A stretch of 64,000 bases of DNA, taken from assembly GCF_029846175.1 (NCBI RefSeq), contig NZ_JARWAC010000016.1, positions 1 through 64,000 of the forward strand, in the 5' to 3' direction. This DNA is from Sphaerisporangium sp. TRM90804 (GTDB lineage: Bacteria > Actinomycetota > Actinomycetes > Streptosporangiales > Streptosporangiaceae). Shown here one piece after another: positions 1-64,000 of the stretch. Both the position numbers and the translations under genes were made by a program. The notes beneath the pieces are model-generated. The model saw nothing but the letters and a program-made list of their open reading frames with translations. It did no database searches and was not told the DNA's origin. Position 1 is the first letter of the stretch. Each line of letters begins with the position of its first letter.

Positions 1-84
1 GGACGCGGTGGCCACGAGGCTGCCCTCGGCGCCCAGCGTGACCAGCACCCCGGCCGGGCCGGCGGCCAGCAGGTCGGGCGCGGG
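1..84 (-). CDS. Possible PfkB-family sugar kinase fragment at window edge
   Basis: Read leftwards, about 28 codons to the window edge encode a stretch with the core VLVTLGAEGSL. This strongly resembles the segment found just before the catalytic signature of PfkB/ribokinase/1-phosphofructokinase family kinases. The roughly 170 residues that should precede it are absent: the frame emerges directly from a C/G homopolymer block, in a different frame from the SDR protein on the other side. I therefore read it as the interior of a kinase gene joined artificially or by deletion. The short length leaves a chance match possible. Confidence 0.4.
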
Positions 85-125
85 CCCCCCCCCGGGGGGG
101 CCCCCGGGGGGGGGGGGGGGCCCCC
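82..125. other. C/G homopolymer block, likely assembly or sequencing artefact
   Basis: The block consists of runs of G3, C9, G7, C5, G15 and C5 in succession, with no other base. Nothing like it occurs elsewhere in the window. It separates the near-complete C-terminus of the SDR-fusion protein from a kinase-like reading frame that lacks its N-terminal half, so sequence is probably missing here. Confidence 0.6.
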
Positions 126-1429
126 GCGTCCAGGACGGCCTGGGCCAGCGCGTCCGGGGACGCGAGCGTGGTGTCCGCGGCGTCGAGGCAGGCGACGTGG
201 ACGCCGTAGCCCGCCCACTCGTCGTTCAGGGCCTCGGCCAGCGCCGCCACGGCCGCGCCCGCCGAGGCGTAGACGCCGGTGCGGCCCGCGCCGGGGGTGG
301 GGGACGAGGCGCGCAGCAGCAGGTGGCCGCCGCTGTCGCGCAGGTGGGGGAGCGCCGCCCTGGCGACGGTGAGCGGGCCGAGGTGGTGCACCGCGATGAC
401 CTCCCGCAGCGCGTCGTCGTCCGCGTCCGCCAGCGTGAGCGGCCGCTCGGGGCCGCCGACGCCGACCACGACGTCGATGCGGCCCCTCTCCTTGGCCACC
501 CGCCCGAGGGCCTCGGCGACGGCCCCGGCGTCCTCCACCCGCACCTCGTCGCGCGAGCGGGAGAACCAGTGGACGGCGGCGCCGTACTCCCCGGCCAGCT
601 CGGCGAGGTGGGACAGCTCGGGGCCGTCGCCGAAGGCCACCACGGTCTTCCCGGCGAGCGCCCGGTGGCGGGCCTCGGCGTCCGCGTGGCGGGTCGCGGG
701 GGCGAGCCGCAGGAGCCGGTCGGCGATGTGCAGGTCGACCGGGTGGGTGACCTTCATGTTGTGCTCGCTGCCCGGCACGATGTGGATCGGCACGCCGGGG
801 AGGTACCGCAGCACGACGCCGCAGTCGTCGGTGGCCTGGCGCTCGGCGAAGTCAGGGTCGGCGAACGCGCGCTCGTACGCCTCGCGGATCACCGACAGGC
901 GGAAGCACTGCGGGGTCTGGGCACGGCGCAGCAGTGTGCGGTCGGGGATGTCGCGGACGGTCTCGCCCTCGGGGCCGGTGTCGACGACCAGCAGCGTGTC
1001 GGACGAGGGGATGGCCACCTCGACGGCGACGTGGGTTCGCAGAGCCTGGACGCACGCGGTGATCGTGCTGGGCTCCACCAGCGGGCGGACGGCGTCGTGC
1101 AGCAGCACGTCGCACTCCTCGGCGCCCAGCGCCTCCAGCGCCCGCCAGGTGGACTCGGTGCGCGTCGCGCCGCCCTCCACGACCCGGCTGACCTTGCCGA
1201 ACCCGCCCCGCTCGACGATGCGCTCCACCTCGCCGGTGTATCCGGCCGCCATCAGCACGAGGATCTCGTCGACCTCGGCCGCCTCCTGGAACACGGCGAG
1301 CGTGTGCTCGATGACCGCCCGCCCGGCGATCTTGAGCAGCTGCTTGGGCGTCCCCTCCCCGACGCGCCGCCCGACCCCTCCGGCGAGCACCACGGCGACG
1401 GTGCGCAGACGCGGTTCCGCTACCCCCAC
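126..1429 (-). CDS. Bifunctional IspD-like cytidylyltransferase / SDR-type protein
   Basis: The N-terminal domain (about residues 10-240) is an IspD/TarI-family cytidylyltransferase. It has the nucleotide-binding LAGGVGRR loop (15-22) with Lys29, HDAVRP at 111-116, RAQTPQ near 170 and KVTHPVDL near 226. The C-terminal domain (about 258-436) has a short-chain dehydrogenase fold. IspD-SDR fusions include Haemophilus Acs1/Bcs1, which makes CDP-ribitol from ribulose 5-phosphate, so a CDP-polyol role is the best guess. The SDR half looks degenerate: the YxxxK motif reads Y387-ASA-G391, and the glycine-rich loop is atypical. The GTG start is chosen for the GGAGGG ribosome site about 8 bases upstream. 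The 3' end runs into the homopolymer block, so the true stop is unknown. It diverges from the CDP-alcohol transferase gene. Confidence 0.8.
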
Positions 1430-1815
1430 GATGAATTCCCTCCCGCGACACCCATGAACCCAACGCCCGACCCTACCCACCCCCACCCCCTTCCCACCCC
1501 CGACGCCCAGCCCCCGCCCCGGCGCCGGGTGGGAGCATCCGTGGCGGGGTGGCGGGGTGGCGGGGTGGCGGGGTGGCGGGGTGGCGGGTGTCCCCTGTGC
1601 CCCTTCGTGCTGCTCCCAAGCCCTCGTTGTTCGGTGGTGCCGTCGGGGCCGGGGGATGGGTGGGGGGATGTCGGGATATGGGATTGGGAAACGGCGCGGG
1701 TGGGGATGCGGGGGGCTTGGGACGGGGGAATGACGTGCGGTGATGGGATTGCGGGGTGGTGATCACTCGGTTACGTTGCGGGGTGACGATACCGGTCGCG
1801 GAAGGAGACCTCCGG
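1430..1815. other. Divergent intergenic region, G-rich
   Basis: This is the spacer between the leftward IspD-SDR gene and the rightward CDP-alcohol transferase gene. It holds a ribosome site for the leftward gene (about 1440-1445), a GTGGCGGG-type octamer repeat, a C-rich stretch (1480-1530), a G-rich stretch (1640-1760) and a ribosome site for the rightward gene (about 1802-1807). No convincing small gene was seen. Promoters must lie here, but no hexamer pair stands out. Confidence 0.5.
1542..1590. repeat. Tandem 8-bp G-rich repeat
   Basis: About six head-to-tail copies of GGCGGGGT occur on the + strand. The runs of three and four G could form G-quadruplexes in DNA or in a long 5' leader of the rightward gene. 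Copy number is likely to vary between strains. Confidence 0.75.
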
Positions 1816-3504
1816 TTGCCTGAATCCGCGTATCCGCCGCCGGTGCGGCCCTCCGCGAGGACGGCCGCCGTGCCATGGGAGCCGCAGGGGAGTCCGGCGC
1901 GTCCCGCCCCGGCGGCGGCCGCGGTCGTGCTCGCGACGACCGCGGCCACCCGCCTCGCCTGCGCGGAGGGGACGCTGGCGCTACGGCTCGCCGGGCAGCT
2001 TCTCACCCTGCCGGTGCGTGAGGTCCATGTGGTCGACAGGTCGGCCCGAGAGCCCGAGTCGCCCGGGACGACGGCCGGCGCCGGGCCGCGCCCCCTGGCG
2101 GCCGGGGACGGGTACGGCTCGGGGGCCGGTCCGCGGTCGCCGGGCGGTGCGCCTGACGGAACGGCTGTGGTCCCGCCGGGCTCGGCCGGTGACGGGCCTG
2201 GGTCGTCGCTCGTGCCTGGCCGGCATGGTGCGGGGGGTGAGGTCGTGGGGTGGCCCGGAGGGTCTCGGGTCACCGTGAGTGAAGGGCTCGCGGGGGATCT
2301 GCGGGCGGTGGCTTCGGTGGCGAGGGCGGGGCCGGGGCCGGTGGCGGTGTTGCCGGGCGATCTGGTGGCGCACACCGAGGCGCTCGCGTTGCTGCTGGCC
2401 GATCCGGCGCACGGCACCGGGGCGCTGGTGTCGCCGGGGGCCGAGCGCGCGGGCCCGTTGACGCCGCCGGTGCGGGTGGAGCGCGGGCGGGTCGTGGCCG
2501 CGGGCAACTCCTTCCACACGGTCAGCGCCCCCAACGCCTGCTTCCGGGGCGTCCTGCACGTCGGCGAGGCCGACCTGGCCGGGCTCGCCGAGGTCGCGGA
2601 CGAGCTCGCCAACCTCGCCCAGGCCCGGCGGCTCGGCGACGTACGCGACGCCGAGGCCGCCGACCTGCTGCTCGCGGGGCTCGTCCGCGTCGGCGTTCCC
2701 GTGCGCGCCGCCCCGCTCGGCGGGCTGCACTGCGGCCGGGTCTCGGGGCAGCTCGGCGCGGACGCCGCCGTCGCGAAGCTGGCCGAGGTCGACCAGGATC
2801 GCGCCCGTCTGGCGGCGTCGGTCAAGTCCGACGACGGCTGGGTGGCCACCTACCTGGTCAGCTCCTGGTCACGCCACCTGGTGCGGCCGGCGGCGCGGCT
2901 CGGCCTCACGCCGAACGCGGTCACCGGCCTCTCGGTGGCCCTGGCCGGGCTGGCCGCCGTCGCGTTCTCGGCGGGCGAGCGTCGCGCGCAGGTCGCCGGG
3001 GCGGCGCTGCTCTACCTGTCCTTCGTGCTCGACTGCGTGGACGGCCAGCTGGCCCGCTACACCCGCGCCTTCTCGCCGATCGGCGCCTGGCTGGACGCCA
3101 CCTTCGCCCGGGTGAAGGAGTACCTCGTCTACGCCGGCCTCGCCGTCGGCTACGCCGGAGGCCTCGACCGCGGGCCCACGGGCCCGGAGAGCATCTGGGC
3201 GCTGGCCGTCGCCGCCATGCTGGTCCAGTCGATGCGCCACATGATCGACTTCTCCTACGCCGGGGCGCGGGCCGGCAAGCCCGGCTCCGAACGCCTCTGG
3301 GACCGTCCGGGCGACGCGCCGAGCGTCCTCGCCGGGATGCCCTGGCTCAGGAAGGTCGTGGTGCTGCCCATCGGGGAGCGCATGCTGCTGATCGCGGTGA
3401 CCGCCGCGCTCTACGACGCCCGGGTGACGTTCATCGCGCTGCTCGCCTGGGGCGGGCTCGCGACGCTCTACATGCTCGCCGGCCGGATCGCGAGGTCGTT
3501 CTGA
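1816..3504 (+). CDS. CDP-alcohol phosphatidyltransferase-like protein with N-terminal nucleotidyltransferase-like region
   Basis: The C-terminal third (about 340-560) is a polytopic CDP-alcohol phosphotransferase domain with the signature DCVDGQLAR at 406-414, then G424 and D428. The last Asp of the consensus DxxDGxxAR..GxxxDxxxD is Ala432 here. That residue is the proposed catalytic base in characterised members, so the mechanism or activity may differ. The N-terminal half contains a segment (AVLPGDLVAHTEAL) like a degenerate nucleotidyltransferase core, recalling the archaeal-type fusion of inositol-phosphate cytidylyltransferase and DIPP synthase. The TTG start follows GAAGGAG by about 8 bases; an in-frame GTG at 1756 is less likely. 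The next gene starts 2 bases after the stop, indicating translational coupling. Confidence 0.75.
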   Translation: MPESAYPPPVRPSARTAAVPWEPQGSPARPAPAAAAVVLATTAATRLACAEGTLALRLAGQLLTLPVREVHVVDRSAREPESPGTTAGAGPRPLAAGDGYGSGAGPRSPGGAPDGTAVVPPGSAGDGPGSSLVPGRHGAGGEVVGWPGGSRVTVSEGLAGDLRAVASVARAGPGPVAVLPGDLVAHTEALALLLADPAHGTGALVSPGAERAGPLTPPVRVERGRVVAAGNSFHTVSAPNACFRGVLHVGEADLAGLAEVADELANLAQARRLGDVRDAEAADLLLAGLVRVGVPVRAAPLGGLHCGRVSGQLGADAAVAKLAEVDQDRARLAASVKSDDGWVATYLVSSWSRHLVRPAARLGLTPNAVTGLSVALAGLAAVAFSAGERRAQVAGAALLYLSFVLDCVDGQLARYTRAFSPIGAWLDATFARVKEYLVYAGLAVGYAGGLDRGPTGPESIWALAVAAMLVQSMRHMIDFSYAGARAGKPGSERLWDRPGDAPSVLAGMPWLRKVVVLPIGERMLLIAVTAALYDARVTFIALLAWGGLATLYMLAGRIARSF

Positions 3505-3506
3505 CG

Positions 3507-4127
3507 ATGATCGTCCACATGACGCCGGTTCCCCGCAGCTTCGTGGTCACCTACCGCGACGACGGCGTGCTGTCGCGCGGCATGGGCCTGCTGGTGGCGG
3601 GCCAGCTCCCGCCGCTGCCGCCCGCCCTCGCCGGGGCGTTCGTCACCGGCGTCATGCTGTTCCTGGGCGTCGCCGGCGACGACGGCCCGTCGGTCTTCGC
3701 GCCGGCCGTGGCGCTGCTGCTCGCCGGCCCCGGCAGCTCCCACGCGCACGACGGCAGGCTCGACTGGCTCGTGCCGCCGATCCTGCGCGTCACCGAGTAC
3801 GGCTTCATCACCTGCGTGGGCTTCGCCTGGGACGTTCCCAAGCCCCTGCTGTTCGGCCTGCTCGGGGCGATGCTCTTCCACCACTACGACGTGGTCTACC
3901 GCTGCCGCCAGCACGTCTACCCGCCGTCGTGGCTGGCCTCGGCGGGCCTGGGCTGGGAGGGCCGCATGCTGCTGGTGGCCATGGGCGCCCTGCTGGACGT
4001 GGTCACCCCGGTCTTCGCGCTCGCGGCGCTCTACCTGACCGCCCTGTTCGGCTGGGAGAGCCTGACCTGCTGGCTGGCCGCCCCCACGTCGGGCGTCGAG
4101 GCGGCCGACCTCGGCGGCCACGACTGA
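3507..4127 (+). CDS. Membrane protein partner of the CDP-alcohol transferase (DUF5941-like)
   Basis: This 206-residue protein has several hydrophobic segments (about 28-55, 70-85, 115-135 and 165-190) and conserved-looking HHYD and YRDDG motifs. From memory, similar sequence forms the C-terminal part of larger actinobacterial proteins that also contain the CDP-alcohol transferase domain (DUF5941). Here it is a separate gene starting 2 bases after the transferase stop, so the two products probably act as one membrane unit. The ATG at 3507 has no strong ribosome site of its own, which fits coupling. An in-frame ATG at 3519 is an alternative. The catalytic role is unknown. Confidence 0.6.
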   Translation: MIVHMTPVPRSFVVTYRDDGVLSRGMGLLVAGQLPPLPPALAGAFVTGVMLFLGVAGDDGPSVFAPAVALLLAGPGSSHAHDGRLDWLVPPILRVTEYGFITCVGFAWDVPKPLLFGLLGAMLFHHYDVVYRCRQHVYPPSWLASAGLGWEGRMLLVAMGALLDVVTPVFALAALYLTALFGWESLTCWLAAPTSGVEAADLGGHD

Positions 4128-4197
4128 CCGGTTCCGCCCCGTATCTCCGCCCGCACAACCAATAAAAGACCTCATAAAGGTCGAAGTGAACTCCGGA

Positions 4198-4229
4198 TTA
4201 CACGATCAGCACGTCAAGGCAACTAACCT
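4198..4229 (+). promoter_or_regulatory. Putative promoter of the cytidylyltransferase-G1PDH operon
   Basis: In an unusually AT-rich 110-base spacer, TTACAC (4198-4203) and TAACCT (4224-4229) resemble -35 and -10 elements, but the spacing is long (20 bases). A small inverted repeat, GACCT..AGGTC, lies just upstream at about 4169-4183. Confidence 0.35.
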
Positions 4230-4270
4230 TTGCCCCTACGGAGAACTCTGCTCTGACTGAGGAGTGCACG

Positions 4271-5005
4271 TTGCTGGGAATGGTGCTGGCCGCCGGGGCC
4301 GGACGACGCCTGCGGCCGTACACCGACACGCTGCCCAAGGCGCTGGTGCCGGTCGACGGGGAGACCACGATCCTCGACATCGCCCTGCGCAATCTGGCGG
4401 CGGTCGATCTGCGGGACGTCGTCGTCATCGTGGGGTACGCCGCCCAGGCGGTCCACGACCGCAAGGCCGAGCTCGAACGGCGGCACGACGTCAAGCTGAC
4501 CCTCGTGCACAACGACAAGGCCGAGGAGTGGAACAACGCCTACTCCCTGTGGTGCGCGCGCGACCACTTCGCCGAGGGCGCGCTGCTGGTCAACGGCGAC
4601 ACCGTGCACCCGGTGTCGGTCGAGCGCACGCTGCTGGACGCCCCGGCGACCACCGACCTCCTGCTCGCCGTCGACGACGTCAAGTCGCTGGCCGACGAGG
4701 AGATGAAGGTCGTCCTCGACGAGACCGGCCACCTGAAGCGCATCACCAAGCTCATGGACCCCGCCGAGGCCTTCGGCGAGTACATCGGCGCCACCCTGAT
4801 CCGCCCGGGCGCCGCTCGGCGGCTCGCCGACGCGCTCCAGGCCACCTTCGAGCGCGACCCCCAGCTCTACTACGAGGACGGCTACGGCGAGATGGTCGCC
4901 CGGGGCGAGCAGATCGCCGTCGCGCCCATCGGCAAGGTCGACTGGGTCGAGGTCGACAACCACCAGGACCTCGCGAAGGCCCGGGAGATCGCGTGCCACT
5001 ACTAG
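4271..5005 (+). CDS. LicC-like CTP:phosphoalcohol cytidylyltransferase
   Basis: The 244-residue GT-A-fold nucleotidyltransferase has the LAAGAGRRLRP loop at 6-16 followed by LPKAL (21-25), the metal-binding NGD at 108-110 and NNAYSLW at 88-94. The last motif is typical of LicC/phosphocholine cytidylyltransferase relatives. It probably activates a small phosphorylated alcohol or polyol with CTP. The neighbouring glycerol-1-phosphate dehydrogenase-like enzyme and CDP-alcohol transferase suggest the substrate is made, activated and transferred within this operon. The TTG start is supported by GAGGAG 8 bases upstream. Substrate assignment is inference. Confidence 0.8.
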   Translation: MLGMVLAAGAGRRLRPYTDTLPKALVPVDGETTILDIALRNLAAVDLRDVVVIVGYAAQAVHDRKAELERRHDVKLTLVHNDKAEEWNNAYSLWCARDHFAEGALLVNGDTVHPVSVERTLLDAPATTDLLLAVDDVKSLADEEMKVVLDETGHLKRITKLMDPAEAFGEYIGATLIRPGAARRLADALQATFERDPQLYYEDGYGEMVARGEQIAVAPIGKVDWVEVDNHQDLAKAREIACHY

Positions 5006-5054
5006 CCGCGCCCCGCCGGCAGGCGCAGGCCACGACCACGGCCCGGGAGGACGC

Positions 5055-6113
5055 ATGCCGCTTCTAGCACGAATGCTCATGGCCCCGCTGACCGTCGAGG
5101 TCCGCAGGGGCGCGGTGGCCCAGCTCGGCGGCCTGCTCGCCGACAGCCGGGTGGCGACGTCCGGCAGGGTCGCCGTCGCCGTCGGCTCAGGCCAGGGCGA
5201 CCACATCTCCGACCTCATCGCGCCCACGCTCGGCGAGGCCCGGGTGTTCCGCGTCGCCGACGGGTCGGTGGACGCCGCGGTGTCCCTGGGGGCCGATCTC
5301 CGCAAGGGCGCCTACGAGGCCGTGGTGGGCATCGGCGGCGGCAAGACGATCGACGTCACCAAGTACGCCGCGTCGCTCGCCGGCATCCCCATGGTGGCCG
5401 TGGCCACCAACCTGTCGCACGACGGCATCTGCTCGCCGGTCTCCTCGCTGGAGCACGAGGGCGGCAAGGGCTCGTTCGGCGTGCCGATGCCGCTGGCCAT
5501 CCTCGTCGACCTCGACTTCGTGCACGGCGCGCCGCCCGCGCTCGTGCGGGCCGGCATCGGCGACGTCGTCAGCAACCTGTCGGCCATCGAGGACTGGCAG
5601 CTCGGCAACGTCGAGCGCGGCGAGCCCATCGACGGCCTGGCGGTCTCGATGGCCAGAACCAGCGCCGAGGCCGTGCTGGGCCGGGCCGACTCCATCGAGT
5701 CGGACGCCTTCCTCACGGTGCTGGCCGAGGCGCTGATCCTCTCGGGCATGTCCATGGTCGTCGCCGGGTCCTCCCGTCCCGGAAGCGGTGGAGATCATGA
5801 GATCCTTCATGCCGTGGACCAGCTCTACCCCGGCACCTCCAACCACGGCGAGCTCGCCGGCATCGGCGCGGCCTTCTGCTTCTTCCTTCGCGAGGACGAG
5901 GAGCGGCTGGCCGTGGTGGCCGACTGCCTGCGCGCGCACAAGCTTCCGGTCGTCCCGGGTGACCTGGGCCTGACCAACGAGCAGTTCGCCGCCGCGGTCG
6001 ACCTGGCGCCGTCCACCCGGCCGGGGCGCTACACGATTCTTGAGCACCTTCGGCTGTCCGAGGCCGAGGTGCGCGACCGGGTGGAGGAATATGTCCGGGC
6101 CATCGGTCATTGA
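5055..6113 (+). CDS. sn-Glycerol-1-phosphate dehydrogenase-like (AraM/EgsA family) enzyme
   Basis: The 352-residue protein belongs to the dehydroquinate-synthase/iron-alcohol-dehydrogenase superfamily. It shows the NAD(P)-binding GGGK at 94-97, THDG-equivalent SHDGICSP at 121-128, and metal ligands Asp170, His248 and His264 placed as in archaeal and Bacillus AraM G1P dehydrogenases (GDHEILH, NHGE). The expected reaction is reduction of dihydroxyacetone phosphate, or a related ketose phosphate, to a polyol phosphate. It lies between a cytidylyltransferase and a CDP-alcohol transferase, which makes a CDP-polyol pathway likely. The ATG start follows GGAGG. The next gene overlaps its 3' end by 23 bases. 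Confidence 0.8.
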   Translation: MPLLARMLMAPLTVEVRRGAVAQLGGLLADSRVATSGRVAVAVGSGQGDHISDLIAPTLGEARVFRVADGSVDAAVSLGADLRKGAYEAVVGIGGGKTIDVTKYAASLAGIPMVAVATNLSHDGICSPVSSLEHEGGKGSFGVPMPLAILVDLDFVHGAPPALVRAGIGDVVSNLSAIEDWQLGNVERGEPIDGLAVSMARTSAEAVLGRADSIESDAFLTVLAEALILSGMSMVVAGSSRPGSGGDHEILHAVDQLYPGTSNHGELAGIGAAFCFFLREDEERLAVVADCLRAHKLPVVPGDLGLTNEQFAAAVDLAPSTRPGRYTILEHLRLSEAEVRDRVEEYVRAIGH

Positions 6114-6858
6114 GCTGCGGGCTGTCGCCCAGCCGCAGACGACCGTCGAACGCAAGTCCGGCGAGCACTGGGCGGGCCTGCTCTACATGCGCAAGCTCTC
6201 GATCTACGTGACGTGGGCGCTGGCCCGCACGCCGCTCACGCCCAACCAGGTCACCGGCCTGATGATCGCCTGCGGGCTGCTGGCCGGCGCGGTGCTCGCG
6301 CTGCCGGGCCTGTGGGCGGCGTTCGCCGCGGCCGTGCTCGTGCAGGTCTACCTGCTGCTCGACTGCTCCGACGGCGAGCTGGCCAGGTGGACCGGCCGCA
6401 CCTCGATCACCGGCGTCTACCTCGACCGCGTGGGCCACTACTTCGCCGAGGCCGCGCTGCTGATCGGGCTCGGCTTCCGGGCCTCTGAGACCACGCCCGA
6501 CTGGTTCACCGTGCTCGGCTTCGCCGCCGCGCTCGGCGCCATCCTGATCAAGTCGGAGACCGACCTGGTGGACGTCGCCCGCGCCCGCTCCGGCCTGCCG
6601 GCCTCGGAGGAGGCCCAGGCGGAGCGGTTCCGCTCCCCGCGGCTCGGCGCGGCGCGCAAGGTCGCGGCGGCGCTGCGGTTCCACCGGGTGATCCAGGCCG
6701 TGGAGCTGTCGCTGATCGCGCTGGCCGCCGCGGTGTGGGACTTCGTGGCGGGCGGCCTGACGGCGACGCAGGTGCTCACCGTCGCGTGCGCCGTCTTCGC
6801 CGGCCTGCAGACCGTCCTGCACCTCGTGAGCATTCTCGGATCCAGGCGCCTCGGGTGA
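6091..6858 (+). CDS. CDP-alcohol phosphatidyltransferase family membrane protein
   Basis: The 255-residue polytopic protein has the family signature DCSDGELAR at 91-99, G108 and D112. As in the first transferase of the cluster, the final Asp is missing: position 116 is His. In characterised enzymes this Asp is the catalytic base, so this may be a His-variant subfamily. It probably transfers a phosphoalcohol from a CDP-alcohol made by the preceding genes to a lipid or polyol acceptor in the membrane. The ATG start sits inside the end of the dehydrogenase gene with GGAGG directly upstream, so the two are co-translated. Confidence 0.75.
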   Translation: MSGPSVIELRAVAQPQTTVERKSGEHWAGLLYMRKLSIYVTWALARTPLTPNQVTGLMIACGLLAGAVLALPGLWAAFAAAVLVQVYLLLDCSDGELARWTGRTSITGVYLDRVGHYFAEAALLIGLGFRASETTPDWFTVLGFAAALGAILIKSETDLVDVARARSGLPASEEAQAERFRSPRLGAARKVAAALRFHRVIQAVELSLIALAAAVWDFVAGGLTATQVLTVACAVFAGLQTVLHLVSILGSRRLG

Positions 6859-7048
6859 ACCGTGCGAGCATTCCGCCGCGTATCTGAGTCAACACCGGTC
6901 ACGTGGGAACGCCTACTGTTCGGTGAAGGTTCGCCGAGAGTTCCGATACGCTTATTTGGCCGTCAGCAAGTAGGGTTCCGAATGCCCGCTCAACCAGATT
7001 CGGTGATCATGTCTACATGCGTTCTCCATGCGTCGAGGCGATGACGCG

Positions 7049-7927
7049 TTGAAGATCTCATGTGTCATCCTCACCATGGGCAACCGGGTCGCCGAGCTTG
7101 AGCGCGCGATCGAGTCCGCTCTGACACAGACCGACGGCGACGTCGAGGTGGTGGTGGTCGGCAACGGCGCCGACGTCCCGCCCGTCGCCGACGTGCCGCG
7201 CAGCGGCGCGTCCAGCGTCCGCGCGGTGCGCATCCCGACGAACGTCGGCATCCCCGAGGGGCGCAACCACGGCGTGCGCGAATGCACGGGCGACGTCGTG
7301 CTGTTCCTCGACGACGACGGCTGGTACGCCGACGACAAGGTGGCCGCGCACGTGCGCGAGCGGTTCTCCAGCGAGCCCGACCTCGCGGTGATCTCCTTCC
7401 GCGTCATGGATCCCGAGGGCGGCGCCGGCCAGCGCCGGCACGTGCCCCGGCTGCGCGCCGGCGACCCGCAGCGCTCCTCCCCGGTGACCACCTTCCTCGG
7501 CGGCGCGTGCGCGATCAGGCGCTCGGCGTACCTGCAGGTGGGCGGCCTTCCCGGCCGGTTCTTCTACGCCCACGAGGAGACCGACCTCGCCTGGCGGCTC
7601 CTCGGCGAGGGCTACCGCATCGAGTACGACGCCGACGCCGTGATGTACCACCCCCAGGTGCCGCCGACGCGTCACGCCGACTTCTACCGGCTCAACGCCC
7701 GCAACCGGGTGTGGCTGGCGCGCCGCAACCTCCCCTGGCCGCTGGCGGTCTTCTACCTGCTCGACTGGGCGGTGCTGACGCTGGTGCGCGAGCGGTCGTG
7801 GGACGCCATCAAGGCGTGGGCGCGCGGCTTCGCCGAAGGGCTCAGGGAGCCCGCGGGCGAGCGCCGCCCCATGGCGTGGCGCACGGCCTGGCGCATGCTC
7901 AGGCTGGGACGCCCGCCCATCGTGTGA
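7049..7927 (+). CDS. Glycosyltransferase family 2
   Basis: This 292-residue GT-A enzyme starts with KISCVILTMGNR, has the metal-binding FLDDDGW near residue 93 and the acceptor-side HEETDLAWR near 177. The C-terminus is amphipathic. It follows the CDP-alcohol cluster after a 190-base spacer and may glycosylate its product. The TTG start is chosen because GAGGCG lies 8 bases upstream; an ATG at 7028 lacks a ribosome site. The spacer contains AT-rich promoter-like sequence (TACTGT near 6910, TACGCT near 6947). It converges with the decarboxylase-family gene, with 9 bases between stops. Confidence 0.8.
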   Translation: MKISCVILTMGNRVAELERAIESALTQTDGDVEVVVVGNGADVPPVADVPRSGASSVRAVRIPTNVGIPEGRNHGVRECTGDVVLFLDDDGWYADDKVAAHVRERFSSEPDLAVISFRVMDPEGGAGQRRHVPRLRAGDPQRSSPVTTFLGGACAIRRSAYLQVGGLPGRFFYAHEETDLAWRLLGEGYRIEYDADAVMYHPQVPPTRHADFYRLNARNRVWLARRNLPWPLAVFYLLDWAVLTLVRERSWDAIKAWARGFAEGLREPAGERRPMAWRTAWRMLRLGRPPIV

Positions 7928-7936
7928 GGCGGCCGC

Positions 7937-8683
7937 TCAACGCCGGTGGCAGGGCATGCTGCGCGGCTCCTCGAAGCTCAGCGCCGCGCCGGACACCGTG
8001 ACCGTCGCCAGGGCTCGCTTGGGCAGGCCGAGCTCGCTGAGCTCCTTGGCGATCGGGTGGTTGCCCAGCCTGACCAGCGCCCCGCCGGGCCGCGTCCGCA
8101 GGGCGTGCGGCCTGATGTGCCAGCGCGTGCGCCGGGTGACCCCGTCGAGGTGGGAGTAGGCGTCCATCGGGGTGCGGGCCGCCACCACCGGGACGCCGGG
8201 GCGGATGAGCAGGTCGAGCACCAGGCGGTCGTCCTTGCGCAGCAGGCACCGCTTGTAGGGCGACGACAGCCGAAGGTCGATCTGCGCCAGCTCCTTGGGG
8301 AAGCCCCAGATGGCGCGGCCGGCCTCCATGGTGAACCGCTGGTCGACGGGCAGCCAGTGCACGAACATGCCCGAGACGGCCGCGAGCACGTCGCGCAGGC
8401 CCGACACGGGGCCGCGGGTACGCCGGCGGCGGTCGTCCGGCGGGCGCACGCTGAACGCCACCCCGAACTCGTTGTAGGAGCCGAGGTCGCCCTCGTCGTA
8501 CCGGATGAACGCCAGCGTGCAGAGCGCCTTGCCCGGCAGCACCTCGGCGACGTCGAGGTCGCAGTAGGCGAGCACCGCCCGGACGGCGTCCGCGCGCACG
8601 AGGTAGGTGGCGGCGCACGCCGTGGCGTCCCGGATCTCCACCGGCATGGCGACCGTCCGCCCCTGGATGTGATGGCTGGCCAT
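7937..8683 (-). CDS. Acetoacetate decarboxylase family protein
   Basis: The 248-residue protein has the acetoacetate-decarboxylase fold signature: IWGFPKELA near residue 135 with a Lys-Glu pair at the position of the Schiff-base lysine, and the preceding NEFGVAF segment. Family members decarboxylate or hydrate beta-keto and alpha-keto acids, and many act in secondary metabolism. Nothing nearby fixes a substrate. ATG at 8683 is taken as the start without a clear ribosome site; ATG at 8647 (MPVEIRD) is possible. Confidence 0.7.
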   Translation of the reverse strand: MASHHIQGRTVAMPVEIRDATACAATYLVRADAVRAVLAYCDLDVAEVLPGKALCTLAFIRYDEGDLGSYNEFGVAFSVRPPDDRRRRTRGPVSGLRDVLAAVSGMFVHWLPVDQRFTMEAGRAIWGFPKELAQIDLRLSSPYKRCLLRKDDRLVLDLLIRPGVPVVAARTPMDAYSHLDGVTRRTRWHIRPHALRTRPGGALVRLGNHPIAKELSELGLPKRALATVTVSGAALSFEEPRSMPCHRR

Positions 8684-8755
8684 GAGGTCAAGTAGACCAA
8701 TCAGCGGAGCGGGGCGCCAGCCGTGGAAGGGGCCGGGATGCCCGGCGGGGCGGGG

Positions 8756-9871
8756 TCAGGCGGGCACCACGCGCCGGGTGACCGTGGCCGGGACCCGGGT
8801 CGCCCACGCCTCCAGCGCGCTGACGAAGGCGGGGGCGTGGTCGGGCCAGTGGTAGTGGCCGCGCGCCTCGGCGTACCCCCGGGCGCCCATCGCCGCCCGC
8901 CGCTCGGGGTCGTCCCGCAGCCGCAGGACGGCCCGCTCGGCCGCGTCCACGTCCCCGAAGGGCACGATCACGCCGCAGCCGGCGCGCCCGACCGCCGAGG
9001 CGGCCATCGGCAGCGGGGTGCTCACCACCGGCACGCCCCTGGCCATGTACTCCATGACCTTGGTGGGCAGCGACCGGCGGTAGTTCGGCAGGTCGTGCAG
9101 GAGCGAGAGGCCGGCGAGCGCGCCCTCGGCCATGCGCAGGGCGTGGTCGTTGGGGACGTAGCCGAACCAGTCGAGCACTCCCTCGCGCTGCGCGTCGCGC
9201 AGCGCCGGGCGCACCCGGGCGTCGGCGCCGCCGATGAGGTCGAGCCTGATGCCGCTGGGCCGCAGCCGGCGGGCCAGCTCGATCATCTCCAGCGCGCCCC
9301 TGGCCTGCGACAGGTGGCCGACGTACACCACGCGGCTCTCGCCGGGGGCGGGCGGCGGCGTGGCGGGCACGTAGGTGGTGTTGGGCACCACCGGGTGGTC
9401 GCCGGTGAAGCGCTCGCGGTACGCGGGCTCGGCGAGGATCAGGTGAGTGCGGCGCGCGGCGCGGTCCTCGACCCGCTGGACCAGGGGGGGCAGCATCCGG
9501 CGGGCCGGCTCGGGAAGGTAGTCCTTGGTGTCCAGCGAGGCGGCGGTGTCCTCGTGGACGTCCCACACCGTCGGCGGACGGCGGCGCGGCAGGGCGAACA
9601 GCAGCTCGATGTCATGGACGAGCAGCAGGTCGGCGTCCTGGACACCCTTCTTGATCGCCGCGCGGGCGGCGCGCAGCGCGTGCCTGCGCCGCAGCCCGAC
9701 GGCACGCGGCACGTCGATGGCGCGGATCTCCGCCGGCGGGGTGACGTTGCAGTGGGTGAACGGCGCGATGTACGTGACCTCGTGGCCCGCCGCCAGCAGC
9801 GCCCGGATCTGCCGGTGCATGATGCGGGCGTCCTCCGGGTGGTGGACGATCGTGCCGACACATACCTTCAT
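8756..9871 (-). CDS. Glycosyltransferase family 4
   Basis: The 371-residue GT-B enzyme has an N-terminal Rossmann domain starting KVCVGTIVHHPEDARI and VWDVHED near 127. The C-terminal nucleotide-sugar domain contains VVYVGHLSQARGALEMI near 205 and PTKVMEYMARGVPVVSTP near 290. The EX7E-type region is represented by the last motif. It is likely cytosolic and membrane-associated, adding a sugar to a lipid-linked intermediate. It lies downstream of the acyltransferase gene on the same strand with a 100-base gap. Confidence 0.8.
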   Translation of the reverse strand: MKVCVGTIVHHPEDARIMHRQIRALLAAGHEVTYIAPFTHCNVTPPAEIRAIDVPRAVGLRRRHALRAARAAIKKGVQDADLLLVHDIELLFALPRRRPPTVWDVHEDTAASLDTKDYLPEPARRMLPPLVQRVEDRAARRTHLILAEPAYRERFTGDHPVVPNTTYVPATPPPAPGESRVVYVGHLSQARGALEMIELARRLRPSGIRLDLIGGADARVRPALRDAQREGVLDWFGYVPNDHALRMAEGALAGLSLLHDLPNYRRSLPTKVMEYMARGVPVVSTPLPMAASAVGRAGCGVIVPFGDVDAAERAVLRLRDDPERRAAMGARGYAEARGHYHWPDHAPAFVSALEAWATRVPATVTRRVVPA

Positions 9872-9971
9872 GTGTCGATGCTGAGCGCGGTTCCCTTACT
9901 GCCCGGGTGCTTACCGTGAATCGCGGGGGAAATGCCGCTGAACATCGCGTCGCGGGCGGCGCCGTGCGGGC

Positions 9972-11852
9972 CTAGGACGACGGTCTGCGGTAGAGCCAGC
10001 TCAGGCGCGGCTCCAGCAGCCACTTGAAGGCCGTGCGGGTCTCCGGCAGGCACAGGACGATCGCGAGGGCGAAGCAGCTGCTCGTGATCGCCATGACGCC
10101 CAGCGGCCCGTACAGCCAGGGCTGGCTCAGCCAGCCCATCTCCTTGGCGATGTACACGGGCACGCCGTGCAGCAGGTAGCAGTACAGCGTGCGGGTGCCG
10201 AGGTCGGAGAACCAGGTGCTGCGCCGCGGGACCAGCGCCATGACGGCCATCGAGACGGCGAGCGCCGCGACCAGCAGGCCGAGCCGCACGCCCATGCCCA
10301 TCCACCACGACAGCTTCAGCTCGGCGTAGGCGTCCTTGTAGTAGATGGGGTCGAGCGGCACCTCGGGCGCGATGAGGATCGCCACGGCGGCGGCGCCCGC
10401 CAGCACGCCCACCGAGAGGATCTTGATCCAGGCGCGGTTGAGCAGGTCGAAGTGGTGCGGCTGGAGCAGGAGCCCGAGCACGAAGAACGGCATGAGGCCG
10501 AAGAAGCGGTCCATGCTGAAGTCGCCGGGGAGGTCGGACAGGCCGGCCAGCAGGTAGACGGCGACCGCGATCGGCAGGGGATAGCGCATGCGCCGCCACA
10601 CCGGCGTGGACAGCCGCCACAGCAGCAGGGCGAGCAGGTACCAGTTCAGCCAGGCCGGGTCGATGATCGTCAGGCTCCACTTGTGGCCGAAGGCGAAGCG
10701 GAGCACCGCGTAGCCGAGCTCCACGATCACGTACGGCACCAGGAAGGTGTCGACCAGCTTGTTCGTCTTGGCGTTGGAGTTCCAGAAGTTCCTGCTGAGG
10801 TAGCCGCTGATCACGACGAACAGCGGCATGTGGAACACGTAGATGAACAGGTAGGCGGCGCGCGAGGAGTCGGCGGCGAGGGTGGGCACCAGAGAGTGCC
10901 CGGTGACCACCAGCGCGATGAGGACGAACTTGACGTTGTCGAGGTAGGGCTCGCGCGGGCGCTTCGCCGCGGGCGCGGCCTGCGCCTCGGGGGCCTCCTC
11001 GGGCTGCGGCCAGGGCTGCCCCCAGGCGCGCTCGCCGGTCTGGACGCCGCCACGCGGCGACTCGGTGTCGGGCCACCCGCCCTGCGTGGACGGGGCCGGC
11101 TGTGGCGGGCGGCGCTCCCAGTAGGAGAAGCCGTCGGAGGCGACGCCCGGTGGCGCCTGCTCGGGCGCGACGGCGCCCTCGGCGGGGCGCGTCGCGTGGC
11201 CGCCGCCCCAGGCGGGCACGGACGGGGCGACGGCGTGGGCCGCGGACCGCCCGGCGTAGGGCGTGGGGTCGTCGGCGTACGGCTCCGCGTGGGGGACGGC
11301 CTGCCCGGCGAGAGGCGTGTACGGGGCCGGGGGCGTCTCCTCGTCGGCCGAGGGCCAGCGCGGGGCCGCCTCGCCCGGCGAGGGCCAGCGCGGGGCCGCC
11401 TCGTCGGTCGAGGGCCGGCGCGGGGCCGCCTCGCCCGGCGAGGGCCGGCGTGGCGGCGCCTCGTCGTAGCCCTGAGGCTGCCGATCGTCCCACCTGGGGG
11501 CGTCGAAGGTGAAGGTCTCGGGGTCGTCGTCAGCGGGGGCGGGGGCGCTCTTGGAGCGGTGCCGCGGCGCGGGGTGGTCGTGGGTGACGTGCTGGGTGGG
11601 GTCGGCCGCCGGCCACAGGGACCCCGGGGACCTCTCGGCCGTTCTCGGTCGGTGACGGTCCCACGCGCCGGTCGGCGGCGCCGCGTAGTCGGGAACGGGC
11701 CACCGGGCCGCCGGGGCCTCCTCCGGACCGGTCTCCGTGTCGGTCGCGGCGGACTCGGGAGCCTGCTCCTCCTCGGCCGCGCCGGACTCCTCGTCGGGGA
11801 CGTCGTCGGAGCGCGGGGCCGGTACGTGGAAAGAGGATCGCGTGTCACTCAC
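9972..11852 (-). CDS. Membrane acyltransferase (acyltransferase-3 family) with long disordered N-terminus
   Basis: The 626-residue protein has about 305 disordered residues rich in Pro, Ala, Glu and Asp, then a ten-helix acyltransferase-3 domain. That domain begins YLDNVKFVLIALVVTGHSL, containing the conserved catalytic-type His, and includes FIYVFHMPLFVVISGYLSR. Such proteins move acetyl or succinyl groups onto exported polysaccharides or peptidoglycan. The cytoplasmic tail includes four 10-residue repeats (APRWPSPGEA type). The GTG start MSDTRSS is assigned by frame. The neighbours are a glycosyltransferase downstream and an LCP ligase upstream, which fits glycopolymer decoration. Confidence 0.8.
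   Translation of the reverse strand: MSDTRSSFHVPAPRSDDVPDEESGAAEEEQAPESAATDTETGPEEAPAARWPVPDYAAPPTGAWDRHRPRTAERSPGSLWPAADPTQHVTHDHPAPRHRSKSAPAPADDDPETFTFDAPRWDDRQPQGYDEAPPRRPSPGEAAPRRPSTDEAAPRWPSPGEAAPRWPSADEETPPAPYTPLAGQAVPHAEPYADDPTPYAGRSAAHAVAPSVPAWGGGHATRPAEGAVAPEQAPPGVASDGFSYWERRPPQPAPSTQGGWPDTESPRGGVQTGERAWGQPWPQPEEAPEAQAAPAAKRPREPYLDNVKFVLIALVVTGHSLVPTLAADSSRAAYLFIYVFHMPLFVVISGYLSRNFWNSNAKTNKLVDTFLVPYVIVELGYAVLRFAFGHKWSLTIIDPAWLNWYLLALLLWRLSTPVWRRMRYPLPIAVAVYLLAGLSDLPGDFSMDRFFGLMPFFVLGLLLQPHHFDLLNRAWIKILSVGVLAGAAAVAILIAPEVPLDPIYYKDAYAELKLSWWMGMGVRLGLLVAALAVSMAVMALVPRRSTWFSDLGTRTLYCYLLHGVPVYIAKEMGWLSQPWLYGPLGVMAITSSCFALAIVLCLPETRTAFKWLLEPRLSWLYRRPSS
11341..11460. repeat. Four 30-bp tandem repeats inside the acyltransferase gene
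   Basis: Units begin at 11341, 11371, 11401 and 11431 and differ by one to a few bases. They encode the repeated decapeptide APRRPSPGEA/APRWPSADEE in the disordered tail. The length is a whole number of codons, so copy changes would keep the frame. Confidence 0.85.
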
Positions 11853-12161
11853 GGGGGAAACGCTCAGCTATCTCTCGGTAGGCCAGGCCAGCTTCGGACT
11901 TCTGGCGGGCGCCCAAGAGCGATCGAGGTGAAGGTTGGGACTGACGAGGACGCGCTCACCAGATCATCACCCTAACGCGCTCTCCGTCGAATGTCGCGAC
12001 AGAGCCGGGATTCCAGCGCGGCGATCACCGCAGGTGACGTCCCATAGCAGGACGAGATTGGACCATCCCACACGTAAGGAGAGCGTGGCTGGAGGTGCGG
12101 GCGGAGGTGCGGGCGGAGGTGCCGTGCCGGCCCCGGTTCCGAGGCCGGCGCGGCACCGCGG
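11853..12161. other. Intergenic region upstream of the acyltransferase
   Basis: It contains the leader and promoter region of the leftward acyltransferase gene, three partial copies of the 12-mer GGAGGTGCGGGC (12091-12120), and a hairpin behind the LCP gene. No gene is apparent. The AT content is somewhat higher around 11860-11990, where the promoter should lie. Confidence 0.5.
12119..12156 (-). terminator. Hairpin after the LCP gene
   Basis: A 14-base stem (GTGCCGTGCCGGCC with GGCCGGCGCGGCAC, one wobble pair) and a 10-base loop lie about 6 bases past the LCP stop codon. There is no U-run, as is usual in high-GC actinobacteria. Confidence 0.6.
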
Positions 12162-13949
12162 TCAGGTGCTGCAGACGTCGGTCTTGGAGTCGACGACGCG
12201 CGCGCTCTCGGGGATGGTGACCGGCACCTTGATGCCCTTGAAGTCGAGCCCGATGACCAGCTGGACCACCGGGCCGTCGGCCGGCGTGCCGGTGCCCTCG
12301 CCGGAGTCCGCGGTGGGAGAGCCGGACGCGATGGGCGTGAACGGCTGGACCGCCCCGGGCTTCACCTTGCCCGAGGCCGGCGTGACCTTGTTCACCAGCT
12401 TGGCCGCCAGCGGAGCGGCGTAGTCGGCGCCGTCGGTGTCCTTCTTGCCGAACAGCACCGTGGTCTTCGGCCGGCTGGTGCCGTCGGCCGGTCGCGCGTC
12501 GCCCACCTCGGTGATCGTGAAGCCCTGGGCGGCCAGCGCGGCGGCGGCCTCCTTGGCCTTGCCGTCGATGGTGGTGCCGTTGAGCACCTGGAGCCGCACC
12601 TGCGCGGGCTTGATCGCCGGCTTGGACGGCGCCGAGGAGGACGTGGCGGCGCTCGGCTTGGCCGACGGGGTGACCTCGATGTCGTTGCGGAGCGACTCGA
12701 ACATGCGCGCGGCGTCCGGCTGCTTGAACTGCACCCGGTTGGCGTTCCCGGGGTACGCCTCCCACGGGACCGTCACGAACTTCACGCCCTTGGCCGTGAG
12801 GCTGCGGGCGCTCTGCGCGATCTCGATCAGCGTGTCCACGTCGAGGTTCGGGTCCATCACGACCGACTGGGCGGCCGCGGTGACGAGGCTGACCAGCTTG
12901 CCCGGGTCGGTCAGGGTGTCGCCGCTGGTCGCCTTCTTCGCCACCTGGGACAGGAAGATCTGCTGGCGCTTGATGCGGCTGATGTCGCTGCCGTCGCCCA
13001 GCGCCTTGCGGGCGCGCACGTACGCGAGGGCGGTCTCGCCCTTCACGATCTGCTTGCCGGCCGGCAGCGTGAGCTTGGCCTCCTTGTCCTGCACGGCGGT
13101 GGGCACGCAGATCTGGATGCCGCCGAGGGCGTCCACGATGTTCTTGAAGCCGGTGAAGTCGACCTTGATGTAGTGGTCGATGCGGATGTTGGTGGTGGCC
13201 TCGATCGTGTTGATCGTGCACCCCATGCCGCCCTCGTTGAAGGCCGAGTTGATCATGTCGAGGCGGGGAGGGATCGCCACCTTGGTCTGGGCGTTCCTGC
13301 ACGCGGGGATCTGCACCATCGAGTCGCGGGGGAAACTGATCAGCGTCGCCTTGTCGCGGTTCGGGGAGATGTGCATGAGGATGATCGTGTCGGTGCGCTC
13401 GCCCAGCCCCTGCATGTGCTGGCCGTACCTCTTGTTGTCGCCCTCGCGGGTGTCGGAGCCGACCAGCAGGACGTTGAGCGCGCCGGTCGCGTTGACCGGG
13501 CGGTTGGCGTTGAGGTCGTCGCTGACGTCGTCGGTGCGCAGGTTGCCCAGGACGTTGCGGTAGAGGGTGTAGCCCGTGAGCGCGAGCAGCACCAGGAGGC
13601 TGGTGAGCGCGATGCTGACCCAGGCCATGAGCCGCATGCGGCCGTTGCCGTTCCGGCCAGGCCCGGAGGGCTCGCGGCGCCGGGGCCCGGGCTCCTCGGG
13701 CGGAGGCGGCGGGGGCGTCTCAGGGCCGCCGCGGCGGCGGGGAGGCCGGTCGTCCACCACATGGTGCTCGCGCCGCTCGGGGGGCGGCGGGGCTGCCGGC
13801 GCGCCCGTCTGACGGCGTGAACGCCCGCCGTCGCCCGCGGGGGGACGGTCGGGTGGCTCCTGCGCTCGGCGGCGGCTCGCCCTTCGACCGGGGGGTTCGG
13901 GCTCCGCCCGGGGGTCGCGTACCGCGCCGAGGTGTCGGTGCTCGCTCAT
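12162..13949 (-). CDS. LytR-CpsA-Psr (LCP) family glycopolymer ligase with LytR_C domain
   Basis: The 595-residue protein has a Pro/Arg-rich cytoplasmic tail (1-105), one membrane helix (about 106-128), an extracellular LCP domain and a LytR_C-type domain (about 455-530, starting VRLQVLNGT). The LCP domain has LLVGSDTR at 161-168, RTDTIILMHI at 185-194 and SFPRDSMV at 205-212, and covers to about 330. LCP enzymes transfer lipid-linked glycopolymers to peptidoglycan using conserved Arg and Asp residues, which are present. The related mycobacterial locus also has an LCP gene near manC and whiB2. ATG 13949 is chosen because the protein begins there sensibly; the open frame extends far upstream but overlaps the next gene. 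Confidence 0.9.
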   Translation of the reverse strand: MSEHRHLGAVRDPRAEPEPPGRRASRRRAQEPPDRPPAGDGGRSRRQTGAPAAPPPPERREHHVVDDRPPRRRGGPETPPPPPPEEPGPRRREPSGPGRNGNGRMRLMAWVSIALTSLLVLLALTGYTLYRNVLGNLRTDDVSDDLNANRPVNATGALNVLLVGSDTREGDNKRYGQHMQGLGERTDTIILMHISPNRDKATLISFPRDSMVQIPACRNAQTKVAIPPRLDMINSAFNEGGMGCTINTIEATTNIRIDHYIKVDFTGFKNIVDALGGIQICVPTAVQDKEAKLTLPAGKQIVKGETALAYVRARKALGDGSDISRIKRQQIFLSQVAKKATSGDTLTDPGKLVSLVTAAAQSVVMDPNLDVDTLIEIAQSARSLTAKGVKFVTVPWEAYPGNANRVQFKQPDAARMFESLRNDIEVTPSAKPSAATSSSAPSKPAIKPAQVRLQVLNGTTIDGKAKEAAAALAAQGFTITEVGDARPADGTSRPKTTVLFGKKDTDGADYAAPLAAKLVNKVTPASGKVKPGAVQPFTPIASGSPTADSGEGTGTPADGPVVQLVIGLDFKGIKVPVTIPESARVVDSKTDVCST

Positions 13950-13958
13950 TTCGTCACG

Positions 13959-13964
13959 AGGGTA
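13959..13964 (-). promoter_or_regulatory. -10 element (TACCCT) of the LCP gene, possibly leaderless
   Basis: TACCCT on the minus strand ends 9 bases before the LCP ATG. With a normal discriminator, the transcript would start at or within a couple of bases of the start codon. No -35 is evident. Confidence 0.35.
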
Positions 13965-14095
13965 GGTCACCGGCCTTGCTCTGAGCGGCATGATCGGTCG
14001 ATTCGGCTGATGATCACGCGCGCTCCATGGGGGTCGATCTCGCGGGCAAGTGTACCGATATGAGGATATTTCGTGGAACCAAGTAGTTCGCAGCT

Positions 14096-16246
14096 TTACA
14101 CGATGTTCATGGAATCCCCAGGTAGAGACGCTCCTGACCGCCCTCCCTGCCCTCGGGTCATGAGGGCCGCGGCGAGACACGCCAGCGGCACCGCCGGCAG
14201 CACGTACCGGTAGTCGAACTCGGCCGTCGCGGCGGGGATCACCAGCAACGTCGCGGCGATGCCCCACGGCAGCGTCCACGGCGCCCCGGCCGGCCCGTCC
14301 TGCGACGCGGGGCGGGCGCGGCGGCGGCCGGCGGCGGCCACGACCGGCGGGACCAGCAGGACGATGAGCAGCACCGCGCCGGGCAGCCGGGCCACGTCCT
14401 GGTAGGCGCGGATCCAGCCCGCGAACGGCTCGGCGATCGCCGTCCCGATGGGGCCCCGCTCGTAGCGAAGGGCGAACTGCGCGCCCGCCATGGCCGGGTA
14501 GCGGCCCGGCGGCGGCGGGGGGTGCTCGGGGAACTCGTAGTAGTCGTAGATCTCCCGGTCGGGGTAGACGGGCCTGCCCCAGGTGAACGAGCGGGACAGT
14601 TCCGAGAGCACCGAGCGGGCGTAGTCGAGCGGCTGGGTGCGTATGGCCAGGAACGCGAACCGCCCGGCCAGCTCGTCGGTCTCGCGGGTGAAGGTGATGC
14701 CGGGCCGCTGGACCAGGGGCGCCTCGGGCGCCCACACGTACTCCTGCGAGGGCGGCCTGAGGGCGGGCGGCGTGGGGTCGCACAGCGTCGCGAGGTCGGC
14801 GGGCGGGCGCATGCGCTCGCAGTCCGCGAACGACATGGCGCGGGCGTACAGGAAGACGCCGTTGGACCCCACGATGCCGAACCGGTGGTAGGTGGCCGCG
14901 AACCAGCCCGCGTACCCCAGCACCGGCACCATGGCCGCGACCGCCACCACACCCGCGAGCCACGCCCGGCCGCGGATGCCGGCCTCGCCCGCCCTCCGGC
15001 CCGGGCGCGGGCGGCGGAGCAGGCGCAGGACGGCCCGGTGGACGGCGGGGACCGCCGTGCGGTGCAGCAGCACCCAGGCGGCGACGATCGCGATCAGCGG
15101 CAGCCCGACGGTCCTGGTGACCGTCGCGGCGGCCAGGAGCAGGCCGGCCGCGCAGGCCGCGCGCCAGGTGCGGGCGCCCATGCCGGTGACGACGGCCGCC
15201 GCGACCAGGAACATGAACAGCGAGTCGGAGACCAGCAGGTGCTCCAGCTCGATCTGGTAGGCGTCCAGCAGCACCGGCACGGCCGCCGCGGCCGCCGCCC
15301 ACCGCCGTCCGCCCCACCGCACCACGGCCGCGTAGACGAGCACGCCGGTGGCGAGCCCGAGCAGGTGCTGGGCGAACACCACCGCGCCGAAGCTGTGCAG
15401 CGGCTCCAGCGCCCGCAGGAACATGGAGTACCCGGCGGGCCGCACGAGGTCGGGCCGGGGGCGCAGGGCGGTGACCACGTAGGTGTAGGAGTCGGGGAAC
15501 CAGATCGCCGGGCGGTAGCCCAGCATGGCGAGCGCCCGCAACGCCGCGCCCAGCGCGAACACCGCGAGAAACCACCGATGCCGCCCCCCGAAATCCCCCA
15601 GCCGCCCGCCGATCCGCGCCCTAGCCGCCCGCGCCCGCCCCAGGCCGCCCGCGGTGACGGACGGCCCGGGTACGGCCGTGGCCGCAGAACGGGGGGCGTC
15701 GGCGGGGCCCTCTGTGGTGGCGGGGGGCTCGTGCGCGGTCGTGGTCGCGGGGTCGGGCGTGGTCGCCGGAGGGCCGGCCGTGATGGGCGGGTCTGGTACG
15801 GCCGTGACTACAGGATGGGGGTCGTCTGTGGTGGCGGGGGGCTCGTGCGCGGTCGTGGTCGCGGGGTCGGGCGTGGTCGCCGGAGGGCCCGCCGTGAGGG
15901 GCGGGGCGGGTTCGGGGGCGGTCGCCGGGTGGGGGGCGTCGGGCGGGTCGTCCGTGGTGGCGGGGGGCTCGTCGGTGGGCGCCGGGTCCGGGGTGGTGGG
16001 CGGGTCCTCTGGCGTGGTGGAGGGCTCGTCGGTGGTCGTGGGTGCGCCGGCCGAGGCGTCCGCCGTGGCGGGGGGGCCGGCTTCGGGCGTGGTCGCGGGG
16101 GTCGCGGGGGTCGCGGCGTGCTCCGGGGGGCCGCCGGGAAGGGCGGGGAGGGGGGTGGGGCGCGCCGGGGGCCGGCCGGGACGGCCGAGCCAGGCGTACG
16201 CGTTCCGGCGCCACCACGCCGACGCGCCGCGGGGCCAGCGCTCCAT
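14096..16246 (-). CDS. GT-C fold (PMT/ArnT-like) membrane glycosyltransferase with Thr/Pro-rich N-terminus
   Basis: The 716-residue protein has a roughly 200-residue N-terminal region rich in Thr, Pro and Ala with duplicated blocks. It is followed by a polytopic GT-C domain of about ten helices. The first lumenal loop carries IWFPDSYTYV, an acidic motif in the position expected for the catalytic Asp of polyprenyl-phosphate-sugar-dependent glycosyltransferases, and RPAGYSMFL follows. It probably uses a polyprenyl-phosphate sugar, perhaps from the GT2 at 19462, on the outer face of the membrane. The ATG has AAGGGA upstream. It is divergent from another GT-C gene, with a 98-base gap. Confidence 0.75.
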   Translation of the reverse strand: MERWPRGASAWWRRNAYAWLGRPGRPPARPTPLPALPGGPPEHAATPATPATTPEAGPPATADASAGAPTTTDEPSTTPEDPPTTPDPAPTDEPPATTDDPPDAPHPATAPEPAPPLTAGPPATTPDPATTTAHEPPATTDDPHPVVTAVPDPPITAGPPATTPDPATTTAHEPPATTEGPADAPRSAATAVPGPSVTAGGLGRARAARARIGGRLGDFGGRHRWFLAVFALGAALRALAMLGYRPAIWFPDSYTYVVTALRPRPDLVRPAGYSMFLRALEPLHSFGAVVFAQHLLGLATGVLVYAAVVRWGGRRWAAAAAAVPVLLDAYQIELEHLLVSDSLFMFLVAAAVVTGMGARTWRAACAAGLLLAAATVTRTVGLPLIAIVAAWVLLHRTAVPAVHRAVLRLLRRPRPGRRAGEAGIRGRAWLAGVVAVAAMVPVLGYAGWFAATYHRFGIVGSNGVFLYARAMSFADCERMRPPADLATLCDPTPPALRPPSQEYVWAPEAPLVQRPGITFTRETDELAGRFAFLAIRTQPLDYARSVLSELSRSFTWGRPVYPDREIYDYYEFPEHPPPPPGRYPAMAGAQFALRYERGPIGTAIAEPFAGWIRAYQDVARLPGAVLLIVLLVPPVVAAAGRRRARPASQDGPAGAPWTLPWGIAATLLVIPAATAEFDYRYVLPAVPLACLAAALMTRGQGGRSGASLPGDSMNIV
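15711..15889. repeat. 65-bp direct repeat inside the GT-C gene
   Basis: Positions 15711-15775 and 15825-15889 are identical as read by eye. They encode the duplicated Thr/Pro block with ATTTAHEPPATT. Unequal exchange between them would remove 114 bases (38 codons) in frame. Confidence 0.85.
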
Positions 16247-16329
16247 CCACGTCCCTTCGTTCGTCCCGGGAGCCGTACGCTACCGGGCGCCCCGCGGAGT
16301 GCCCGCATTCCCCACGGCGGGGTGGGCGT

Positions 16330-16335
16330 TAGGCT
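16330..16335 (+). promoter_or_regulatory. -10 element (TAGGCT), near-leaderless start
   Basis: TAGGCT ends 9 bases before the ATG at 16345, leaving no room for a ribosome-binding site. The leftward gene's leader lies just to the left. Confidence 0.45.
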
Positions 16336-16344
16336 CGCGCACAC

Positions 16345-18450
16345 ATGATGCACGGGACGTGGCTCGATCGCTCGCGAAGGCCGCCCGCGGGCCGGGTGCT
16401 CGCCGCGGTGTCCATCATGCCTGCCCTCGCGCTCGCGGGCTGGCTCGTCGCGGGCGTGCCCCTCCTCCTGCTCGGCCGGTTCACGCCGCTTCCCGCGTTC
16501 GCCCTGGGCGGCGCGCTGGCCGCGGCCCTGTGCTGGTACGGGCCGCGGGTGGCGATCAGGCGCGAGGCGCCGGAGGCGACGGCCTGGCAGGTGAGCGGGG
16601 TGCTGGTCGTCGCCGCCCTGTCGGCGGTGTTCAACGGCGTCCTGCACAGCGAGCAGCTCATCGTCCGCAGGGACCCCGGCACCTACGCGCAGTACGCGAT
16701 CTGGCTGGCCGGGCACGGCTCGCTGCCCATCCCGTACGACCTGGCGGCCTTCGGCGGGCCCGACACCGCGCTGCGCTTCGACAGCGTGGGCTTCTACGAC
16801 CACGCCGGCGCGGTGGTGCCGCAGTTCATGCCCGGGGCGCCGCTGATCCTCGCCGCCGGCCACTGGCTGGGCGGGGTCACCGGGTTGCTGGTGACGCCGG
16901 CGGTGCTCGGCGCGCTGGCCGTGCTCACCTTCGCCGGGGTGGTGACCCGCCTGGCCGGCGGGCGCTGGGCCCCGCTCGCCGCGCTGGTGCTCGCCTGCGC
17001 GCTGCCGATCATCTACACCTCGCGCACGACGTTCAGCGAGATCCCGTCGATGATCCTCCTGTTCGGCGCGGTCGCGCTGGTGCTGGACGCCCGCCTGGCC
17101 GCCCGGCCGCGCGTCACCGCCGCGCTGGCCGGGCTGGCGTTCGGGCTGGCCGTGGTGGTGCGCATAGACGGGCTGCGCGACCTGCTCCCGGTGATCGCCT
17201 ACGCCGGGCTGCTGGTCGCGCTGCGGCGCGTCGCCGGCCGGGGGGCCGCGTTCGCCCCGCTGGGGCTGCCGCTGCTCGGCGGGCTGGTCGCGGGCGCGGC
17301 GCTGGGGCTGGTCGCGGCCTTCCTCGCGGCCCGGCCGTACCTGTCCTATCTGTCCGGCTCGATCATCCCGCTGCTGGCCATCACCGGGGTCGTGCTGCTG
17401 CTCACCGCGGTGCTCGCCGCCGCCGGCCCGGCGCTGCTGTCGTCCCGCGTGCGGGCGGCCGCCCTGACGGAACGGCTGGGGAGGCGGCTGTCGTGGCCCG
17501 CCGCGGCCCTCGTCGTGCTCGTCATGGCAGGCTTCGCCGTCCGTCCCTGGTTGCAGACGGTGCACCGCACGGCCGTCACCCGGGACGACAAGGCCAACGC
17601 GCAGTTCATCGGCGGTCTGCAGCGGTCGAACGGGCTGCCCGTCGACCCCACGCGCCTCTACACCGAGCAGTCACTCAACTGGGTGATCTGGTACGTCGGG
17701 CTGCCGGTCGTCGTGCTGGCCACGCTGGCGGCGGCCGTCCTGGTGTGGCGCATGACACGCGGCAGGGGGTTCGCCTGGGTGCTGCCGCTGGCGATCATCG
17801 GATGGACGACGGCGACCACCCTGTGGCGCCCGGCCATCACCCCCGACCACCCGTGGGCGTCCCGGCGGCTGGTGCCGGTGATCCTCCCGGGCCTGATCCT
17901 GCTCGCGGTCTGGGGCCTGCGCTGGCTAACGGGGCGGGCCAGGGGCGCCGGGTACGGCGGCGAGGCCCGGCGGTGGCTGGTCGCGGCCGGCGGCGTGCTC
18001 GTGCTGGTGCCCGGCGCGGTCACCTCCATCGGCACCGCCTTCACCCAGGCCGACCGCGGCGAGGCGGCGGCGATCGCCCGCATGTGCGCGGCGATCCCGG
18101 CGGACGCGACCGTGCTGATCGTCGAGCGCGCGACGGCCGACCGGTTCACCCAGGTGGTCAGGGGCATGTGCGGGGTGCCCGCCGCGCGGGTGCGCCCCGC
18201 CGGCCGCGACCTGGCGGCGCCGGTGGACGTCGACCGCGTGGCCGCCCGCGTGCGCGCGGCCGGCCGGCGCCCGGTCGTGCTGGCCGCCGAGTGGTCGCAG
18301 GCCCTTCCCTACGGCCCGCCCGCGCACGTCGTCGCCCTGGACACCCGCCAGGACGAGCGCTCCCTGGCCGGCGCGCCGGACGGCACCTGGTCGCTCAAGA
18401 TCAACGTCTGGATGGCCGAGCCCGCCTCCTCACGCCCCGCCGCGCCTTGA
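16345..18450 (+). CDS. Large polytopic membrane protein, GT-C-like glycosyltransferase
   Basis: The 701-residue protein has about 12 hydrophobic segments and a soluble C-terminal domain of about 150 residues with an alternating alpha/beta look. The first long loop carries RRDPGTYAQYAIWLA, and a later one TSRTTFSEIP. These acidic loop motifs are typical of actinobacterial GT-C proteins that glycosylate envelope polymers. It is divergent from the other GT-C gene and 33 bases upstream of the FtsX-like gene. The exact donor and acceptor cannot be read from the sequence. ATG 16345 or 16348 are both possible starts. Confidence 0.65.
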   Translation: MMHGTWLDRSRRPPAGRVLAAVSIMPALALAGWLVAGVPLLLLGRFTPLPAFALGGALAAALCWYGPRVAIRREAPEATAWQVSGVLVVAALSAVFNGVLHSEQLIVRRDPGTYAQYAIWLAGHGSLPIPYDLAAFGGPDTALRFDSVGFYDHAGAVVPQFMPGAPLILAAGHWLGGVTGLLVTPAVLGALAVLTFAGVVTRLAGGRWAPLAALVLACALPIIYTSRTTFSEIPSMILLFGAVALVLDARLAARPRVTAALAGLAFGLAVVVRIDGLRDLLPVIAYAGLLVALRRVAGRGAAFAPLGLPLLGGLVAGAALGLVAAFLAARPYLSYLSGSIIPLLAITGVVLLLTAVLAAAGPALLSSRVRAAALTERLGRRLSWPAAALVVLVMAGFAVRPWLQTVHRTAVTRDDKANAQFIGGLQRSNGLPVDPTRLYTEQSLNWVIWYVGLPVVVLATLAAAVLVWRMTRGRGFAWVLPLAIIGWTTATTLWRPAITPDHPWASRRLVPVILPGLILLAVWGLRWLTGRARGAGYGGEARRWLVAAGGVLVLVPGAVTSIGTAFTQADRGEAAAIARMCAAIPADATVLIVERATADRFTQVVRGMCGVPAARVRPAGRDLAAPVDVDRVAARVRAAGRRPVVLAAEWSQALPYGPPAHVVALDTRQDERSLAGAPDGTWSLKINVWMAEPASSRPAAP

Positions 18451-18483
18451 CGGCCCGCCGCGGCGCTCAGGAGAGTGGTCACC

Positions 18484-19380
18484 GTGGACGCGCGCGCGGA
18501 CGTCACGGAAGCCGAGGAGCTGTCGTTCGGGGACGACCCCGACTCCGAATCCCGGTTACGACGATGGTCGTCGGCCCATGGGAAGACGGCCCTCGCCGGG
18601 ATGACCGTGCTCGCGGTGCTGCTGGTGGCGGTGGCCGGCGCCCGTTTCCTGTCCGGCCGGTCCCTGGAACCGCTCCCGCCGCCCGACGTCGCGTTTCCCG
18701 AGCAGCTCGGCTTCCGGGTGGAGCTGTGCGAGGAACGGTGGCCCACCTGCTGGCCGGAGGGGCGCGAGAGCGCGAAGGACATCCAGCGTGTCGAGGCCGC
18801 GCTGCGCGCGATACCCGAGGTGTCGGAGGTGCGGTTCGTCAGCCAGGAGGAGGTGTCGGAGGAGCTTCGCCGGTACGCCGGCGGCACCCCTCGCGGCGCG
18901 CAGGGCCGGCGGCTGGTCAGGATGGCGTTCGCCGAGGGCTTCCGCGGGACCATGCGCCACGCGTCGGACTTCGCGCGCGTGGCCGAGCAGGCGAGGGACA
19001 TTCCGGGCGTGCAGGGAGTGGAGCGCAGGACGACGGGGTTCTGGGAGGGCAAGGCCGACGTCGCCGTGCGGCTGTGCGGCCGGGACGACCAGGGATGCCC
19101 GCTCGCGCACCGGCCGATCAGCCCCGACCGCAAACGGGCGGTCCTGGAGACGATCCAGAAGGCCGAGGGCGTCGACACGGTCTACCTTTCGGACCCCGCC
19201 TTCGAGATGAGGCTGGAAAGGCACTACGACCCAGGGCCGGCCGACTCGGCGCGGGCGCGTCCGGAGCGCGAAGTCCTCTACGTCAAGACGGACGGGCCCG
19301 CGGAGGCCGCGCTCGTGCTCCAGGCGGTCGAGGGCATGCCGGGCGTGGAGGCGGCCTGGCGGCTGCCGCCCCCCGGGTAG
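18484..19380 (+). CDS. Orphan FtsX-like extracellular-domain protein
   Basis: The 298-residue protein has a cytoplasmic N-terminus, one membrane helix (about 36-55) and an extracytoplasmic part. That part contains an FtsX extracellular-domain-like module (ALRAIPEVSEVRFVSQEE followed by a region ending GVQGV) and what looks like a second, shorter copy (ETIQKAEGVDTVYLSDPAFE). True FtsX has four helices and an FtsE partner; both are absent here. FtsX-type domains bind and activate peptidoglycan hydrolases, so a regulatory role in wall remodelling is inferred. The GTG start is chosen because AGGAG lies 10 bases upstream; GTG at 18475 is too close. Leu25 is encoded by the rare codon TTA. Confidence 0.7.
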   Translation: MDARADVTEAEELSFGDDPDSESRLRRWSSAHGKTALAGMTVLAVLLVAVAGARFLSGRSLEPLPPPDVAFPEQLGFRVELCEERWPTCWPEGRESAKDIQRVEAALRAIPEVSEVRFVSQEEVSEELRRYAGGTPRGAQGRRLVRMAFAEGFRGTMRHASDFARVAEQARDIPGVQGVERRTTGFWEGKADVAVRLCGRDDQGCPLAHRPISPDRKRAVLETIQKAEGVDTVYLSDPAFEMRLERHYDPGPADSARARPEREVLYVKTDGPAEAALVLQAVEGMPGVEAAWRLPPPG

Positions 19381-19447
19381 CCCGCGCCGCCGCGGGGAAA
19401 GCTCACAGGTAGTGGGCGAGGTGGACTCGGATCCCGGCCGGGCACTG

Positions 19448-19453
19448 TATTCT
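19448..19453 (+). promoter_or_regulatory. -10 element (TATTCT), leaderless start
   Basis: TATTCT ends 8 bases before the GTG at 19462, and no ribosome site precedes the GTG. A weak -35-like TGGACT lies near 19422. Confidence 0.45.
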
Positions 19454-19461
19454 CGCCCGAC

Positions 19462-20391
19462 GTGAGTGTGACCGAGACGCCTGAGACGGGATCCGCCGTG
19501 GAAGCGAAGCCGTACGTGACGATCGTCCTGCCGTGTTACAACGAGCAGGACCACGTCATCGCCGAGGTCGAGCGCATCTGCGGCGCCATGGACACCAGCG
19601 GTTACACCTACGAGCTGATGGCAGTGGACGACCACTCCACCGACCAGACCCTCGTTCGGCTGCGCGAGGCGGAGCACCGCTTCCCCCACATGCGTGTCGT
19701 GGCCTTCCACCGCAACGGCGGCTCGGGCACGGTGCGGCGCATCGGCACGCAGGAGGCGCGCGGCGAGATCGTCGTGTGGACCGACGCCGACATGACCTAC
19801 CCCAACGAGCGCATCCCCGAGCTGGTGCAGCTCCTGGAGAAGGACTCCACGATCGACCAGGTCGTGGGCGCCCGCACCAGCGAGCAGGGCTCGCACAAGT
19901 TCCTGCGGGTGCCGGCCAAGTGGTTCATCCGCAAGGTCGCCGAGCGCCTGGCCGGGCAGGAGATCCCCGACCTCAACTCCGGGCTGCGGGCCTTCAGGCG
20001 TTCGGTGTCGCTGCCCTACCTGCGGCTGCTGCCGCCCGGCTTCTCCTGCGTCACCACGATCACGCTGGCGTTCCTGTCGAACCAGCACGACGTGCACTAC
20101 ATGCCGATCGAGTACAGCAAGCGGGCCGGCACGTCGAAGTTCAGCTTCATCTCCGACGCCTACCGCTACATCCTGCAGGTGCTGCGGATGGTGATGTACT
20201 TCAATCCGCTCAAGGTGCTGATGCCGCCGGCGATCTGGCTCGTGGTGATCGCGCTCGGCAAGGGCGTGGTCGACATGGTCAGGCACCCGTTCTACTTCCC
20301 GGCGAGCACGGTGATGGCCTTCCTGTCGGGGTTGATCATCGGTTCGCTGGCCCTGCTCGCCGACCTGATCGTCCGATCTCGGGGCGAATGA
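19462..20391 (+). CDS. Polyprenyl-phosphate glycosyltransferase (GT2, DPM/ArnC-like)
   Basis: The 309-residue enzyme has a GT-A domain with VTIVLPCYNEQDHV near 19, the metal-binding WTDADMTYP near 110 and DLNSGLRAFRRS near 173. Two C-terminal membrane helices follow (about 246-265 and 278-302). This layout matches synthases of undecaprenyl- or decaprenyl-phosphate sugars. The product would feed GT-C enzymes such as those at 14096 and 16345. The next gene starts 1 base after the stop, so the two form an operon. Confidence 0.85.
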   Translation: MSVTETPETGSAVEAKPYVTIVLPCYNEQDHVIAEVERICGAMDTSGYTYELMAVDDHSTDQTLVRLREAEHRFPHMRVVAFHRNGGSGTVRRIGTQEARGEIVVWTDADMTYPNERIPELVQLLEKDSTIDQVVGARTSEQGSHKFLRVPAKWFIRKVAERLAGQEIPDLNSGLRAFRRSVSLPYLRLLPPGFSCVTTITLAFLSNQHDVHYMPIEYSKRAGTSKFSFISDAYRYILQVLRMVMYFNPLKVLMPPAIWLVVIALGKGVVDMVRHPFYFPASTVMAFLSGLIIGSLALLADLIVRSRGE

Positions 20392-20392
20392 C

Positions 20393-21466
20393 GTGCGCGT
20401 CGCCATCGTCGGCCCGGCGTTCCCGTACAAGGGCGGCGGGGCGCTGCACACCACCGAGCTGGCCCACCGGCTGACGGCCCTGGGCCACGATGTCGTCGTG
20501 GAGTCCTGGCGCGCGCAGTACCCCTCCTTCCTCTACCCCGGGCAGCAGACGATCGAGGTCCCCGAGGGGGAGCCGTTCCCGGGTGTGCGCCGCGAGCTCG
20601 ACTGGCGCCGCCCCGACGGCTGGCTCGCCTGCGGCCGCAGGCTGCGCGGCGCCGATCTCGTGGTGCTCACCCTGCTCAGCCCGGTTCAGGTCCCCGCCTA
20701 CCTCGGCATCCTGTACGGCCTGCGGCGCGAGGCCCCGGTCGTGGCGCTGTGCCACAACGTGCTGCCCCACGAGCGCAAGGCACATGACGCGCCGCTGGTG
20801 CGGGCGCTGCTGCGGCGGGCCGACCGCGTGCTGGCCCACTCCGAGGAGCAGGCCGGCCTGGCGCGCGGCCTGGCGCCCACGCCGGTGAGCGTGGCAGCCC
20901 TGCCGCCGCACCTGCCGGGCAAGGCGGGAACCGGCGCGGGGGGCGGGGTGCGCCGCCGGCTGCTGTTCTTCGGCATCGTTCGGCCCTACAAGGGGCTCGA
21001 CCTGCTGCTGCGCGCGCTGGCCCGCGTGCCGGGCGTCTCGCTCACGGTGGCGGGGGAGTTCTGGGGCGGCCTCGACCAGACCCGCGCCCTGGTCACCGAG
21101 CTGGGCCTCGGCGAGCGGGTCGACCTGCGGCCCGGTTACGTCCCCGCCGAGGACGTCCCCGAGCTGTTCGCCGGCGCCGACGCCCTGGTGATGCCCTACC
21201 GCTCGGCCACCGGCAGCCAGAACGCCTGGCTGGGCCACGAGCACGGCGTCCCGGTGATCGCCACCCGGGTCGGCGCGCTCGCCGACCACGTCACCGACGG
21301 CGTGGACGGCCTGCTCACCGAGCCCTCGGTGGAGGCTCTGGCGGCCACGATCGAGCGGTTCTACGCCGACGGCGAGCCCGAGCGGCTGCGCCAGGGCGTC
21401 AAGGCCGTCGACCCCGAGCCCTACTGGGCGGCGTACGCCTCGGCCTTGCTGCCCTCCGGCGCCTGA
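20393..21466 (+). CDS. Glycosyltransferase family 4
   Basis: The 357-residue GT-B enzyme begins RVAIVGPAFPYKGGGALHT, has CHNVLPHE near 119, the donor-site LLFFGIVRPYKGLDLLL near 190 and the acidic EHGVPVIATRVGALADH near 283. It is translationally coupled to the GT2 upstream (1 base between stop and GTG). Its last 46 bases overlap the end of the leftward flippase-like gene. It probably extends a lipid-linked oligosaccharide in the cytoplasm. Confidence 0.85.
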   Translation: MRVAIVGPAFPYKGGGALHTTELAHRLTALGHDVVVESWRAQYPSFLYPGQQTIEVPEGEPFPGVRRELDWRRPDGWLACGRRLRGADLVVLTLLSPVQVPAYLGILYGLRREAPVVALCHNVLPHERKAHDAPLVRALLRRADRVLAHSEEQAGLARGLAPTPVSVAALPPHLPGKAGTGAGGGVRRRLLFFGIVRPYKGLDLLLRALARVPGVSLTVAGEFWGGLDQTRALVTELGLGERVDLRPGYVPAEDVPELFAGADALVMPYRSATGSQNAWLGHEHGVPVIATRVGALADHVTDGVDGLLTEPSVEALAATIERFYADGEPERLRQGVKAVDPEPYWAAYASALLPSGA

Positions 21467-22365
21467 GCGCGCGCCAGCGCGAACCCGATGCCGGCCCACA
21501 GCAGGTCGACCAGCGTGAAGGCGAGCCGGGAGACCACGGCGACCACCAGCGCGCGCGGGGCGTCCAGCACGGGGGCCAGCACGAGCACCATGGCGCCCTC
21601 GCGCACCCCGATGCCCGCCGGCACGATCACGGTGAGCAGGCCGGTCGCCCAGGCCAGCGCGTACGCCCCGGCCGCGACCGCGTACAGCGACGGGCCGGCC
21701 GGGCGCATGTCGCCGATCAGCAGCCAGATGTGGATCCCGTAGACCAGCCATCCGGCCATCGTCCAGGCCGCCGCCGCCAGCATCGCCCGCCCGGTGAGCA
21801 CCCGGTCGAGCGGCTCCCTGCGGGCGATCCTCAGCACGAGGTTGAGCCCGAAGGTCAGCACCCGGGGGTGCAGGCCGGCGGCGATGAGCGGGATCAGCGC
21901 CAGCAGGTACCACGCCTGCCTGGCCACGTGCCCGGAGGTGAAGGGCAGCGTCGCGGCGGCGAGCGCGAGCGCGCAGCCGAGGGAGGTCACCAGCGCCACC
22001 ACGGTCGCTCCGAACGTGCGGCGCGGCGGCGACCCGTGGTCGCGGGCCAGCTCGGCCATGGCGGCGAACGCCCACACCGAGCCGGGCACGTACTTGCCGA
22101 GCTGCCCCATGAACATGACCTTGGCGGCGACCCGCGCGGGCAGGGGCGAGCCGAGCCCGGCCAGGACCACGCGCCAGGCCAGGAGCATCAGCCCGGCGCC
22201 GGCGAACACGGCGGCGACCGACCCGGCGACCGTCCAAACCGACAGCGTGGTCAGCGCGCGCACCGACTCGTTCCAGTTCCTGGCCAGGCCATACGCCAGG
22301 AAACCGAGGGCGACGAGCGCGAGGGCCACCCGCAGCAGGCGGCTCGATCGCAGGCGGCTCAGCAT
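21421..22365 (-). CDS. Flippase-like integral membrane protein (LPG-synthase TM / UPF0104 family)
   Basis: The 314-residue protein has about eight helices and the family hallmarks GQLGKYVPGSVW near 100 and VPAGIGVREGAM near 243. The family includes AglD and the membrane half of MprF and is thought to act on lipid-linked substrates. The ATG at 22365 is preceded by TACGCT with a 6-base gap, so the message looks leaderless. It is divergent from the methyltransferase gene, whose partner is a paralogue of this protein. The 3' ends overlap with the convergent GT4 by 46 bases. Confidence 0.8.
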   Translation of the reverse strand: MLSRLRSSRLLRVALALVALGFLAYGLARNWNESVRALTTLSVWTVAGSVAAVFAGAGLMLLAWRVVLAGLGSPLPARVAAKVMFMGQLGKYVPGSVWAFAAMAELARDHGSPPRRTFGATVVALVTSLGCALALAAATLPFTSGHVARQAWYLLALIPLIAAGLHPRVLTFGLNLVLRIARREPLDRVLTGRAMLAAAAWTMAGWLVYGIHIWLLIGDMRPAGPSLYAVAAGAYALAWATGLLTVIVPAGIGVREGAMVLVLAPVLDAPRALVVAVVSRLAFTLVDLLWAGIGFALARAQAPEGSKAEAYAAQ

Positions 22366-22371
22366 CCGCCC

Positions 22372-22377
22372 AGCGTA
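22372..22377 (-). promoter_or_regulatory. -10 element (TACGCT), leaderless start
   Basis: TACGCT on the minus strand is followed by 6 bases and then the ATG at 22365. Confidence 0.5.
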
Positions 22378-22511
22378 CGACCCCGGCCCTACCCGCCGGT
22401 AGCTCCCGGGCCGCGCCTCCCGCAACCACGATGCAAAGCTTCGGTGCGCACCCTGTGCCCCGCGGGCGGCCGATCGGCGGTGAACGGGCGGGGGCGCGGG
22501 GGCGGCTCCAC

Positions 22512-22517
22512 TAGGGT
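22512..22517 (+). promoter_or_regulatory. -10 element (TAGGGT), leaderless start
   Basis: TAGGGT is followed by 8 bases and the GTG at 22526. No purine-rich ribosome site lies between. Confidence 0.5.
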
Positions 22518-22525
22518 TGGGCGGC

Positions 22526-23380
22526 GTGGGTAAGGAACGCACGGCGCAGCTCGCGTACTCCGAGTTCCAGGGCGCGATGCTCGACGAGGCCAAGCGCCGC
22601 CGCAAGGCCGCCAAGATCATCGCGGTGCTGGGGCACTTCCTGGGACGGGACCCCGGCGACGACGGCGCCAAGGTGCTCGACGGGCTGACGGTCGCCGACA
22701 TCGGGTGCTCGGCGGGCTTCATCGCCGACGAGCTGGCCTCCGCGGGCGCCGAGCGCGCCTTCGGGGTCGACATCGACGTTCCCGGGCTGCGCAGGGCCGC
22801 CGAGCGCTTCGGCGGCCATGTCGAGTTCGTGTGCGCCGACGGCACCGCGCTGCCGTTCCCCGACGGGTCGGTCGACGTCCTGGTCTTCAACCACATCTAC
22901 GAGCACGTGGTCGACCCCGACGCCGTGATCGCCGAGATGCGCCGGGTGCTGTCCGACGACGGCGTGCTCTACCTCGGGCTCGGCAACCGGCTCGGCGTGG
23001 TCGAGCCTCACTACAAGCTGCCGTTCCTGTCGTACCTGCCGCCGTCCCTGGCCGACCGGTACGTGCGCGCCTCCGGGCGCGCCGACCACTACTACGAGCG
23101 CTTCCGCACCCGGCGGGGCCTGCGGCGCATGCTGGCCGGCTTCCACGTGTGGGACTACTCCTTCCCCGTGCTGGCCTCGCCCGGGCGGTTCGCCGGGGGC
23201 GAGCTGTTCCCCGGCGCCGTGGGCCGCGCCGCCCAGGGCGCCCTGGCCAGGACACCGCGCCCGGCCCTGCGCGCCCTGCTGCCGGTCGTGCCGACCTACC
23301 TGTGGGTGGCCACCAAGACCCCGCGCCGCCCCCTCGGCCCCGCGCTCCCGCAGCCTCCCGAGCCCGTCCGCACACCGTGA
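22526..23380 (+). CDS. Class I SAM-dependent methyltransferase
   Basis: The 284-residue protein has a Rossmann-fold methyltransferase core: VADIGCSAGFIADEL near 56 (SAM loop), GVDIDVPG near 77, ADGTALPFPDGSVDVLVFNHIYEHV (split motif II/III) near 105-128, and MRRVLSDDGVLYLGLGN near 140. The extended C-terminal region (180-284) resembles methyltransferases acting on lipid-linked glycans. It overlaps the flippase-like gene by 4 bases (GTGA), pointing to a shared lipid substrate. The GTG is chosen at the leaderless position. Confidence 0.75.
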   Translation: MGKERTAQLAYSEFQGAMLDEAKRRRKAAKIIAVLGHFLGRDPGDDGAKVLDGLTVADIGCSAGFIADELASAGAERAFGVDIDVPGLRRAAERFGGHVEFVCADGTALPFPDGSVDVLVFNHIYEHVVDPDAVIAEMRRVLSDDGVLYLGLGNRLGVVEPHYKLPFLSYLPPSLADRYVRASGRADHYYERFRTRRGLRRMLAGFHVWDYSFPVLASPGRFAGGELFPGAVGRAAQGALARTPRPALRALLPVVPTYLWVATKTPRRPLGPALPQPPEPVRTP

Positions 23381-24366
23381 CCGGCCCGTCTCCCGTGGTC
23401 ACCGAGAACGCCGCGACGCCCGCCGGGGTTCCGCCGCGCCGGAGCGCCCGCGGGAAGGCGGTGCGGCTGGCGTTCCTGGCGGTCGCGCTCGGCTTCGGCG
23501 CCTGGGCCGTCTCCACGCAGTGGGCCGAGGTGTCCGACGGGTTCTCCCGGCTGTCGTGGCCGTACGTCGTCGGCGCGCTCGCGGCGGTGCTGGCGGCACT
23601 GGCGGCGGGCATGCTGATGTGGCGGTCGCTGCTGGCCGACCTCGGCTCGCCGCTCCCCTTCCTCGCCGCGGCGAAGGTCTTCTTCGTCGGCCAGCTCGGC
23701 AAGTACATCCCCGGGTCGCTGTGGCCGGTGCTCGCCCAGATGGAGATGGGCCGGGACCTCGGGGTGCCGCGCCCGCGCAGCGCCGCCGCGTTCTTCCTCA
23801 CCTACCCGATCTACATGGCCACCGGGCTCACGGTCGCCGCCGTCACGCTCCCCGCCTTCGCCGGCGACTCGGCGGCCCCCTACGCCTGGCTGCTCGTGCT
23901 GCTGCCCGTGGTGGCCGCCGGGCTGCACCCCCGCGTCGTCAACGCCGTCCTCGGGTTCGGGCTGAGGAGGCTCAAACGGCCGCCGCTGGAGCACCCCCTC
24001 ACCCGCGCGGGCGTGCTCGCCTCTGTGGGCTGGGCCTTCGCCGGCTGGCTGTTCTACGGCACGCACCTGGCGCTGATCGTCGCCGGCCTGGGCGCCACCG
24101 GCCCCCGGGCGGCGATCCTGTCCTTCGGGGCCATCGCGCTGGCCTGGTGCCTGCAGTTCGTCGTGGTCGTCGTCCCGGCGGGGGCGGGGGTGCGGGAGGT
24201 CGCGATGATCGCGGTGCTGGCCCCCGTGCTCGACCCCGGGTCGGCGATCGCAGCCGCCCTGTGCTCGCGGCTGGTGGTGACCGCGGGCGACCTCGTCTGC
24301 GCCGGCCTCGCCGGCCTGGCCGCCCGCCGGGCGCCGGGCGTGCGCGTCCGCACGCGCGGCGCCTGA
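23377..24366 (+). CDS. Flippase-like integral membrane protein, paralogue of the 21421-22365 product
   Basis: The 329-residue protein has about eight helices with GQLGKYIPGSLWPV near 104 and VPAGAGVREVAM near 265, the same hallmarks and order as the leftward paralogue. Sequence agreement is high around these motifs (for example GLHPRV in both). It is coupled to the methyltransferase by a GTGA overlap. Two closely related copies flanking a methyltransferase suggest a local duplication followed by specialisation for two lipid-linked substrates. Confidence 0.8.
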   Translation: MTGPSPVVTENAATPAGVPPRRSARGKAVRLAFLAVALGFGAWAVSTQWAEVSDGFSRLSWPYVVGALAAVLAALAAGMLMWRSLLADLGSPLPFLAAAKVFFVGQLGKYIPGSLWPVLAQMEMGRDLGVPRPRSAAAFFLTYPIYMATGLTVAAVTLPAFAGDSAAPYAWLLVLLPVVAAGLHPRVVNAVLGFGLRRLKRPPLEHPLTRAGVLASVGWAFAGWLFYGTHLALIVAGLGATGPRAAILSFGAIALAWCLQFVVVVVPAGAGVREVAMIAVLAPVLDPGSAIAAALCSRLVVTAGDLVCAGLAGLAARRAPGVRVRTRGA

Positions 24367-24716
24367 GCCGCCCTCACCGGGTGCGGCGCGCGGGGGAGCA
24401 AACTCACCTGAGATCTCCGCTGGTGTGCGCGACGCCGGAGCGCACGGCACCCCGCGATCTCCGTACGGGATCTTTGCGGCGCCCCGGGTTTGCGCAGCCA
24501 CCGGCCGCGCGTCGGCTGAAATGCTCTGTGATTTCTCTCTCGATTCCGGGAAGCCTGGCAATAGAGTGAAGTAGATGGGATCGGGGTGAGGGAGCCGGTT
24601 GGGCGACCGGCGGGGCACGATCGTGAACCGGCCGGTCCGCGCGGTGCCGCGCGGCCTTCGCCCACACGCGGTCTCCGCCCCGGGCCTGTGTGGAGACCCG
24701 AGAGGAGAGTTCGCCC
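24367..24716 (+). promoter_or_regulatory. Intergenic leader and promoter region of the GT4 gene
   Basis: This 350-base stretch has no convincing gene. TAGAGT (24562-24567) in a locally AT-rich patch looks like a -10 element, which would give a leader of about 140 bases ending in GAGGAGAG before the GTG at 24717. The leader is G-rich and may fold, but I see no known riboswitch. Confidence 0.4.
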
Positions 24717-25844
24717 GTGACCCCGCGAGTGCTGGTCGACGCCGCAGCGGTTCCCGCGGATCGCGGGGCCCTGATCCGTTACGTGGACGGGCTCGCGGCC
24801 GCTCTGCACCGAGCCGGCGCCGACTTCGGCATCGTCTGCCAGCAGGCCGACGCCGAGCGCTACGGCAAGATCGCCCCCTCGGCGCGCATCCACCCCGGGC
24901 CCAAGGTGATCGGCAGCCGCGGCGCCCGCCTGGTGTGGGAGCAGACCGGGCTGCCCGTCCTGGCCCGGCACCTCGGGGCCGAGGTCATCCACGCTCCGTA
25001 CTACTCGATCCCGCTGCACTCGGGCATTCCGATCGTCGCCACCGTGCACGACGTCACGTGGTTCACCGAGGAGGAGCAGCACAACACTCCCCGGGCCTCG
25101 TTCTTCCGCGCCGCCACGCGCACGGCGGTGCGCGACTCCGCGCGGGTGATCGTGCCGTCCAAGGCCACCAGGGACGAGCTGGTGCGGGTGCTGTCCGCCG
25201 ATCCCACGCGCATCGACGTCGCCTACCACGGCGTCGACCCGGCGCTGTTCCACCCGCCGTCCGCGGTCGAGGTCGCCAGGGCGGCCGGCCGGCTCGGCCT
25301 GCACGGCCAGCCGTACGTCGCGTTCCTGGGCGCCTTCGAGCCGCGCAAGAACGTCCCCAACCTCGTCAAGGGCTTCGGCCGCGCCGTCGGCGACCTCCCC
25401 TCCCCGCCGGCGCTCGTGCTGGCCAGCGGCGCGGGCTGGAACGACGAGGTGGAGGCCGCCATCGGCCAGCTCCCGGTGACGGTGCGGGTCGTGCGTCCGG
25501 GCTACCTGTCCTTCGCCGACCTCGCGGGGTTCCTGGGCGGCGCGGTCGTGGTGGCGTTCCCCTCGCGCGGCGAGGGCTTCGGCCTGCCGGTGCTGGAGGC
25601 CATGGCCTGCGGCGCGCCCGTCCTCACCACCCACCGCACCTCGCTGCCCGAGGTCGGCGGCGAGGCCGTGGCCTACACCGAGCCCGACGCCGACGGCATA
25701 GGCGTCGCCCTCAGGGCGCTGCTGGAGGCCCCCGAGCGCCGTCGCACCCTGTCGGAGGCCGGCATCGCGCGGGCGCGTGAGTTCACCTGGGACGCCTCCG
25801 CCGAGGCCCACATGCACGCCTACCAACGCGCCATCGACCGCTAG
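24717..25844 (+). CDS. Glycosyltransferase family 4 (mannosyltransferase-like)
   Basis: The 375-residue GT-B enzyme has HAPYYSIPL near 93, TVHDVTWF near 109, IVPSKATRDELV near 145, FLGAFEPRKNVPNL near 201 and the EX7E element in SRGEGFGLPVLEAMACGAPV near 285. This motif set is typical of GT4 mannosyltransferases of the WbaZ/PimB type. The GTG start is supported by GAGGAG 8 bases upstream. It lies 265 bases before the nucleotide-sugar pyrophosphorylase gene; GDP-mannose as donor is therefore plausible but inferred. Confidence 0.8.
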   Translation: MTPRVLVDAAAVPADRGALIRYVDGLAAALHRAGADFGIVCQQADAERYGKIAPSARIHPGPKVIGSRGARLVWEQTGLPVLARHLGAEVIHAPYYSIPLHSGIPIVATVHDVTWFTEEEQHNTPRASFFRAATRTAVRDSARVIVPSKATRDELVRVLSADPTRIDVAYHGVDPALFHPPSAVEVARAAGRLGLHGQPYVAFLGAFEPRKNVPNLVKGFGRAVGDLPSPPALVLASGAGWNDEVEAAIGQLPVTVRVVRPGYLSFADLAGFLGGAVVVAFPSRGEGFGLPVLEAMACGAPVLTTHRTSLPEVGGEAVAYTEPDADGIGVALRALLEAPERRRTLSEAGIARAREFTWDASAEAHMHAYQRAIDR

Positions 25845-26096
25845 CCCCTCGCCCAGCTCCCACCCCGTCCGGCGCGCGCCAAGCGCTCATCCTGGACCGG
25901 CCCGGCCGCCACGAAATGGTGCCTTCGGCGCGCCTTCTTGGGGCGACTCTCACCCAGCCCACTCCTCATCGTGGCGCGGACACACGTCTTCGGGCTTTCG
26001 CCGGCATCGCGGCGGCCCGGGGGTTCCCCGAATTCGCGGTCGTGTCTCCTGCCAGGCGCAGACGGTCTCGGATCGGCGTCCGGCCGATCAGTGAGC

Positions 26097-26102
26097 TAGC
26101 CT
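26097..26102 (+). promoter_or_regulatory. -10 element (TAGCCT), leaderless start
   Basis: TAGCCT is followed by 6 bases and the GTG at 26109. No ribosome site is present. Confidence 0.5.
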
Positions 26103-26108
26103 CGCGGT

Positions 26109-27212
26109 GTGACGGAGAGCCACCCGCCCGAGCCGGCGCACCTCGAGGCCATCCTCCTAGTCGGCGGGCAGGGCACTCGGCTGCGCCCGATGACCCTGCG
26201 CACCCCCAAACCACTGCTGCCCACGGCCGGCGTGCCCTTCCTGGCCCACCAGCTCGCGAGGGCGAGGTCGTTCGGCGTACGCCGCATCGTCTTCGCCACC
26301 TCCTACCGGGCCTCGATGTTCGTCGAGGCCTTCGGGGACGGCGAGGAGTTCGGGCTGTCGCTGGAGTACATGACCGAGGAGGCGCCGCTCGGCACGGGCG
26401 GCGCCATCCGGAACGCCGCCCAGGCGCTCACCTGCGGCCCTGACGCGCCGGTCCTCGTGCTCAACGGCGACATCCTGTCCGGGCACGACATCTCCGCGCA
26501 GATCGCCATGCACGTCGAGCGCCGGGCCGCCGTGACGCTGCACCTGACCGAGGTGGAGGACCCCTCCCGGTTCGGGTGCGTGCCGACCGACGACCAGGGG
26601 CGGGTCACGGCGTTCCTGGAGAAGACCCCGCATCCCGTGACCAACCGCGTCAACGCCGGCTGCTACGTGTTCCAGCGGTCGGCCATCGACCGCATCCCCG
26701 CGGGCCGGGTCGTCTCGGTGGAGCGGGAGACCTTCCCCGGCATGATCGCCTCCGGCGAGACGGTGCTCGGCTACGCCGACCGGTCGTACTGGCTGGACGT
26801 CGGCACCCCGGCGGCGTTCGTCCAGGGTTCGTGCGACCTCGTGCTCGGACGTCTGCACTCCGCCGCCCTTCCCGGCCCCGAGGGCGAGTACCTCGCCCTC
26901 CCCGGGGCCCGGGTGTCACCCAGTGCCAAGCTCTCGGGCGGCACCGTCGTGGGCGCGCGCGCCGTGGTGGACGCCGAGGCCGCCGTGCACGGCAGCGTGC
27001 TCGACGACGACTGCCACATCGAGTCCGGGGCGACCGTCTCGGAGTCGGTGGTGGGCGCGGGCGCGCGGATCCGCTCGGGCGCCGTGGTCCACGACGCCGT
27101 GATCGGCGACGGTGCCGTCGTGGGCGCCGACAACGAGCTGCGCTCCGGCATGCGGGTGTGGCCCGGCGTCCACCTGCCGCCGTGTGCCATCCGCTTCTCC
27201 AGCGAGATCTGA
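26109..27212 (+). CDS. manC: Mannose-1-phosphate guanylyltransferase-type NDP-sugar pyrophosphorylase
   Basis: The 367-residue protein has an N-terminal nucleotidyltransferase domain with LVGGQGTRLRPMTLRTPKPLLP at about 17-38 and LNGD at 118-121, with the metal-binding Asp at 121. A C-terminal left-handed beta-helix of hexapeptide repeats covers about 250-355. Its place before the fbi genes and whiB2 matches the pyrophosphorylase called manB/manC (Rv3264c type) in related genomes, so GDP-mannose synthesis is the best call. Glucose-1-phosphate specificity cannot be excluded by eye. It would use mannose 1-phosphate from the mutase at 46155. Confidence 0.8.
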   Translation: MTESHPPEPAHLEAILLVGGQGTRLRPMTLRTPKPLLPTAGVPFLAHQLARARSFGVRRIVFATSYRASMFVEAFGDGEEFGLSLEYMTEEAPLGTGGAIRNAAQALTCGPDAPVLVLNGDILSGHDISAQIAMHVERRAAVTLHLTEVEDPSRFGCVPTDDQGRVTAFLEKTPHPVTNRVNAGCYVFQRSAIDRIPAGRVVSVERETFPGMIASGETVLGYADRSYWLDVGTPAAFVQGSCDLVLGRLHSAALPGPEGEYLALPGARVSPSAKLSGGTVVGARAVVDAEAAVHGSVLDDDCHIESGATVSESVVGAGARIRSGAVVHDAVIGDGAVVGADNELRSGMRVWPGVHLPPCAIRFSSEI

Positions 27213-27213
27213 C

Positions 27214-27235
27214 CGCCCCGGCACGTGCCGGGGCG
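27214..27235 (+). terminator. Perfect 22-base palindrome after manC
   Basis: CGCCCCGGCAC is followed directly by its reverse complement, two bases after the manC stop. It can form a 9-bp GC hairpin with a tight ACGT loop and probably ends the transcript. Confidence 0.65.
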
Positions 27236-27485
27236 CGAGGGTGACCGGGTCCCCTCCGGTTGGTGCGCGCTCTGGCCCGCCCGCCGCGGGTGGCCGGGGC
27301 CCGCCAACCGCCTCCCCGGGGTGATCTGACCCAGGCGTACCGGCATGCGGGCGATCGGGGCCGCCCGGCCGGTACACGATCCGTCCAAGCCCGGCGCGGG
27401 TGTGGTCCACCTGCCGCTTTCGGGGGGCTGATCGCCCCCGCGTGGGTGCGCCGGTCGTGGGGGGTCGGGCGGTTCGGTGCGGCAA

Positions 27486-27491
27486 TACGCT
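27486..27491 (+). promoter_or_regulatory. -10 element (TACGCT), leaderless start
   Basis: TACGCT is followed by 6 bases and the GTG at 27498. The same hexamer and spacing occur before the minus-strand gene at 22365. Confidence 0.5.
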
Positions 27492-27497
27492 GGCGGT

Positions 27498-28421
27498 GTG
27501 CGGGAACGAAGGTGGCGGCCCGATGGGCCGCTCGACGTGGGGCGGACGCTCGCTCCGCATCGCCGTGGCGGGGGTGACCCCGCCTGGCAGGCCACTCCGG
27601 ACGGCGCGATCTGGCGCACGTCCCGCACGCCGGACGGCCCGGGCACGCTGCGGGTCACGGCCCTGCCGCTGGAGGCCGTGGTGCTCGGCCAGGCGTGGGG
27701 GCCGGGGGCCGAGTGGATGCTGGAGACCCTGCCGAAGCTCCTCGGCTCAGACGACCGGCTGGCCGACTTCGGGGAGCTGGTGACGCGCCTGGGCTCCTCG
27801 GGGTACGGGCTGGTCCGCGAGCTGGCGTCGCGCCACCCCGGGATGCGCTTCGGTCGCACCCTGCGGGTCTTCGAGGCGCTGGTGCCCGCGGTGCTGGAGC
27901 AGAAGGTCGTGAGCCGCGAGGCCTGGCGGGCGTGGCGGACGCTGCTACGCGCCTATGGCGAGCCCGCCCCCGGCCCGGCGCCCACCACCATGCGGGTCTT
28001 CCCGGCGCCCGAGGTGTGGCGGGTCATCCCCTCGTGGGACTGGCACCGCGCGGGCGCCGAGGCCGTGCGGGCGCGCACCATCGTGAACGCGGCGCGGCAC
28101 GCGGGCAAGCTGGAGGCGGCGGGTGACGCGGAGGCCGACCGCCTGCTGCGGGCGCTGCCGGGCGTCGGGGTGTGGACGTCCGCCGAGACGCGGCAGCGCG
28201 CCCACGGGGACCCCGACGCCGTCTCCGTGGGCGACTTCCACCTGCCGTCCCTGGTCGGCTGGTCGCTGACCGGCGCCAGGACCGACGACCCGGGGATGCT
28301 GAAGCTGCTCGCGCCCTACCTCGGCCACCGCCACCGCGTCGTCCGCCTGCTCGAACTCGGCGGCCGGCGCCCGCCGGCACGTGGCCCGAGGATGGCCGCG
28401 CGGGACTATCGGTCGTTCTGA
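27498..28421 (+). CDS. AlkA-like DNA-3-methyladenine glycosylase (HhH-GPD family)
   Basis: The 307-residue protein has FEALVPAVLEQKV near 130, as in HhH-GPD glycosylases. A helix-hairpin-helix LPGVGVWTSAETR lies near 222 and the catalytic Asp in SVGDFHLP near 248. Family members excise alkylated or oxidised bases. A gene of this type often sits near fbiC in actinobacteria. The final dozen codons fall in the first unit of a degenerate repeat that continues past the stop, so the C-terminus may have been extended by repeat expansion. Confidence 0.8.
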   Translation: MRERRWRPDGPLDVGRTLAPHRRGGGDPAWQATPDGAIWRTSRTPDGPGTLRVTALPLEAVVLGQAWGPGAEWMLETLPKLLGSDDRLADFGELVTRLGSSGYGLVRELASRHPGMRFGRTLRVFEALVPAVLEQKVVSREAWRAWRTLLRAYGEPAPGPAPTTMRVFPAPEVWRVIPSWDWHRAGAEAVRARTIVNAARHAGKLEAAGDAEADRLLRALPGVGVWTSAETRQRAHGDPDAVSVGDFHLPSLVGWSLTGARTDDPGMLKLLAPYLGHRHRVVRLLELGGRRPPARGPRMAARDYRSF

Positions 28422-28600
28422 TCGCTCGTCGGCCGGCTTGGATCCGCCGGCCGGCGCCCGCCGGGACGCGGCCCGAGGACGGCCGCGCGCGACCATCGGT
28501 CGTCCTGAGTGGGTCACCGGCCCGTCTGGACGCGGCGGGCGGCGCCGGCCGGCACGGGGGACGAGGATGGGCGGACGCGGGTGCCGGTCGTCCTCACGCG
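28364..28600. repeat. Degenerate tandem repeat spanning the end of the glycosylase gene
   Basis: A block with the core CGGCGCCCGCCGG, then GTGGCCCGAGGATGGCCGCG, then ATCGGTCGTTCTGA, starts at 28364. It recurs about 87 bases later (28451) with a few changes, and a more decayed third copy lies near 28538-28600. The first copy encodes the end of the glycosylase including the stop; the second is noncoding; the third overlaps the end of the small gene on the other strand. Confidence 0.7.
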
Positions 28601-28759
28601 GTGGACGCGCCGGCGGACCGGGGCCGCGGGCGAGGGCTCGGGAGGGGCGTAACCGTTTCGAGGGGTCGTTCTCCAGTCGCGGCCGTCGCGCGTGTCGGCG
28701 CCGAACAGCGGGGCGAGGACGGCCGTGGCGAGGATGAAGGCGAGGACGAGCCAGCTCAT
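28514..28759 (-). CDS. Small single-pass membrane protein
   Basis: The 81-codon gene begins SWLVLAFILATAVLAPLFGA, one membrane helix, followed by DTRDGRDW. I recall that motif in small uncharacterised actinobacterial proteins of about 50-80 residues. The ATG has an ideal AAGGAGA six bases upstream, which supports expression. The C-terminal half is Arg/Pro-rich and runs into the decayed repeat, so the ancestral protein may have been shorter. It lies divergently before fbiC. Function unknown. Confidence 0.6.
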   Translation of the reverse strand: MSWLVLAFILATAVLAPLFGADTRDGRDWRTTPRNGYAPPEPSPAAPVRRRVHRVRTTGTRVRPSSSPVPAGAARRVQTGR

Positions 28760-28941
28760 GGTGTCTCCTTGGGCTCCGGAGGGGACCGGCCCGGGAGGGC
28801 CGCGGCGGCCGGGAGGCCGACTTCCTCAGTATGTTCCCGTGCATCTTTTGCGTCTATCGAAAATGTTTTGGGCTCACGGTTAAGAATCACTAAACATCCA
28901 CAGGGGGTGCCCCCCGGTCCACGTCGGCCCCGCCGGTTCCG

Positions 28942-28947
28942 TACTGT
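28942..28947 (+). promoter_or_regulatory. -10 element (TACTGT) of fbiC, leaderless start
   Basis: TACTGT is followed by 7 bases and the fbiC ATG. The 100 bases upstream are AT-richer than average (28840-28900). Confidence 0.45.
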
Positions 28948-28954
28948 GCGTTAG

Positions 28955-31660
28955 ATGGACGCGAACCCCACAGACGCCGCGATGCGGCGGGCCCTGGCCC
29001 GGGCCAGAGACGGCAAGGCGCTCGACGTGTCGGAGGCCGCGGTTCTGCTGCACGCCAGAGGGGCCGATCTCGACCGGCTGCTGGAGTACGCCGGTCGCGT
29101 CCGGGACGCCGGGCTGGCCTCGGTGGGCCGCGAAGGCACCATCACCTACAGCCGCAAGGTGTTCATCCCGCTCACCCGGTTGTGCCGCGACCGCTGCGGG
29201 TACTGCACGTTCGCCACGGCGCCCGGCAAGCTCCCCGCCGCCTTCCTGAGCCCCGACGAGGTGCTCGACATCGCCCGCGCCGGCGCGGCGATGGGCTGCA
29301 AGGAGGCCCTGTTCACGCTCGGCGACCGCCCGGAGGACCGCTGGCACCAGGCCCGCGAGTGGCTGGACGCCCACGGCTACGACGACACGCTCTCCTACGT
29401 GCGCGCCATGGCCATCCGGGTGCTGGAGGAGACCGGGCTGCTGCCGCACCTCAACCCCGGCGTGATGAGCTGGCGCGACCTCGCGCGGCTCAAGCCGGTG
29501 GCGCCGTCCATGGGCATGATGCTGGAGACCACCTCACGCCGGCTGTTCGAGGAGAAGGGGCAGGCCCACCACGGCTCGCCCGACAAGGATCCCGCCGTGC
29601 GGCTGCGTGTGCTGGAGGACGCCGGGCGCTCCAACGTGCCTTTCACCACCGGCATCCTCATCGGCATCGGCGAGACGATCGCCGACCGCGCCGAGTCGAT
29701 CTTCGCGATCCGCCGGGTCGCCCGCGAGTACGGAGGCGTCCAGGAGGTGATCGTGCAGAACTTCCGCGCCAAGCCCGACACCGCCATGCGCGGCATGCCC
29801 GACGCCGACCTGCGGGAGCTGGCCGCGACGATCGCCGTCACCCGCCTCGTGCTGGGCACCAAGACCCGCGTCCAGGCCCCGCCGAACCTCATCGGCGACG
29901 AGTACTCCCTGATGATCCGCGCGGGCATCGACGACTGGGGCGGCGTCTCCCCGCTGACCCCCGACCACGTCAACCCCGAGCGCCCGTGGCCGCAGATCGA
30001 CGATCTCGCGGCCCGCACGTCCGCCGCCGGGTTCTCGCTCAGGGAGCGCCTGACGATCTACCCCGAGTACATCCTGGCGGGCGAGCCGTGGCTCGACCCT
30101 CGCCTGCGCGCCCACGTGGACGCCCTGGCCGACCCGAGGACCGGCCTGGCGCTGGAGGACACCGTCCCGGCCGGGCGGCCGTGGCAGGAGCCCGACGGCG
30201 GGTTCGCCGCCACCGGCCGCACCGACCTGCACGTGGAGGTCGACTCCTCGGGCCGCACCCACGACCGCCGCGACGACTTCGACCACGTCTACGGCGACTG
30301 GGACGCTCTTCGTGAGCGTCTCCCCGCCGGCGTCGCCAACGGCGCCGACGGCGTGAACGGCGCCGACGGGCTGAACCGCTCGGATGGCGCGGACGGCCCA
30401 GGCGGTGTGGACGGCGCGGAGGGTGCTGCCGGCGCGGACGGGAGGGCCGGCGGGCGTCCCGGAGACGGGCGGGCCGGGTCGGTGATCCGGGCCGACATGC
30501 GCGAGGCGCTGCGCCGCGCGGCGGCCGACCCCGCCGGGCTCACCGACGGCCAGGCGCTCACGCTGCTGGCGGCCGACGGCCCCGACCTGGAGGAGCTCTG
30601 CGGCGTCGCCGACGGCCTGCGGCGGGAGGCGGTGGGGGACGACGTCACCTACGTGGTGAACCGCAACATCAACTTCACCAACGTCTGCTACACCGGCTGC
30701 CGCTTCTGCGCGTTCGCGCAGCGCCGCACCGACGCCGACGCCTTCACGCTGTCGCTCGACCAGGTGGCCGACCGCGCGGCCGAGGCGTGGGAGGCCGGGG
30801 CGACCGAGGTGTGCATGCAGGGCGGCATCCACCCCGACCTCCCCGGCACGGCGTACTTCGACATCGCCAAGGCGGTGAAGGCCCGCGTCCCGGGCATGCA
30901 CGTGCACGCCTTCTCGCCCATGGAGGTGATCAACGGCGCCGGCCGGACGAACCTGTCGGTGCGCGACTGGCTGGTGGCCGCCAAGGAGGCCGGGGTCGAC
31001 TCCCTGCCGGGCACGGCGGCCGAGATCCTCGACGACGACGTGCGCTGGGTGCTGACCAAGGGCAAGCTCCCGGCGAGCGAGTGGGTCGATGTGATCACCA
31101 CCGCGCACCGCGTCGGCATCCCCACGACGTCCACGATGATGTACGGCCACGTGGACACCCCCGCCCACTGGGTGGCGCACATCCGGCTCATCCGCCGCAT
31201 CCAGGAGGAGACCGGCGGCTTCTCGGAGTTCGTGCTGCTGCCGTTCGTCCACCACAGCGCGCCGATCTACCTGGCCGGCATCGCCCGCCCGGGCCCGACG
31301 CCGCGCGAGAACCGCGCCGTGCACGCGCTCGCGAGGATCATGCTGCACGGCGCGATCTCCAACATCCAGTGCTCGTGGGTGAAGCTGCGGGACGACCTGT
31401 GCCGGGCGGTGCTGTCGGGCGGCGTGAACGACCTCGGCGGCACTCTCATGGAGGAGACGATCAGCCGGATGGCCGGGTCGGAGAACGGCTCCTACAAGAC
31501 CGTCAGCGAGATCGCCGCGATGGTCGCCCCCACCGGCCGTCCCCTGCGGCAGCGCACCACCGAGTACGGCACCCCCTCACCCGAGCGCGCGGCGGCCGCC
31601 GCCGCCAGCGACGGCGTCTGCGGGAGCGTGCGCAGGAGCATCCCGCTGGTGGGGCGGTGA
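28955..31660 (+). CDS. fbiC: 7,8-Didemethyl-8-hydroxy-5-deazariboflavin (Fo) synthase FbiC
   Basis: The 901-residue protein is a fusion of CofG-like and CofH-like radical SAM domains that make Fo, the F420 chromophore, from tyrosine and a ribityl-diaminouracil. The first CX3CX2C cluster is Cys77, Cys81 and Cys84; the second is Cys578, Cys582 and Cys585 (CYTGCRFC). Both halves carry the expected downstream motifs. Between them lies a roughly 45-residue Gly/Ala/Asp linker (about 463-508) with NGADG-type repeats that looks flexible and poorly conserved. The other F420 genes fbiB and fbiA are 2.8 kb downstream on the opposite strand. fbiD is not in the window. Confidence 0.95.
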
Positions 31661-31888
31661 CCGGCGAGCTCTTCGGCGGATCCGTGCCGCCGGCGCCGCC
31701 GTGGACGTGGGCGACGCCGAGCCGCGGCGGGGGAGCGTAGGCGCGCGGCGGCGACCGCACGCTCTCCTGTCCGTGCCGAGGCGCTTCGGCGGGAGCGCCG
31801 CGGCGGGCCGGGCCGGGTTCACCGGTCCGGGCCGGCCGGCTCCACGGGGACGGCCCGTTCAGGCCGGGAGGCGTGTTGTGCTTGGGGG

Positions 31889-32398
31889 GTGACCGTTCTG
31901 CGTTCCGGCCGGTCGACGCTCCGGCCGATCACCCCCGAGGACGCCGTCGTCCTGCACGCGCACTGGAACCTGCCGCTCGTCCGCAGGCATCTGTTCGACG
32001 ACCGGTCGGTGACCGCCGAGGAGGTCGCCGACGTGATCGCGCACAGCTCGGAGGCCTTCGCCGCGCACGGCTACGGCGTGTGGGCCGTCATCGATGACGG
32101 CACGCTGATCGGCTCGTGCGGGCTGCTGCCCAGGGAGGGCGGCGGCGCCGAGCTGCTCTACAGCCTCGACCCCGGCCGGTGGGGGGAGGGCCTGGCGACG
32201 GAGGCGGCGGCCGTCGTCATGGCCCACGCCCGCGACGTGCTCGGCGTCGAGGAGATCATCGCCGAGACCGACGAGGGGAACGCCGCCTCGGCACGGCTGG
32301 CCGAACGGCTCGGGATGCGCGAGTGCGAGGGCCGTGTCGGCCCCGGCGGCCCGCTGAGACGCTTCACCACGGCCGCCGCCCACCCCGGGAACCCCTGA
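31889..32398 (+). CDS. GNAT-family N-acetyltransferase (RimJ-like)
   Basis: The 169-residue protein has the acetyl-CoA-binding region GRWGEGLATEAAAVVM near 97 and the C-terminal GNAASARLAERLGM near 130, as in RimJ/RimL-type enzymes that acetylate protein N-termini or small amines. The substrate is unknown. It lies between fbiC and a surface-protein gene with no coupling to either (228- and 210-base gaps). The GTG start has only a weak G-rich upstream sequence. Confidence 0.8.
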   Translation: MTVLRSGRSTLRPITPEDAVVLHAHWNLPLVRRHLFDDRSVTAEEVADVIAHSSEAFAAHGYGVWAVIDDGTLIGSCGLLPREGGGAELLYSLDPGRWGEGLATEAAAVVMAHARDVLGVEEIIAETDEGNAASARLAERLGMRECEGRVGPGGPLRRFTTAAAHPGNP

Positions 32399-32608
32399 AG
32401 ACAGGCGGACCGAGGGCCGGTCGCCCGGTGGACGTCGCCGAGGCAGGGACTCCGTGCCGACGGTGGCCGGGTGTGATGGGGCCGTTCGTCACGGGGAGCT
32501 GGAACAAGTTCTATGTTTCCCCCTTGGGATACTTGCGCCGGGTGCGGTGGACGCTGGAAGAATCGTGCATCCGTTTTCTGGAACGTGTGAGACGGCGAGA
32601 GGCGAACC

Positions 32609-34378
32609 GTGGCGTCAGGGCGGCATGGCCGGCACCGCGCGGATCCCTTCCTGGAGCCAGCGCGGCGCGATCGGCGCCCGGGCGTGCTGGCGGCGGTGAT
32701 CGCGCTGGTGCTGCTGGGCGGTGTGCTGGTGCTGGTCTTCGACAGCGCCGGAGGGGCCTGCTCGGCGCGCGACCCGGTGCTGGTCGGCGTGGACGCCGCC
32801 GTGGACATCGCCCCGGTGGCCATGGAGGCCGCCGAGCGGTTCAACACCACCAAGGCCGCCGTCAACGGGCGCTGTGTGCTGGTGCAGGTCACCGAGCAGC
32901 CCCCGGCGCCCGTCCTGCGCACGCTGATCGGCGACCGGGCGGGCGTGCCGGAGGGGCGTCCGGACGCCTGGATCGCCGACTCCTCCGCCTGGGTGCGGCT
33001 GGCCCGCAAGTCGGGCGCGCCGGGCCTGGCGCCGCAGGAGAAGGTCGTCGCGACCTCCCCGCTGGTCTTCGCGACCAGGCGGTCGCTCGCCGAGCGGTTC
33101 GCCACCGGCGGCACCGAGATGAGCTGGGAGATGGTCTTCCCGGCCACGGCCAGGGGGCGGCTGCGGCCCACGGAGGAGGAGCCGGACGTCGTCCGCGTCC
33201 CCGACCCGTCGGTGGCGGGCGCGGGCATCGCCACGGTCGCCGCGGCCCGGGACATCGCGGGCACGGGCGGCGACGGGCCCGAGCAGCTCACCGCGTTCGT
33301 GCGCATGGCGCAGGCCGGGTCGGCGCCCGACTACCGGACGATGGTCGCGGCCGTGGACGACCGCTCGTTCTGGCGCAGGCCGGTCGTGGTGGTGCCGGAG
33401 CAGGCTGTGTGGCTGCACGGCCGGACGGCGTCGGACGACCCCGTGGTGGCGCTGCACCCCAAAGAGGGCACCATCGCCCTCGACTACCCGTACGTGGTCA
33501 CGGCCGAGGACCCCTCGGCGGCGGCGGGGGCGCGACTGTTCGGCGACTGGCTGGGGTCGGCCGAGACGCGGGCCGCGGTGCGGCGGGGCGGCTTCCGCCT
33601 CCCGGACGGCCGGGACGCGCCGCCCGACGCCGGGCCGGCCATCCCGCCCGGGCAGCCGAAGCCGCGGCCGTCCATCAACCCCGCCATGATCGACGAGGCG
33701 CTGGACGCCTGGAGCCGCCTGGCCCCGCCCAGCGACATCCTGGTGCTGGCCGACGCCTCCCGGCACATGGCCGAGCCGATCGCCGGCAGGAAGGGAGCGA
33801 CCCGTCACTCGGTCGCACTGGAGGCCGCCCGCATGGGGCTCCAGCTCTTCCCCGACACGACGCGCATGGGCCTGTGGGAGTTCGCCGACGGCTTCGCGGG
33901 CGGCAAGGGCCATCGCGCGCTGGTCGGCCTCGGGCCGATCAACCAGCCCGGCCGCGAGGACGACCAGTTCACCCGCCGCACCCGGCTCGACCAGCTCACC
34001 CGCACGCTCAAGGCCGACAAGGGCCGCGACAGCTCGCTCTACGACACCATCCTGGCCGGGTTCCGCGAGGTCACGGCCGAGTACGACCCGGCGATGAACA
34101 ACTCGGTGCTGGTGATCACGGCCGGCCGGGACGACGGAACCGGCCTGTCGCGGCGGGAGCTGGCCGAGCGGCTGCGCGAGGAGTGGGACCCCGACAACCC
34201 CGTGCAGATCATCGTGATCGCCTTCGGCGCGGACGTGGACCGCTCCGCGCTCGGTGAGATCACCGCCCTCACCAACGGCTCCGTGCACGTGGCCTCGGAG
34301 CCCGGCGAGATCATCGAGGTGTTCCTGAGCGCCCTGGCCCGCCGCCTCTGTCACCCCACCTGCACAGGCTCCGGCTGA
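32609..34378 (+). CDS. Membrane-anchored solute-binding / VWA domain protein
   Basis: The 589-residue protein has one N-terminal membrane helix (about 25-43), then an extracytoplasmic solute-binding-like domain. That domain includes DPVLVGVDAAVDIAPVAM, PDAWIADSSAWVRLA and a typical FATRRSLA. A C-terminal von Willebrand A domain covers about 375-580. The MIDAS reads D382-A-S384-R-H386, so the third position of DxSxS is His instead of Ser and metal binding may be altered. Actinobacterial proteins of this architecture are annotated as substrate-binding and VWA proteins without known ligand. The GTG start follows GAGAGG by 7 bases. It converges with fbiB. Confidence 0.8.
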   Translation: MASGRHGRHRADPFLEPARRDRRPGVLAAVIALVLLGGVLVLVFDSAGGACSARDPVLVGVDAAVDIAPVAMEAAERFNTTKAAVNGRCVLVQVTEQPPAPVLRTLIGDRAGVPEGRPDAWIADSSAWVRLARKSGAPGLAPQEKVVATSPLVFATRRSLAERFATGGTEMSWEMVFPATARGRLRPTEEEPDVVRVPDPSVAGAGIATVAAARDIAGTGGDGPEQLTAFVRMAQAGSAPDYRTMVAAVDDRSFWRRPVVVVPEQAVWLHGRTASDDPVVALHPKEGTIALDYPYVVTAEDPSAAAGARLFGDWLGSAETRAAVRRGGFRLPDGRDAPPDAGPAIPPGQPKPRPSINPAMIDEALDAWSRLAPPSDILVLADASRHMAEPIAGRKGATRHSVALEAARMGLQLFPDTTRMGLWEFADGFAGGKGHRALVGLGPINQPGREDDQFTRRTRLDQLTRTLKADKGRDSSLYDTILAGFREVTAEYDPAMNNSVLVITAGRDDGTGLSRRELAERLREEWDPDNPVQIIVIAFGADVDRSALGEITALTNGSVHVASEPGEIIEVFLSALARRLCHPTCTGSG

Positions 34379-34472
34379 CCGGCGCCCCGCGAGGCCTGCT
34401 GGACGGGGTCGGTTCGGCGCCCGCGCCCGCGGCGGCCTCGCCCCGGGCACTTCGGGAACGGCCGCCGGGCGG

Positions 34473-35738
34473 TCAGCGGGTGAGGATGAAGGTGCCGGGC
34501 TCGCGCGGGGGGCGGTCGCGGGGCGGGGCGGCCGGGTGGCCGACGGCGACGGCGCCCATCGGGTCCCAGGAGGCCGGCAGGTCGAGCACCTCGCGGACCA
34601 CGTCGCGGCAGAACATCGTGGAGGACACCCAGGCAGAGCCCAGGCCCTCGACGGCGAGCTGCACCAGGAGGTTCTGCACGCCCGCGCCCATGGCGACCAC
34701 GAACATCTCGCGCTCGGCGGCGTTGCGGCGGTCGTCGGGATAGGTGTGCGAGCCGTCCATGACCAGGCACGGCACCACCAGGTACGGCGCCCGGCGCAGC
34801 ACCTCGCCGCGCCGCACCCGGCGGGCGATCGACTCCTCGGTGAAGCCGGTGGCGCGCAGGTCGGTGATCCAGGCCTCCAGCATCGCGTCGAGCAGCTTCT
34901 CCCTGGAGGAGGCCGACTCCAGCAGCACGAACCTCCACGGCGTGGTGTGGTGCGGCGCGGGCGCGCTGACGGCCGCGCCGACCGCGCGCCGCACCGCGGC
35001 GGCGTCCACCGGGGCGGCCGAGAACTCGCGGATCGTGCGGCGGGCGAACAGCACGTCGGAGGAGCCGTACCGGAACATGTCGTCGTCGGCGGGGCGGATC
35101 AGCGGGCGCACGCCCGGGCCGTCCTCGGCGGTCACCAGGTGGCCCAGCCCGCGCACCACGGCGACCGGCACGCCGTCGAGCTTGCCCTTGACCAGTTCGG
35201 CCGCGGCGGCGATCTCGTCCACCAGCGCGGTGACCGTCGCCGACAAGGGGTTGCCGTAGGAGTCGGACCTGCCGCGGAAGTCGTCCAGCGGCCGGACGCC
35301 GGCGGCGCCGATCGCGGCGTCGGTGAGGCCGTTGCGCCACGGCCGCCCGAAGGTGTCGGAGAGGATCACCCCGACGCCGGGGCGCAGGCCCGCCCTGATG
35401 CGGCGCGCGGAGGCGTCGGGATCCTCCGGGAGGAGCAGCACCGTGCCGCGTTCGGTGTTGGAGGCGTCGACCCCGGCCGCCGCCATGACGAAACCGTGCC
35501 GGGTCTGCGCGATCACCGTCTCGCCGCGGCGGGCGACCACCCGCGCGGTCTCCTCGGCGATGGCCGCGGCGCGGTCGTCGCCCTGGCGGACGCGGCCCTC
35601 GGCCTTGCTGACGATCTTGGAGGTGACGACCAGGATGTCGCCCTCCGCGAGGTCGGGCACGGCGGGGGAGATGAGCGCGGCCAGGTCGTCCCCCGGCCGG
35701 ACCTCCGGCAGGCCGGGCACCGGGTGAATGGTGATCAC
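34473..35738 (-). CDS. fbiB: Coenzyme F420-0:L-glutamate ligase / dehydro-F420 reductase FbiB
   Basis: The 421-residue protein has an N-terminal CofE-like glutamate ligase domain (1-245) with [15 protein letters not shown] near 35 and [12 protein letters not shown] near 148. The C-terminal FMN-dependent nitroreductase-like domain (about 250-421) has [13 protein letters not shown] near 253 and [13 protein letters not shown] near 366. It reduces dehydro-F420-0 and adds glutamates to make the polyglutamate tail. The GTG start has AGGAG about 9 bases upstream. It follows fbiA on the same strand after 61 bases, so fbiAB is one operon. Confidence 0.95.
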
Positions 35739-35799
35739 TTCGTCAGCTCCTGTCGGGGGCGCGGCGGCGCGGTCCGGGCTCGTTCCGCGCGCACGCTGA

Positions 35800-36726
35800 T
35801 CACTTGAGCAGATCCAGGGTGGCGCGGGCGATGGCCTCGGTGGCGGCGGGGTCGCTCATGAGCAGGGGCCTGGCGACCACGCGCACGCCGTCGAGCGCGA
35901 CGCCCGAGTCCTGCTCGGCGACGAGCCAGCCGTCCAGCAGCCGGGAGCCGTACAGCTCCAGCACGGCCTGGGCGGTGGTCTCGACGCCGATGGCGGCGAG
36001 GCAGGCGTCGGCCATGCCGCGCACGGGGGCGCCGCCGATGATGGGGGAGACGCCGACCACCGTCTTGGCCTCCAGCGCCTCGCGGATGCCGGGGATCTGC
36101 AGGATCGTCCCGATGCTGACCACGGGGTTCGACGGCGGGAGGATCACCGCGTCGGCGGCCTGGATGGCCTCAAGGACCCCGGGCGCGGGCTTGGCGTCGT
36201 CGGCGCCGATCAGGACGATCTCCTCGGCCGGCACCGACGCGCGCAGCCGGACCCACCACTCCTGGAAGTGGATGGCGCGCCGCCCCTGCTCGTCGTGGAT
36301 GACCACGTGCGTCTCGGCGCGGTCGTCGGTCATGGGGATGAGCCGCACGCCGGGCCGCCAGCGGGCGCACAGCGCCTCGGTGACCGCCGACAGCGGGTAG
36401 CCGGCGCCCAGCATCTGGGTGCGCACGATGTGGGTGGCGAAGTCGCGGTCGCCGAGGCCGAACCACTGCGGCTCCATGCCGTAGGCGGCGAGCTCCTCCT
36501 TGACCACGTGGTGCTCGCCGGCCCGGCCCCAGCCCTGCTCCTCGTCGATGCCGCCGCCGAGGGTGTACATGACGGTGTCGAGGTCGGGACAGACCCGGAG
36601 GCCGAACAGGGTGATGTCGTCGCCGGTGTTGCCGATGACGGTGATCTCGGCCTCGGGGGCGGCCGCCTGGAGCCCGCGGAGAAAGCGGGCGCCGCCGATT
36701 CCACCGGCGAGGGACACGATGCGCAT
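35800..36726 (-). CDS. fbiA: Phosphoenolpyruvyl/2-phospho-lactate transferase FbiA (CofD family)
   Basis: The 308-residue protein starts [18 protein letters not shown], the glycine-rich CofD start. It has [21 protein letters not shown] near 34-54 with the metal-binding aspartates, [12 protein letters not shown] near 100 and [13 protein letters not shown] near 195. It joins the phosphoenolpyruvyl-guanosine product of FbiD to Fo, giving dehydro-F420-0. The ATG is chosen because the conserved protein begins there; an open frame extends 18 codons further. The start faces the repeat-protein gene across a 213-base divergent spacer. Confidence 0.95.
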
Positions 36727-36939
36727 GCTGTCAAGTCTTCCATTCCTCGCGCACCACCCCGCTCCGGCCCGGGTGATCACGCGGCGGACGGGAGAATGGG
36801 CTGCTCAAGGGCCGAAAGAAAAGGGCAAATGGTCGAGATGTGGCACTTAAGTGATCAGTGAGGTTGTTGGGTCTCGCGCCCCGTAAGTGGGGAGATGTGC
36901 GAAACTTCGGGTGCCGTATGGACCCATTGGGGGGTAGTT

Positions 36940-39750
36940 GTGGTCAGAGTTGAGCCCGGAAGGCTCCGAGAGCCCGCGGCCTGGATCATGCTCGTGGGGG
37001 TGGGCGCACAGGTTCTGGACGGCGCCGGACGGCTGTTCTTCGGCGGCCCCGTCGTGCCCTTCGGCGCGCGCGCGGCCTTCACGCTCACCACGCTCCTGTC
37101 ACCGGTCCAGGTGGCGCTCGGCATCGGCGCCGTCCTGCTCGCGACGCGGTTCGGCGCCCCGACGCCCCGCGCCCGCCTCGTCACCCTGCTCGCCGTCGTC
37201 CTGCTCGCGCTGTCGGCCGTGCTCGGCGTGGTCGCGCTCGTCGGGGCGCTGACCGGCGGCGGCTTCTCCGGCGTCGTCGAGTGCCTGTTGGCCGGCCTGC
37301 CCCCGCTCGCCCTGACGGTGATCGCGCTGGTGTACGGCATCTCCGTCCTGCCCGCCGGGTCCGCGCGCGCGGACGGGTTCGGCCCGAGGCCGGGCCAGGG
37401 CGCCTTCCCCGGCTCCTTCGGCTCCCAGCCCGGCGGCCCCCACGGCATGGGCCCCGGGATGAACGGCCCCGGAACGAACGCCCCGGGGATGAACGCCCCG
37501 GGGATGAACGGCCCGGGGATGAACGGCCCCGGCACGGGCGGCCCCGGCATGGCGGGCGCTCCGGGCATGGCCGGCGCCAACGGCCCGGGCGGTGGCTTCC
37601 CCGGCAACCCCGGCATGGGCGGTCCCGGGCCCAACGGCGGCGGCCCCGTGCCCGCCGGGACGGGCGCCTTCGCCGGGATGGGGCAGGGCGGCGGCCACCC
37701 GCAGGGCGCCTTCGGCGAGCGCGGCCCGTCCGGGCAGCCGTCGCAGGGCCGTCCGCACGCCTCCGACAACCCCCTCGGCCCGCCCGCGCTGCCCCCCGGC
37801 CCCGGCACGCCGGCCCCGCAGCCGTACCTGGCCGCCGACCAGCAGTCCTCCATGCCGGAGCAGCGCCCGTACGGCCCCGGCGACACGACCGCGCCCGGCC
37901 CGCGCCCGTACATGACCGAGCCGCGCCCGAGCGACGTCTACACGCCCCAGCACTCCCAGCCGACCGAGGCGTACGGCCCCTACGGCTACCAGCAGCCGCC
38001 GCAGGGCTCGGGCGCGTTCGCGCCTCACCAGCAGGGCGACGTCTTCGAGCAGGGCGGCCGGCCGCGGCAGGCGGCGGACCCGCAGGACACGCACGTCGCC
38101 CCGCGCGGCACCGGGGCCTTCGGCTCCCCCGCCGCCCCGTTCAACCCCTCCGACGCCTTCGGCTCCCCGGACGCCTACACCACCGGCGCCCGGCAGGCAC
38201 TCCCGCACCCGCTGACGGCCCCGACCCCCTACGGCGGCTCCCCGGACCAGCCCTCGGCGTACGGTCAGACGGGCCCCCAGTCGAGCCCGCTCGACCAGCC
38301 CTCGGCCTACGGCCGTCCCGGCCCGCAGGACCAGCCGTCCGGCTATGGTCAGACCGGTTCGCAGTCCAGCCCGTTGGATCAGCCGTCGGGCTATGGTCAG
38401 AGCGGTTCGCAGTCCAGCTCGCTGGACCAGCCTCCGGCCTACGGTCAGACGGGGCCGCAGTCCAGCCCGTTGGATCAGCCCGCCACCTATGGCCAGACGG
38501 GGCCGCAGGCCAGCCCGTTGGATCAGCCGTCGGGCTATGGTCAGAGCGGTTCGCAGTCCAGCCCCTTGGATCAGCCTCCGGCCTATGGCCAGACGGGGCC
38601 GCAGTCCAGCCCGTTGGATCAGCCGTCGGGCTATGGTCAGAGCGGTTCGCAGTCCAGCCCGCTGGACCAGCCTCCGGCCTACGGTCAGACCGGTCCGCAG
38701 TCCAGCCCCTTGGATCAGCCTCCGGCCTATGGCCAGACGGGGCCGCAGTCCAGCCCGTTGGACCAGCCGTCGGGCTATGGTCAGACCGGTTCGCAGTCCA
38801 GCCCGCTGGACCAGCCACCGGCCTATGGTCAGACCGGTCCGCAGGCCAGCCCCTTGGACCAGCCCGCCACCTATGGCCAGACGGGCCCGCAGTCCAGCCC
38901 GCTGGACCAGGGCTCTCCCTACGGGCAGGCGGCGCAGCCGGGCGCGTACGGGCAGGGCTCGGCGGGGCAGGGCACCGACCCGTACGGCACCGGGTACGCG
39001 TCCGGGGAGTTCACCCGCCACTCCGAGCCGTCGGCGATGTACGCCGAGGCCGCCGACCCCCGCATGCAGCAGATCGCGCAGGCCTACCAGCAGGCGCAGA
39101 ACTACAAGCAGGCCCAGAGCCCCGGCGGCCAGGCCCCCGACGAGCACGGCGGCGCCGGGGACGCGCAGGGGTACACGACGCAGCCCGGGAGCACCCCCGG
39201 CTACGGCGGCCCGTTCGGCCACCCCCAGGAGCCGGTCGAGCCCGCGGGTTACCCGCGCACCCCGCAGGACGCGGGTCCCTACCAGACGGGCCAGGAGCGG
39301 CCGTACCAGCCCGCCCAGGAGCCGTACCGCCCGGCACCCGAGCCGTCGTCCTACCAGGGGGCTCCTCAGGACCAGCCCTACCAGGGGGTTCAGGACCAGC
39401 CCTACCAGGCCGGCTCCGAGCAGCGTCAGTACCAGCCCCCGGCCGGGCCCGGCTGGGAGGAGCCGCCGGCCGACAGGACGGTGCGTTTCGACCCCAAGGC
39501 CTACCAGCGGGACCCGCTGAACGCGCCGATGCCGCCGCCCGCCCCGGCGGCGGGTCCCGACCCCGCCGGCCCCCCCTCCGACCCCGCGGCGACGACCGAT
39601 CCGCAGGGCCGCAGGGACGAGCCGATCGACCCGACGGCCATCTACGCGCCCGACAGGTCCGCCCAGGTAAGGGCGGAGGAAAGCGGCGGTAGAGATCAGA
39701 CAGCGTCTGGTCTTGATCAGGGAAGGCCCTGGTACGGTTCCGACCGCTGA
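36940..39750 (+). CDS. Four-helix membrane protein with long Gly/Gln/Tyr/Pro-rich repeat tail
   Basis: This 936-residue protein of unknown function begins with about 140 residues holding four predicted helices. A Gly/Met/Asn/Pro tract (GMNGPGMNGPGTGG style) follows, then about 14 tandem 16-residue units of the type SPLDQPSGYGQTGSQS, then a Tyr/Gln/Pro-rich stretch with EPYRP and DQPYQ motifs. The tail has almost no hydrophobic residues except Tyr and is low in Lys. It should be disordered and resembles prion-like YGQ domains of FUS type. The GTG start follows GGGGGG by about 6 bases; ATG 36895 is an alternative with poor spacing. Homologues at this position beside fbiA would be expected to vary greatly in tail length. 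Confidence 0.7.
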   Translation: MVRVEPGRLREPAAWIMLVGVGAQVLDGAGRLFFGGPVVPFGARAAFTLTTLLSPVQVALGIGAVLLATRFGAPTPRARLVTLLAVVLLALSAVLGVVALVGALTGGGFSGVVECLLAGLPPLALTVIALVYGISVLPAGSARADGFGPRPGQGAFPGSFGSQPGGPHGMGPGMNGPGTNAPGMNAPGMNGPGMNGPGTGGPGMAGAPGMAGANGPGGGFPGNPGMGGPGPNGGGPVPAGTGAFAGMGQGGGHPQGAFGERGPSGQPSQGRPHASDNPLGPPALPPGPGTPAPQPYLAADQQSSMPEQRPYGPGDTTAPGPRPYMTEPRPSDVYTPQHSQPTEAYGPYGYQQPPQGSGAFAPHQQGDVFEQGGRPRQAADPQDTHVAPRGTGAFGSPAAPFNPSDAFGSPDAYTTGARQALPHPLTAPTPYGGSPDQPSAYGQTGPQSSPLDQPSAYGRPGPQDQPSGYGQTGSQSSPLDQPSGYGQSGSQSSSLDQPPAYGQTGPQSSPLDQPATYGQTGPQASPLDQPSGYGQSGSQSSPLDQPPAYGQTGPQSSPLDQPSGYGQSGSQSSPLDQPPAYGQTGPQSSPLDQPPAYGQTGPQSSPLDQPSGYGQTGSQSSPLDQPPAYGQTGPQASPLDQPATYGQTGPQSSPLDQGSPYGQAAQPGAYGQGSAGQGTDPYGTGYASGEFTRHSEPSAMYAEAADPRMQQIAQAYQQAQNYKQAQSPGGQAPDEHGGAGDAQGYTTQPGSTPGYGGPFGHPQEPVEPAGYPRTPQDAGPYQTGQERPYQPAQEPYRPAPEPSSYQGAPQDQPYQGVQDQPYQAGSEQRQYQPPAGPGWEEPPADRTVRFDPKAYQRDPLNAPMPPPAPAAGPDPAGPPSDPAATTDPQGRRDEPIDPTAIYAPDRSAQVRAEESGGRDQTASGLDQGRPWYGSDR
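38241..38930. repeat. 48-bp tandem repeat array (YGQ repeats)
   Basis: About 14 units of 48 bases encode the consensus SPLDQPxxYGQTGPQS, with alternation of PSGYGQ(S/T)GS and PPAYGQTGP types. Two units are shortened near the left end. Third-position changes are few between some units, which points to recent duplication. The array keeps the reading frame throughout. Confidence 0.9.
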
Positions 39751-40011
39751 GGGCACTGATCATCGAGGGCGACGGAGGACGCTGGTTCTCCGCCGGGCGG
39801 CATGTGTGAGGGGCCGCATATTTCGCCTGAGCCCGTATACCGGGGTGAGCTGGTCTTTCCCCGGATACCGTCATGCCGCTTGACGCCACATGCGGCACAC
39901 GCGTGTAATTACAACTGTGTTGTTACGCCTTTCACAGTGTGGGTATTGCGGAAGGTGTTCAAAAGGGGGGCTCCGTTGCGGGGCGGGCGTGCGATCAGCA
40001 GGAGGTGTGCA
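39751..40011 (+). promoter_or_regulatory. whiB upstream region with palindrome
   Basis: This spacer is unusually AT-rich at 39895-39960, a likely promoter zone. It contains the perfect palindrome ACACGCGTGT (39897-39906). Further right, AGGAGG at 40000-40005 is the whiB ribosome site. The leader would be long if transcription starts near 39930. Developmental whiB genes are usually controlled by BldD, WhiA or similar; I could not match a known box. Confidence 0.45.
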
Positions 40012-40269
40012 GTGACCGATCTGGTCATGGCACAGATGCTCGGCGCGGAAGAGCTGGGATGGCAAGAGCGTGCGCTGTGCGCGCAGACCGACCCGGAGGC
40101 GTTTTTTCCAGAGAAGGGCGGGTCCACGCGAGAGGCGAAGAAGGTGTGCCGGTCCTGCGAGGTGCGGGCCGAATGCCTGGAGTACGCGTTGCAGCACGAT
40201 GAACGGTTCGGCATCTGGGGGGGACTGTCCGAGAGGGAACGCCGGCGCATCAAGCGAGAGGCCGGCTGA
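40012..40269 (+). CDS. whiB: WhiB-family iron-sulfur transcriptional regulator (WhiB2/WhiB type)
   Basis: The 85-residue protein has the four cluster-binding cysteines at 23, 46, 49 and 55 (C-X22-C-X2-C-X5-C), the turn GIWGG at 67-71 and a basic C-terminal RERRRIKRE for DNA binding. Length and sequence match Streptomyces WhiB and mycobacterial WhiB2, which act with WhiA to control septation and sporulation. Its place next to fbiA and manB is the conserved one. The GTG start has an ideal AGGAGG 6 bases upstream; longer open frame upstream is not used. Confidence 0.95.
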   Translation: MTDLVMAQMLGAEELGWQERALCAQTDPEAFFPEKGGSTREAKKVCRSCEVRAECLEYALQHDERFGIWGGLSERERRRIKREAG

Positions 40270-40315
40270 GAGACCATGACGCGGGCCGCGGCCGGGGGGC
40301 CGCGAGCCGGCGAGC

Positions 40316-40340
40316 GGACGGCGTGACGCCCGCGCCGTCC
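40316..40340 (+). terminator. Hairpin after whiB
   Basis: GGACGGCG and CGCCGTCC form an 8-bp perfect stem with a 9-base loop, 46 bases past the whiB stop. It probably separates whiB from the following glycosyltransferase gene. Confidence 0.5.
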
Positions 40341-40436
40341 GACGCAGCGGATTGCCAGAGTGCCTGACCCGGTATGCCGGGGGTGCCGTATCGTGATCGG
40401 CGCACAGCCACACGAGCCCCTTAGGACACCACCTCC

Positions 40437-43400
40437 GTGCACCCGCCGCCCCCGTCCGTCACAGCGATCGTCGTCGCCCACGATGGCGCACGGTGGTTGA
40501 GGGAGACGCTGCAGGGCGTCCTGCGCCAGACCCGGCCGCTCGACCGCGTGGTCGGGGTCGACAACGGCAGCCGCGACGGGTGCGCCGCGATCCTCACCGA
40601 GGCGTTCGGCGCCGGCAACGTCCTCACCCTTCCCCGTTCGACCGGGTTCGGCGAGGCGGTCGCGGCGGTGCTCGACCGGCTGCCGCGCACCGGCGGGCAG
40701 GAGTGGATCTGGCTCCTGCACGACGACTGCGCGCCCCATCCGCAGGCGCTTGAGGCGCTGCTGTGGACGGCCGCCTCCGACGAGAAGGCGGCGATCCTCG
40801 GCCCCAAGCTGCGCGACTGGCTCGACCGGCGGCTGCTGCTGGAGGCCGGGGTCACGGTCGACCGGTCGGGGCGGCGTGACACCGGGCTGGAGGCCAGGGA
40901 GTACGACCAGGGCCAGCACGACGGCGTGCGGCAGGTGCTCTCGGTGTCCACCGCCGGCATGCTGATCCGCCGCGACGTGTGGGACCTTCTCGGCGGGCTG
41001 GACGCCGGCCTGCCCCTGTTCCGCGACGACCTCGACCTGTGCTGGCGTGCCACGGCCGCCGGCTACCGCGTGCTGAACGTCACCGACGCGGTGGCCTGGC
41101 ACGCCGAGGCCGCCGCCCGCCGCCGCCGGCGCCTCACCGCCAGCACCGACCACCCGCGCCGGCTCGACCGCCGCAACGCGATCTTCGTGGTCATGGCGAA
41201 CCTGCCGTTCCGGTCGCTTCTGTGGTCGGTCGTGCGCAACACCTTCGCCTCGCTGTTCCGCACCGTCCTGCTGCTGCTCGCCAAGCAACCGGCGAACGCG
41301 CTGGACGAGATCGTCGCGCTGGCCTCGGTGCTCGGCTCCCCCCGCAGGCTCATGGCCGCGCGCAAAGCGCGCAGGCAGGGCAGGAAAGAGGGCTACCCGG
41401 AGGTCGTCAAGCTGTTCACGCCCCGGGGCATGGCCTACCGGCGGCTGGCCGACATGGTGCAGAGCTTCCTGTCGGGCGCGGGGCCGATCGACTCCGCCGG
41501 GCGGCACCACGCGGTCATCCCCGAGGCCTCCCGGGACGACGGCGAGGAGCTGCTCACCGACGCCGGGCTCATGCAGCGTTTCTTCGGCAACCCGGGTGTT
41601 CTGCTGGTCCTCGCCCTGACCGCCGTCACGCTGGCCGCCGAACGCTCGCTGGTCTACGGCGGCGTGCTCGGCGGCGGCGCGCTCGTCCCCGTGGTGGGCG
41701 GCGCGTCCGACCTGTGGAACCTGTACACCTCGGGCTACCACGCGGCGGGGCTGGGGTCGGGCGGGTGGGCGCCCCCGTACGTGGCGGTGCTCGCCGTCCT
41801 CTCGACGATCTTCCTGGGCAAGACGTGGCTGGCCGTCTCGGTGCTGCTGCTCGGCTGCGTCCCGCTGGCGGGCCTGTCCGCCTATGTGGCCACCCGCTCG
41901 ATGATCTCCCAGCCGCTCGCGCGCGCCCTGCTCGCGGCCTCCTACGCCCTGCTTCCCGTGGCCACGGGGGCGGTCGCCGCCGGGCGGCTCGGCACGGCCG
42001 TCGTCTTCGTCCTGCTGCCCGCCTACGCCGCCTTCGCCGCGAGGGTGTTCACCGCCGAACGGCGGCGGGCCCGCCGTGCCGCGTGGGCGCTGGGGCTGCT
42101 GCTCACGGTCGGCACGGCGTTCGTCCCCCTGGTGTACGTGCTGGTCGCGGCGCTCGGCGGTCTCGCCGCGCTGTCGTTCGCCGGGGTGCGGCGCGGCGTG
42201 GGCGTCTCGCTGGGCATCGCCATGGCGGTGCCGCTCGTGCTGCTGTTCCCCTGGCTGGCCCAGCTCGCGGCCGACCCCGGTCGCGTCCTGCTGGAGGCCG
42301 GGCTGCACCGGCCGTCGCTGGCCGACCCGCGGCTGGCGGCCGATTCCCTGCTGACGCTCAACCCCGGCGGGCCCGGCGTGCCGCCGGTGTGGGCGACCGC
42401 CGGCCTGATCGCCGCCGCGCTCGCCGCGCTGCTGTTCCGCAGGCACCAGATGGTGGTCGTCACGGGGTGGGGCGTCGCGGTCTTCGGCGTGCTGGTCGCC
42501 ATCGTGGTCAGCCGCGTCCCGGTGGACGGCGTCGCCGCCTGGCCGGGTGTGCCGCTGGCGTTCGCGGCCATCGGCCTGATGGTGGCCGCCGCGATCACCG
42601 GCCACCGCGTCGTCGAGCTGCACCGCGCCGGCGGCGCGCGAAGGGCCGGCGCCCTGCTCATGGTGCTGGTGGCCTGCGCGACGCCGCTCGCCGCCGCGGG
42701 CCTGTGGATCAACGAGGGCGTGCCCGGCCCGCTCCGGCGCGGCACCCCCGAGGTGGTCTCGGAGTTCGCGACCGCCAACTCCACCCGCGGCGAGAGCACG
42801 CTGCTGCTCCGCTCCACCCGCGACGGCAGGCTCTCGTTCACCCTGGTGCGCGGCCGCACGCCCTTGATCGGCGAGACCGAGCTTCCGGTGGCCGCCGCCG
42901 CGCGCGAGCGGCTGTCCGCCGTCGTCGCCGGGGTCGCGTCCGGCCGTGGCGGCGACGACGCCCTCACCCTGGCCGCCTTCGGCGTCCGCTTCATCTCCGT
43001 GCCCGGCCCGGTCGACCCCGTCGTGCGCCGCGCGCTCGACTCCGACCCCGCCCTCGCGCGGGTGAGCCTGTCGGCGACCTCCGGGCTGTGGCGCATGGCC
43101 CGCCCCCTGGGGCGTGCCTTCCTGCTCGAACCCGACGGCCGCAGGACCCCGGTCGAGCCGGTCCGGGCCGGGGACGGCGCGCTCACCTTCGCCGTGCCCG
43201 CCGGCGCGGTGAAGCGCACGCTGGTCCTGGCGGAGCCCGCCGGAGCCTGGGCCGCCGCCGTCGGCGACTCCGCCCTGGCCGCCGTCACCGTGGACGGCTG
43301 GGCTCAGGGGTTCGAGATGCCGCCCACCGGCGGCCGGGTCACCGTGGCCTACGACACCTTCTGGCACGGCCTCTGGTTGTGGGCCCAGCTCGGCCTCGTC

Positions 43401-43505
43401 GTCCTGGCGGCCGTCTTCGCCTCCCCGGGCGCCCGGGCGCCCGAGGCCGCCGAGGAGTACGCCGAGGCCCCGGCCGAGGCCGACAAGGAGGAGGTGCCGG
43501 TCTGA
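40437..43505 (+). CDS. Very large GT2 glycosyltransferase with polytopic membrane domain
   Basis: The 1022-residue protein begins with a GT-A domain (about 1-260). It contains VTAIVVAHDGARWL, LLHDDCAPHP near 103 as the metal site, STAGMLIRRDVW near 170 and RDDLDLCWRA near 198 as the acceptor site. After a linker, about 14 membrane helices cover 385-760, followed by an extracytoplasmic region and a final helix near 975-1000. This architecture is found next to whiB in many actinobacteria. It is thought to glycosylate or export an envelope polymer, but its product is unknown. It overlaps the DUF5719 gene by 1 base (TGATG), so the two are coupled. Confidence 0.8.
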   Translation: MHPPPPSVTAIVVAHDGARWLRETLQGVLRQTRPLDRVVGVDNGSRDGCAAILTEAFGAGNVLTLPRSTGFGEAVAAVLDRLPRTGGQEWIWLLHDDCAPHPQALEALLWTAASDEKAAILGPKLRDWLDRRLLLEAGVTVDRSGRRDTGLEAREYDQGQHDGVRQVLSVSTAGMLIRRDVWDLLGGLDAGLPLFRDDLDLCWRATAAGYRVLNVTDAVAWHAEAAARRRRRLTASTDHPRRLDRRNAIFVVMANLPFRSLLWSVVRNTFASLFRTVLLLLAKQPANALDEIVALASVLGSPRRLMAARKARRQGRKEGYPEVVKLFTPRGMAYRRLADMVQSFLSGAGPIDSAGRHHAVIPEASRDDGEELLTDAGLMQRFFGNPGVLLVLALTAVTLAAERSLVYGGVLGGGALVPVVGGASDLWNLYTSGYHAAGLGSGGWAPPYVAVLAVLSTIFLGKTWLAVSVLLLGCVPLAGLSAYVATRSMISQPLARALLAASYALLPVATGAVAAGRLGTAVVFVLLPAYAAFAARVFTAERRRARRAAWALGLLLTVGTAFVPLVYVLVAALGGLAALSFAGVRRGVGVSLGIAMAVPLVLLFPWLAQLAADPGRVLLEAGLHRPSLADPRLAADSLLTLNPGGPGVPPVWATAGLIAAALAALLFRRHQMVVVTGWGVAVFGVLVAIVVSRVPVDGVAAWPGVPLAFAAIGLMVAAAITGHRVVELHRAGGARRAGALLMVLVACATPLAAAGLWINEGVPGPLRRGTPEVVSEFATANSTRGESTLLLRSTRDGRLSFTLVRGRTPLIGETELPVAAAARERLSAVVAGVASGRGGDDALTLAAFGVRFISVPGPVDPVVRRALDSDPALARVSLSATSGLWRMARPLGRAFLLEPDGRRTPVEPVRAGDGALTFAVPAGAVKRTLVLAEPAGAWAAAVGDSALAAVTVDGWAQGFEMPPTGGRVTVAYDTFWHGLWLWAQLGLVVLAAVFASPGARAPEAAEEYAEAPAEADKEEVPV

Positions 43506-44968
43506 TGAAGGGCGCCGGCGCGGTGAAGGCCGTGGTCGAGAGCCGGTTCGGGTTCCTGGTGCTGGTGCTGACGGCGCTGGGGGCGCTCTTCGGGGTCGCC
43601 ACCGTCACCCGTCCGGCGGTCGCCACCCCGGTCGCGGTGACGCCCGCCAGGGTGGCGGTCGAGTCGGTCACCACCGTGTGTCCCGAGCCCGGCGGCGCCC
43701 GGGTCAGCGCGCTCACCCCGCCGGGCGGCCGCGGGAAGGGCCTGGCGACGGTCGCCGAGGTCGGCGCGGCCCCCGAGGCCGGCGCGCCGGCGGCCTCGGC
43801 GCCCGACCGGCCCGGGCTGCTGTGGCAGCGCGAGGTGCCCGCCAAGTCGGCCCCGCTGGAGATCTCCGGCACCGGGGCCATGGCCTCGGGCCTGGAGGCC
43901 TCCCAGACCACCAGGAACGCGGGCGGCAAGGTCCGCGGGCTGGCGGGGGTGCGCTGCGCGGAGCCCGGAGCGCAGGCGTGGTTCATCGGCCCCGGCCCCG
44001 CGGCCGGCGCCGACGTCACCCTGCACCTGGCCAACGCCGACACCGCCCAGGCCGTCCTGGAGATCGTCGTCTACTCCGGCGAGGGGCCCGTGGTCAGCGA
44101 GTCCGGCAGCGGGCTCGTGCTCAAGCCCGGCGAGCACCGCGTCGTCCGGCTGCGCGACCTCGCCCCCTCGCCCCTGGTGATGGCCGTCGAGGTCCGCACG
44201 AGCAGCGGCCGGGTGGCCGCCGCCGCGCGGGTGGTGCTGGAGAAGGGCAAGGGCGCCGACTGGCTCCCCGCCGCCGCCGCGCCCGCGACCACCGTCGTCG
44301 TGCCCGGCATCCCCGGGGGCGGCGGCCTGCGCGAGCTGTACGTCAGCGCCCCGGGCGAGGCCGACACCGTGGTGCGGGTCAAGGCGCTGACCGCCGACGG
44401 CTTCTACGCCATGAAGAACCGCGAGACGCTGGAGGTGCCCGCGGGGTCCACCGCCTCGCTCGACCTGTCGACCGGCATCGGCGGCCAGCCTTCGGCCGTC
44501 GTGCTCACCTCGGACGTCCCCATCGTGGCCGGCCTGACGGCGACCGGCACCGGCACCCGGCAGGACATCGCGTTCACCGCCGGGGCCGGGCCCATCGACG
44601 TCGGCAGCGTCGTCGCCGACAACCGCGGCGGCAAGGACGTCTCGTCGCGCCTCATCCTCTCGGCCCCGGCCGCGGCGGCCCGGGTGCGCGTGCAGGCCCT
44701 GCCCCGGCGCGGGGCCGCGCCGCCGCCGGTCGACGTGGCGATCCCCGCCGCCCGCACCGAGGAGGTCGAGCTCGACGCCCCCGGCGGGCGAGGCGACTTC
44801 GGGGTGGTCGTGCTGCCCCTGCCGGGCTCGGGCCCCGTCTACGGCGGCCGGGTGCTCGACGAGCGCACCGGCGACGGGCTCATGCTGACCGCCCAGCCCC
44901 TGGGGCCGGCCCGCACGTACGCCGTCGTGCGCCCCGCCGTGGAGTCGCCGGCCGCCGTGCTGCCCTAG
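43505..44968 (+). CDS. DUF5719 family exported protein
   Basis: The 487-residue protein has an N-terminal membrane helix (about 14-35) acting as anchor or signal, then a beta-rich extracytoplasmic part with repeated segments such as VVPGIPGGGGLRELYVS and VVLTSDVPIVAGLTATG. This matches the DUF5719 family that accompanies the large GT2 in actinobacteria. Function unknown; translational coupling suggests it binds or assists the GT2 at the membrane surface. It converges with the metallopeptidase-family gene, with 7 bases between stops. Confidence 0.75.
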   Translation: MKGAGAVKAVVESRFGFLVLVLTALGALFGVATVTRPAVATPVAVTPARVAVESVTTVCPEPGGARVSALTPPGGRGKGLATVAEVGAAPEAGAPAASAPDRPGLLWQREVPAKSAPLEISGTGAMASGLEASQTTRNAGGKVRGLAGVRCAEPGAQAWFIGPGPAAGADVTLHLANADTAQAVLEIVVYSGEGPVVSESGSGLVLKPGEHRVVRLRDLAPSPLVMAVEVRTSSGRVAAAARVVLEKGKGADWLPAAAAPATTVVVPGIPGGGGLRELYVSAPGEADTVVRVKALTADGFYAMKNRETLEVPAGSTASLDLSTGIGGQPSAVVLTSDVPIVAGLTATGTGTRQDIAFTAGAGPIDVGSVVADNRGGKDVSSRLILSAPAAAARVRVQALPRRGAAPPPVDVAIPAARTEEVELDAPGGRGDFGVVVLPLPGSGPVYGGRVLDERTGDGLMLTAQPLGPARTYAVVRPAVESPAAVLP

Positions 44969-44975
44969 CGGCCGA

Positions 44976-45440
44976 TCAGTGGCGGTCGTCGTAGCCGGGG
45001 TCGACGGTCTCGGGCGACAGGCCCAGCAGGGTCGCCACCTGCTCCACGACCACGTCGTGCACCAGGGCGCCGAGGGTGTCGCGGTCGCGGGCCCTGGCCT
45101 CCAGGGGGCGGCGGTAGACGACGACGATGGCGGGGGAGCCGTCCTCGGCCGGCTGCACGCGGCCGAACGGGATGGGGTCGGACGACAGGCGGCCGGGGCC
45201 GTCGAGCAGCTCGTCCACCGGGGGGACGTCCTCCACCGCGAACTCGACCGAGGACAGCTGGCCGCTCCACTTGGGCTTGAGACGGTCGACGGCGTCGAGC
45301 ACGAAGTCGTCGAACCTCTCGCTGCGGGAGCGGGCGATGGGCACGTGCGACGGGGCCAGCGGACCACGCATGCCGCGGCCGTGCCGGTCGCGGCGCCGCG
45401 GGCCGTTGGGGCGGGGCTTGCCGCCGGGGGCCGTACTCAC
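44976..45440 (-). CDS. Metallopeptidase (zincin-like) family protein with degenerate zinc motif
   Basis: The 154-residue protein matches the minimal zincin-like family (Rv3259 type) by its length, its DDFVLDAVDRLKPKW and VEDVPP segments, and the helix LVHDVVVEQVATLLGLSPE at 127-144. In active relatives this helix carries HExxHxxGL. Here the motif reads H128-D-V-V-V-E133, so the glutamate and second His are gone or moved and peptidase activity is doubtful. The GTG start is preceded by TAGGCT with a 6-base gap. It is divergent from the DUF3499 gene, as in related genomes. Confidence 0.75.
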   Translation of the reverse strand: MSTAPGGKPRPNGPRRRDRHGRGMRGPLAPSHVPIARSRSERFDDFVLDAVDRLKPKWSGQLSSVEFAVEDVPPVDELLDGPGRLSSDPIPFGRVQPAEDGSPAIVVVYRRPLEARARDRDTLGALVHDVVVEQVATLLGLSPETVDPGYDDRH

Positions 45441-45446
45441 ACGGCA

Positions 45447-45452
45447 AGCCTA
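45447..45452 (-). promoter_or_regulatory. -10 element (TAGGCT), leaderless start
   Basis: TAGGCT on the minus strand is followed by 6 bases and the GTG at 45440. Confidence 0.5.
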
Positions 45453-45634
45453 GATCGTGCTTCTCCGCTCCCGCACCGCCTCCCGTGGCCGGCGGCCGGA
45501 CAGATGGTGAGCCTCACCGGTCAAGCGGCGTCCGGGCTGGGGGGCGAGGCCCGTCCCCGCACGGCACGTGTCCGAATTGTGGCGACACGCTCGTTAAGAG
45601 GACCGGGGTGGTGGCAATGTGAACGCGGACCGGA

Positions 45635-45640
45635 TACGGT
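45635..45640 (+). promoter_or_regulatory. -10 element (TACGGT), leaderless start
   Basis: TACGGT is followed by 6 bases and the GTG at 45647. TGGCAA at 45612-45617 is a possible -35 with 17-base spacing. Confidence 0.5.
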
Positions 45641-45646
45641 CCCTCC

Positions 45647-46012
45647 GTGAGCCCCGTCCGCAGCTGTTCCCGTACCGCCTGCAGGCAGCCTGCCGTCTTC
45701 ACACTCACGTACGTCTACGCCGACTCGACCGCAGTGCTCGGACCGCTGGCGACGTACGTCGAACCACACTGCTACGACCTGTGCGCGGACCATGCGGAGC
45801 GGCTCACCGCGCCCCGTGGGTGGGAGGTCGTCCGGCTGCCTTCGGAGCCGGGCCAGCCCACCAGCGACGACCTCGAAGCGCTCGCCAACGCCGTCCGCGA
45901 GGCCGCGAGGCCCGCCAAGGCCTCCGGCGAGCCGGTCGGCCAGGGCGTCGAGGTGGGGCGCCGCGGGCACCTGCGCGTCCTGCGGTCCGCCCAGCAGAAC
46001 CTGGAGCGGTGA
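45647..46012 (+). CDS. DUF3499 family zinc-ribbon protein
   Basis: The 121-residue protein has two cysteine pairs (Cys7/Cys12 and Cys42/Cys46, with His41 and His49 nearby) that should form a small zinc site, then a flexible C-terminus. It matches DUF3499 (Rv3258c type), conserved next to manB and the metallopeptidase-family gene in actinobacteria. No function is known. The conserved location suggests a link to the whiB/manB locus. Confidence 0.85.
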   Translation: MSPVRSCSRTACRQPAVFTLTYVYADSTAVLGPLATYVEPHCYDLCADHAERLTAPRGWEVVRLPSEPGQPTSDDLEALANAVREAARPAKASGEPVGQGVEVGRRGHLRVLRSAQQNLER

Positions 46013-46154
46013 CCGCCCTTCCCGAAGGCCCGATCCACCGGCTCACGCGACCGCTCCGGGGCTTCGGACGCATCGCCGCGATCTTGTGAAGGGGCGCGAG
46101 GGAACACAGTAGGCTCGTGGGCGGACAGAACACCGACGTAGGGGCGGAGCGGTA

Positions 46155-47510
46155 GTGGGCGACCTCGCCACCATCTTCAAGGCGTACGACATCCGCGGTC
46201 TCGTCCCGGCCCAGCTCGACGAGGACGTCGCCGCGGCGGTGGGCGCCGCGTTCGTCGAGGTGGTCTCCGCCGAGGCCGTGGTGATCGCCCGCGACATGCG
46301 CGCGTCGTCCGGCCCGCTCGCCGCCGCCTTCGCCCGCGGCGCCACCGCCCGCGGCGCCGACGTCGTCGACACCGGCCTCGGCTCCACCGACCTGCTGTAC
46401 TACGCCAGCGGCAGCCTGGGGCTGCCGGGCGTGATGTTCACGGCCAGCCACAACCCGGCGGGATACAACGGCATGAAGCTGTGCCGCGCGGGCGCCGTGC
46501 CGGTGGGCTCCGACACCGGGCTCACCCTCGTGCGCGACCGCGCCGCCGAGATCCTCGCCGCGGGCGGCCCCGGCGGCCCCGGCTCCGGGGAGGTCGTCGA
46601 GCGCGACCTTCTCGCCGGGTACGCCGCCCACCTGCGCAAGCTGGTCGACCTGTCGGGCATCAGGCCGCTGCGCGTGGTGGTCGACGCCGGCAACGGCATG
46701 GGCGGGCACACCGTCCCCTCGGTGTTCGACGGGCTGCCGCTGGAGGTCGTGCCGCTGTACTTCGAGCTCGACGGCACCTTCCCCAACCACGACGCCAACC
46801 CGCTGGAGCCGGCGAACCTGCGCGACCTGCAGAAGGCCGTGCTCGACAAGGGGGCCGACCTCGGCCTGGCCTTCGACGGCGACGCCGACCGCTGCTGGGT
46901 GGTCGACGAGCGGGGCGAGTCCGTGCCGCCTTCGGCGATCACCGCGCTGGTGGCGGTGCGGGAGCTGGCGCGCCACCCGGGGGCCACGGTGATCCACAAC
47001 CTGATCACCTCCCGGGCGGTGCCCGAGATCATCGCTGAGCACGGCGGGGTGCCGGTGCGCACCAGGGTGGGGCACTCCTACATCAAGGCCGACATGGCCC
47101 GCACCGGCGCGGTCTTCGGCGGGGAGCACTCCGCGCACTACTACTTCCGCGACTTCTGGTTCGCCGACTCCGGCATGCTCGCCGCGCTGCACGTGCTGGC
47201 GGCCCTCGGCGAGCAGGATCGCGCGCTGTCCGCGCTGCTGGAGCGCTACTCCCGCTACCGGGCCTCCGGCGAGATCAACAGCACCGTCGGCGACCAGGGG
47301 GCCGCGCTGGCGCGGGTCCGCGCCGCCTACTCCGGCCGCGACGGCGTCACCCTGGACGACCTCGACGGGCTCACCGTCCTTGGCCCCGGCTGGTGGTTCA
47401 ACCTTCGTCCGTCCAACACCGAGCCGCTCCTCCGGCTGAACGCCGAGGCGGCCGACGAACAGCAGATGGCGGCGGTCCGCGACGGGGTGCTCGCCATCGT
47501 GAGGAGTTGA
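46155..47510 (+). CDS. manB: Phosphomannomutase/phosphoglucomutase
   Basis: The 451-residue alpha-phosphohexomutase has all four active-site loops: phosphoserine TASHNP (Ser98), metal loop DGDADR at 241-246, sugar loop GGEHS at 322-326 and phosphate loop RPSNTEP at 418-424. It interconverts mannose (or glucose) 6- and 1-phosphate, supplying manC. A -10-like TAGGCT lies about 40 bases upstream (46114-46119), and the GTG start has GGAGCGG before it. It heads an operon with the Trm112-like and SIS genes (2-base gap, then 4-base overlap). Confidence 0.95.
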   Translation: MGDLATIFKAYDIRGLVPAQLDEDVAAAVGAAFVEVVSAEAVVIARDMRASSGPLAAAFARGATARGADVVDTGLGSTDLLYYASGSLGLPGVMFTASHNPAGYNGMKLCRAGAVPVGSDTGLTLVRDRAAEILAAGGPGGPGSGEVVERDLLAGYAAHLRKLVDLSGIRPLRVVVDAGNGMGGHTVPSVFDGLPLEVVPLYFELDGTFPNHDANPLEPANLRDLQKAVLDKGADLGLAFDGDADRCWVVDERGESVPPSAITALVAVRELARHPGATVIHNLITSRAVPEIIAEHGGVPVRTRVGHSYIKADMARTGAVFGGEHSAHYYFRDFWFADSGMLAALHVLAALGEQDRALSALLERYSRYRASGEINSTVGDQGAALARVRAAYSGRDGVTLDDLDGLTVLGPGWWFNLRPSNTEPLLRLNAEAADEQQMAAVRDGVLAIVRS

Positions 47511-47512
47511 CC

Positions 47513-47686
47513 GTGAAGATCGACGAATGGCTGCTCGACATCCTGGCCTGCCCCGCGTGCAAGTCGCCGCTGAGCGCCGTGCCCGAGAGCGACGAGCTCG
47601 CCTGCACCTCGCAGACCTGCGGGCTGGTCTACCCCGTCCGCGACGACATCCCGGTGCTCCTGGTCGACGAGGCGCGCAAGGCGTGA
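47513..47686 (+). CDS. Trm112-like zinc-ribbon protein
   Basis: The 57-residue protein has four cysteines (13, 16, 31 and 36) in CPACKSPL and CTSQTCGLVYP and ends in PVRDDIPVLLVDEAR, typical of the Trm112/YcaR family. These small proteins activate methyltransferases in eukaryotes; the bacterial role is unclear. The GTG start has GAGGAG 7 bases upstream. It sits between manB and the SIS gene, overlapping the latter by 4 bases, the usual actinobacterial arrangement. Confidence 0.9.
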   Translation: MKIDEWLLDILACPACKSPLSAVPESDELACTSQTCGLVYPVRDDIPVLLVDEARKA

Positions 47687-48801
47687 CCGCGTTCGAGCCC
47701 GACCGGCTGGACGACGCCGCCTACCTGACCCAGGCCGATCCCTCCGGCATGCTGCACGCGGTGGCGACCTCCGGCGCCCAGGTGCGCGCGTCACACCGCA
47801 CCACGCTTGAGGCCGGCGTCCCGCTGTCCGGCGAGAGCCGGCCCCGGGCGCTGGTGGTCGCGGGCATGGGCGGCTCGGCCCTCGCGGGCGACATGCTGGC
47901 CGCCGTGTGCGGCGCGGGCGTCCCGATTCCCATCGTCACCGTGCGCTCCTACCGGCTGCCCGGCTGGGTGGGGGCCGCCGACATGGTCGTCGCGGTGTCG
48001 TCGTCCGGCGCCACCGAGGAGACCCTGGCGCTGGCCCTGGAGGCCGCGCGCCGGGGCTGCCGGCTGGCGACCATCGGCCGCGCGGGCTCGCCGCTGGCGG
48101 CGATCGCCGAGCAGGCGTCCGCGCCGCACCTGGCCGTCGTCCCGGTCGCCGGGGCGGTCGGCCGTCCCCGTGCCAACCTGTGGGCGGTGACGATGCCGCT
48201 GCTCGCCGTCGCCTCGGCGCTGGGGCTGGCCGAGGTGGGCTCGGAGGTGGTGGAGGCCACGGCCGGTCGCCTGGACGAGATCGCGCACCGCTGCCGCCCG
48301 TCGAGCGAGTCGTTCATCAACCCGGGCAAGACGCTGGCCATCGAGGTCGCCGGCACGATCCCGATGATCTGGGGGTCCTCGCCGCTGGCGGCGGTCGCCG
48401 CGCACCGGTTCGCCTCCGAAATCCACAAGAGCGCGAAATATCCTGCTATTTGGGGTGAGATCCCGGAGGCGGCGCACGGCCAGGCGGTGGCCTTCGACGG
48501 GCCCCTCGCCGAGCGTGACATCTTCGGCGACTCCGCCGCGCTGTCGCTGCGGCTGTTCGTGCTGCGCGACCTGGAGGAGCATCCCCAGGCCGGCAAGTCG
48601 CGCACGACGGCGGTGCGCATCGCGACCGACCGCGGGGTGCCGGTCAGCGAGATCGCCGCCGAGGGGGAGCACCCGCTGGAGCGGCTGGCGTCGCTGGTGG
48701 GCCTCGCCGACTACGCCGGCGTCTACCTCGCCCTGGGCTCGGGCGTCGACCCGGTGCCGGTGAGCCCGATCACGGAACTGAAGGCCAGAATTTCCCAATA
48801 G
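47683..48801 (+). CDS. SIS-domain phosphoglucose/phosphomannose isomerase family protein
   Basis: The 372-residue protein has an N-terminal SIS domain with VVAGMGGSALAGDML near 57 and VSSSGATEETL near 105, and a C-terminal bifunctional PGI/PMI-type domain with ASEIHKSAKYPAIWGEIPEA near 246. It probably interconverts fructose, glucose and mannose 6-phosphates for the manB/manC pathway (Rv3256c type). The codons for KSAKYPAIW use A/T third positions unlike the rest of the gene. The GTG start overlaps the Trm112-like stop. Confidence 0.85.
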   Translation: MTAFEPDRLDDAAYLTQADPSGMLHAVATSGAQVRASHRTTLEAGVPLSGESRPRALVVAGMGGSALAGDMLAAVCGAGVPIPIVTVRSYRLPGWVGAADMVVAVSSSGATEETLALALEAARRGCRLATIGRAGSPLAAIAEQASAPHLAVVPVAGAVGRPRANLWAVTMPLLAVASALGLAEVGSEVVEATAGRLDEIAHRCRPSSESFINPGKTLAIEVAGTIPMIWGSSPLAAVAAHRFASEIHKSAKYPAIWGEIPEAAHGQAVAFDGPLAERDIFGDSAALSLRLFVLRDLEEHPQAGKSRTTAVRIATDRGVPVSEIAAEGEHPLERLASLVGLADYAGVYLALGSGVDPVPVSPITELKARISQ

Positions 48802-48862
48802 GATCTGCACACCGCATTACGGTCGGTGGCGGGCACGTCTAACGGATGGGTGGATACAGAAG

Positions 48863-49816
48863 GTGAGCGCGAGCGGCGGTACCAAGGCCATCCTCGCGGC
48901 GCTGATCGCCAACATGGCGATCGCGGTGGCGAAGTTCGTGGCGTTCCTCTTCACGGGCTCCTCCTCCATGATCGCCGAGTCGGTCCACTCCGTGGCCGAC
49001 TCGGGCAACCAGGCGCTGCTCCTGCTCGGCGGCAAGAAGGCGCAGCGGCGCGCCAGCCGCGAGCACCCCTTCGGCTACGGCCGGGAACGATACTTCTACG
49101 CCTTCGTGGTGGCCGTCGTGCTGTTCACGATCGGCGCGGTCTTCTCGCTGTACGAGGGCTACCACAAGCTCACCCACCCGGAGAAGCTCCAGTCGCCCGG
49201 CTGGGCCTTCGGCGTGCTGACCTTCGCGATCATCGCCGAGATCTTCTCCTTCCGCACGGCTATCAAGGAGTCCCAGGCCGTCAAGGGCGACGCGTCGTGG
49301 GTGCAGTTCATCCGGCGCTCCAAGGCTCCGGAGCTGCCGGTGGTGCTTCTGGAGGACCTCGGCGCGCTGCTGGGCCTGGTCTTCGCGCTCTTCGGCGTCA
49401 CCATGGCGGTGATCACCGGCGACGGCGTGTGGGACGGCGTGGGCACCGTCATGATCGGTGTGCTGCTGGCGATCATCGCGGTGATCCTCGCCCTGGAGAC
49501 CAAGTCGCTGCTGATCGGCGAGAGCGCGGACCCCGAGATGGAGACCAGGATCCGGGAGGCGCTGGAGAACTCCCCGGAGGTCACCAAGGTCATCCACATG
49601 CGCACCCTGCACCTCGGCCCCGAGGAGCTGCTGGTAGCCGCCAAGATCGCCGTCGAGCACGACGACACCGCGGCGGAGGTCGCCCGGGGCATCGACGAGG
49701 CCGAGCGGCGCGTCCGCGAGGCCGTGCCCATCGCCCGGGTCATCTACCTGGAGCCCGACCTCTACCACCCCGGCCACGTGAGCACCGCTCCCGCCGCCGC
49801 GGGCCACCCGGAGTAG
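48863..49816 (+). CDS. Cation diffusion facilitator (CDF) family transporter
   Basis: The 317-residue protein has six helices with the metal-site motifs of CDF transporters: HSVADSGNQ in helix 2 (about 42-50) and LLEDLGALLGL in helix 5 (about 163-173). A C-terminal cytoplasmic domain with VTKVIHMRTLHLGPEEL follows. The features resemble the ZnT9-like branch. It exports Zn, Mn or a similar divalent ion by proton antiport. The GTG start has a weak GAAGG upstream. A strong hairpin follows the gene. Confidence 0.85.
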   Translation: MSASGGTKAILAALIANMAIAVAKFVAFLFTGSSSMIAESVHSVADSGNQALLLLGGKKAQRRASREHPFGYGRERYFYAFVVAVVLFTIGAVFSLYEGYHKLTHPEKLQSPGWAFGVLTFAIIAEIFSFRTAIKESQAVKGDASWVQFIRRSKAPELPVVLLEDLGALLGLVFALFGVTMAVITGDGVWDGVGTVMIGVLLAIIAVILALETKSLLIGESADPEMETRIREALENSPEVTKVIHMRTLHLGPEELLVAAKIAVEHDDTAAEVARGIDEAERRVREAVPIARVIYLEPDLYHPGHVSTAPAAAGHPE

Positions 49817-49840
49817 ACGCCTCGGAGTAGACGCCTGTCC

Positions 49841-49870
49841 CGGGCCCGCCGCCTCGCCGCGGCGGGCCCG
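49841..49870 (+). terminator. Hairpin after the CDF transporter
   Basis: A 12-bp perfect GC stem (CGGGCCCGCCGC / GCGGCGGGCCCG) with a 6-base loop lies 25 bases past the stop codon. Confidence 0.75.
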
Positions 49871-50069
49871 TGTGGTCTCGCCCGCCCCGTGTACCGGGTG
49901 AACGGGTGGCGGCATGCCGAGAGCGGGGGAATGCTCCGGCAAGCAGGGCTTACGTACCAAAAGTGGCTTGTGGCCGTATTGCGGTAATTAACATGATCGC
50001 CTCCTCGGGGAAACCGGGCCGACTCCGCGTCGCAAAATCATGACGACGTCCTGATCACACCCCCCGCCC

Positions 50070-51731
50070 GTGGAGGACGCCATCGACACCCGCACGCACG
50101 GCCGCCTGTTCACCCCCCGGCGCCGCGCCGCAGCCCTGGCCCTCGCGCTCGCCGCCGTGGCCGGAGCCTCATCCCCCGCCGCGGGTGCCGCCCTCACCGG
50201 CACCCGCGCCGCCGACCGGTCCGTCGACGTCGACCTGGAGAACGCGACCGTCGCCGAGCTCGACCGGCTCATGGACGCCCGCAAGCTCACCAGCACCTCG
50301 CTGACGGCGGCCTACATCACCCGGATCAAGGCGCTCAACACCTCGGGCCCCGGCCTGAACGCGGTGCGCGCCCTCAACCCCGCCGCGATGCGCGAGGCCG
50401 CCGCGGCGGACGCGGCACGGCGCGGCCGGGGCCCGCACGGCTCCCTGCTGGGCATCCCGGTCATCGTCAAGGACAACATCGACGTCAAGGGCATGCCGAC
50501 CACCGCGGGGTCGGTGGCGCTGGCCGACTCCTACCCCAAGGCGGACGCCCCGCTGGTCACCGGGCTGCGCAAGGCGGGGGCGGTGATCCTCGGCAAGGCC
50601 AACCTCACCGAGTTCGCCAACTACCTGACCAACGGCATGCCCAGCGGGTACAGCTCACTCGGCGGCCAGGTGCTGAACGCGTACGACACCAGCCAGACGC
50701 CCAGCGGGTCCAGCTCGGGCTCGGGCGTCGCGGCCTCGATCGGCTTCGCCGCCCTGACCATCGGCACCGAGACCTCCGGGTCGATCCTCAGCCCGGCCTA
50801 CGCCAACTCGGTCGTCGGCATCAAGCCCACGGTCGGCCTGGTCAGCCGCACCGGGATCATCCCCATCGCGGCCAGCCAGGACACCGCCGGCCCGATGACG
50901 CGCACGGTGGCCGACGCCGCGGCCGAGCTGACCGCCATCACCGGCGTCGACCCCGAGGACCCCGCGACCGCGGCCAACCCGCTGGCCGGGCACGACTTCA
51001 CCAAGGACCTGTCGGCCGACGCCCTGCGGGGCGCGCGGATCGGCGTCGTGGCGAGCCAGGTGCCGGCCGAGGGCACCGACAACCGCACCCTGTGGGACGC
51101 GGCCGTCGCCGCGCTGCGCGCCCGCGGGGCCACGCTGGTCGACGTGACGCTCGACACCTCCGGGCCGAGCTCGACCGTGCTGAGCTACGAGTTCAAGCGC
51201 GACCTGAACGCCTACCTGGCGCGGCTGCCGAGGAACGCCCCGATGAAGACGATCGACGACATCGTGGCCTACAACCAGGCGCACGCCCGCGAGGCGCTGA
51301 AGTTCGGCCAGACCAACGCGCTTGCCTCGCAGGCCAAGGACATCAGCCCGGGCAGCGCCGACACGGCGAGGTACCAGGCCGACCGCGCGGCCGACCTGGC
51401 GGCCAGCAAGGACCGCCTGGATGCCGTCATCCAGGCCAACGACCTGGGCGCGCTGCTCTTCGCCAACAGCGGCAGCGCGGGGATCGGCGCGCGCGCCGGG
51501 TACCCGTCCATCAACGTGCCGGCCGGCTACCAGGCCGCCAACCGCCGGCCGTTCAGCATCGCCTTCCTCGGCCGGGCGTGGACCGAGCCGGCGCTCATCG
51601 GCTACGCCTACGCCTACGAGCAGGCGACCAAGCTCCGCCGGCCCCCTTCGGAGATCAACCCCGCCCCGTACCGCTGCACCATCGCGGCGGCTCCCGGCCC
51701 GCGGCGCTCCTACGACTCCTGCGCTCCCTGA
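50070..51731 (+). CDS. Secreted amidase (amidase signature family)
   Basis: The 553-residue protein has an Arg-rich N-terminus and hydrophobic stretch ([19 protein letters not shown], about 17-35) that looks like a signal peptide. The amidase-signature domain follows with the Ser-cisSer-Lys triad: Lys134 in VIVKDNID, cis-Ser near 214 in [10 protein letters not shown] and nucleophile Ser238 in GTETSGSI. Such enzymes hydrolyse amides outside the cell; the substrate is unknown. The GTG start lacks a clear ribosome site. The AT-rich patch at 49960-50000 is the likely promoter zone. Strong hairpins follow. Confidence 0.85.
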
Positions 51732-51738
51732 CCGAGGC

Positions 51739-51770
51739 GCCCCGGACGGCGTCCGACGCCCGTCCGGGGC
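51739..51770 (+). terminator. Hairpin after the amidase
   Basis: An 11-bp perfect stem (GCCCCGGACGG / CCGTCCGGGGC) with a 10-base loop begins 8 bases past the stop codon. Confidence 0.8.
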
Positions 51771-51830
51771 GGCCGTGACCGCCCCTTAGACCACCCCGGT
51801 CCACGACCCCGCGGTCCCCAGACGATCGCC

Positions 51831-51871
51831 CGGCGGCGCGGAGCCTTCTTCACGAGGGCTCCGCGCCGCCG
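51831..51871. terminator. 15-bp perfect hairpin, probably bidirectional terminator
   Basis: The arms at 51831-51845 and 51857-51871 are exact reverse complements, with an 11-base loop. It lies between the convergent amidase and MerR genes and could stop transcription from either side. Confidence 0.7.
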
Positions 51872-51978
51872 TCGTCTCGCACGGGGTGGACGGCGGCGGC
51901 TCGCACGCCCGGGCAGGGCCGCCGGCGTCGCGTGTGCCGCCGCCGGACGGCCACGCCGGGGAGGCCGCCGCCGGCGGC

Positions 51979-52314
51979 TCAGCGGCCCTGGCGGAGCAGC
52001 CGCAGCGCCTTCTCCTGCTCGAAGTCCAGCGCCCGGCGGGGGGCGTGGATGCGGCCGATGCGCAGGCCCAGGTCGCGTATCGCCTGGGCGACGGCCGGTT
52101 CGCTGAGCACGCGCAGCGCGAACGCCAGCTCCGCGGGGGAGACGTCGAACCGCCGCTCGAGCTCCATGGCCTGGCCGACGGCGGCGAGCTCCTCGGGGCC
52201 GAACCGCCGGTGCGAGCCCTTGTCGCGGGTCGGCGGCAGCAGGCCGAGCGCCTCGCGGTACCGGAGCATCCGGGGGGACATTCCCAGGCGTTTCGCCGCC
52301 TCTGTGATGCGCAT
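51979..52314 (-). CDS. MerR-family transcriptional regulator
   Basis: The 111-residue protein has an N-terminal winged helix-turn-helix (RITEAAKRLGMSPRMLRYREALGLL) with the wing GSHRRFGPEE, then a short helical region for dimerisation. There is no long C-terminal ligand domain and there are no metal-binding cysteines. GGAGCC precedes the ATG. It is divergent from sahH with 112 bases between starts, where an inverted repeat overlaps a likely sahH promoter, so control of sahH is plausible but inferred. Confidence 0.85.
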   Translation of the reverse strand: MRITEAAKRLGMSPRMLRYREALGLLPPTRDKGSHRRFGPEELAAVGQAMELERRFDVSPAELAFALRVLSEPAVAQAIRDLGLRIGRIHAPRRALDFEQEKALRLLRQGR

Positions 52315-52362
52315 GGCTCCAATTCTTACATTCTCGCGTCAGGTTTCCGAGGTCTGGGGTGT

Positions 52363-52387
52363 GTTTACGGGGACGCGGCTCGTAAAC
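52363..52387 (+). promoter_or_regulatory. Inverted repeat overlapping a -10 element before sahH
   Basis: GTTTACG (52363-52369) and CGTAAAC (52381-52387) are exact inverted repeats with an 11-base spacer. TAAACT (52383-52388) fits a -10 hexamer. The dyad lies between the divergent MerR and sahH genes and is a candidate operator. Confidence 0.5.
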
Positions 52388-52426
52388 TCGCAATGACGCA
52401 CTGACCGGGTTGAGGGGAATACACGC

Positions 52427-53854
<1,428 letters not shown>

Positions 53855-53877
53855 TCGACCGGCCGGCTCATCCCGGC

Positions 53878-53907
53878 CACCGCCCGGCCCCTCGGGGCCG
53901 GGCGGTG
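53878..53907 (+). terminator. First hairpin after sahH
   Basis: The arms CACCGCCCGGCCCC and GGGGCCGGGCGGTG are exact complements separated by TC, so the effective stem is about 12 bp with a short loop. Confidence 0.8.
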
Positions 53908-53919
53908 CGACCGGGCCCG

Positions 53920-53951
53920 AGGTCCCCGCGCGGCTCGCGCGGGGACCTTTC
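53920..53951 (+). terminator. Second hairpin after sahH, followed by TTT
   Basis: AGGTCCCCGCGCG and CGCGCGGGGACCT form a 13-bp perfect stem with a 3-base loop, then TTT. It ends only about 6 bases before the ATG of the SAHH paralogue, so it may act as terminator, attenuator or translational block for that gene. Confidence 0.75.
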
Positions 53952-53956
53952 GCCAC

Positions 53957-55219
53957 ATGGGGGAGAACGTGAATATCGCGGACGCGCCGCTCGCCGACGC
54001 CGGCGAACGGCGGATCGACTGGGCGATGCGCTCCATGCCCGTCCTGCGGGCGATCGGGGCACGCTTCGGGGACACCCGCCCGCTCGCCGGGCTGCGGATA
54101 GCCGCGTGCCTCCACGTCACCGCGGAGACCGCGGTGTTCGTCGGCGCGCTCCGCGCGGGCGGGGCCGAGCTGGCCCTGGCGGCGTCCAACCCGCTGTCCA
54201 CCCAGAACGACGTGGCCGCCGCGCTGCGCGCGTACGGGGTCGAGGTGCACGCCCGGGCCGGGGTCGACCGCGACACCTACTACCGGCACATCCACCAGGC
54301 CCTCGACATCTCACCCGACATCGTGCTCGACGACGGCTGCGACCTGGTGAACATCCTGCACACCGAGCGGGTGGAGCTGCTCGACAAGGTCTCGGGCGGC
54401 TGCGAGGAGACCACCACCGGCATCATCCGGCTCAGGCAGATGGCGGCCGAGCAGGCGCTGCGCTTCCCGGTGGTGGCGGTCAACGACACCCGCACCAAGC
54501 GGATGTTCGACAACAGGTACGGCACCGGCCAGTCCACGCTCGACGGCGTCATGCGCGCCACCAACACGCTGCTGGCCGGGCGCACGGTGGTCGTGGCCGG
54601 GTTCGGCTACTGCGGGCGCGGGGTGGCCGAGCGGGCCAAGGGCCAGGGCTCCCGGGTGATCGTCACCGAGATCGACCCCGTGAAGGCGCTCGACGCCAGC
54701 CTGCAGGGCTACGAGGTGCGGCCGATGGCCGAGGCGGCGCCCGACGGCGACCTGTTCATCACCGTCACCGGCAACCGCGACGTCATCCGGGGCGAGCACC
54801 TCGCCGAGATGAAGGACGGCGCCATCCTGGCCAACGCCGGGCACTTCGACATCGAGATCGACGTGCGCGCGCTGGAGGGCATGGCCCGCACCGTCAACGT
54901 CGGTGTGCGGCCGCACACCGACGAGTACGTCCTGCCCGACGGCAGGCGCCTGCTGCTGCTGGCCGAGGGCCGCCTGGTCAACCTGACGGCCGCCGAGGGG
55001 CATCCCGCGGCCGTCATGGACATGTCGTTCTCCGCCCAGGCCCTCGCCGTGGCGTGGCTGGCCGAGGAGCGCACGCGGCTGGAGCCCGGGGTGTACGACG
55101 TGCCGGGGGAGATCGACGCGGAGGTGGCGCGGCTCAAGCTCGCCGCCGCCGGCATCGGCATCGACACGCTCACCGGGGTGCAGGCCGACTACCTGAGATC
55201 GTGGCGCTTCGGCTCCTGA
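53957..55219 (+). CDS. Second adenosylhomocysteinase-family enzyme, archaeal/Thermotoga-type (possible S-inosylhomocysteine hydrolase)
   Basis: The 420-residue paralogue has NAD-binding GFGYCGRG at 215-222, CLHVTAETAVFVG near 51, DDGCDLVN near 125 and NAGHFDIEIDV. It lacks the bacterial insertion and ends YLRSWRFGS instead of KPDHYRY. This short form without the Lys/Tyr tail is typical of archaeal and Thermotoga enzymes, some of which prefer S-inosylhomocysteine. The ATG has little leader after the hairpin; GTG at 53969 with GGGGGAG upstream is a strong alternative start. Either an alternative SAH route or a deaminated-SAH route is inferred. Confidence 0.8.
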   Translation: MGENVNIADAPLADAGERRIDWAMRSMPVLRAIGARFGDTRPLAGLRIAACLHVTAETAVFVGALRAGGAELALAASNPLSTQNDVAAALRAYGVEVHARAGVDRDTYYRHIHQALDISPDIVLDDGCDLVNILHTERVELLDKVSGGCEETTTGIIRLRQMAAEQALRFPVVAVNDTRTKRMFDNRYGTGQSTLDGVMRATNTLLAGRTVVVAGFGYCGRGVAERAKGQGSRVIVTEIDPVKALDASLQGYEVRPMAEAAPDGDLFITVTGNRDVIRGEHLAEMKDGAILANAGHFDIEIDVRALEGMARTVNVGVRPHTDEYVLPDGRRLLLLAEGRLVNLTAAEGHPAAVMDMSFSAQALAVAWLAEERTRLEPGVYDVPGEIDAEVARLKLAAAGIGIDTLTGVQADYLRSWRFGS

Positions 55220-55285
55220 GCCCCTCGCCGGGCCGGGGCGGTCGCGACTCCGCTTCAAGCGGGAACGTCGGAGGCCTCGCGGGGT

Positions 55286-55329
55286 GGGTATGGCCGCCGC
55301 GACCTCTCCCGAACGCGTCGGCCATACCC
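55286..55329. terminator. Hairpin between the SAHH paralogue and RDD genes
   Basis: GGGTATGGCC and GGCCATACCC are exact complements with a 24-base loop, in the 199-base convergent spacer. The rest of the spacer is unremarkable apart from an AT-rich patch near 55388. Confidence 0.45.
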
Positions 55330-55418
55330 GTTCCCACGTAGCGGACCAATGCCCCAGAGGTCCGCTGAACGCCACGTGCCCGGCATTATTCGATGTATGC
55401 CTACGCTTGCCCGAAAAT

Positions 55419-56549
55419 CTACGCGGGAGCGGTGAATCCGCCTGGCGTCGGCCGCGCCGTCCCGGAAGGCCCGGCCAGGGCGGGCGGCGGCAGCGGCACG
55501 GCGGGGCCGGTCGGCGGCGGCGGCAGCGGCACCGGGGGGCCGGCGGGCGGAGGCGGCTGCACGCCGACCGGGGGCCACGAGGGGGCCGGACGGCCGCCGT
55601 CGTGTCCCGAGCCGGGCCAGGGAGCCCCGGCGGGCCCGTAGGCGTGGCCCGGGAAGCCCCCGGCGGGCCCGTGGGCGTAACCCGGGAAGCCCCCGGCGGG
55701 GCCGTAGGCGTAGCCCGGGAAGCCTCCGGCGGGGCCGTAGGCGTAGCCCGGGAAGCCGCCGGCGTGGCCGGCGGGCGGCGTGCCGTAGCGGGCGGAGCTC
55801 TGCGCCATCTGGCGGGCCAGCCGCACCTCGGTGCGGCGGCGGCGCTCGGCCAGGACGGCCGCGAGGTAGGCGTACGCGGGCGCGTGCGGCGGGGGCGGCG
55901 GCGAGACGAAGGACGCGAACTGGGCGGCGATGCGCGCGCCCATCTCGTCGCGCACCATCGGGGAGAGCTGATGCCAGCGCGACAGGTACTGCCTGGCGGT
56001 GGCGGCGAGCTCCTCGGGCAGCCGCGAGAGCTCCAGCGTGCCGGCCCAGGCCGCGAGCGGCGGCGGCATCTGGGGCGGCGGGTCCTGCCGGGGCGCCCGC
56101 TCGGAGATCACGATGGTGCCGGCGAAGACGTCGCCGAGCCGCTTGCCCTGCTCGGAGATGAGCGAGCTGATCAGCGCGGGAGCGCCGAAGAGCAGCCAGA
56201 ACTCGATCAGCCCGGCCAGGCCGCGGAACAGCGCCTGCCGGAACCGCTCGGGCCCGCCGTCGTCGCCGACCACCCGCAGCCCGAGCGCCAGCTTGCCGAC
56301 GCTGCGCCCGCGGCTCAGCGTCTCGACGATCACCGGGTAGCCAAGGAGCACCAGGGCGATCATGAGGATGGACAGCGCGGCCGTCACCGCCTGCTCGGTG
56401 ACCGGCGCCAGCATGCCCAGCAGCATGGTGACGCCGATGACGGCCAGCCCCTGGAGGGCGATGTCGATCGCGAGCGCCAGGGCGCGGCTCGGAAGCTGGG
56501 CGACCCGCACCTCGACAACAACGGCCTCGCCGGTGACGACATCGGACAC
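55419..56549 (-). CDS. RDD family membrane protein with Pro/Gly/Tyr repeat tail
   Basis: The 376-residue protein has an RDD domain of about three helices (residues 15-150) starting VAQLPSRALALAIDIAL with conserved Arg and Asp, and RSVGKLALGLRVVGDDGG near 81. A helical cytoplasmic region (about 165-260) follows, then a tail with four 11-residue repeats GGFPGYAYGPA and polyproline runs. RDD proteins include ion antiporters and uncharacterised envelope proteins. The GTG start is leaderless (TAGGGT, 6 bases). It is divergent from the SpoIIM-family gene by only 37 bases, a pairing seen in other actinobacteria. Confidence 0.85.
   Translation of the reverse strand: MSDVVTGEAVVVEVRVAQLPSRALALAIDIALQGLAVIGVTMLLGMLAPVTEQAVTAALSILMIALVLLGYPVIVETLSRGRSVGKLALGLRVVGDDGGPERFRQALFRGLAGLIEFWLLFGAPALISSLISEQGKRLGDVFAGTIVISERAPRQDPPPQMPPPLAAWAGTLELSRLPEELAATARQYLSRWHQLSPMVRDEMGARIAAQFASFVSPPPPPHAPAYAYLAAVLAERRRRTEVRLARQMAQSSARYGTPPAGHAGGFPGYAYGPAGGFPGYAYGPAGGFPGYAHGPAGGFPGHAYGPAGAPWPGSGHDGGRPAPSWPPVGVQPPPPAGPPVPLPPPPTGPAVPLPPPALAGPSGTARPTPGGFTAPA
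55638..55763. repeat. 33-bp tandem repeats in the RDD gene tail
   Basis: Units start at 55638, 55671, 55704 and 55737 and encode GGFPGYAYGPA and near variants. The period is a whole number of codons. Confidence 0.85.
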
Positions 56550-56555
56550 GCCCCC

Positions 56556-56580
56556 ACCCTATCCGCCGGGCCAATAGGCT
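56556..56580. promoter_or_regulatory. Divergent leaderless promoter pair
   Basis: On the minus strand TAGGGT (56556-56561) lies 6 bases before the RDD GTG. On the plus strand TAGGCT (56575-56580) lies 6 bases before the SpoIIM GTG. The two -10 elements are 13 bases apart, so each promoter's -35 zone falls on the other promoter or gene and the two should interfere. Confidence 0.6.
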
Positions 56581-56586
56581 TCATGC

Positions 56587-57576
56587 GTGGACATCGACGC
56601 GTTCGTCACCGCGCACAAGCCGACGTGGGACCGGCTCGACACGCTGGTACGGCGCCGCGGCTCGCTCAGCGGGCCCGAGGTCGACGAGCTGGTCGAGCTG
56701 TACCAGCGCACCGCGACCCACCTGTCCATCGTCAGGTCCGGGTCCGACCGGCTCCTGGTCGGGCGGCTCTCGGCGCTGGTCGCCCGGGCGCGCTCGGCCG
56801 TGACCGGCGCGCACACCCCCGCCTGGCGGGAGTTCGCCCGGTTCTTCATGGTCTCGTTCCCCGTGGTGGCCTACCGCGCCCGGTGGTGGTGGGCCGGCAC
56901 CGCCGCCGCCTTCGTGCTGGTCTCCGTGGTCCTCGGGGCCTGGGTGGCGCGCAACCCCGACGTCCAGGCCGCCATGGCGAGCCCCGCCGAGATCAAGCAG
57001 CTCGTCGACCACGACTTCGCCGACTACTACTCCGAGCACCCCGCGGCCGCCTTCGCCGGCCAGGTGTGGATCAACAACGCCTGGGTGTCCCTGCAGGTGA
57101 TCGCGATGTCCGTCCTCCTAGGCATCCCGATCCCGTGGGTCCTGTGGCAGAACGCCGCCAATGTGGGCGTCACCGGCGGCCTCATGGCCTCCCGCGACCG
57201 CCTCGACATCTTCTTCGGCCTCCTCACCCCGCACGGCCTGCTGGAGCTCACCGCCGTCTTCCTCGCCGCCGCCGTCGGGATGCGGCTGGGCTGGACGGTC
57301 ATCGACCCCGGCCCGAGGAAGCGCGCCGAGGCGCTCGCCGAGCAGGGCCGGGCGGTCGTCGCCGTCGCCCTGGGCCTGGTGGTCGTCCTGCTGGTGTCCG
57401 GCCTGATCGAGGCGCTGGTGACGCCGTCCCCGCTGCCCACGTGGGCGCGCATCGCCATCGGCGTCGCCGCCGAGGCCGCGTTCCTGGCCTACGTCGTCTT
57501 CTTCGGCCGCCGAGCCCTGCGGGCCGGCGAGTCCGGCGACGTCGAACGCCCGCCGGACGTCGCCCCCTCCACGTAG
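56587..57576 (+). CDS. Stage II sporulation protein M (SpoIIM/DUF95) family membrane protein
   Basis: The 329-residue protein begins MDIDAFVTAHKPTWDRL with a soluble helical N-terminus (1-95), then five to six helices. It includes QVIAMSVLLGIPIPWVLWQN and the conserved HGLLELTAVFLAAA near 215 typical of SpoIIM. In Bacillus SpoIIM works with SpoIIP and SpoIID in wall remodelling; actinobacterial relatives lie with RDD, DUF58 and MoxR genes, as here. The GTG start is leaderless. Confidence 0.85.
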   Translation: MDIDAFVTAHKPTWDRLDTLVRRRGSLSGPEVDELVELYQRTATHLSIVRSGSDRLLVGRLSALVARARSAVTGAHTPAWREFARFFMVSFPVVAYRARWWWAGTAAAFVLVSVVLGAWVARNPDVQAAMASPAEIKQLVDHDFADYYSEHPAAAFAGQVWINNAWVSLQVIAMSVLLGIPIPWVLWQNAANVGVTGGLMASRDRLDIFFGLLTPHGLLELTAVFLAAAVGMRLGWTVIDPGPRKRAEALAEQGRAVVAVALGLVVVLLVSGLIEALVTPSPLPTWARIAIGVAAEAAFLAYVVFFGRRALRAGESGDVERPPDVAPST

Positions 57577-57713
57577 CGCAGGGCGCGGGCGGCGTCCGGG
57601 CCTCGCCCCTCCGCTCAGCGCAGGAAGCGGGCGGCGGCCGGGTCTCGCCCCTCCGCTTCGCGTAGGAGGCGGGCGGCGGCCGGGCCTCGCCCCTCCGCTC
57701 AGCGCAGGAAGCG
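57576..57713. repeat. 42-bp tandem repeats between SpoIIM-family and PBP genes
   Basis: Units start at 57576, 57618 and 57660, with a partial copy at 57702. Each contains the sequence that encodes, on the minus strand, the last codons and stop of the PBP gene (ARFLR). The array thus begins inside the PBP 3' end and fills the 122-base convergent spacer. Confidence 0.85.
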
Positions 57714-59282
57714 GGCGGCGATCGGCGCGGCCACGGTGCCGCCGCTGCCGCCGTTCTGGACGAAGACGGCGAAGGCCAGGGAGCCCCGGTAGCCGATGAA
57801 CCAGGCGTGGGCCGCGGCGCCGGCGACCTCCGCCGTGCCGGTCTTGCCCGCGGTGCCCGAGGGGAGGCCCGCCCGCGCGGCGGTGCCGTCGGAGACCACG
57901 GCGCCCATCATCGCGCGCAGGCCGGAGGCCACGCCCTCGTCCAGCGGCACCCTCGGCGGGGCGTCTGAGGCGTCCGTCATGACGGCCGGCTTCCAGACGC
58001 CGCTCGCGACCGCCGCGGCGACCTCCGCCATGCACAGCGGGCTGGCCTGCGCCGAGTTCTGGCCGATGGCGTCGGCGCCCAGCTCGTTCAGGTCCGAAGG
58101 CGGCCGGATGCGGCAGAAGCTCAGCCCCGGCTTCTCGCGGAACCCGAACCGCTCGGCCGCCTCGGCGCTCAGGCGGCCGTCGCGCAGCCGCTCGTAGGCC
58201 TGCCGGACGAAGGTGGTGTTGCAGGAGAGCGCGAACGCCCTGGACAGCGTCACGGTGCCGTGGTCGGCACCGCCGTCGTTGGTGAAGCTCCTGGCGCCGG
58301 GGATGGTGTAGGAGGCCGGGCAGCCGACCGGCGTCTGCGGGGTCAGGCCGCCGCGGAGCAGCGCGGCGGCCGTCACGACCTTGAACGCCGACCCGGGCGG
58401 GTACAGCCCGCGGAAGGCCTGCTTTCCGCCCAGCGTGTCGGCCACCGCGCGCACCTCGCCGCTGGCGATGTCGAGGGCGACGAGAGCGGCGGGACGCTGG
58501 ACGCCCTCAAGCGCGCGGTCGGCGGCGGCCTGCGCCCGGCGGGAGATCGTGGTCCTGGTGCCCGAGGCGGGCGGTTCCGGGGTGGACAGCAGCACACGGC
58601 CCGACGGCGACTCCTCCAGCACCAGGCGCGGGTGGGTCGTCGAGACGCTGCTGAAGTAGTCGCGCGCCTTGCTGTCCGCCGGGAACGGCTCGCCCTCGCG
58701 GGTCAGCGTGCCCGCGCGCCGCACCTGCGTCTCCTTGAGCCGCAGCCTCGCGCCGTCCTTCAGGGACGGGTGCATCGTCTCGGGCGTCCACAGCACGGCC
58801 CAGGTTCCGTCGCGCCGGGCCAGGCGCAGGGTCGAGGAGAACGGCCACCGCCCCAGCCCGGTCACCTCCCTGACGCCCTCGAACGGCACCTCGGCGGCGT
58901 CCTCACCCTCCCGGCGCGGCGGGCCGGGGGCCAGGAACAGCGAGGAGATCCGCAGGTCGGCGTCGAACCGCCGGTGCCGCTCGGTGAAGTCGGACGGGGC
59001 GTCGGCGACCAGGGCCACCATGGTGGCGAGGTCGCCCCCCTGCCAGGCGGAGAAGTAGCGGTCGGCCGTCGCCTCGGGGGTGTCCGGCGGCGGCGGCGTC
59101 GGGGACGGCGTGGGCGTCGGGGACGGCGCAGCGGCGGACGGCGTCGCCCCGGCCTCCGTGCGCGACCGGTTCGCTGGCTCGGCCGCGCCGCCCGGCGCGG
59201 GGGAGGTCATCACCGCGTAGACCCCGAAGGCGATGATCGCCACCACCGCCGCGACCATCACCAGGGGCCACCGATCTCGCAT
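57699..59282 (-). CDS. Penicillin-binding transpeptidase with MecA_N/NTF2-like domain
   Basis: The 527-residue protein has an N-terminal membrane helix (about 6-26), a Pro/Thr linker, an NTF2-like domain (about 68-185) and a transpeptidase domain. That domain carries SAFK (Ser298, Lys301), SCN (353-355) and KTG (480-482). It is a class B-type PBP that cross-links peptidoglycan in the periplasmic space. The ATG start has GGAG about 8 bases upstream; the open frame continues 11 codons further. It lies inside the MoxR/DUF58 region but is separated from it by a 440-base repeat-filled gap. Confidence 0.9.
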   Translation of the reverse strand: MRDRWPLVMVAAVVAIIAFGVYAVMTSPAPGGAAEPANRSRTEAGATPSAAAPSPTPTPSPTPPPPDTPEATADRYFSAWQGGDLATMVALVADAPSDFTERHRRFDADLRISSLFLAPGPPRREGEDAAEVPFEGVREVTGLGRWPFSSTLRLARRDGTWAVLWTPETMHPSLKDGARLRLKETQVRRAGTLTREGEPFPADSKARDYFSSVSTTHPRLVLEESPSGRVLLSTPEPPASGTRTTISRRAQAAADRALEGVQRPAALVALDIASGEVRAVADTLGGKQAFRGLYPPGSAFKVVTAAALLRGGLTPQTPVGCPASYTIPGARSFTNDGGADHGTVTLSRAFALSCNTTFVRQAYERLRDGRLSAEAAERFGFREKPGLSFCRIRPPSDLNELGADAIGQNSAQASPLCMAEVAAAVASGVWKPAVMTDASDAPPRVPLDEGVASGLRAMMGAVVSDGTAARAGLPSGTAGKTGTAEVAGAAAHAWFIGYRGSLAFAVFVQNGGSGGTVAAPIAARFLR

Positions 59283-59722
59283 GCCGTCAGCTCCAGCCGG
59301 TGCGCGGGGGGACACAGGGGCGAGACGATGCTAGGGCCCGCCCCCTCCCGCCGCCAGATCACCCCGGCGGCTCACGGCGCCCCCGGTGGGGCGCCGGGGC
59401 GAGACGACGCCGGGCCCCGTTTCCGTCCGCCCATCGGATCACCGGCGGCTCACGGCGCCCCCCGCGGGGTACCGGGGCCGGACGATGCCGGGCCCGTTTC
59501 CGTCCGCCCATCGGGTCACCGGGCGGCTTATGGCGCGGCCGGGTGGGGTATCGGGGCGAGACGATGCCGGGCCTGTTCCCGTCCGCCCATCGGGTCACCG
59601 GGCGGCTTATGGCGCGGCCGGGTGGGGTATCGGGGCGAGACGATGCCGGGCCCGTTCTGTCCGCCCGCCGGATCAGCCCGGCGGCTCACGGCGCCTCCGG
59701 CGGGGTGCCGGGGGCGCCGGGG
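59283..59722. repeat. Intergenic minisatellite, about five units of 77-80 bp
   Basis: This geneless stretch is nearly filled by a degenerate tandem repeat. The element (A/G)G(A/G)TCACC recurs at 59356, 59436, 59513 and 59592, with a variant at 59670. Between marks lie GGCGGCT(C/T)A, GGGCGAGACGATGCCGGGC and TCCGCCCATC. The units at 59513 and 59592 are almost identical. The first 50 bases hold the ribosome site of the PBP gene; its promoter must lie in or next to the array. Confidence 0.85.
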
Positions 59723-61057
59723 TCACAGGCGGCCGGCGGCCTTCAGGGCCAGGTAGGCGTCGGCCAGCGCGGGCGCCAGGTCGTCGGGGGTGGCGTCCAC
59801 GACCTCGCACCCGTGGCGGCGCAGCCGCGCGGTGAGGCGGGCGCGCTCCCCGCGCAGGTGCTCGGCCGCCGCCGCGTCGTACACCAGCTCGGCCGTGCCA
59901 CGGCCCGCCGCCATCTCGGCGACGCGCGGATCGGCGACCGAGGCGACCAGCACGAGGTGGCGGGCGGCGAGCTGCGGCAGCACCGGAAGCAGGCCCTCGT
60001 CCATGGCCGCCGCGTTCAGGTCGGTGAGCAGGACGACCAGGCACCGCCGCCTGGCCCGGGCGAGGACGGCCGCCACCATGCTCGCGGAGTCGGCCTCGAC
60101 GAGCTCGGCCTCGATCGGCGCCATCACGTTCACCAGCGCCGACAGCGAGTCGGTGCGCGAGCCGCCCGACATCCACGCCCGCACGACGCGGTCGTGCGCG
60201 AGGAAGTCGACGCGGTCGCCGGCGCGGCTGGCGAGCGCGGCCAGCAGGAGCGCGGCGTCCATCGACCAGTCGAGGCGCGGCCATCCGGCGCCGCCGGGAC
60301 CGCTCGCCCGCGACAGCGGCGAGGTGCCGACCCGGCCCGCGGCGGTGCGCCCGGTGTCGAGCACGATGAGCACGCGCCGGTCGCGCTCGGGCCGCCAGGT
60401 GCGCACGACCACGTCGGCGCGGCGCGCCGTGGCCCGCCAGTCGATCGAGCGCACGTCGTCCCCGACGACGTACTCGCGCAGGGAGTCGAACTCGGTGCCC
60501 TGCCCGCGCACCAGCGCCGGGTGCTGCCCTTCCAGCTCGCGGAGCTTGGACAGCTTGGCCGGAAGGTGCTTGCGGCTGAGGAACGGCGGCAGCACCCGCA
60601 CGCTCCACGGCACGCTGTGCGACCCCTGGCGGGCGGCGACGCCGAGCGGGCCCACCGAGCGCACGGTGACCGTGACGGCCTCGCGGTCGCCGCGCCGGGT
60701 GGGCGTGAGCGTCGTGACCAGGCGGCGGCGCTCGCCCGCCGGGACGTCGAGGCGCTGGTGCCGGGGGGCGGCGCCCGCCGACGGCGGCCAGGCGTCGCGC
60801 AGCGTGCCGCGCACGCGCCTGCGCCCGGGGTTCTCCACGACCAGCTCGACCGCGACCGGCTCGCCCAGCCGCACGAGCCGCTCACCGGCGCGACGGAAGC
60901 GCAGCGGCCGGACCCCTCCGGCGAACAGCAGGTCGACCGCGACCAGCGCGCCCACCAGCAGCAGCAGGCCCAGCACGGCGTACAGGGGTCGCGGCGCGAA
61001 CAGCACGCCGACGGCCCCCAGCGCGGCGATCAGCCCGGCGCGGCCGGTGAGTGCCAT
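59723..61057 (-). CDS. DUF58 domain protein
   Basis: The 444-residue protein has two N-terminal helices (about 5-45), then a beta-rich region. The DUF58 core GTEFDSLREYVVGDDVRSID near 200-220 and RATARRADVVVRTW follow, then a VWA-like fold with VLIVLDTGR near 240 and CLVVLLTDLN near 345. DUF58 proteins pair with MoxR ATPases, perhaps as chaperone and target system for membrane or secreted proteins. The ATG overlaps the MoxR stop (TGATG), so the two are coupled. Confidence 0.9.
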   Translation of the reverse strand: MALTGRAGLIAALGAVGVLFAPRPLYAVLGLLLLVGALVAVDLLFAGGVRPLRFRRAGERLVRLGEPVAVELVVENPGRRRVRGTLRDAWPPSAGAAPRHQRLDVPAGERRRLVTTLTPTRRGDREAVTVTVRSVGPLGVAARQGSHSVPWSVRVLPPFLSRKHLPAKLSKLRELEGQHPALVRGQGTEFDSLREYVVGDDVRSIDWRATARRADVVVRTWRPERDRRVLIVLDTGRTAAGRVGTSPLSRASGPGGAGWPRLDWSMDAALLLAALASRAGDRVDFLAHDRVVRAWMSGGSRTDSLSALVNVMAPIEAELVEADSASMVAAVLARARRRCLVVLLTDLNAAAMDEGLLPVLPQLAARHLVLVASVADPRVAEMAAGRGTAELVYDAAAAEHLRGERARLTARLRRHGCEVVDATPDDLAPALADAYLALKAAGRL

Positions 61058-62124
61058 CAGCGGGGGACCGGGACCGAGGCGAGCACGCCGTCGAGCACGC
61101 CGTCGGCGGTCGCCCCCTCCAGCTCCGCCTCGGGACGGAGCTGGACGCGGTGCCGCAGCGCCGGCTTCGCCAGCGCCTTGACGTCGTCCGGCGTGACATA
61201 GGAACGGCCCGACAGCCACGCCCAGGCGCGGGACGCCGCCAGCAGCGCGGTGGCGCCACGCGGCGAGACGCCGAGCTGCAGGGACGGGGAGAGCCGGGTG
61301 GCCCGGGCGAGGTCGACGATGTACCCGAGCACCTCGGGGGCCACGTGGAGCTTGGCGACCTCCGCCCGCCCGGCCGCGAGGTCGGCCGCCGACGCGACCT
61401 GCTTGACGTGCGACAGGTCCTTGGGGTCGAAGCCCAGCGCGTGGCGTTCGAGCACCGCGATCTCCTGGTCGCGGGGCGGCAGCGGCACCGTGAGCTTCAG
61501 CAGGAACCGGTCGAGCTGCGCCTCGGGGAGCTGGTAGGTGCCCTCGTACTCGATGGGGTTCTGGGTGGCGACCACCACGAAGGGGTCGGGCAGCTTCCTG
61601 GGCAGGCCCTCGACGCTGACCTGGCGCTCCTCCATCGCCTCCAGCAGCGCGGCCTGCGTCTTCGGCGGCGTGCGGTTGATCTCGTCGGCGAGCAGCAGGT
61701 TCGCGAAGATCGGCCCCTCGCGGAAGGCGAACTCCGCCGTCTTGGCGTCGTACACCAGCGAGCCGGTGACGTCGCCCGGCATGAGGTCGGGGGTGAACTG
61801 CACGCGCTTGAAGTCCATCGACAGGGTCGCCGACAGGGTGCGCACGAGCAGCGTCTTGGCCACGCCGGGGACGCCTTCCAGCAGCACGTGCCCCCGGCAC
61901 AGCAAGGCGATCACCAGGCCGGTCACGACGGCGTCCTGCCCGACCACGGCCTTGCCGACCTCGGCGCGCAGCGCCCCGAGAGCGTCCCTGGCCAGGGCGC
62001 CCTCGCGCGATTCTGCCGGGGCCGGGGCCGGGGCCGGGGACGCGGGTGCTGCGGGGGACGGCGCCTGCGGCCAGGAGTGACCCGGCGATCCGCTCAACGG
62101 GCCTCCGGGCGGAGGTGTGGTCAC
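61057..62124 (-). CDS. MoxR-family AAA+ ATPase
   Basis: The 355-residue protein has a Pro/Ala-rich start (1-38), then a MoxR AAA+ domain with Walker A EGVPGVAKT at 83-91, Walker B LLLADE at 143-148, sensor VVVATQNPIEYEGTY near 184 and arginine-finger region LPEAQLDRF. The C-terminal lid includes LGVSPRGATALLAASRAWA. It probably remodels or activates the DUF58/VWA partner. The GTG start overlaps the DUF4350 stop by 4 bases. Confidence 0.95.
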   Translation of the reverse strand: MTTPPPGGPLSGSPGHSWPQAPSPAAPASPAPAPAPAESREGALARDALGALRAEVGKAVVGQDAVVTGLVIALLCRGHVLLEGVPGVAKTLLVRTLSATLSMDFKRVQFTPDLMPGDVTGSLVYDAKTAEFAFREGPIFANLLLADEINRTPPKTQAALLEAMEERQVSVEGLPRKLPDPFVVVATQNPIEYEGTYQLPEAQLDRFLLKLTVPLPPRDQEIAVLERHALGFDPKDLSHVKQVASAADLAAGRAEVAKLHVAPEVLGYIVDLARATRLSPSLQLGVSPRGATALLAASRAWAWLSGRSYVTPDDVKALAKPALRHRVQLRPEAELEGATADGVLDGVLASVPVPR

Positions 62125-63311
62125 GGCTCTCGTGCCTGCCTTTCCAAGGTGTCGAGGTGGCCCGCCAAGGCCACGAGCCCGGCGTCGTCGGACGGCACCG
62201 GGCCGTACATCACTGAACCGACCCACCGGGGATCCTGCCCCGTCCGGAGGGCGGTCGCGGCGACGATCTCCTGCGGGGTGGCGTCCGCCGCCAGCCCCAG
62301 CCGCGGGGTGAGCCGCGCCACGCTCGCCGCCCGCAGCGCCGCGGCGGCGCGGTCGCGGGCGCGCCGGGCGCGGTACAGGCGGCCCCGCCCCTCGACGGTC
62401 TCGGCCGCGCGGACGACGACGGGCAGCCGCTCGACCACCACGGGGCCGAGGCGGCGTCCGCGCCAGAACGCCACCAGCAGCAGCGCGACGACGAGCTGCG
62501 CCACCGCCCACGGCACGCCCGCGGGGATCAGGTCGGCGGCGGAGGCGCGGCCGGAGCCGGGGGCCGGCCTCTCGCGCTCCGGCGGCACGAGCCAGATCAG
62601 GACGGGCCTGGCGCCGGCGAGGTTGATCGCCAGCGCGGCGTTGCCGTCCTCGGGCAGCCGCTGGTTGGTCATGAAGGCGCCGTTGCCGAGCACGGTCACG
62701 GTGGGCCCGGAGGTGGTGCGCACGAGGCTCGGGCCCTCGTCGGAGGGGTAGCAGCCGACGCCGCCGGCGCCCGCGGTGAAGGTGGCGCCGCCGATGTGCG
62801 CGCTGCCGGCTCGGGCGGCGGCGGGCAGGTCGCAGGCGGGCTCGCGGGAGCGCACCGCCACCTGGCTCCTGACGGCGACTCCGGGGGCCAGGGTGGTCAA
62901 CCCGATCACCGGGCCGACGAGCAGCCGGTCGGCGCGGGTGCGCGCGAGCCGGGCGGCGTCGGCGGAGCTCAGGGTCACCGTGTTGGGCACCAGGAGCTGG
63001 GCGCCGGGGCCGTCGAGCCGGAGGGCGTCGTCGACGGTGGTCACGCGTTCCACGCGCACGCCCCGCTGCCGCAGGATCTCGGCGAGCGCCTTGCTCCCGC
63101 TCAGCGTCGCGTCGGCGGGGTCGAGGCGCCGGCCCTCGGTGGAGGTGCCGGTGACCAGCGCGGTCAGCACGGCCACCACGACCACCAGCACGCCGATGAC
63201 CACGCCTCCCCGGGCGCCGCGCCAGATGCTCCCGGCGGTCGGCGAGGTGGAGGTCGCCTCGGCGCGCGTTTCCGTGGCCGGGGCCGTCTCGGGGGCGGTC
63301 ACGGCGGCCAT
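62121..63311 (-). CDS. DUF4350 domain membrane protein
   Basis: The 396-residue protein has a helix near 35-55, then an extracytoplasmic DUF4350 region with RQRGVRVERVTTVDDALRL and LLVPNTVTLSSADAARLA, then a second helix near 265-285 and a cytoplasmic end. This matches the usual partner between DUF4129 and MoxR genes. The ATG overlaps the upstream stop (TGATG), and GAGG lies 6 bases before it; a GTG one codon earlier is possible. Function unknown. Confidence 0.85.
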   Translation of the reverse strand: MAAVTAPETAPATETRAEATSTSPTAGSIWRGARGGVVIGVLVVVVAVLTALVTGTSTEGRRLDPADATLSGSKALAEILRQRGVRVERVTTVDDALRLDGPGAQLLVPNTVTLSSADAARLARTRADRLLVGPVIGLTTLAPGVAVRSQVAVRSREPACDLPAAARAGSAHIGGATFTAGAGGVGCYPSDEGPSLVRTTSGPTVTVLGNGAFMTNQRLPEDGNAALAINLAGARPVLIWLVPPERERPAPGSGRASAADLIPAGVPWAVAQLVVALLLVAFWRGRRLGPVVVERLPVVVRAAETVEGRGRLYRARRARDRAAAALRAASVARLTPRLGLAADATPQEIVAATALRTGQDPRWVGSVMYGPVPSDDAGLVALAGHLDTLERQAREP

Positions 63312-64000
63312 CACGACCTCCCCTCGGAACCGGCGGAACCGGACCCCGCGTCACCCTCGGAGGGAGGCGGCGGCGAGCCTGCGGGCGGATCGTCCACGGA
63401 CGGCGTGCCGGTCGAGCCGGAGCGCGGCTCGCCCGCCTCACCGGCCGGGGTCGGCAAGCCCCACGGCGAGGAGGCACTGGTCGTGGAGGAGTCGGTGTCC
63501 TCGGGGAGGCGCTCACCTCGCGGTTGCTCGCCGGCGGCCGGGGTCGGCGGGTCCCACGCGGGGGAGGCGCCGGTCGCGGGGGAGCCGGTGCCGGCCATGG
63601 CCATGGCCGGCTTGGCGGCGCGCAGGGCCTCGTCGAGGTCGGCCATGGTGCGGTAGGACTCCGCGCTTCCCGGTGCCTGGCCGTAGGTGACGTCGTCGAA
63701 GAGGCGGGCCGCGGCCACCAGCCTCGGGCCGAACGCGGGCAGCTCACGCCCGGCCGCGCCGGCCAGTTCCGCGGCCGTCCTGCCGGGGTGGGGCGCGACG
63801 ACGGCGCGGTCCTCCAGGTCGCGGGCGATGGCGCGCAGGCGCTCCCTGATGGCCTCGGGCCAGCGGGACTCCGCGGCCAGGCGCTCCGCCAGGGCCCGGT
63901 GCTCGGCGGCGGTGCGCTGCCCGGCGCCGAACATGCTCTCGGCGGCGGCCCTGCGGCTCCGCGTGGCCCTTCTCGCGTGGACGGCGAGCAGGATGGCCAG
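63311..64000 (-). CDS. DUF4129 domain membrane protein (N-terminus outside window)
   Basis: The last 229 or so codons are present and the frame is open through the right edge. The visible part starts within the end of a helix (LAILLAVHARRA), followed by the DUF4129 core with IRERLRAIARDLEDR, HPGRTAAEL and LFDDVTYGQAP. A roughly 90-residue Pro/Ser/Gly tail ends the protein. DUF4129 proteins head the MoxR/DUF58 operon in actinobacteria. Start codon and N-terminal helices are outside the window. Confidence 0.85.
   Translation of the reverse strand: MAILLAVHARRATRSRRAAAESMFGAGQRTAAEHRALAERLAAESRWPEAIRERLRAIARDLEDRAVVAPHPGRTAAELAGAAGRELPAFGPRLVAAARLFDDVTYGQAPGSAESYRTMADLDEALRAAKPAMAMAGTGSPATGASPAWDPPTPAAGEQPRGERLPEDTDSSTTSASSPWGLPTPAGEAGEPRSGSTGTPSVDDPPAGSPPPPSEGDAGSGSAGSEGRS

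What the first reader, a model, noticed from the sequence alone, without database searches (positions are those of the whole stretch)
1..7927. Candidate undescribed CDP-polyol/glycerol-1-phosphate pathway cluster
In one 8-kb block lie an IspD-SDR fusion, a LicC-like cytidylyltransferase, an archaeal-style sn-glycerol-1-phosphate dehydrogenase-like enzyme, two CDP-alcohol phosphotransferase-like proteins (one with a degenerate N-terminal nucleotidyltransferase) and a GT2. Together they supply every step to make a polyol phosphate, activate it with CTP, transfer it in the membrane and glycosylate it. Known families support each step; the combined product is inference. Candidates are a polyol-phosphate teichoic acid, or a phospholipid with glycerol 1-phosphate stereochemistry in a bacterium.
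Basis: partly seen in the sequence, partly recalled or inferred. Interest (0 to 1): 0.8.

Follow-up and report, generated by a model that had tools for sequence, protein, structure and literature searches.

The report
Mirror-image glycerol route for teichoic acids
The gene block looks like a widely conserved actinobacterial cell-wall locus in which an archaeal-type enzyme may supply the mirror-image form of glycerol phosphate for teichoic-acid-like wall polymers, a route we did not find described for bacteria.

Summary
C lies with D in 62 of 64 further loci from ten family codes, with TagG- or TagH-like exporter genes in 52 of 64. Of 394 genomes, 100 have strong D; 94 of those have strong TagF-type PF04464. 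TagD at 100 bits or more occurs in 30, none with D. I read C-D as a CDP-glycerol supply from DHAP via sn-glycerol-1-phosphate, feeding teichoic-acid-type polymers. The G1P-phospholipid half is not (no GGGP synthase found in this genome), and A's degenerate nucleotidyltransferase is unproven. E lacks the fourth catalytic Asp in 129 of 129 copies. Caveats: no exporter lies beside the cluster in the window's family, weak TagD-like matches remain, and no substrate is measured. A 2026 synteny paper already notes the Streptomyces neighbourhood; the passages I saw propose no pathway.

The parts
2..1453 (-). IspD-SDR fusion (cut by the contig end at base 1; start codon uncertain); likely pentitol/ribitol-phosphate cytidylyltransferase plus reductase, by resemblance to Bcs1-type fusions (recalled)
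   Evidence: Pfam IspD 170 bits and adh_short 49 bits; the genome has another IspD on contig C34; found in 78 of 80 close loci
1756..3504 (+). A: membrane CDP-alcohol phosphotransferase with a roughly 350-aa N-terminal region of unproven kind
   Evidence: PF01066 31 bits; solved relatives AF2299 4o6m and IPCT-DIPPS 4mnd; start uncertain; fourth motif Asp is Ala here (codon 3106-3108)
3507..4127 (+). B: DUF5941 protein, fused to A's relative in L130
   Evidence: PF19365 94 bits; fusion
4271..5005 (+). C: LicC-like cytidylyltransferase, proposed CTP:sn-glycerol-1-phosphate cytidylyltransferase
   Evidence: PF00483 48 bits; 1jyk best solved relative; no close paralogue in the genome (next match E 7e-6)
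5055..6113 (+). D: sn-glycerol-1-phosphate dehydrogenase-like enzyme
   Evidence: NF002022 234 bits, below its cut-off 413; 4rgq and 4rfl G1P dehydrogenases; motif residues conserved
6091..6858 (+). E: CDP-alcohol phosphotransferase without the fourth motif Asp; overlaps D
   Evidence: PF01066 34 bits; D1-D3 invariant and D4 His/Ala
7028..7927 (+). F: GT2 glycosyltransferase
   Evidence: PF00535 72 bits; 86 positions at least 98% identical in 98 length-filtered sequences
12162..13904 (-). LCP (LytR-CpsA-Psr) ligase, probable wall-polymer attachment enzyme in the neighbourhood (start uncertain)
   Evidence: PF03816 169 bits

Best explanation
This is a conserved actinobacterial wall-glycopolymer (teichoic-acid-type) locus. 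D reduces dihydroxyacetone phosphate to sn-glycerol-1-phosphate. C couples that to CTP, giving CDP-glycerol of the opposite hand from the TagD product. Membrane enzymes E and A (with B) transfer phosphoglycerol, or in A's case perhaps the pentitol phosphate supplied by IspD-SDR, onto lipid-linked acceptors. F adds a sugar, PF04464 enzymes elongate, a TagGH-type exporter moves the chain out and LCP enzymes attach it to peptidoglycan. Shown by sequence: gene content, order, co-occurrence and conserved motifs. Inferred: every substrate, the stereochemistry, the acceptors of E and A, and the order of steps.
For: C with D in 62 of 64 loci and 80 of 80 close loci; same strand in 142 of 142 pairs, within 400 nt in 133. 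Partners vary while C-D stays: E in 48 of 64, PF04464 in 8, LicD-like in 3, TagG or TagH in 52, some candidate phosphopolyol transferase in 59. The PF04464 protein near C-D in L119 scores higher as glycerol-type TarF (257 bits) than ribitol-type TarL (96 bits), both below cut-off. Across 394 genomes: strong D in 100, strong PF04464 in 94 of those against 63 of the other 294, TagD at 100 bits or more in 30, none with D. Both routes occur within family f26 and genus g56, never in one genome. LCP in 78 and a divergent PF04464 in 55 of 80 close loci. Motif residues of D conserved in 134-135 of 135. No PcrB match in the genome.
Against: C's substrate is unmeasured; a COG1213 relative, CpgD, makes CDP-glycerate and showed no product with glycerol-1-phosphate (PMC12275187, passages). 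D is below the curated cut-off. Near the cluster in the window's family TagG matches 0 of 80 and TagH 7 of 80, all weak (46-62 bits); this genome's best TagG match is weak (66 bits, 26%). TagH of L119 and L130 scores below cut-off and the galactan-exporter model scores nearly as high (191 vs 169, 187 vs 158 bits). At E 0.001, 70 of the 100 genomes with D have a TIGR01518 match, up to 68 bits (hand count), so a divergent G3P cytidylyltransferase is possible. Co-occurrence is clumped by ancestry (41 of the 100 are one family). 42 genomes with strong PF04464 have neither route. 5 of 64 loci show no candidate transferase.
Confidence: 0.6

Rival explanations
1. Same wall locus, but C activates another phosphate (phosphoglycerate, an inositol or pentitol phosphate, or phosphocholine), and D is a relative that reduces a different keto-phosphate.
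For: COG1213 enzymes have varied substrates (PMC12275187 passages); D is below its model's cut-off; the IspD-SDR neighbour suggests a second polyol.
Against: TarF-like PF04464 near C-D in L119 and the zero overlap with strong TagD point to glycerol; D's motif residues match G1P dehydrogenases.
Confidence: 0.2
2. C-D supply a G1P-based phospholipid (archaeal-like headgroup or backbone) made by E.
For: D resembles archaeal G1P dehydrogenase; E and A match, below cut-off, archaetidylinositol-phosphate and inositol-phosphate transferase models.
Against: No GGGP synthase match in this genome; exporter and PF04464 association fits a polymer better than a lipid.
Confidence: 0.08
3. E (with C-D) makes a soluble diester such as glycerophosphoinositol, like di-inositol-phosphate synthase.
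For: E and C both match the bifunctional inositol-phosphate cytidylyltransferase/DIPP synthase model.
Against: Scores are far below its cut-off (47 and 49 vs 580 bits); linkage to TagGH-like genes, PF04464 and LCP is unexplained.
Confidence: 0.05
4. E is a non-catalytic partner (pseudoenzyme) of A; only A transfers.
For: E lacks the fourth Asp in 129 of 129 copies.
Against: D1-D3 and the DG..AR core are invariant in 117 of 117; A itself lacks D4 in this genome; E occurs in loci where no A was found (L140, and the short contigs L122, L131, L134), though A could lie elsewhere in those genomes.
Confidence: 0.2

Closest known systems
Wall teichoic acid (tag/tar) pathway of Bacillus and Staphylococcus
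   Same: PF04464 enzymes, TagGH-like exporter genes and LCP ligases recur with C-D
   Different: Strong TagD is never found with strong D; C-D belong to unrelated families, with predicted opposite stereochemistry; CDP-alcohol phosphotransferases E and A take part; no exporter found next to the cluster in the window's family
AraM G1P dehydrogenase and archaea-type ether lipid of Bacillus subtilis (PMC5059525, PMC8262930, passages; the name PcrB for its next enzyme is recalled)
   Same: Bacterial G1P dehydrogenase family; actinobacterial members of the EgsA/AraM tree are mentioned in PMC5059525
   Different: No PcrB match here; the constant partner is a cytidylyltransferase
CpgD phosphoglycerate cytidylyltransferase of Caulobacter (PMC12275187, passages)
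   Same: COG1213-type cytidylyltransferase serving a phosphoglycerate headgroup
   Different: CpgD makes CDP-glycerate and showed no product with glycerol-1-phosphate; I compared no CpgD sequence
AF2299 and IPCT-DIPPS CDP-alcohol phosphotransferases
   Same: Closest solved relatives of E and A
   Different: E lacks D4; A's N-terminal region not shown to be a nucleotidyltransferase
Streptomyces araM-tagG-tagH-CDP-alcohol phosphotransferase-GT2 synteny (PMC13118837, 2026, passages)
   Same: Same neighbourhood, attributed there to teichoic acid biosynthesis
   Different: No pathway, stereochemistry or TagD exclusion in the passages I saw

Membership tests
G1P dehydrogenase (EgsA/AraM) | Reaches curated model cut-off (NF002022, 413 bits) | tested here: not met
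   234 bits; in the control only 3 of 14 genomes pass the cut-off
G1P dehydrogenase (EgsA/AraM) | Metal/catalytic residues (Asp in GD..SN, His in H-E, His in HG; roles recalled) | tested here: met
   D170 in 134 of 135, H248 and H264 in 135 of 135 length-filtered sequences; aligned to 4rgq
G1P dehydrogenase (EgsA/AraM) | Makes G1P from DHAP | not testable with these tools
   needs assay
Glycerol-phosphate cytidylyltransferase of TagD type | Match to TIGR01518 | tested here: not met
   C hits NTP_transferase families and TIGR01518 is not among its 25 best NCBIfam hits; the genome's best TIGR01518 match is 41 bits on C3
LicC/COG1213-type cytidylyltransferase | NTP-transferase family with LicC as near relative | tested here: met
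   PF00483/PF12804 above cut-off; 1jyk E 4e-12
LicC/COG1213-type cytidylyltransferase | CTP and G1P as substrates | not testable with these tools
   needs assay
CDP-alcohol phosphotransferase (E) | Four-Asp motif D1-D4 | tested here: not met
   D1-D3 invariant, D4 His 64 or Ala 65 of 129; PF01066 above cut-off
CDP-alcohol phosphotransferase (A) | Four-Asp motif D1-D4 | tested here: not met
   Met in 125 of 126 copies with a readable motif; the window copy alone has Ala at D4; 7 further hits showed no motif
Bcs1-type ribitol-phosphate cytidylyltransferase/reductase (recalled) | IspD-like plus SDR domains, with a separate housekeeping IspD | tested here: met
   substrate not tested; no Bcs1 sequence compared; gene cut at the contig end
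Wall teichoic acid locus | TagGH-type exporter with the biosynthetic genes | tested here: inconclusive
   TagG or TagH in 52 of 64 further loci; TagG 0 of 80 and TagH 7 of 80 (46-62 bits) in the close loci
Wall teichoic acid locus | PF04464 polymerase and LCP ligase in the genome | tested here: met
   two PF04464 genes elsewhere; LCP in window
Archaeal-type ether lipid pathway | GGGP synthase (PcrB family) | tested here: not met
   no match in genome (assembly in 86 contigs, 98.9% complete)

The most novel reading that the evidence does not exclude
Streptomyces and many other actinobacteria make CDP-sn-1-glycerol with a dedicated archaeal-type G1P dehydrogenase and a LicC-like G1P cytidylyltransferase, and build wall/lipoteichoic acids of mirror-image hand in the cytoplasm. 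This would answer how actinobacteria without LtaS make lipoteichoic-acid-like polymers. E would be a new class of CDP-alcohol phosphotransferase that has dropped the general base because its acceptor is already a phosphate or is activated otherwise (for example polyprenyl phosphate).
Probability: 0.3. Interest if true: 0.85.

Novelty: new variant of a known kind. Interest (0 to 1): 0.62.

Why it matters
In Bacillus subtilis wall teichoic acid is sn-glycerol-3-phosphate and lipoteichoic acid sn-glycerol-1-phosphate (PMC7086022, abstract). [quoted passage not shown] fulgidus enzyme that prefers G1P unidentified (passages). PMC3196553 (2011) says sequenced actinobacteria lack clear LtaS orthologues, yet Streptomyces hygroscopicus has polyglycerolphosphate LTA very close to its wall teichoic acid (passages); against this, PMC12286996 names an annotated LtaS homologue in Bifidobacterium (passages), and I ran no LtaS search. 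A C-D route would give one simple, testable answer, name a candidate G1P cytidylyltransferase family, and put archaeal-handed glycerol phosphate into the walls of a major antibiotic-producing group.

Tried and rejected
Idea that E and F replace TagA/TagB: tested with TagA (PF03808) in 394 genomes. By hand count it is over the cut-off in 30 of the 100 genomes with D (one more is weak) and in 6 of the 30 with TagD, so it does not discriminate; dropped. Degenerate nucleotidyltransferase in A: profile against C 0.04% probability, and the A1 profile found only KdsB at E 0.65 in its N-terminal part; left open. DUF5941 as a degenerate CDP-alcohol phosphotransferase (from a visual likeness): 0.46% against E and 0.14% against A's domain; positive control A's domain against E 98.8%, negative control A's N-terminal part against E 0.25%; not supported. 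My first motif tally sorted copies badly by position and is replaced. The counts of A can include cross-hits to E and are not used. Guessed Streptomyces coelicolor locus tags (recalled) gave one irrelevant paper. A review searched for G1P-dehydrogenase residues gave nothing useful (PMC9385802). Paper searches with no hit: DUF5941, Streptosporangium teichoic acid. Of one search's three papers I looked into one (PMC12286996). Two more papers naming CDP-1-Gro were looked into for passages (PMC11666461, PMC8587909): in them it is an in-vitro donor, not a natural bacterial pathway.

Thresholds were chosen after seeing the lists: D at E 1e-90 or better, TagD at 100 bits or more, PF04464 at E 1e-25 or better. 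At TagD's curated cut-off 4 of 394 genomes qualify, none with strong D; at E 0.001, 159 of 394 match, 70 of them among the 100 with D (hand count). In one search E-values were rounded and one stand-in value was used for all 41 genomes of family f1 (all 1e-88 or better). One search used stricter bit cut-offs, hence C 61 vs 62 and F 47 vs 50 of 64. The 64 loci are all 59 genomes with strong D outside f1 (three of them giving two loci each) plus 2 of the 41 f1 genomes; several are on short contigs. For 30 best-scoring places returned, the window included, only 4-kb loci were read: C, D and E in 30 of 30, F in 29, B in 28.
Full report
WHAT IS THERE. The window is bases 1-64000 of contig C9 in an 8.3-Mb genome of 86 contigs. 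Its nearest named relatives by D are seven Sphaerisporangium records (89-92% identity). On the plus strand lie A (1756-3504), B (3507-4127), C (4271-5005), D (5055-6113), E (6091-6858) and F (7028-7927). The IspD-SDR gene is on the minus strand and is cut by the contig end. Families. The genome has a second IspD on contig C34 in a 269-aa frame, so IspD-SDR is a paralogue, most likely for a polyol phosphate; its resemblance to Bcs1-type CDP-ribitol enzymes is recalled, not tested.

CO-OCCURRENCE. In 80 of 80 fetched Streptosporangiaceae loci (the best 80 of 112) A-F are present; IspD-SDR is in 78. In those loci an LCP ligase and a further GT2 are each found in 78 of 80, and relatives of a divergent PF04464 protein in 55 of 80 (three scanned proteins score 23-39 bits against a 22-bit cut-off). 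The window cannot show the upstream part because its contig ends. D in a class-wide draw: 166 of 394 genomes match at E 0.001, of which 100 at 1e-90 or better. I fetched 64 further D loci: all 59 genomes with strong D outside family f1 and two inside it, ten family codes in all. C is there in 62 (61 at stricter scores), E in 48, F in 47-50, TagG in 51, TagH in 52, either in 52, PF04464 in 8, LicD-like in 3, and some candidate phosphopolyol transferase in 59. The five without one are L121, L128, L136, L139 and L164. C and D are on one strand in 142 of 142 pairs, 133 of them within 400 nt, and D overlaps E in 80 of 80 close loci. The constant core is therefore C-D, with interchangeable possible consumers.

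WHAT C-D MAKES. In L119 the possible consumer near C-D is a GT2-PF04464 protein scoring higher as glycerol-type TarF (257 bits, cut-off 550) than ribitol-type TarL (96 bits), with TagG, TagH and a glycerophosphodiesterase. TagH there is nearest the teichoic-acid exporter models (191 bits), but the galactan-exporter model is close behind (169 bits), and all are below cut-off. In family f26 three of three C-D loci carry a LicD-like protein (a partial match, 35 bits over 35 residues in L117), and two of them lie beside GlfT2 and TagG/TagH-like genes. Across 394 genomes, 94 of 100 with strong D have strong PF04464, against 63 of the 294 others; TagD at 100 bits or more occurs in 30, none with strong D. 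Both routes exist inside family f26 and genus g56 but in different genomes. This is the pattern of two alternative CDP-glycerol supplies. It is clumped by ancestry, 42 genomes with strong PF04464 have neither route, and 70 of the 100 genomes with D have a weak TIGR01518 match (up to 68 bits, hand count), so a divergent G3P cytidylyltransferase is not excluded.

D AND C. D's best solved relatives are 3ce9 (labelled glycerol dehydrogenase) and the G1P dehydrogenases 4rgq, 4rfl and 5fb3. Motif Asp and His residues are kept in 134-135 of 135 length-filtered sequences (roles recalled). D scores 234 bits against a 413-bit cut-off, so family naming is likely but not formal. C is LicC-like, without a close paralogue in the genome, and has 85 positions at least 98% identical in 115 sequences. 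The nearest functional warning is CpgD, a COG1213 enzyme that makes CDP-glycerate and showed no product with glycerol-1-phosphate (PMC12275187, passages). With G1P and CTP the product would be CDP-1-glycerol, whose absence from bacteria PMC8262930 regards as likely (passages).

E AND A. PMC6506517 (passages) describes four motif aspartates binding two metals, the fourth being the presumed base. In E the first three are invariant (117 of 117) but the fourth is His in 64 and Ala in 65 of 129 copies, never Asp. In A it is Asp in 125 of 126 copies with a readable motif (7 more hits had none); the single exception is the window's own A (Ala, codon 3106-3108). E is therefore a conserved departure from the superfamily rule. 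A base-free reaction onto a phosphate acceptor is my speculation.

RIVALS. No GGGP synthase match is found in this genome, which argues against an archaeal-type ether lipid. A DIPP-synthase-like solute route has only weak profile support. TagA does not discriminate. In the window's family no TagG and only weak TagH matches (7 of 80) lie near the cluster, and this genome's best TagG match is weak, so export in this species is unresolved; two PF04464 genes lie on contigs C21 and C2.

LITERATURE. I found no paper proposing a G1P-derived CDP-glycerol route for actinobacterial teichoic acids. That rests in an open-licence library, most listed papers being seen only as listings. Seen as passages: PMC13118837 (Streptomyces neighbourhood), PMC3196553 (lipoteichoic acid without LtaS), PMC8262930, PMC12275187, PMC6506517, PMC5059525, PMC11666461, PMC8587909, and PMC12286996 (an annotated LtaS homologue in Bifidobacterium, against a class-wide lack). 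Seen as abstract: PMC7086022 (enantiomer rule).

VERDICT. A real and widespread gene module; a teichoic-acid-type role is likely (my estimate about 0.85), the G1P to CDP-glycerol reading about 0.65, and both together 0.6. No biochemical step is shown.

Noticed in passing
window 3106-3108: A's fourth motif Asp is Ala (GCC) here only, against Asp in 125 other copies: a private loss or a sequencing error.
   Followed up: partly
L130:13865-17311 and similar loci: The Streptomyces-type cluster is followed, same strand, by two squalene/phytoene-synthase genes and an amino-oxidase-family gene (relatives in 37 and 36 of 64 loci); hopanoid-type set (recalled), perhaps co-regulated.
   Followed up: no
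L111, L126: Second D copies in two Streptomyces-type genomes lie near an RNase E/G gene and an Obg-family GTPase gene (Pfam-scanned in L111; L126 holds the same clusters), with PF04464 genes nearby; no C was found in L126.
   Followed up: no
L181:6126-7700 (own genome, contig C45): A paralogue of A (46% identity in the transferase part) lies on another contig, away from C and D.
   Followed up: no
L117, L123, L138: In family f26 C-D sits with a LicD-like protein and relatives of a Pfam-silent protein; in L117 and L123 also beside GlfT2 and exporter-like genes: possible phosphoglycerol decoration of a galactan-like polymer.
   Followed up: partly
L116, L137: In family f37 a different CDP-alcohol phosphotransferase follows D in place of E.
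   Followed up: no
window 7937-11852: Acetoacetate-decarboxylase-like, GT4 and acyltransferase genes follow on the minus strand and recur in 75, 65 and 62 of 80 close loci.
   Followed up: no
L119, L125, L132, L133, L135: A glycerophosphodiester phosphodiesterase gene lies near C-D, a possible polymer-recycling enzyme.
   Followed up: no
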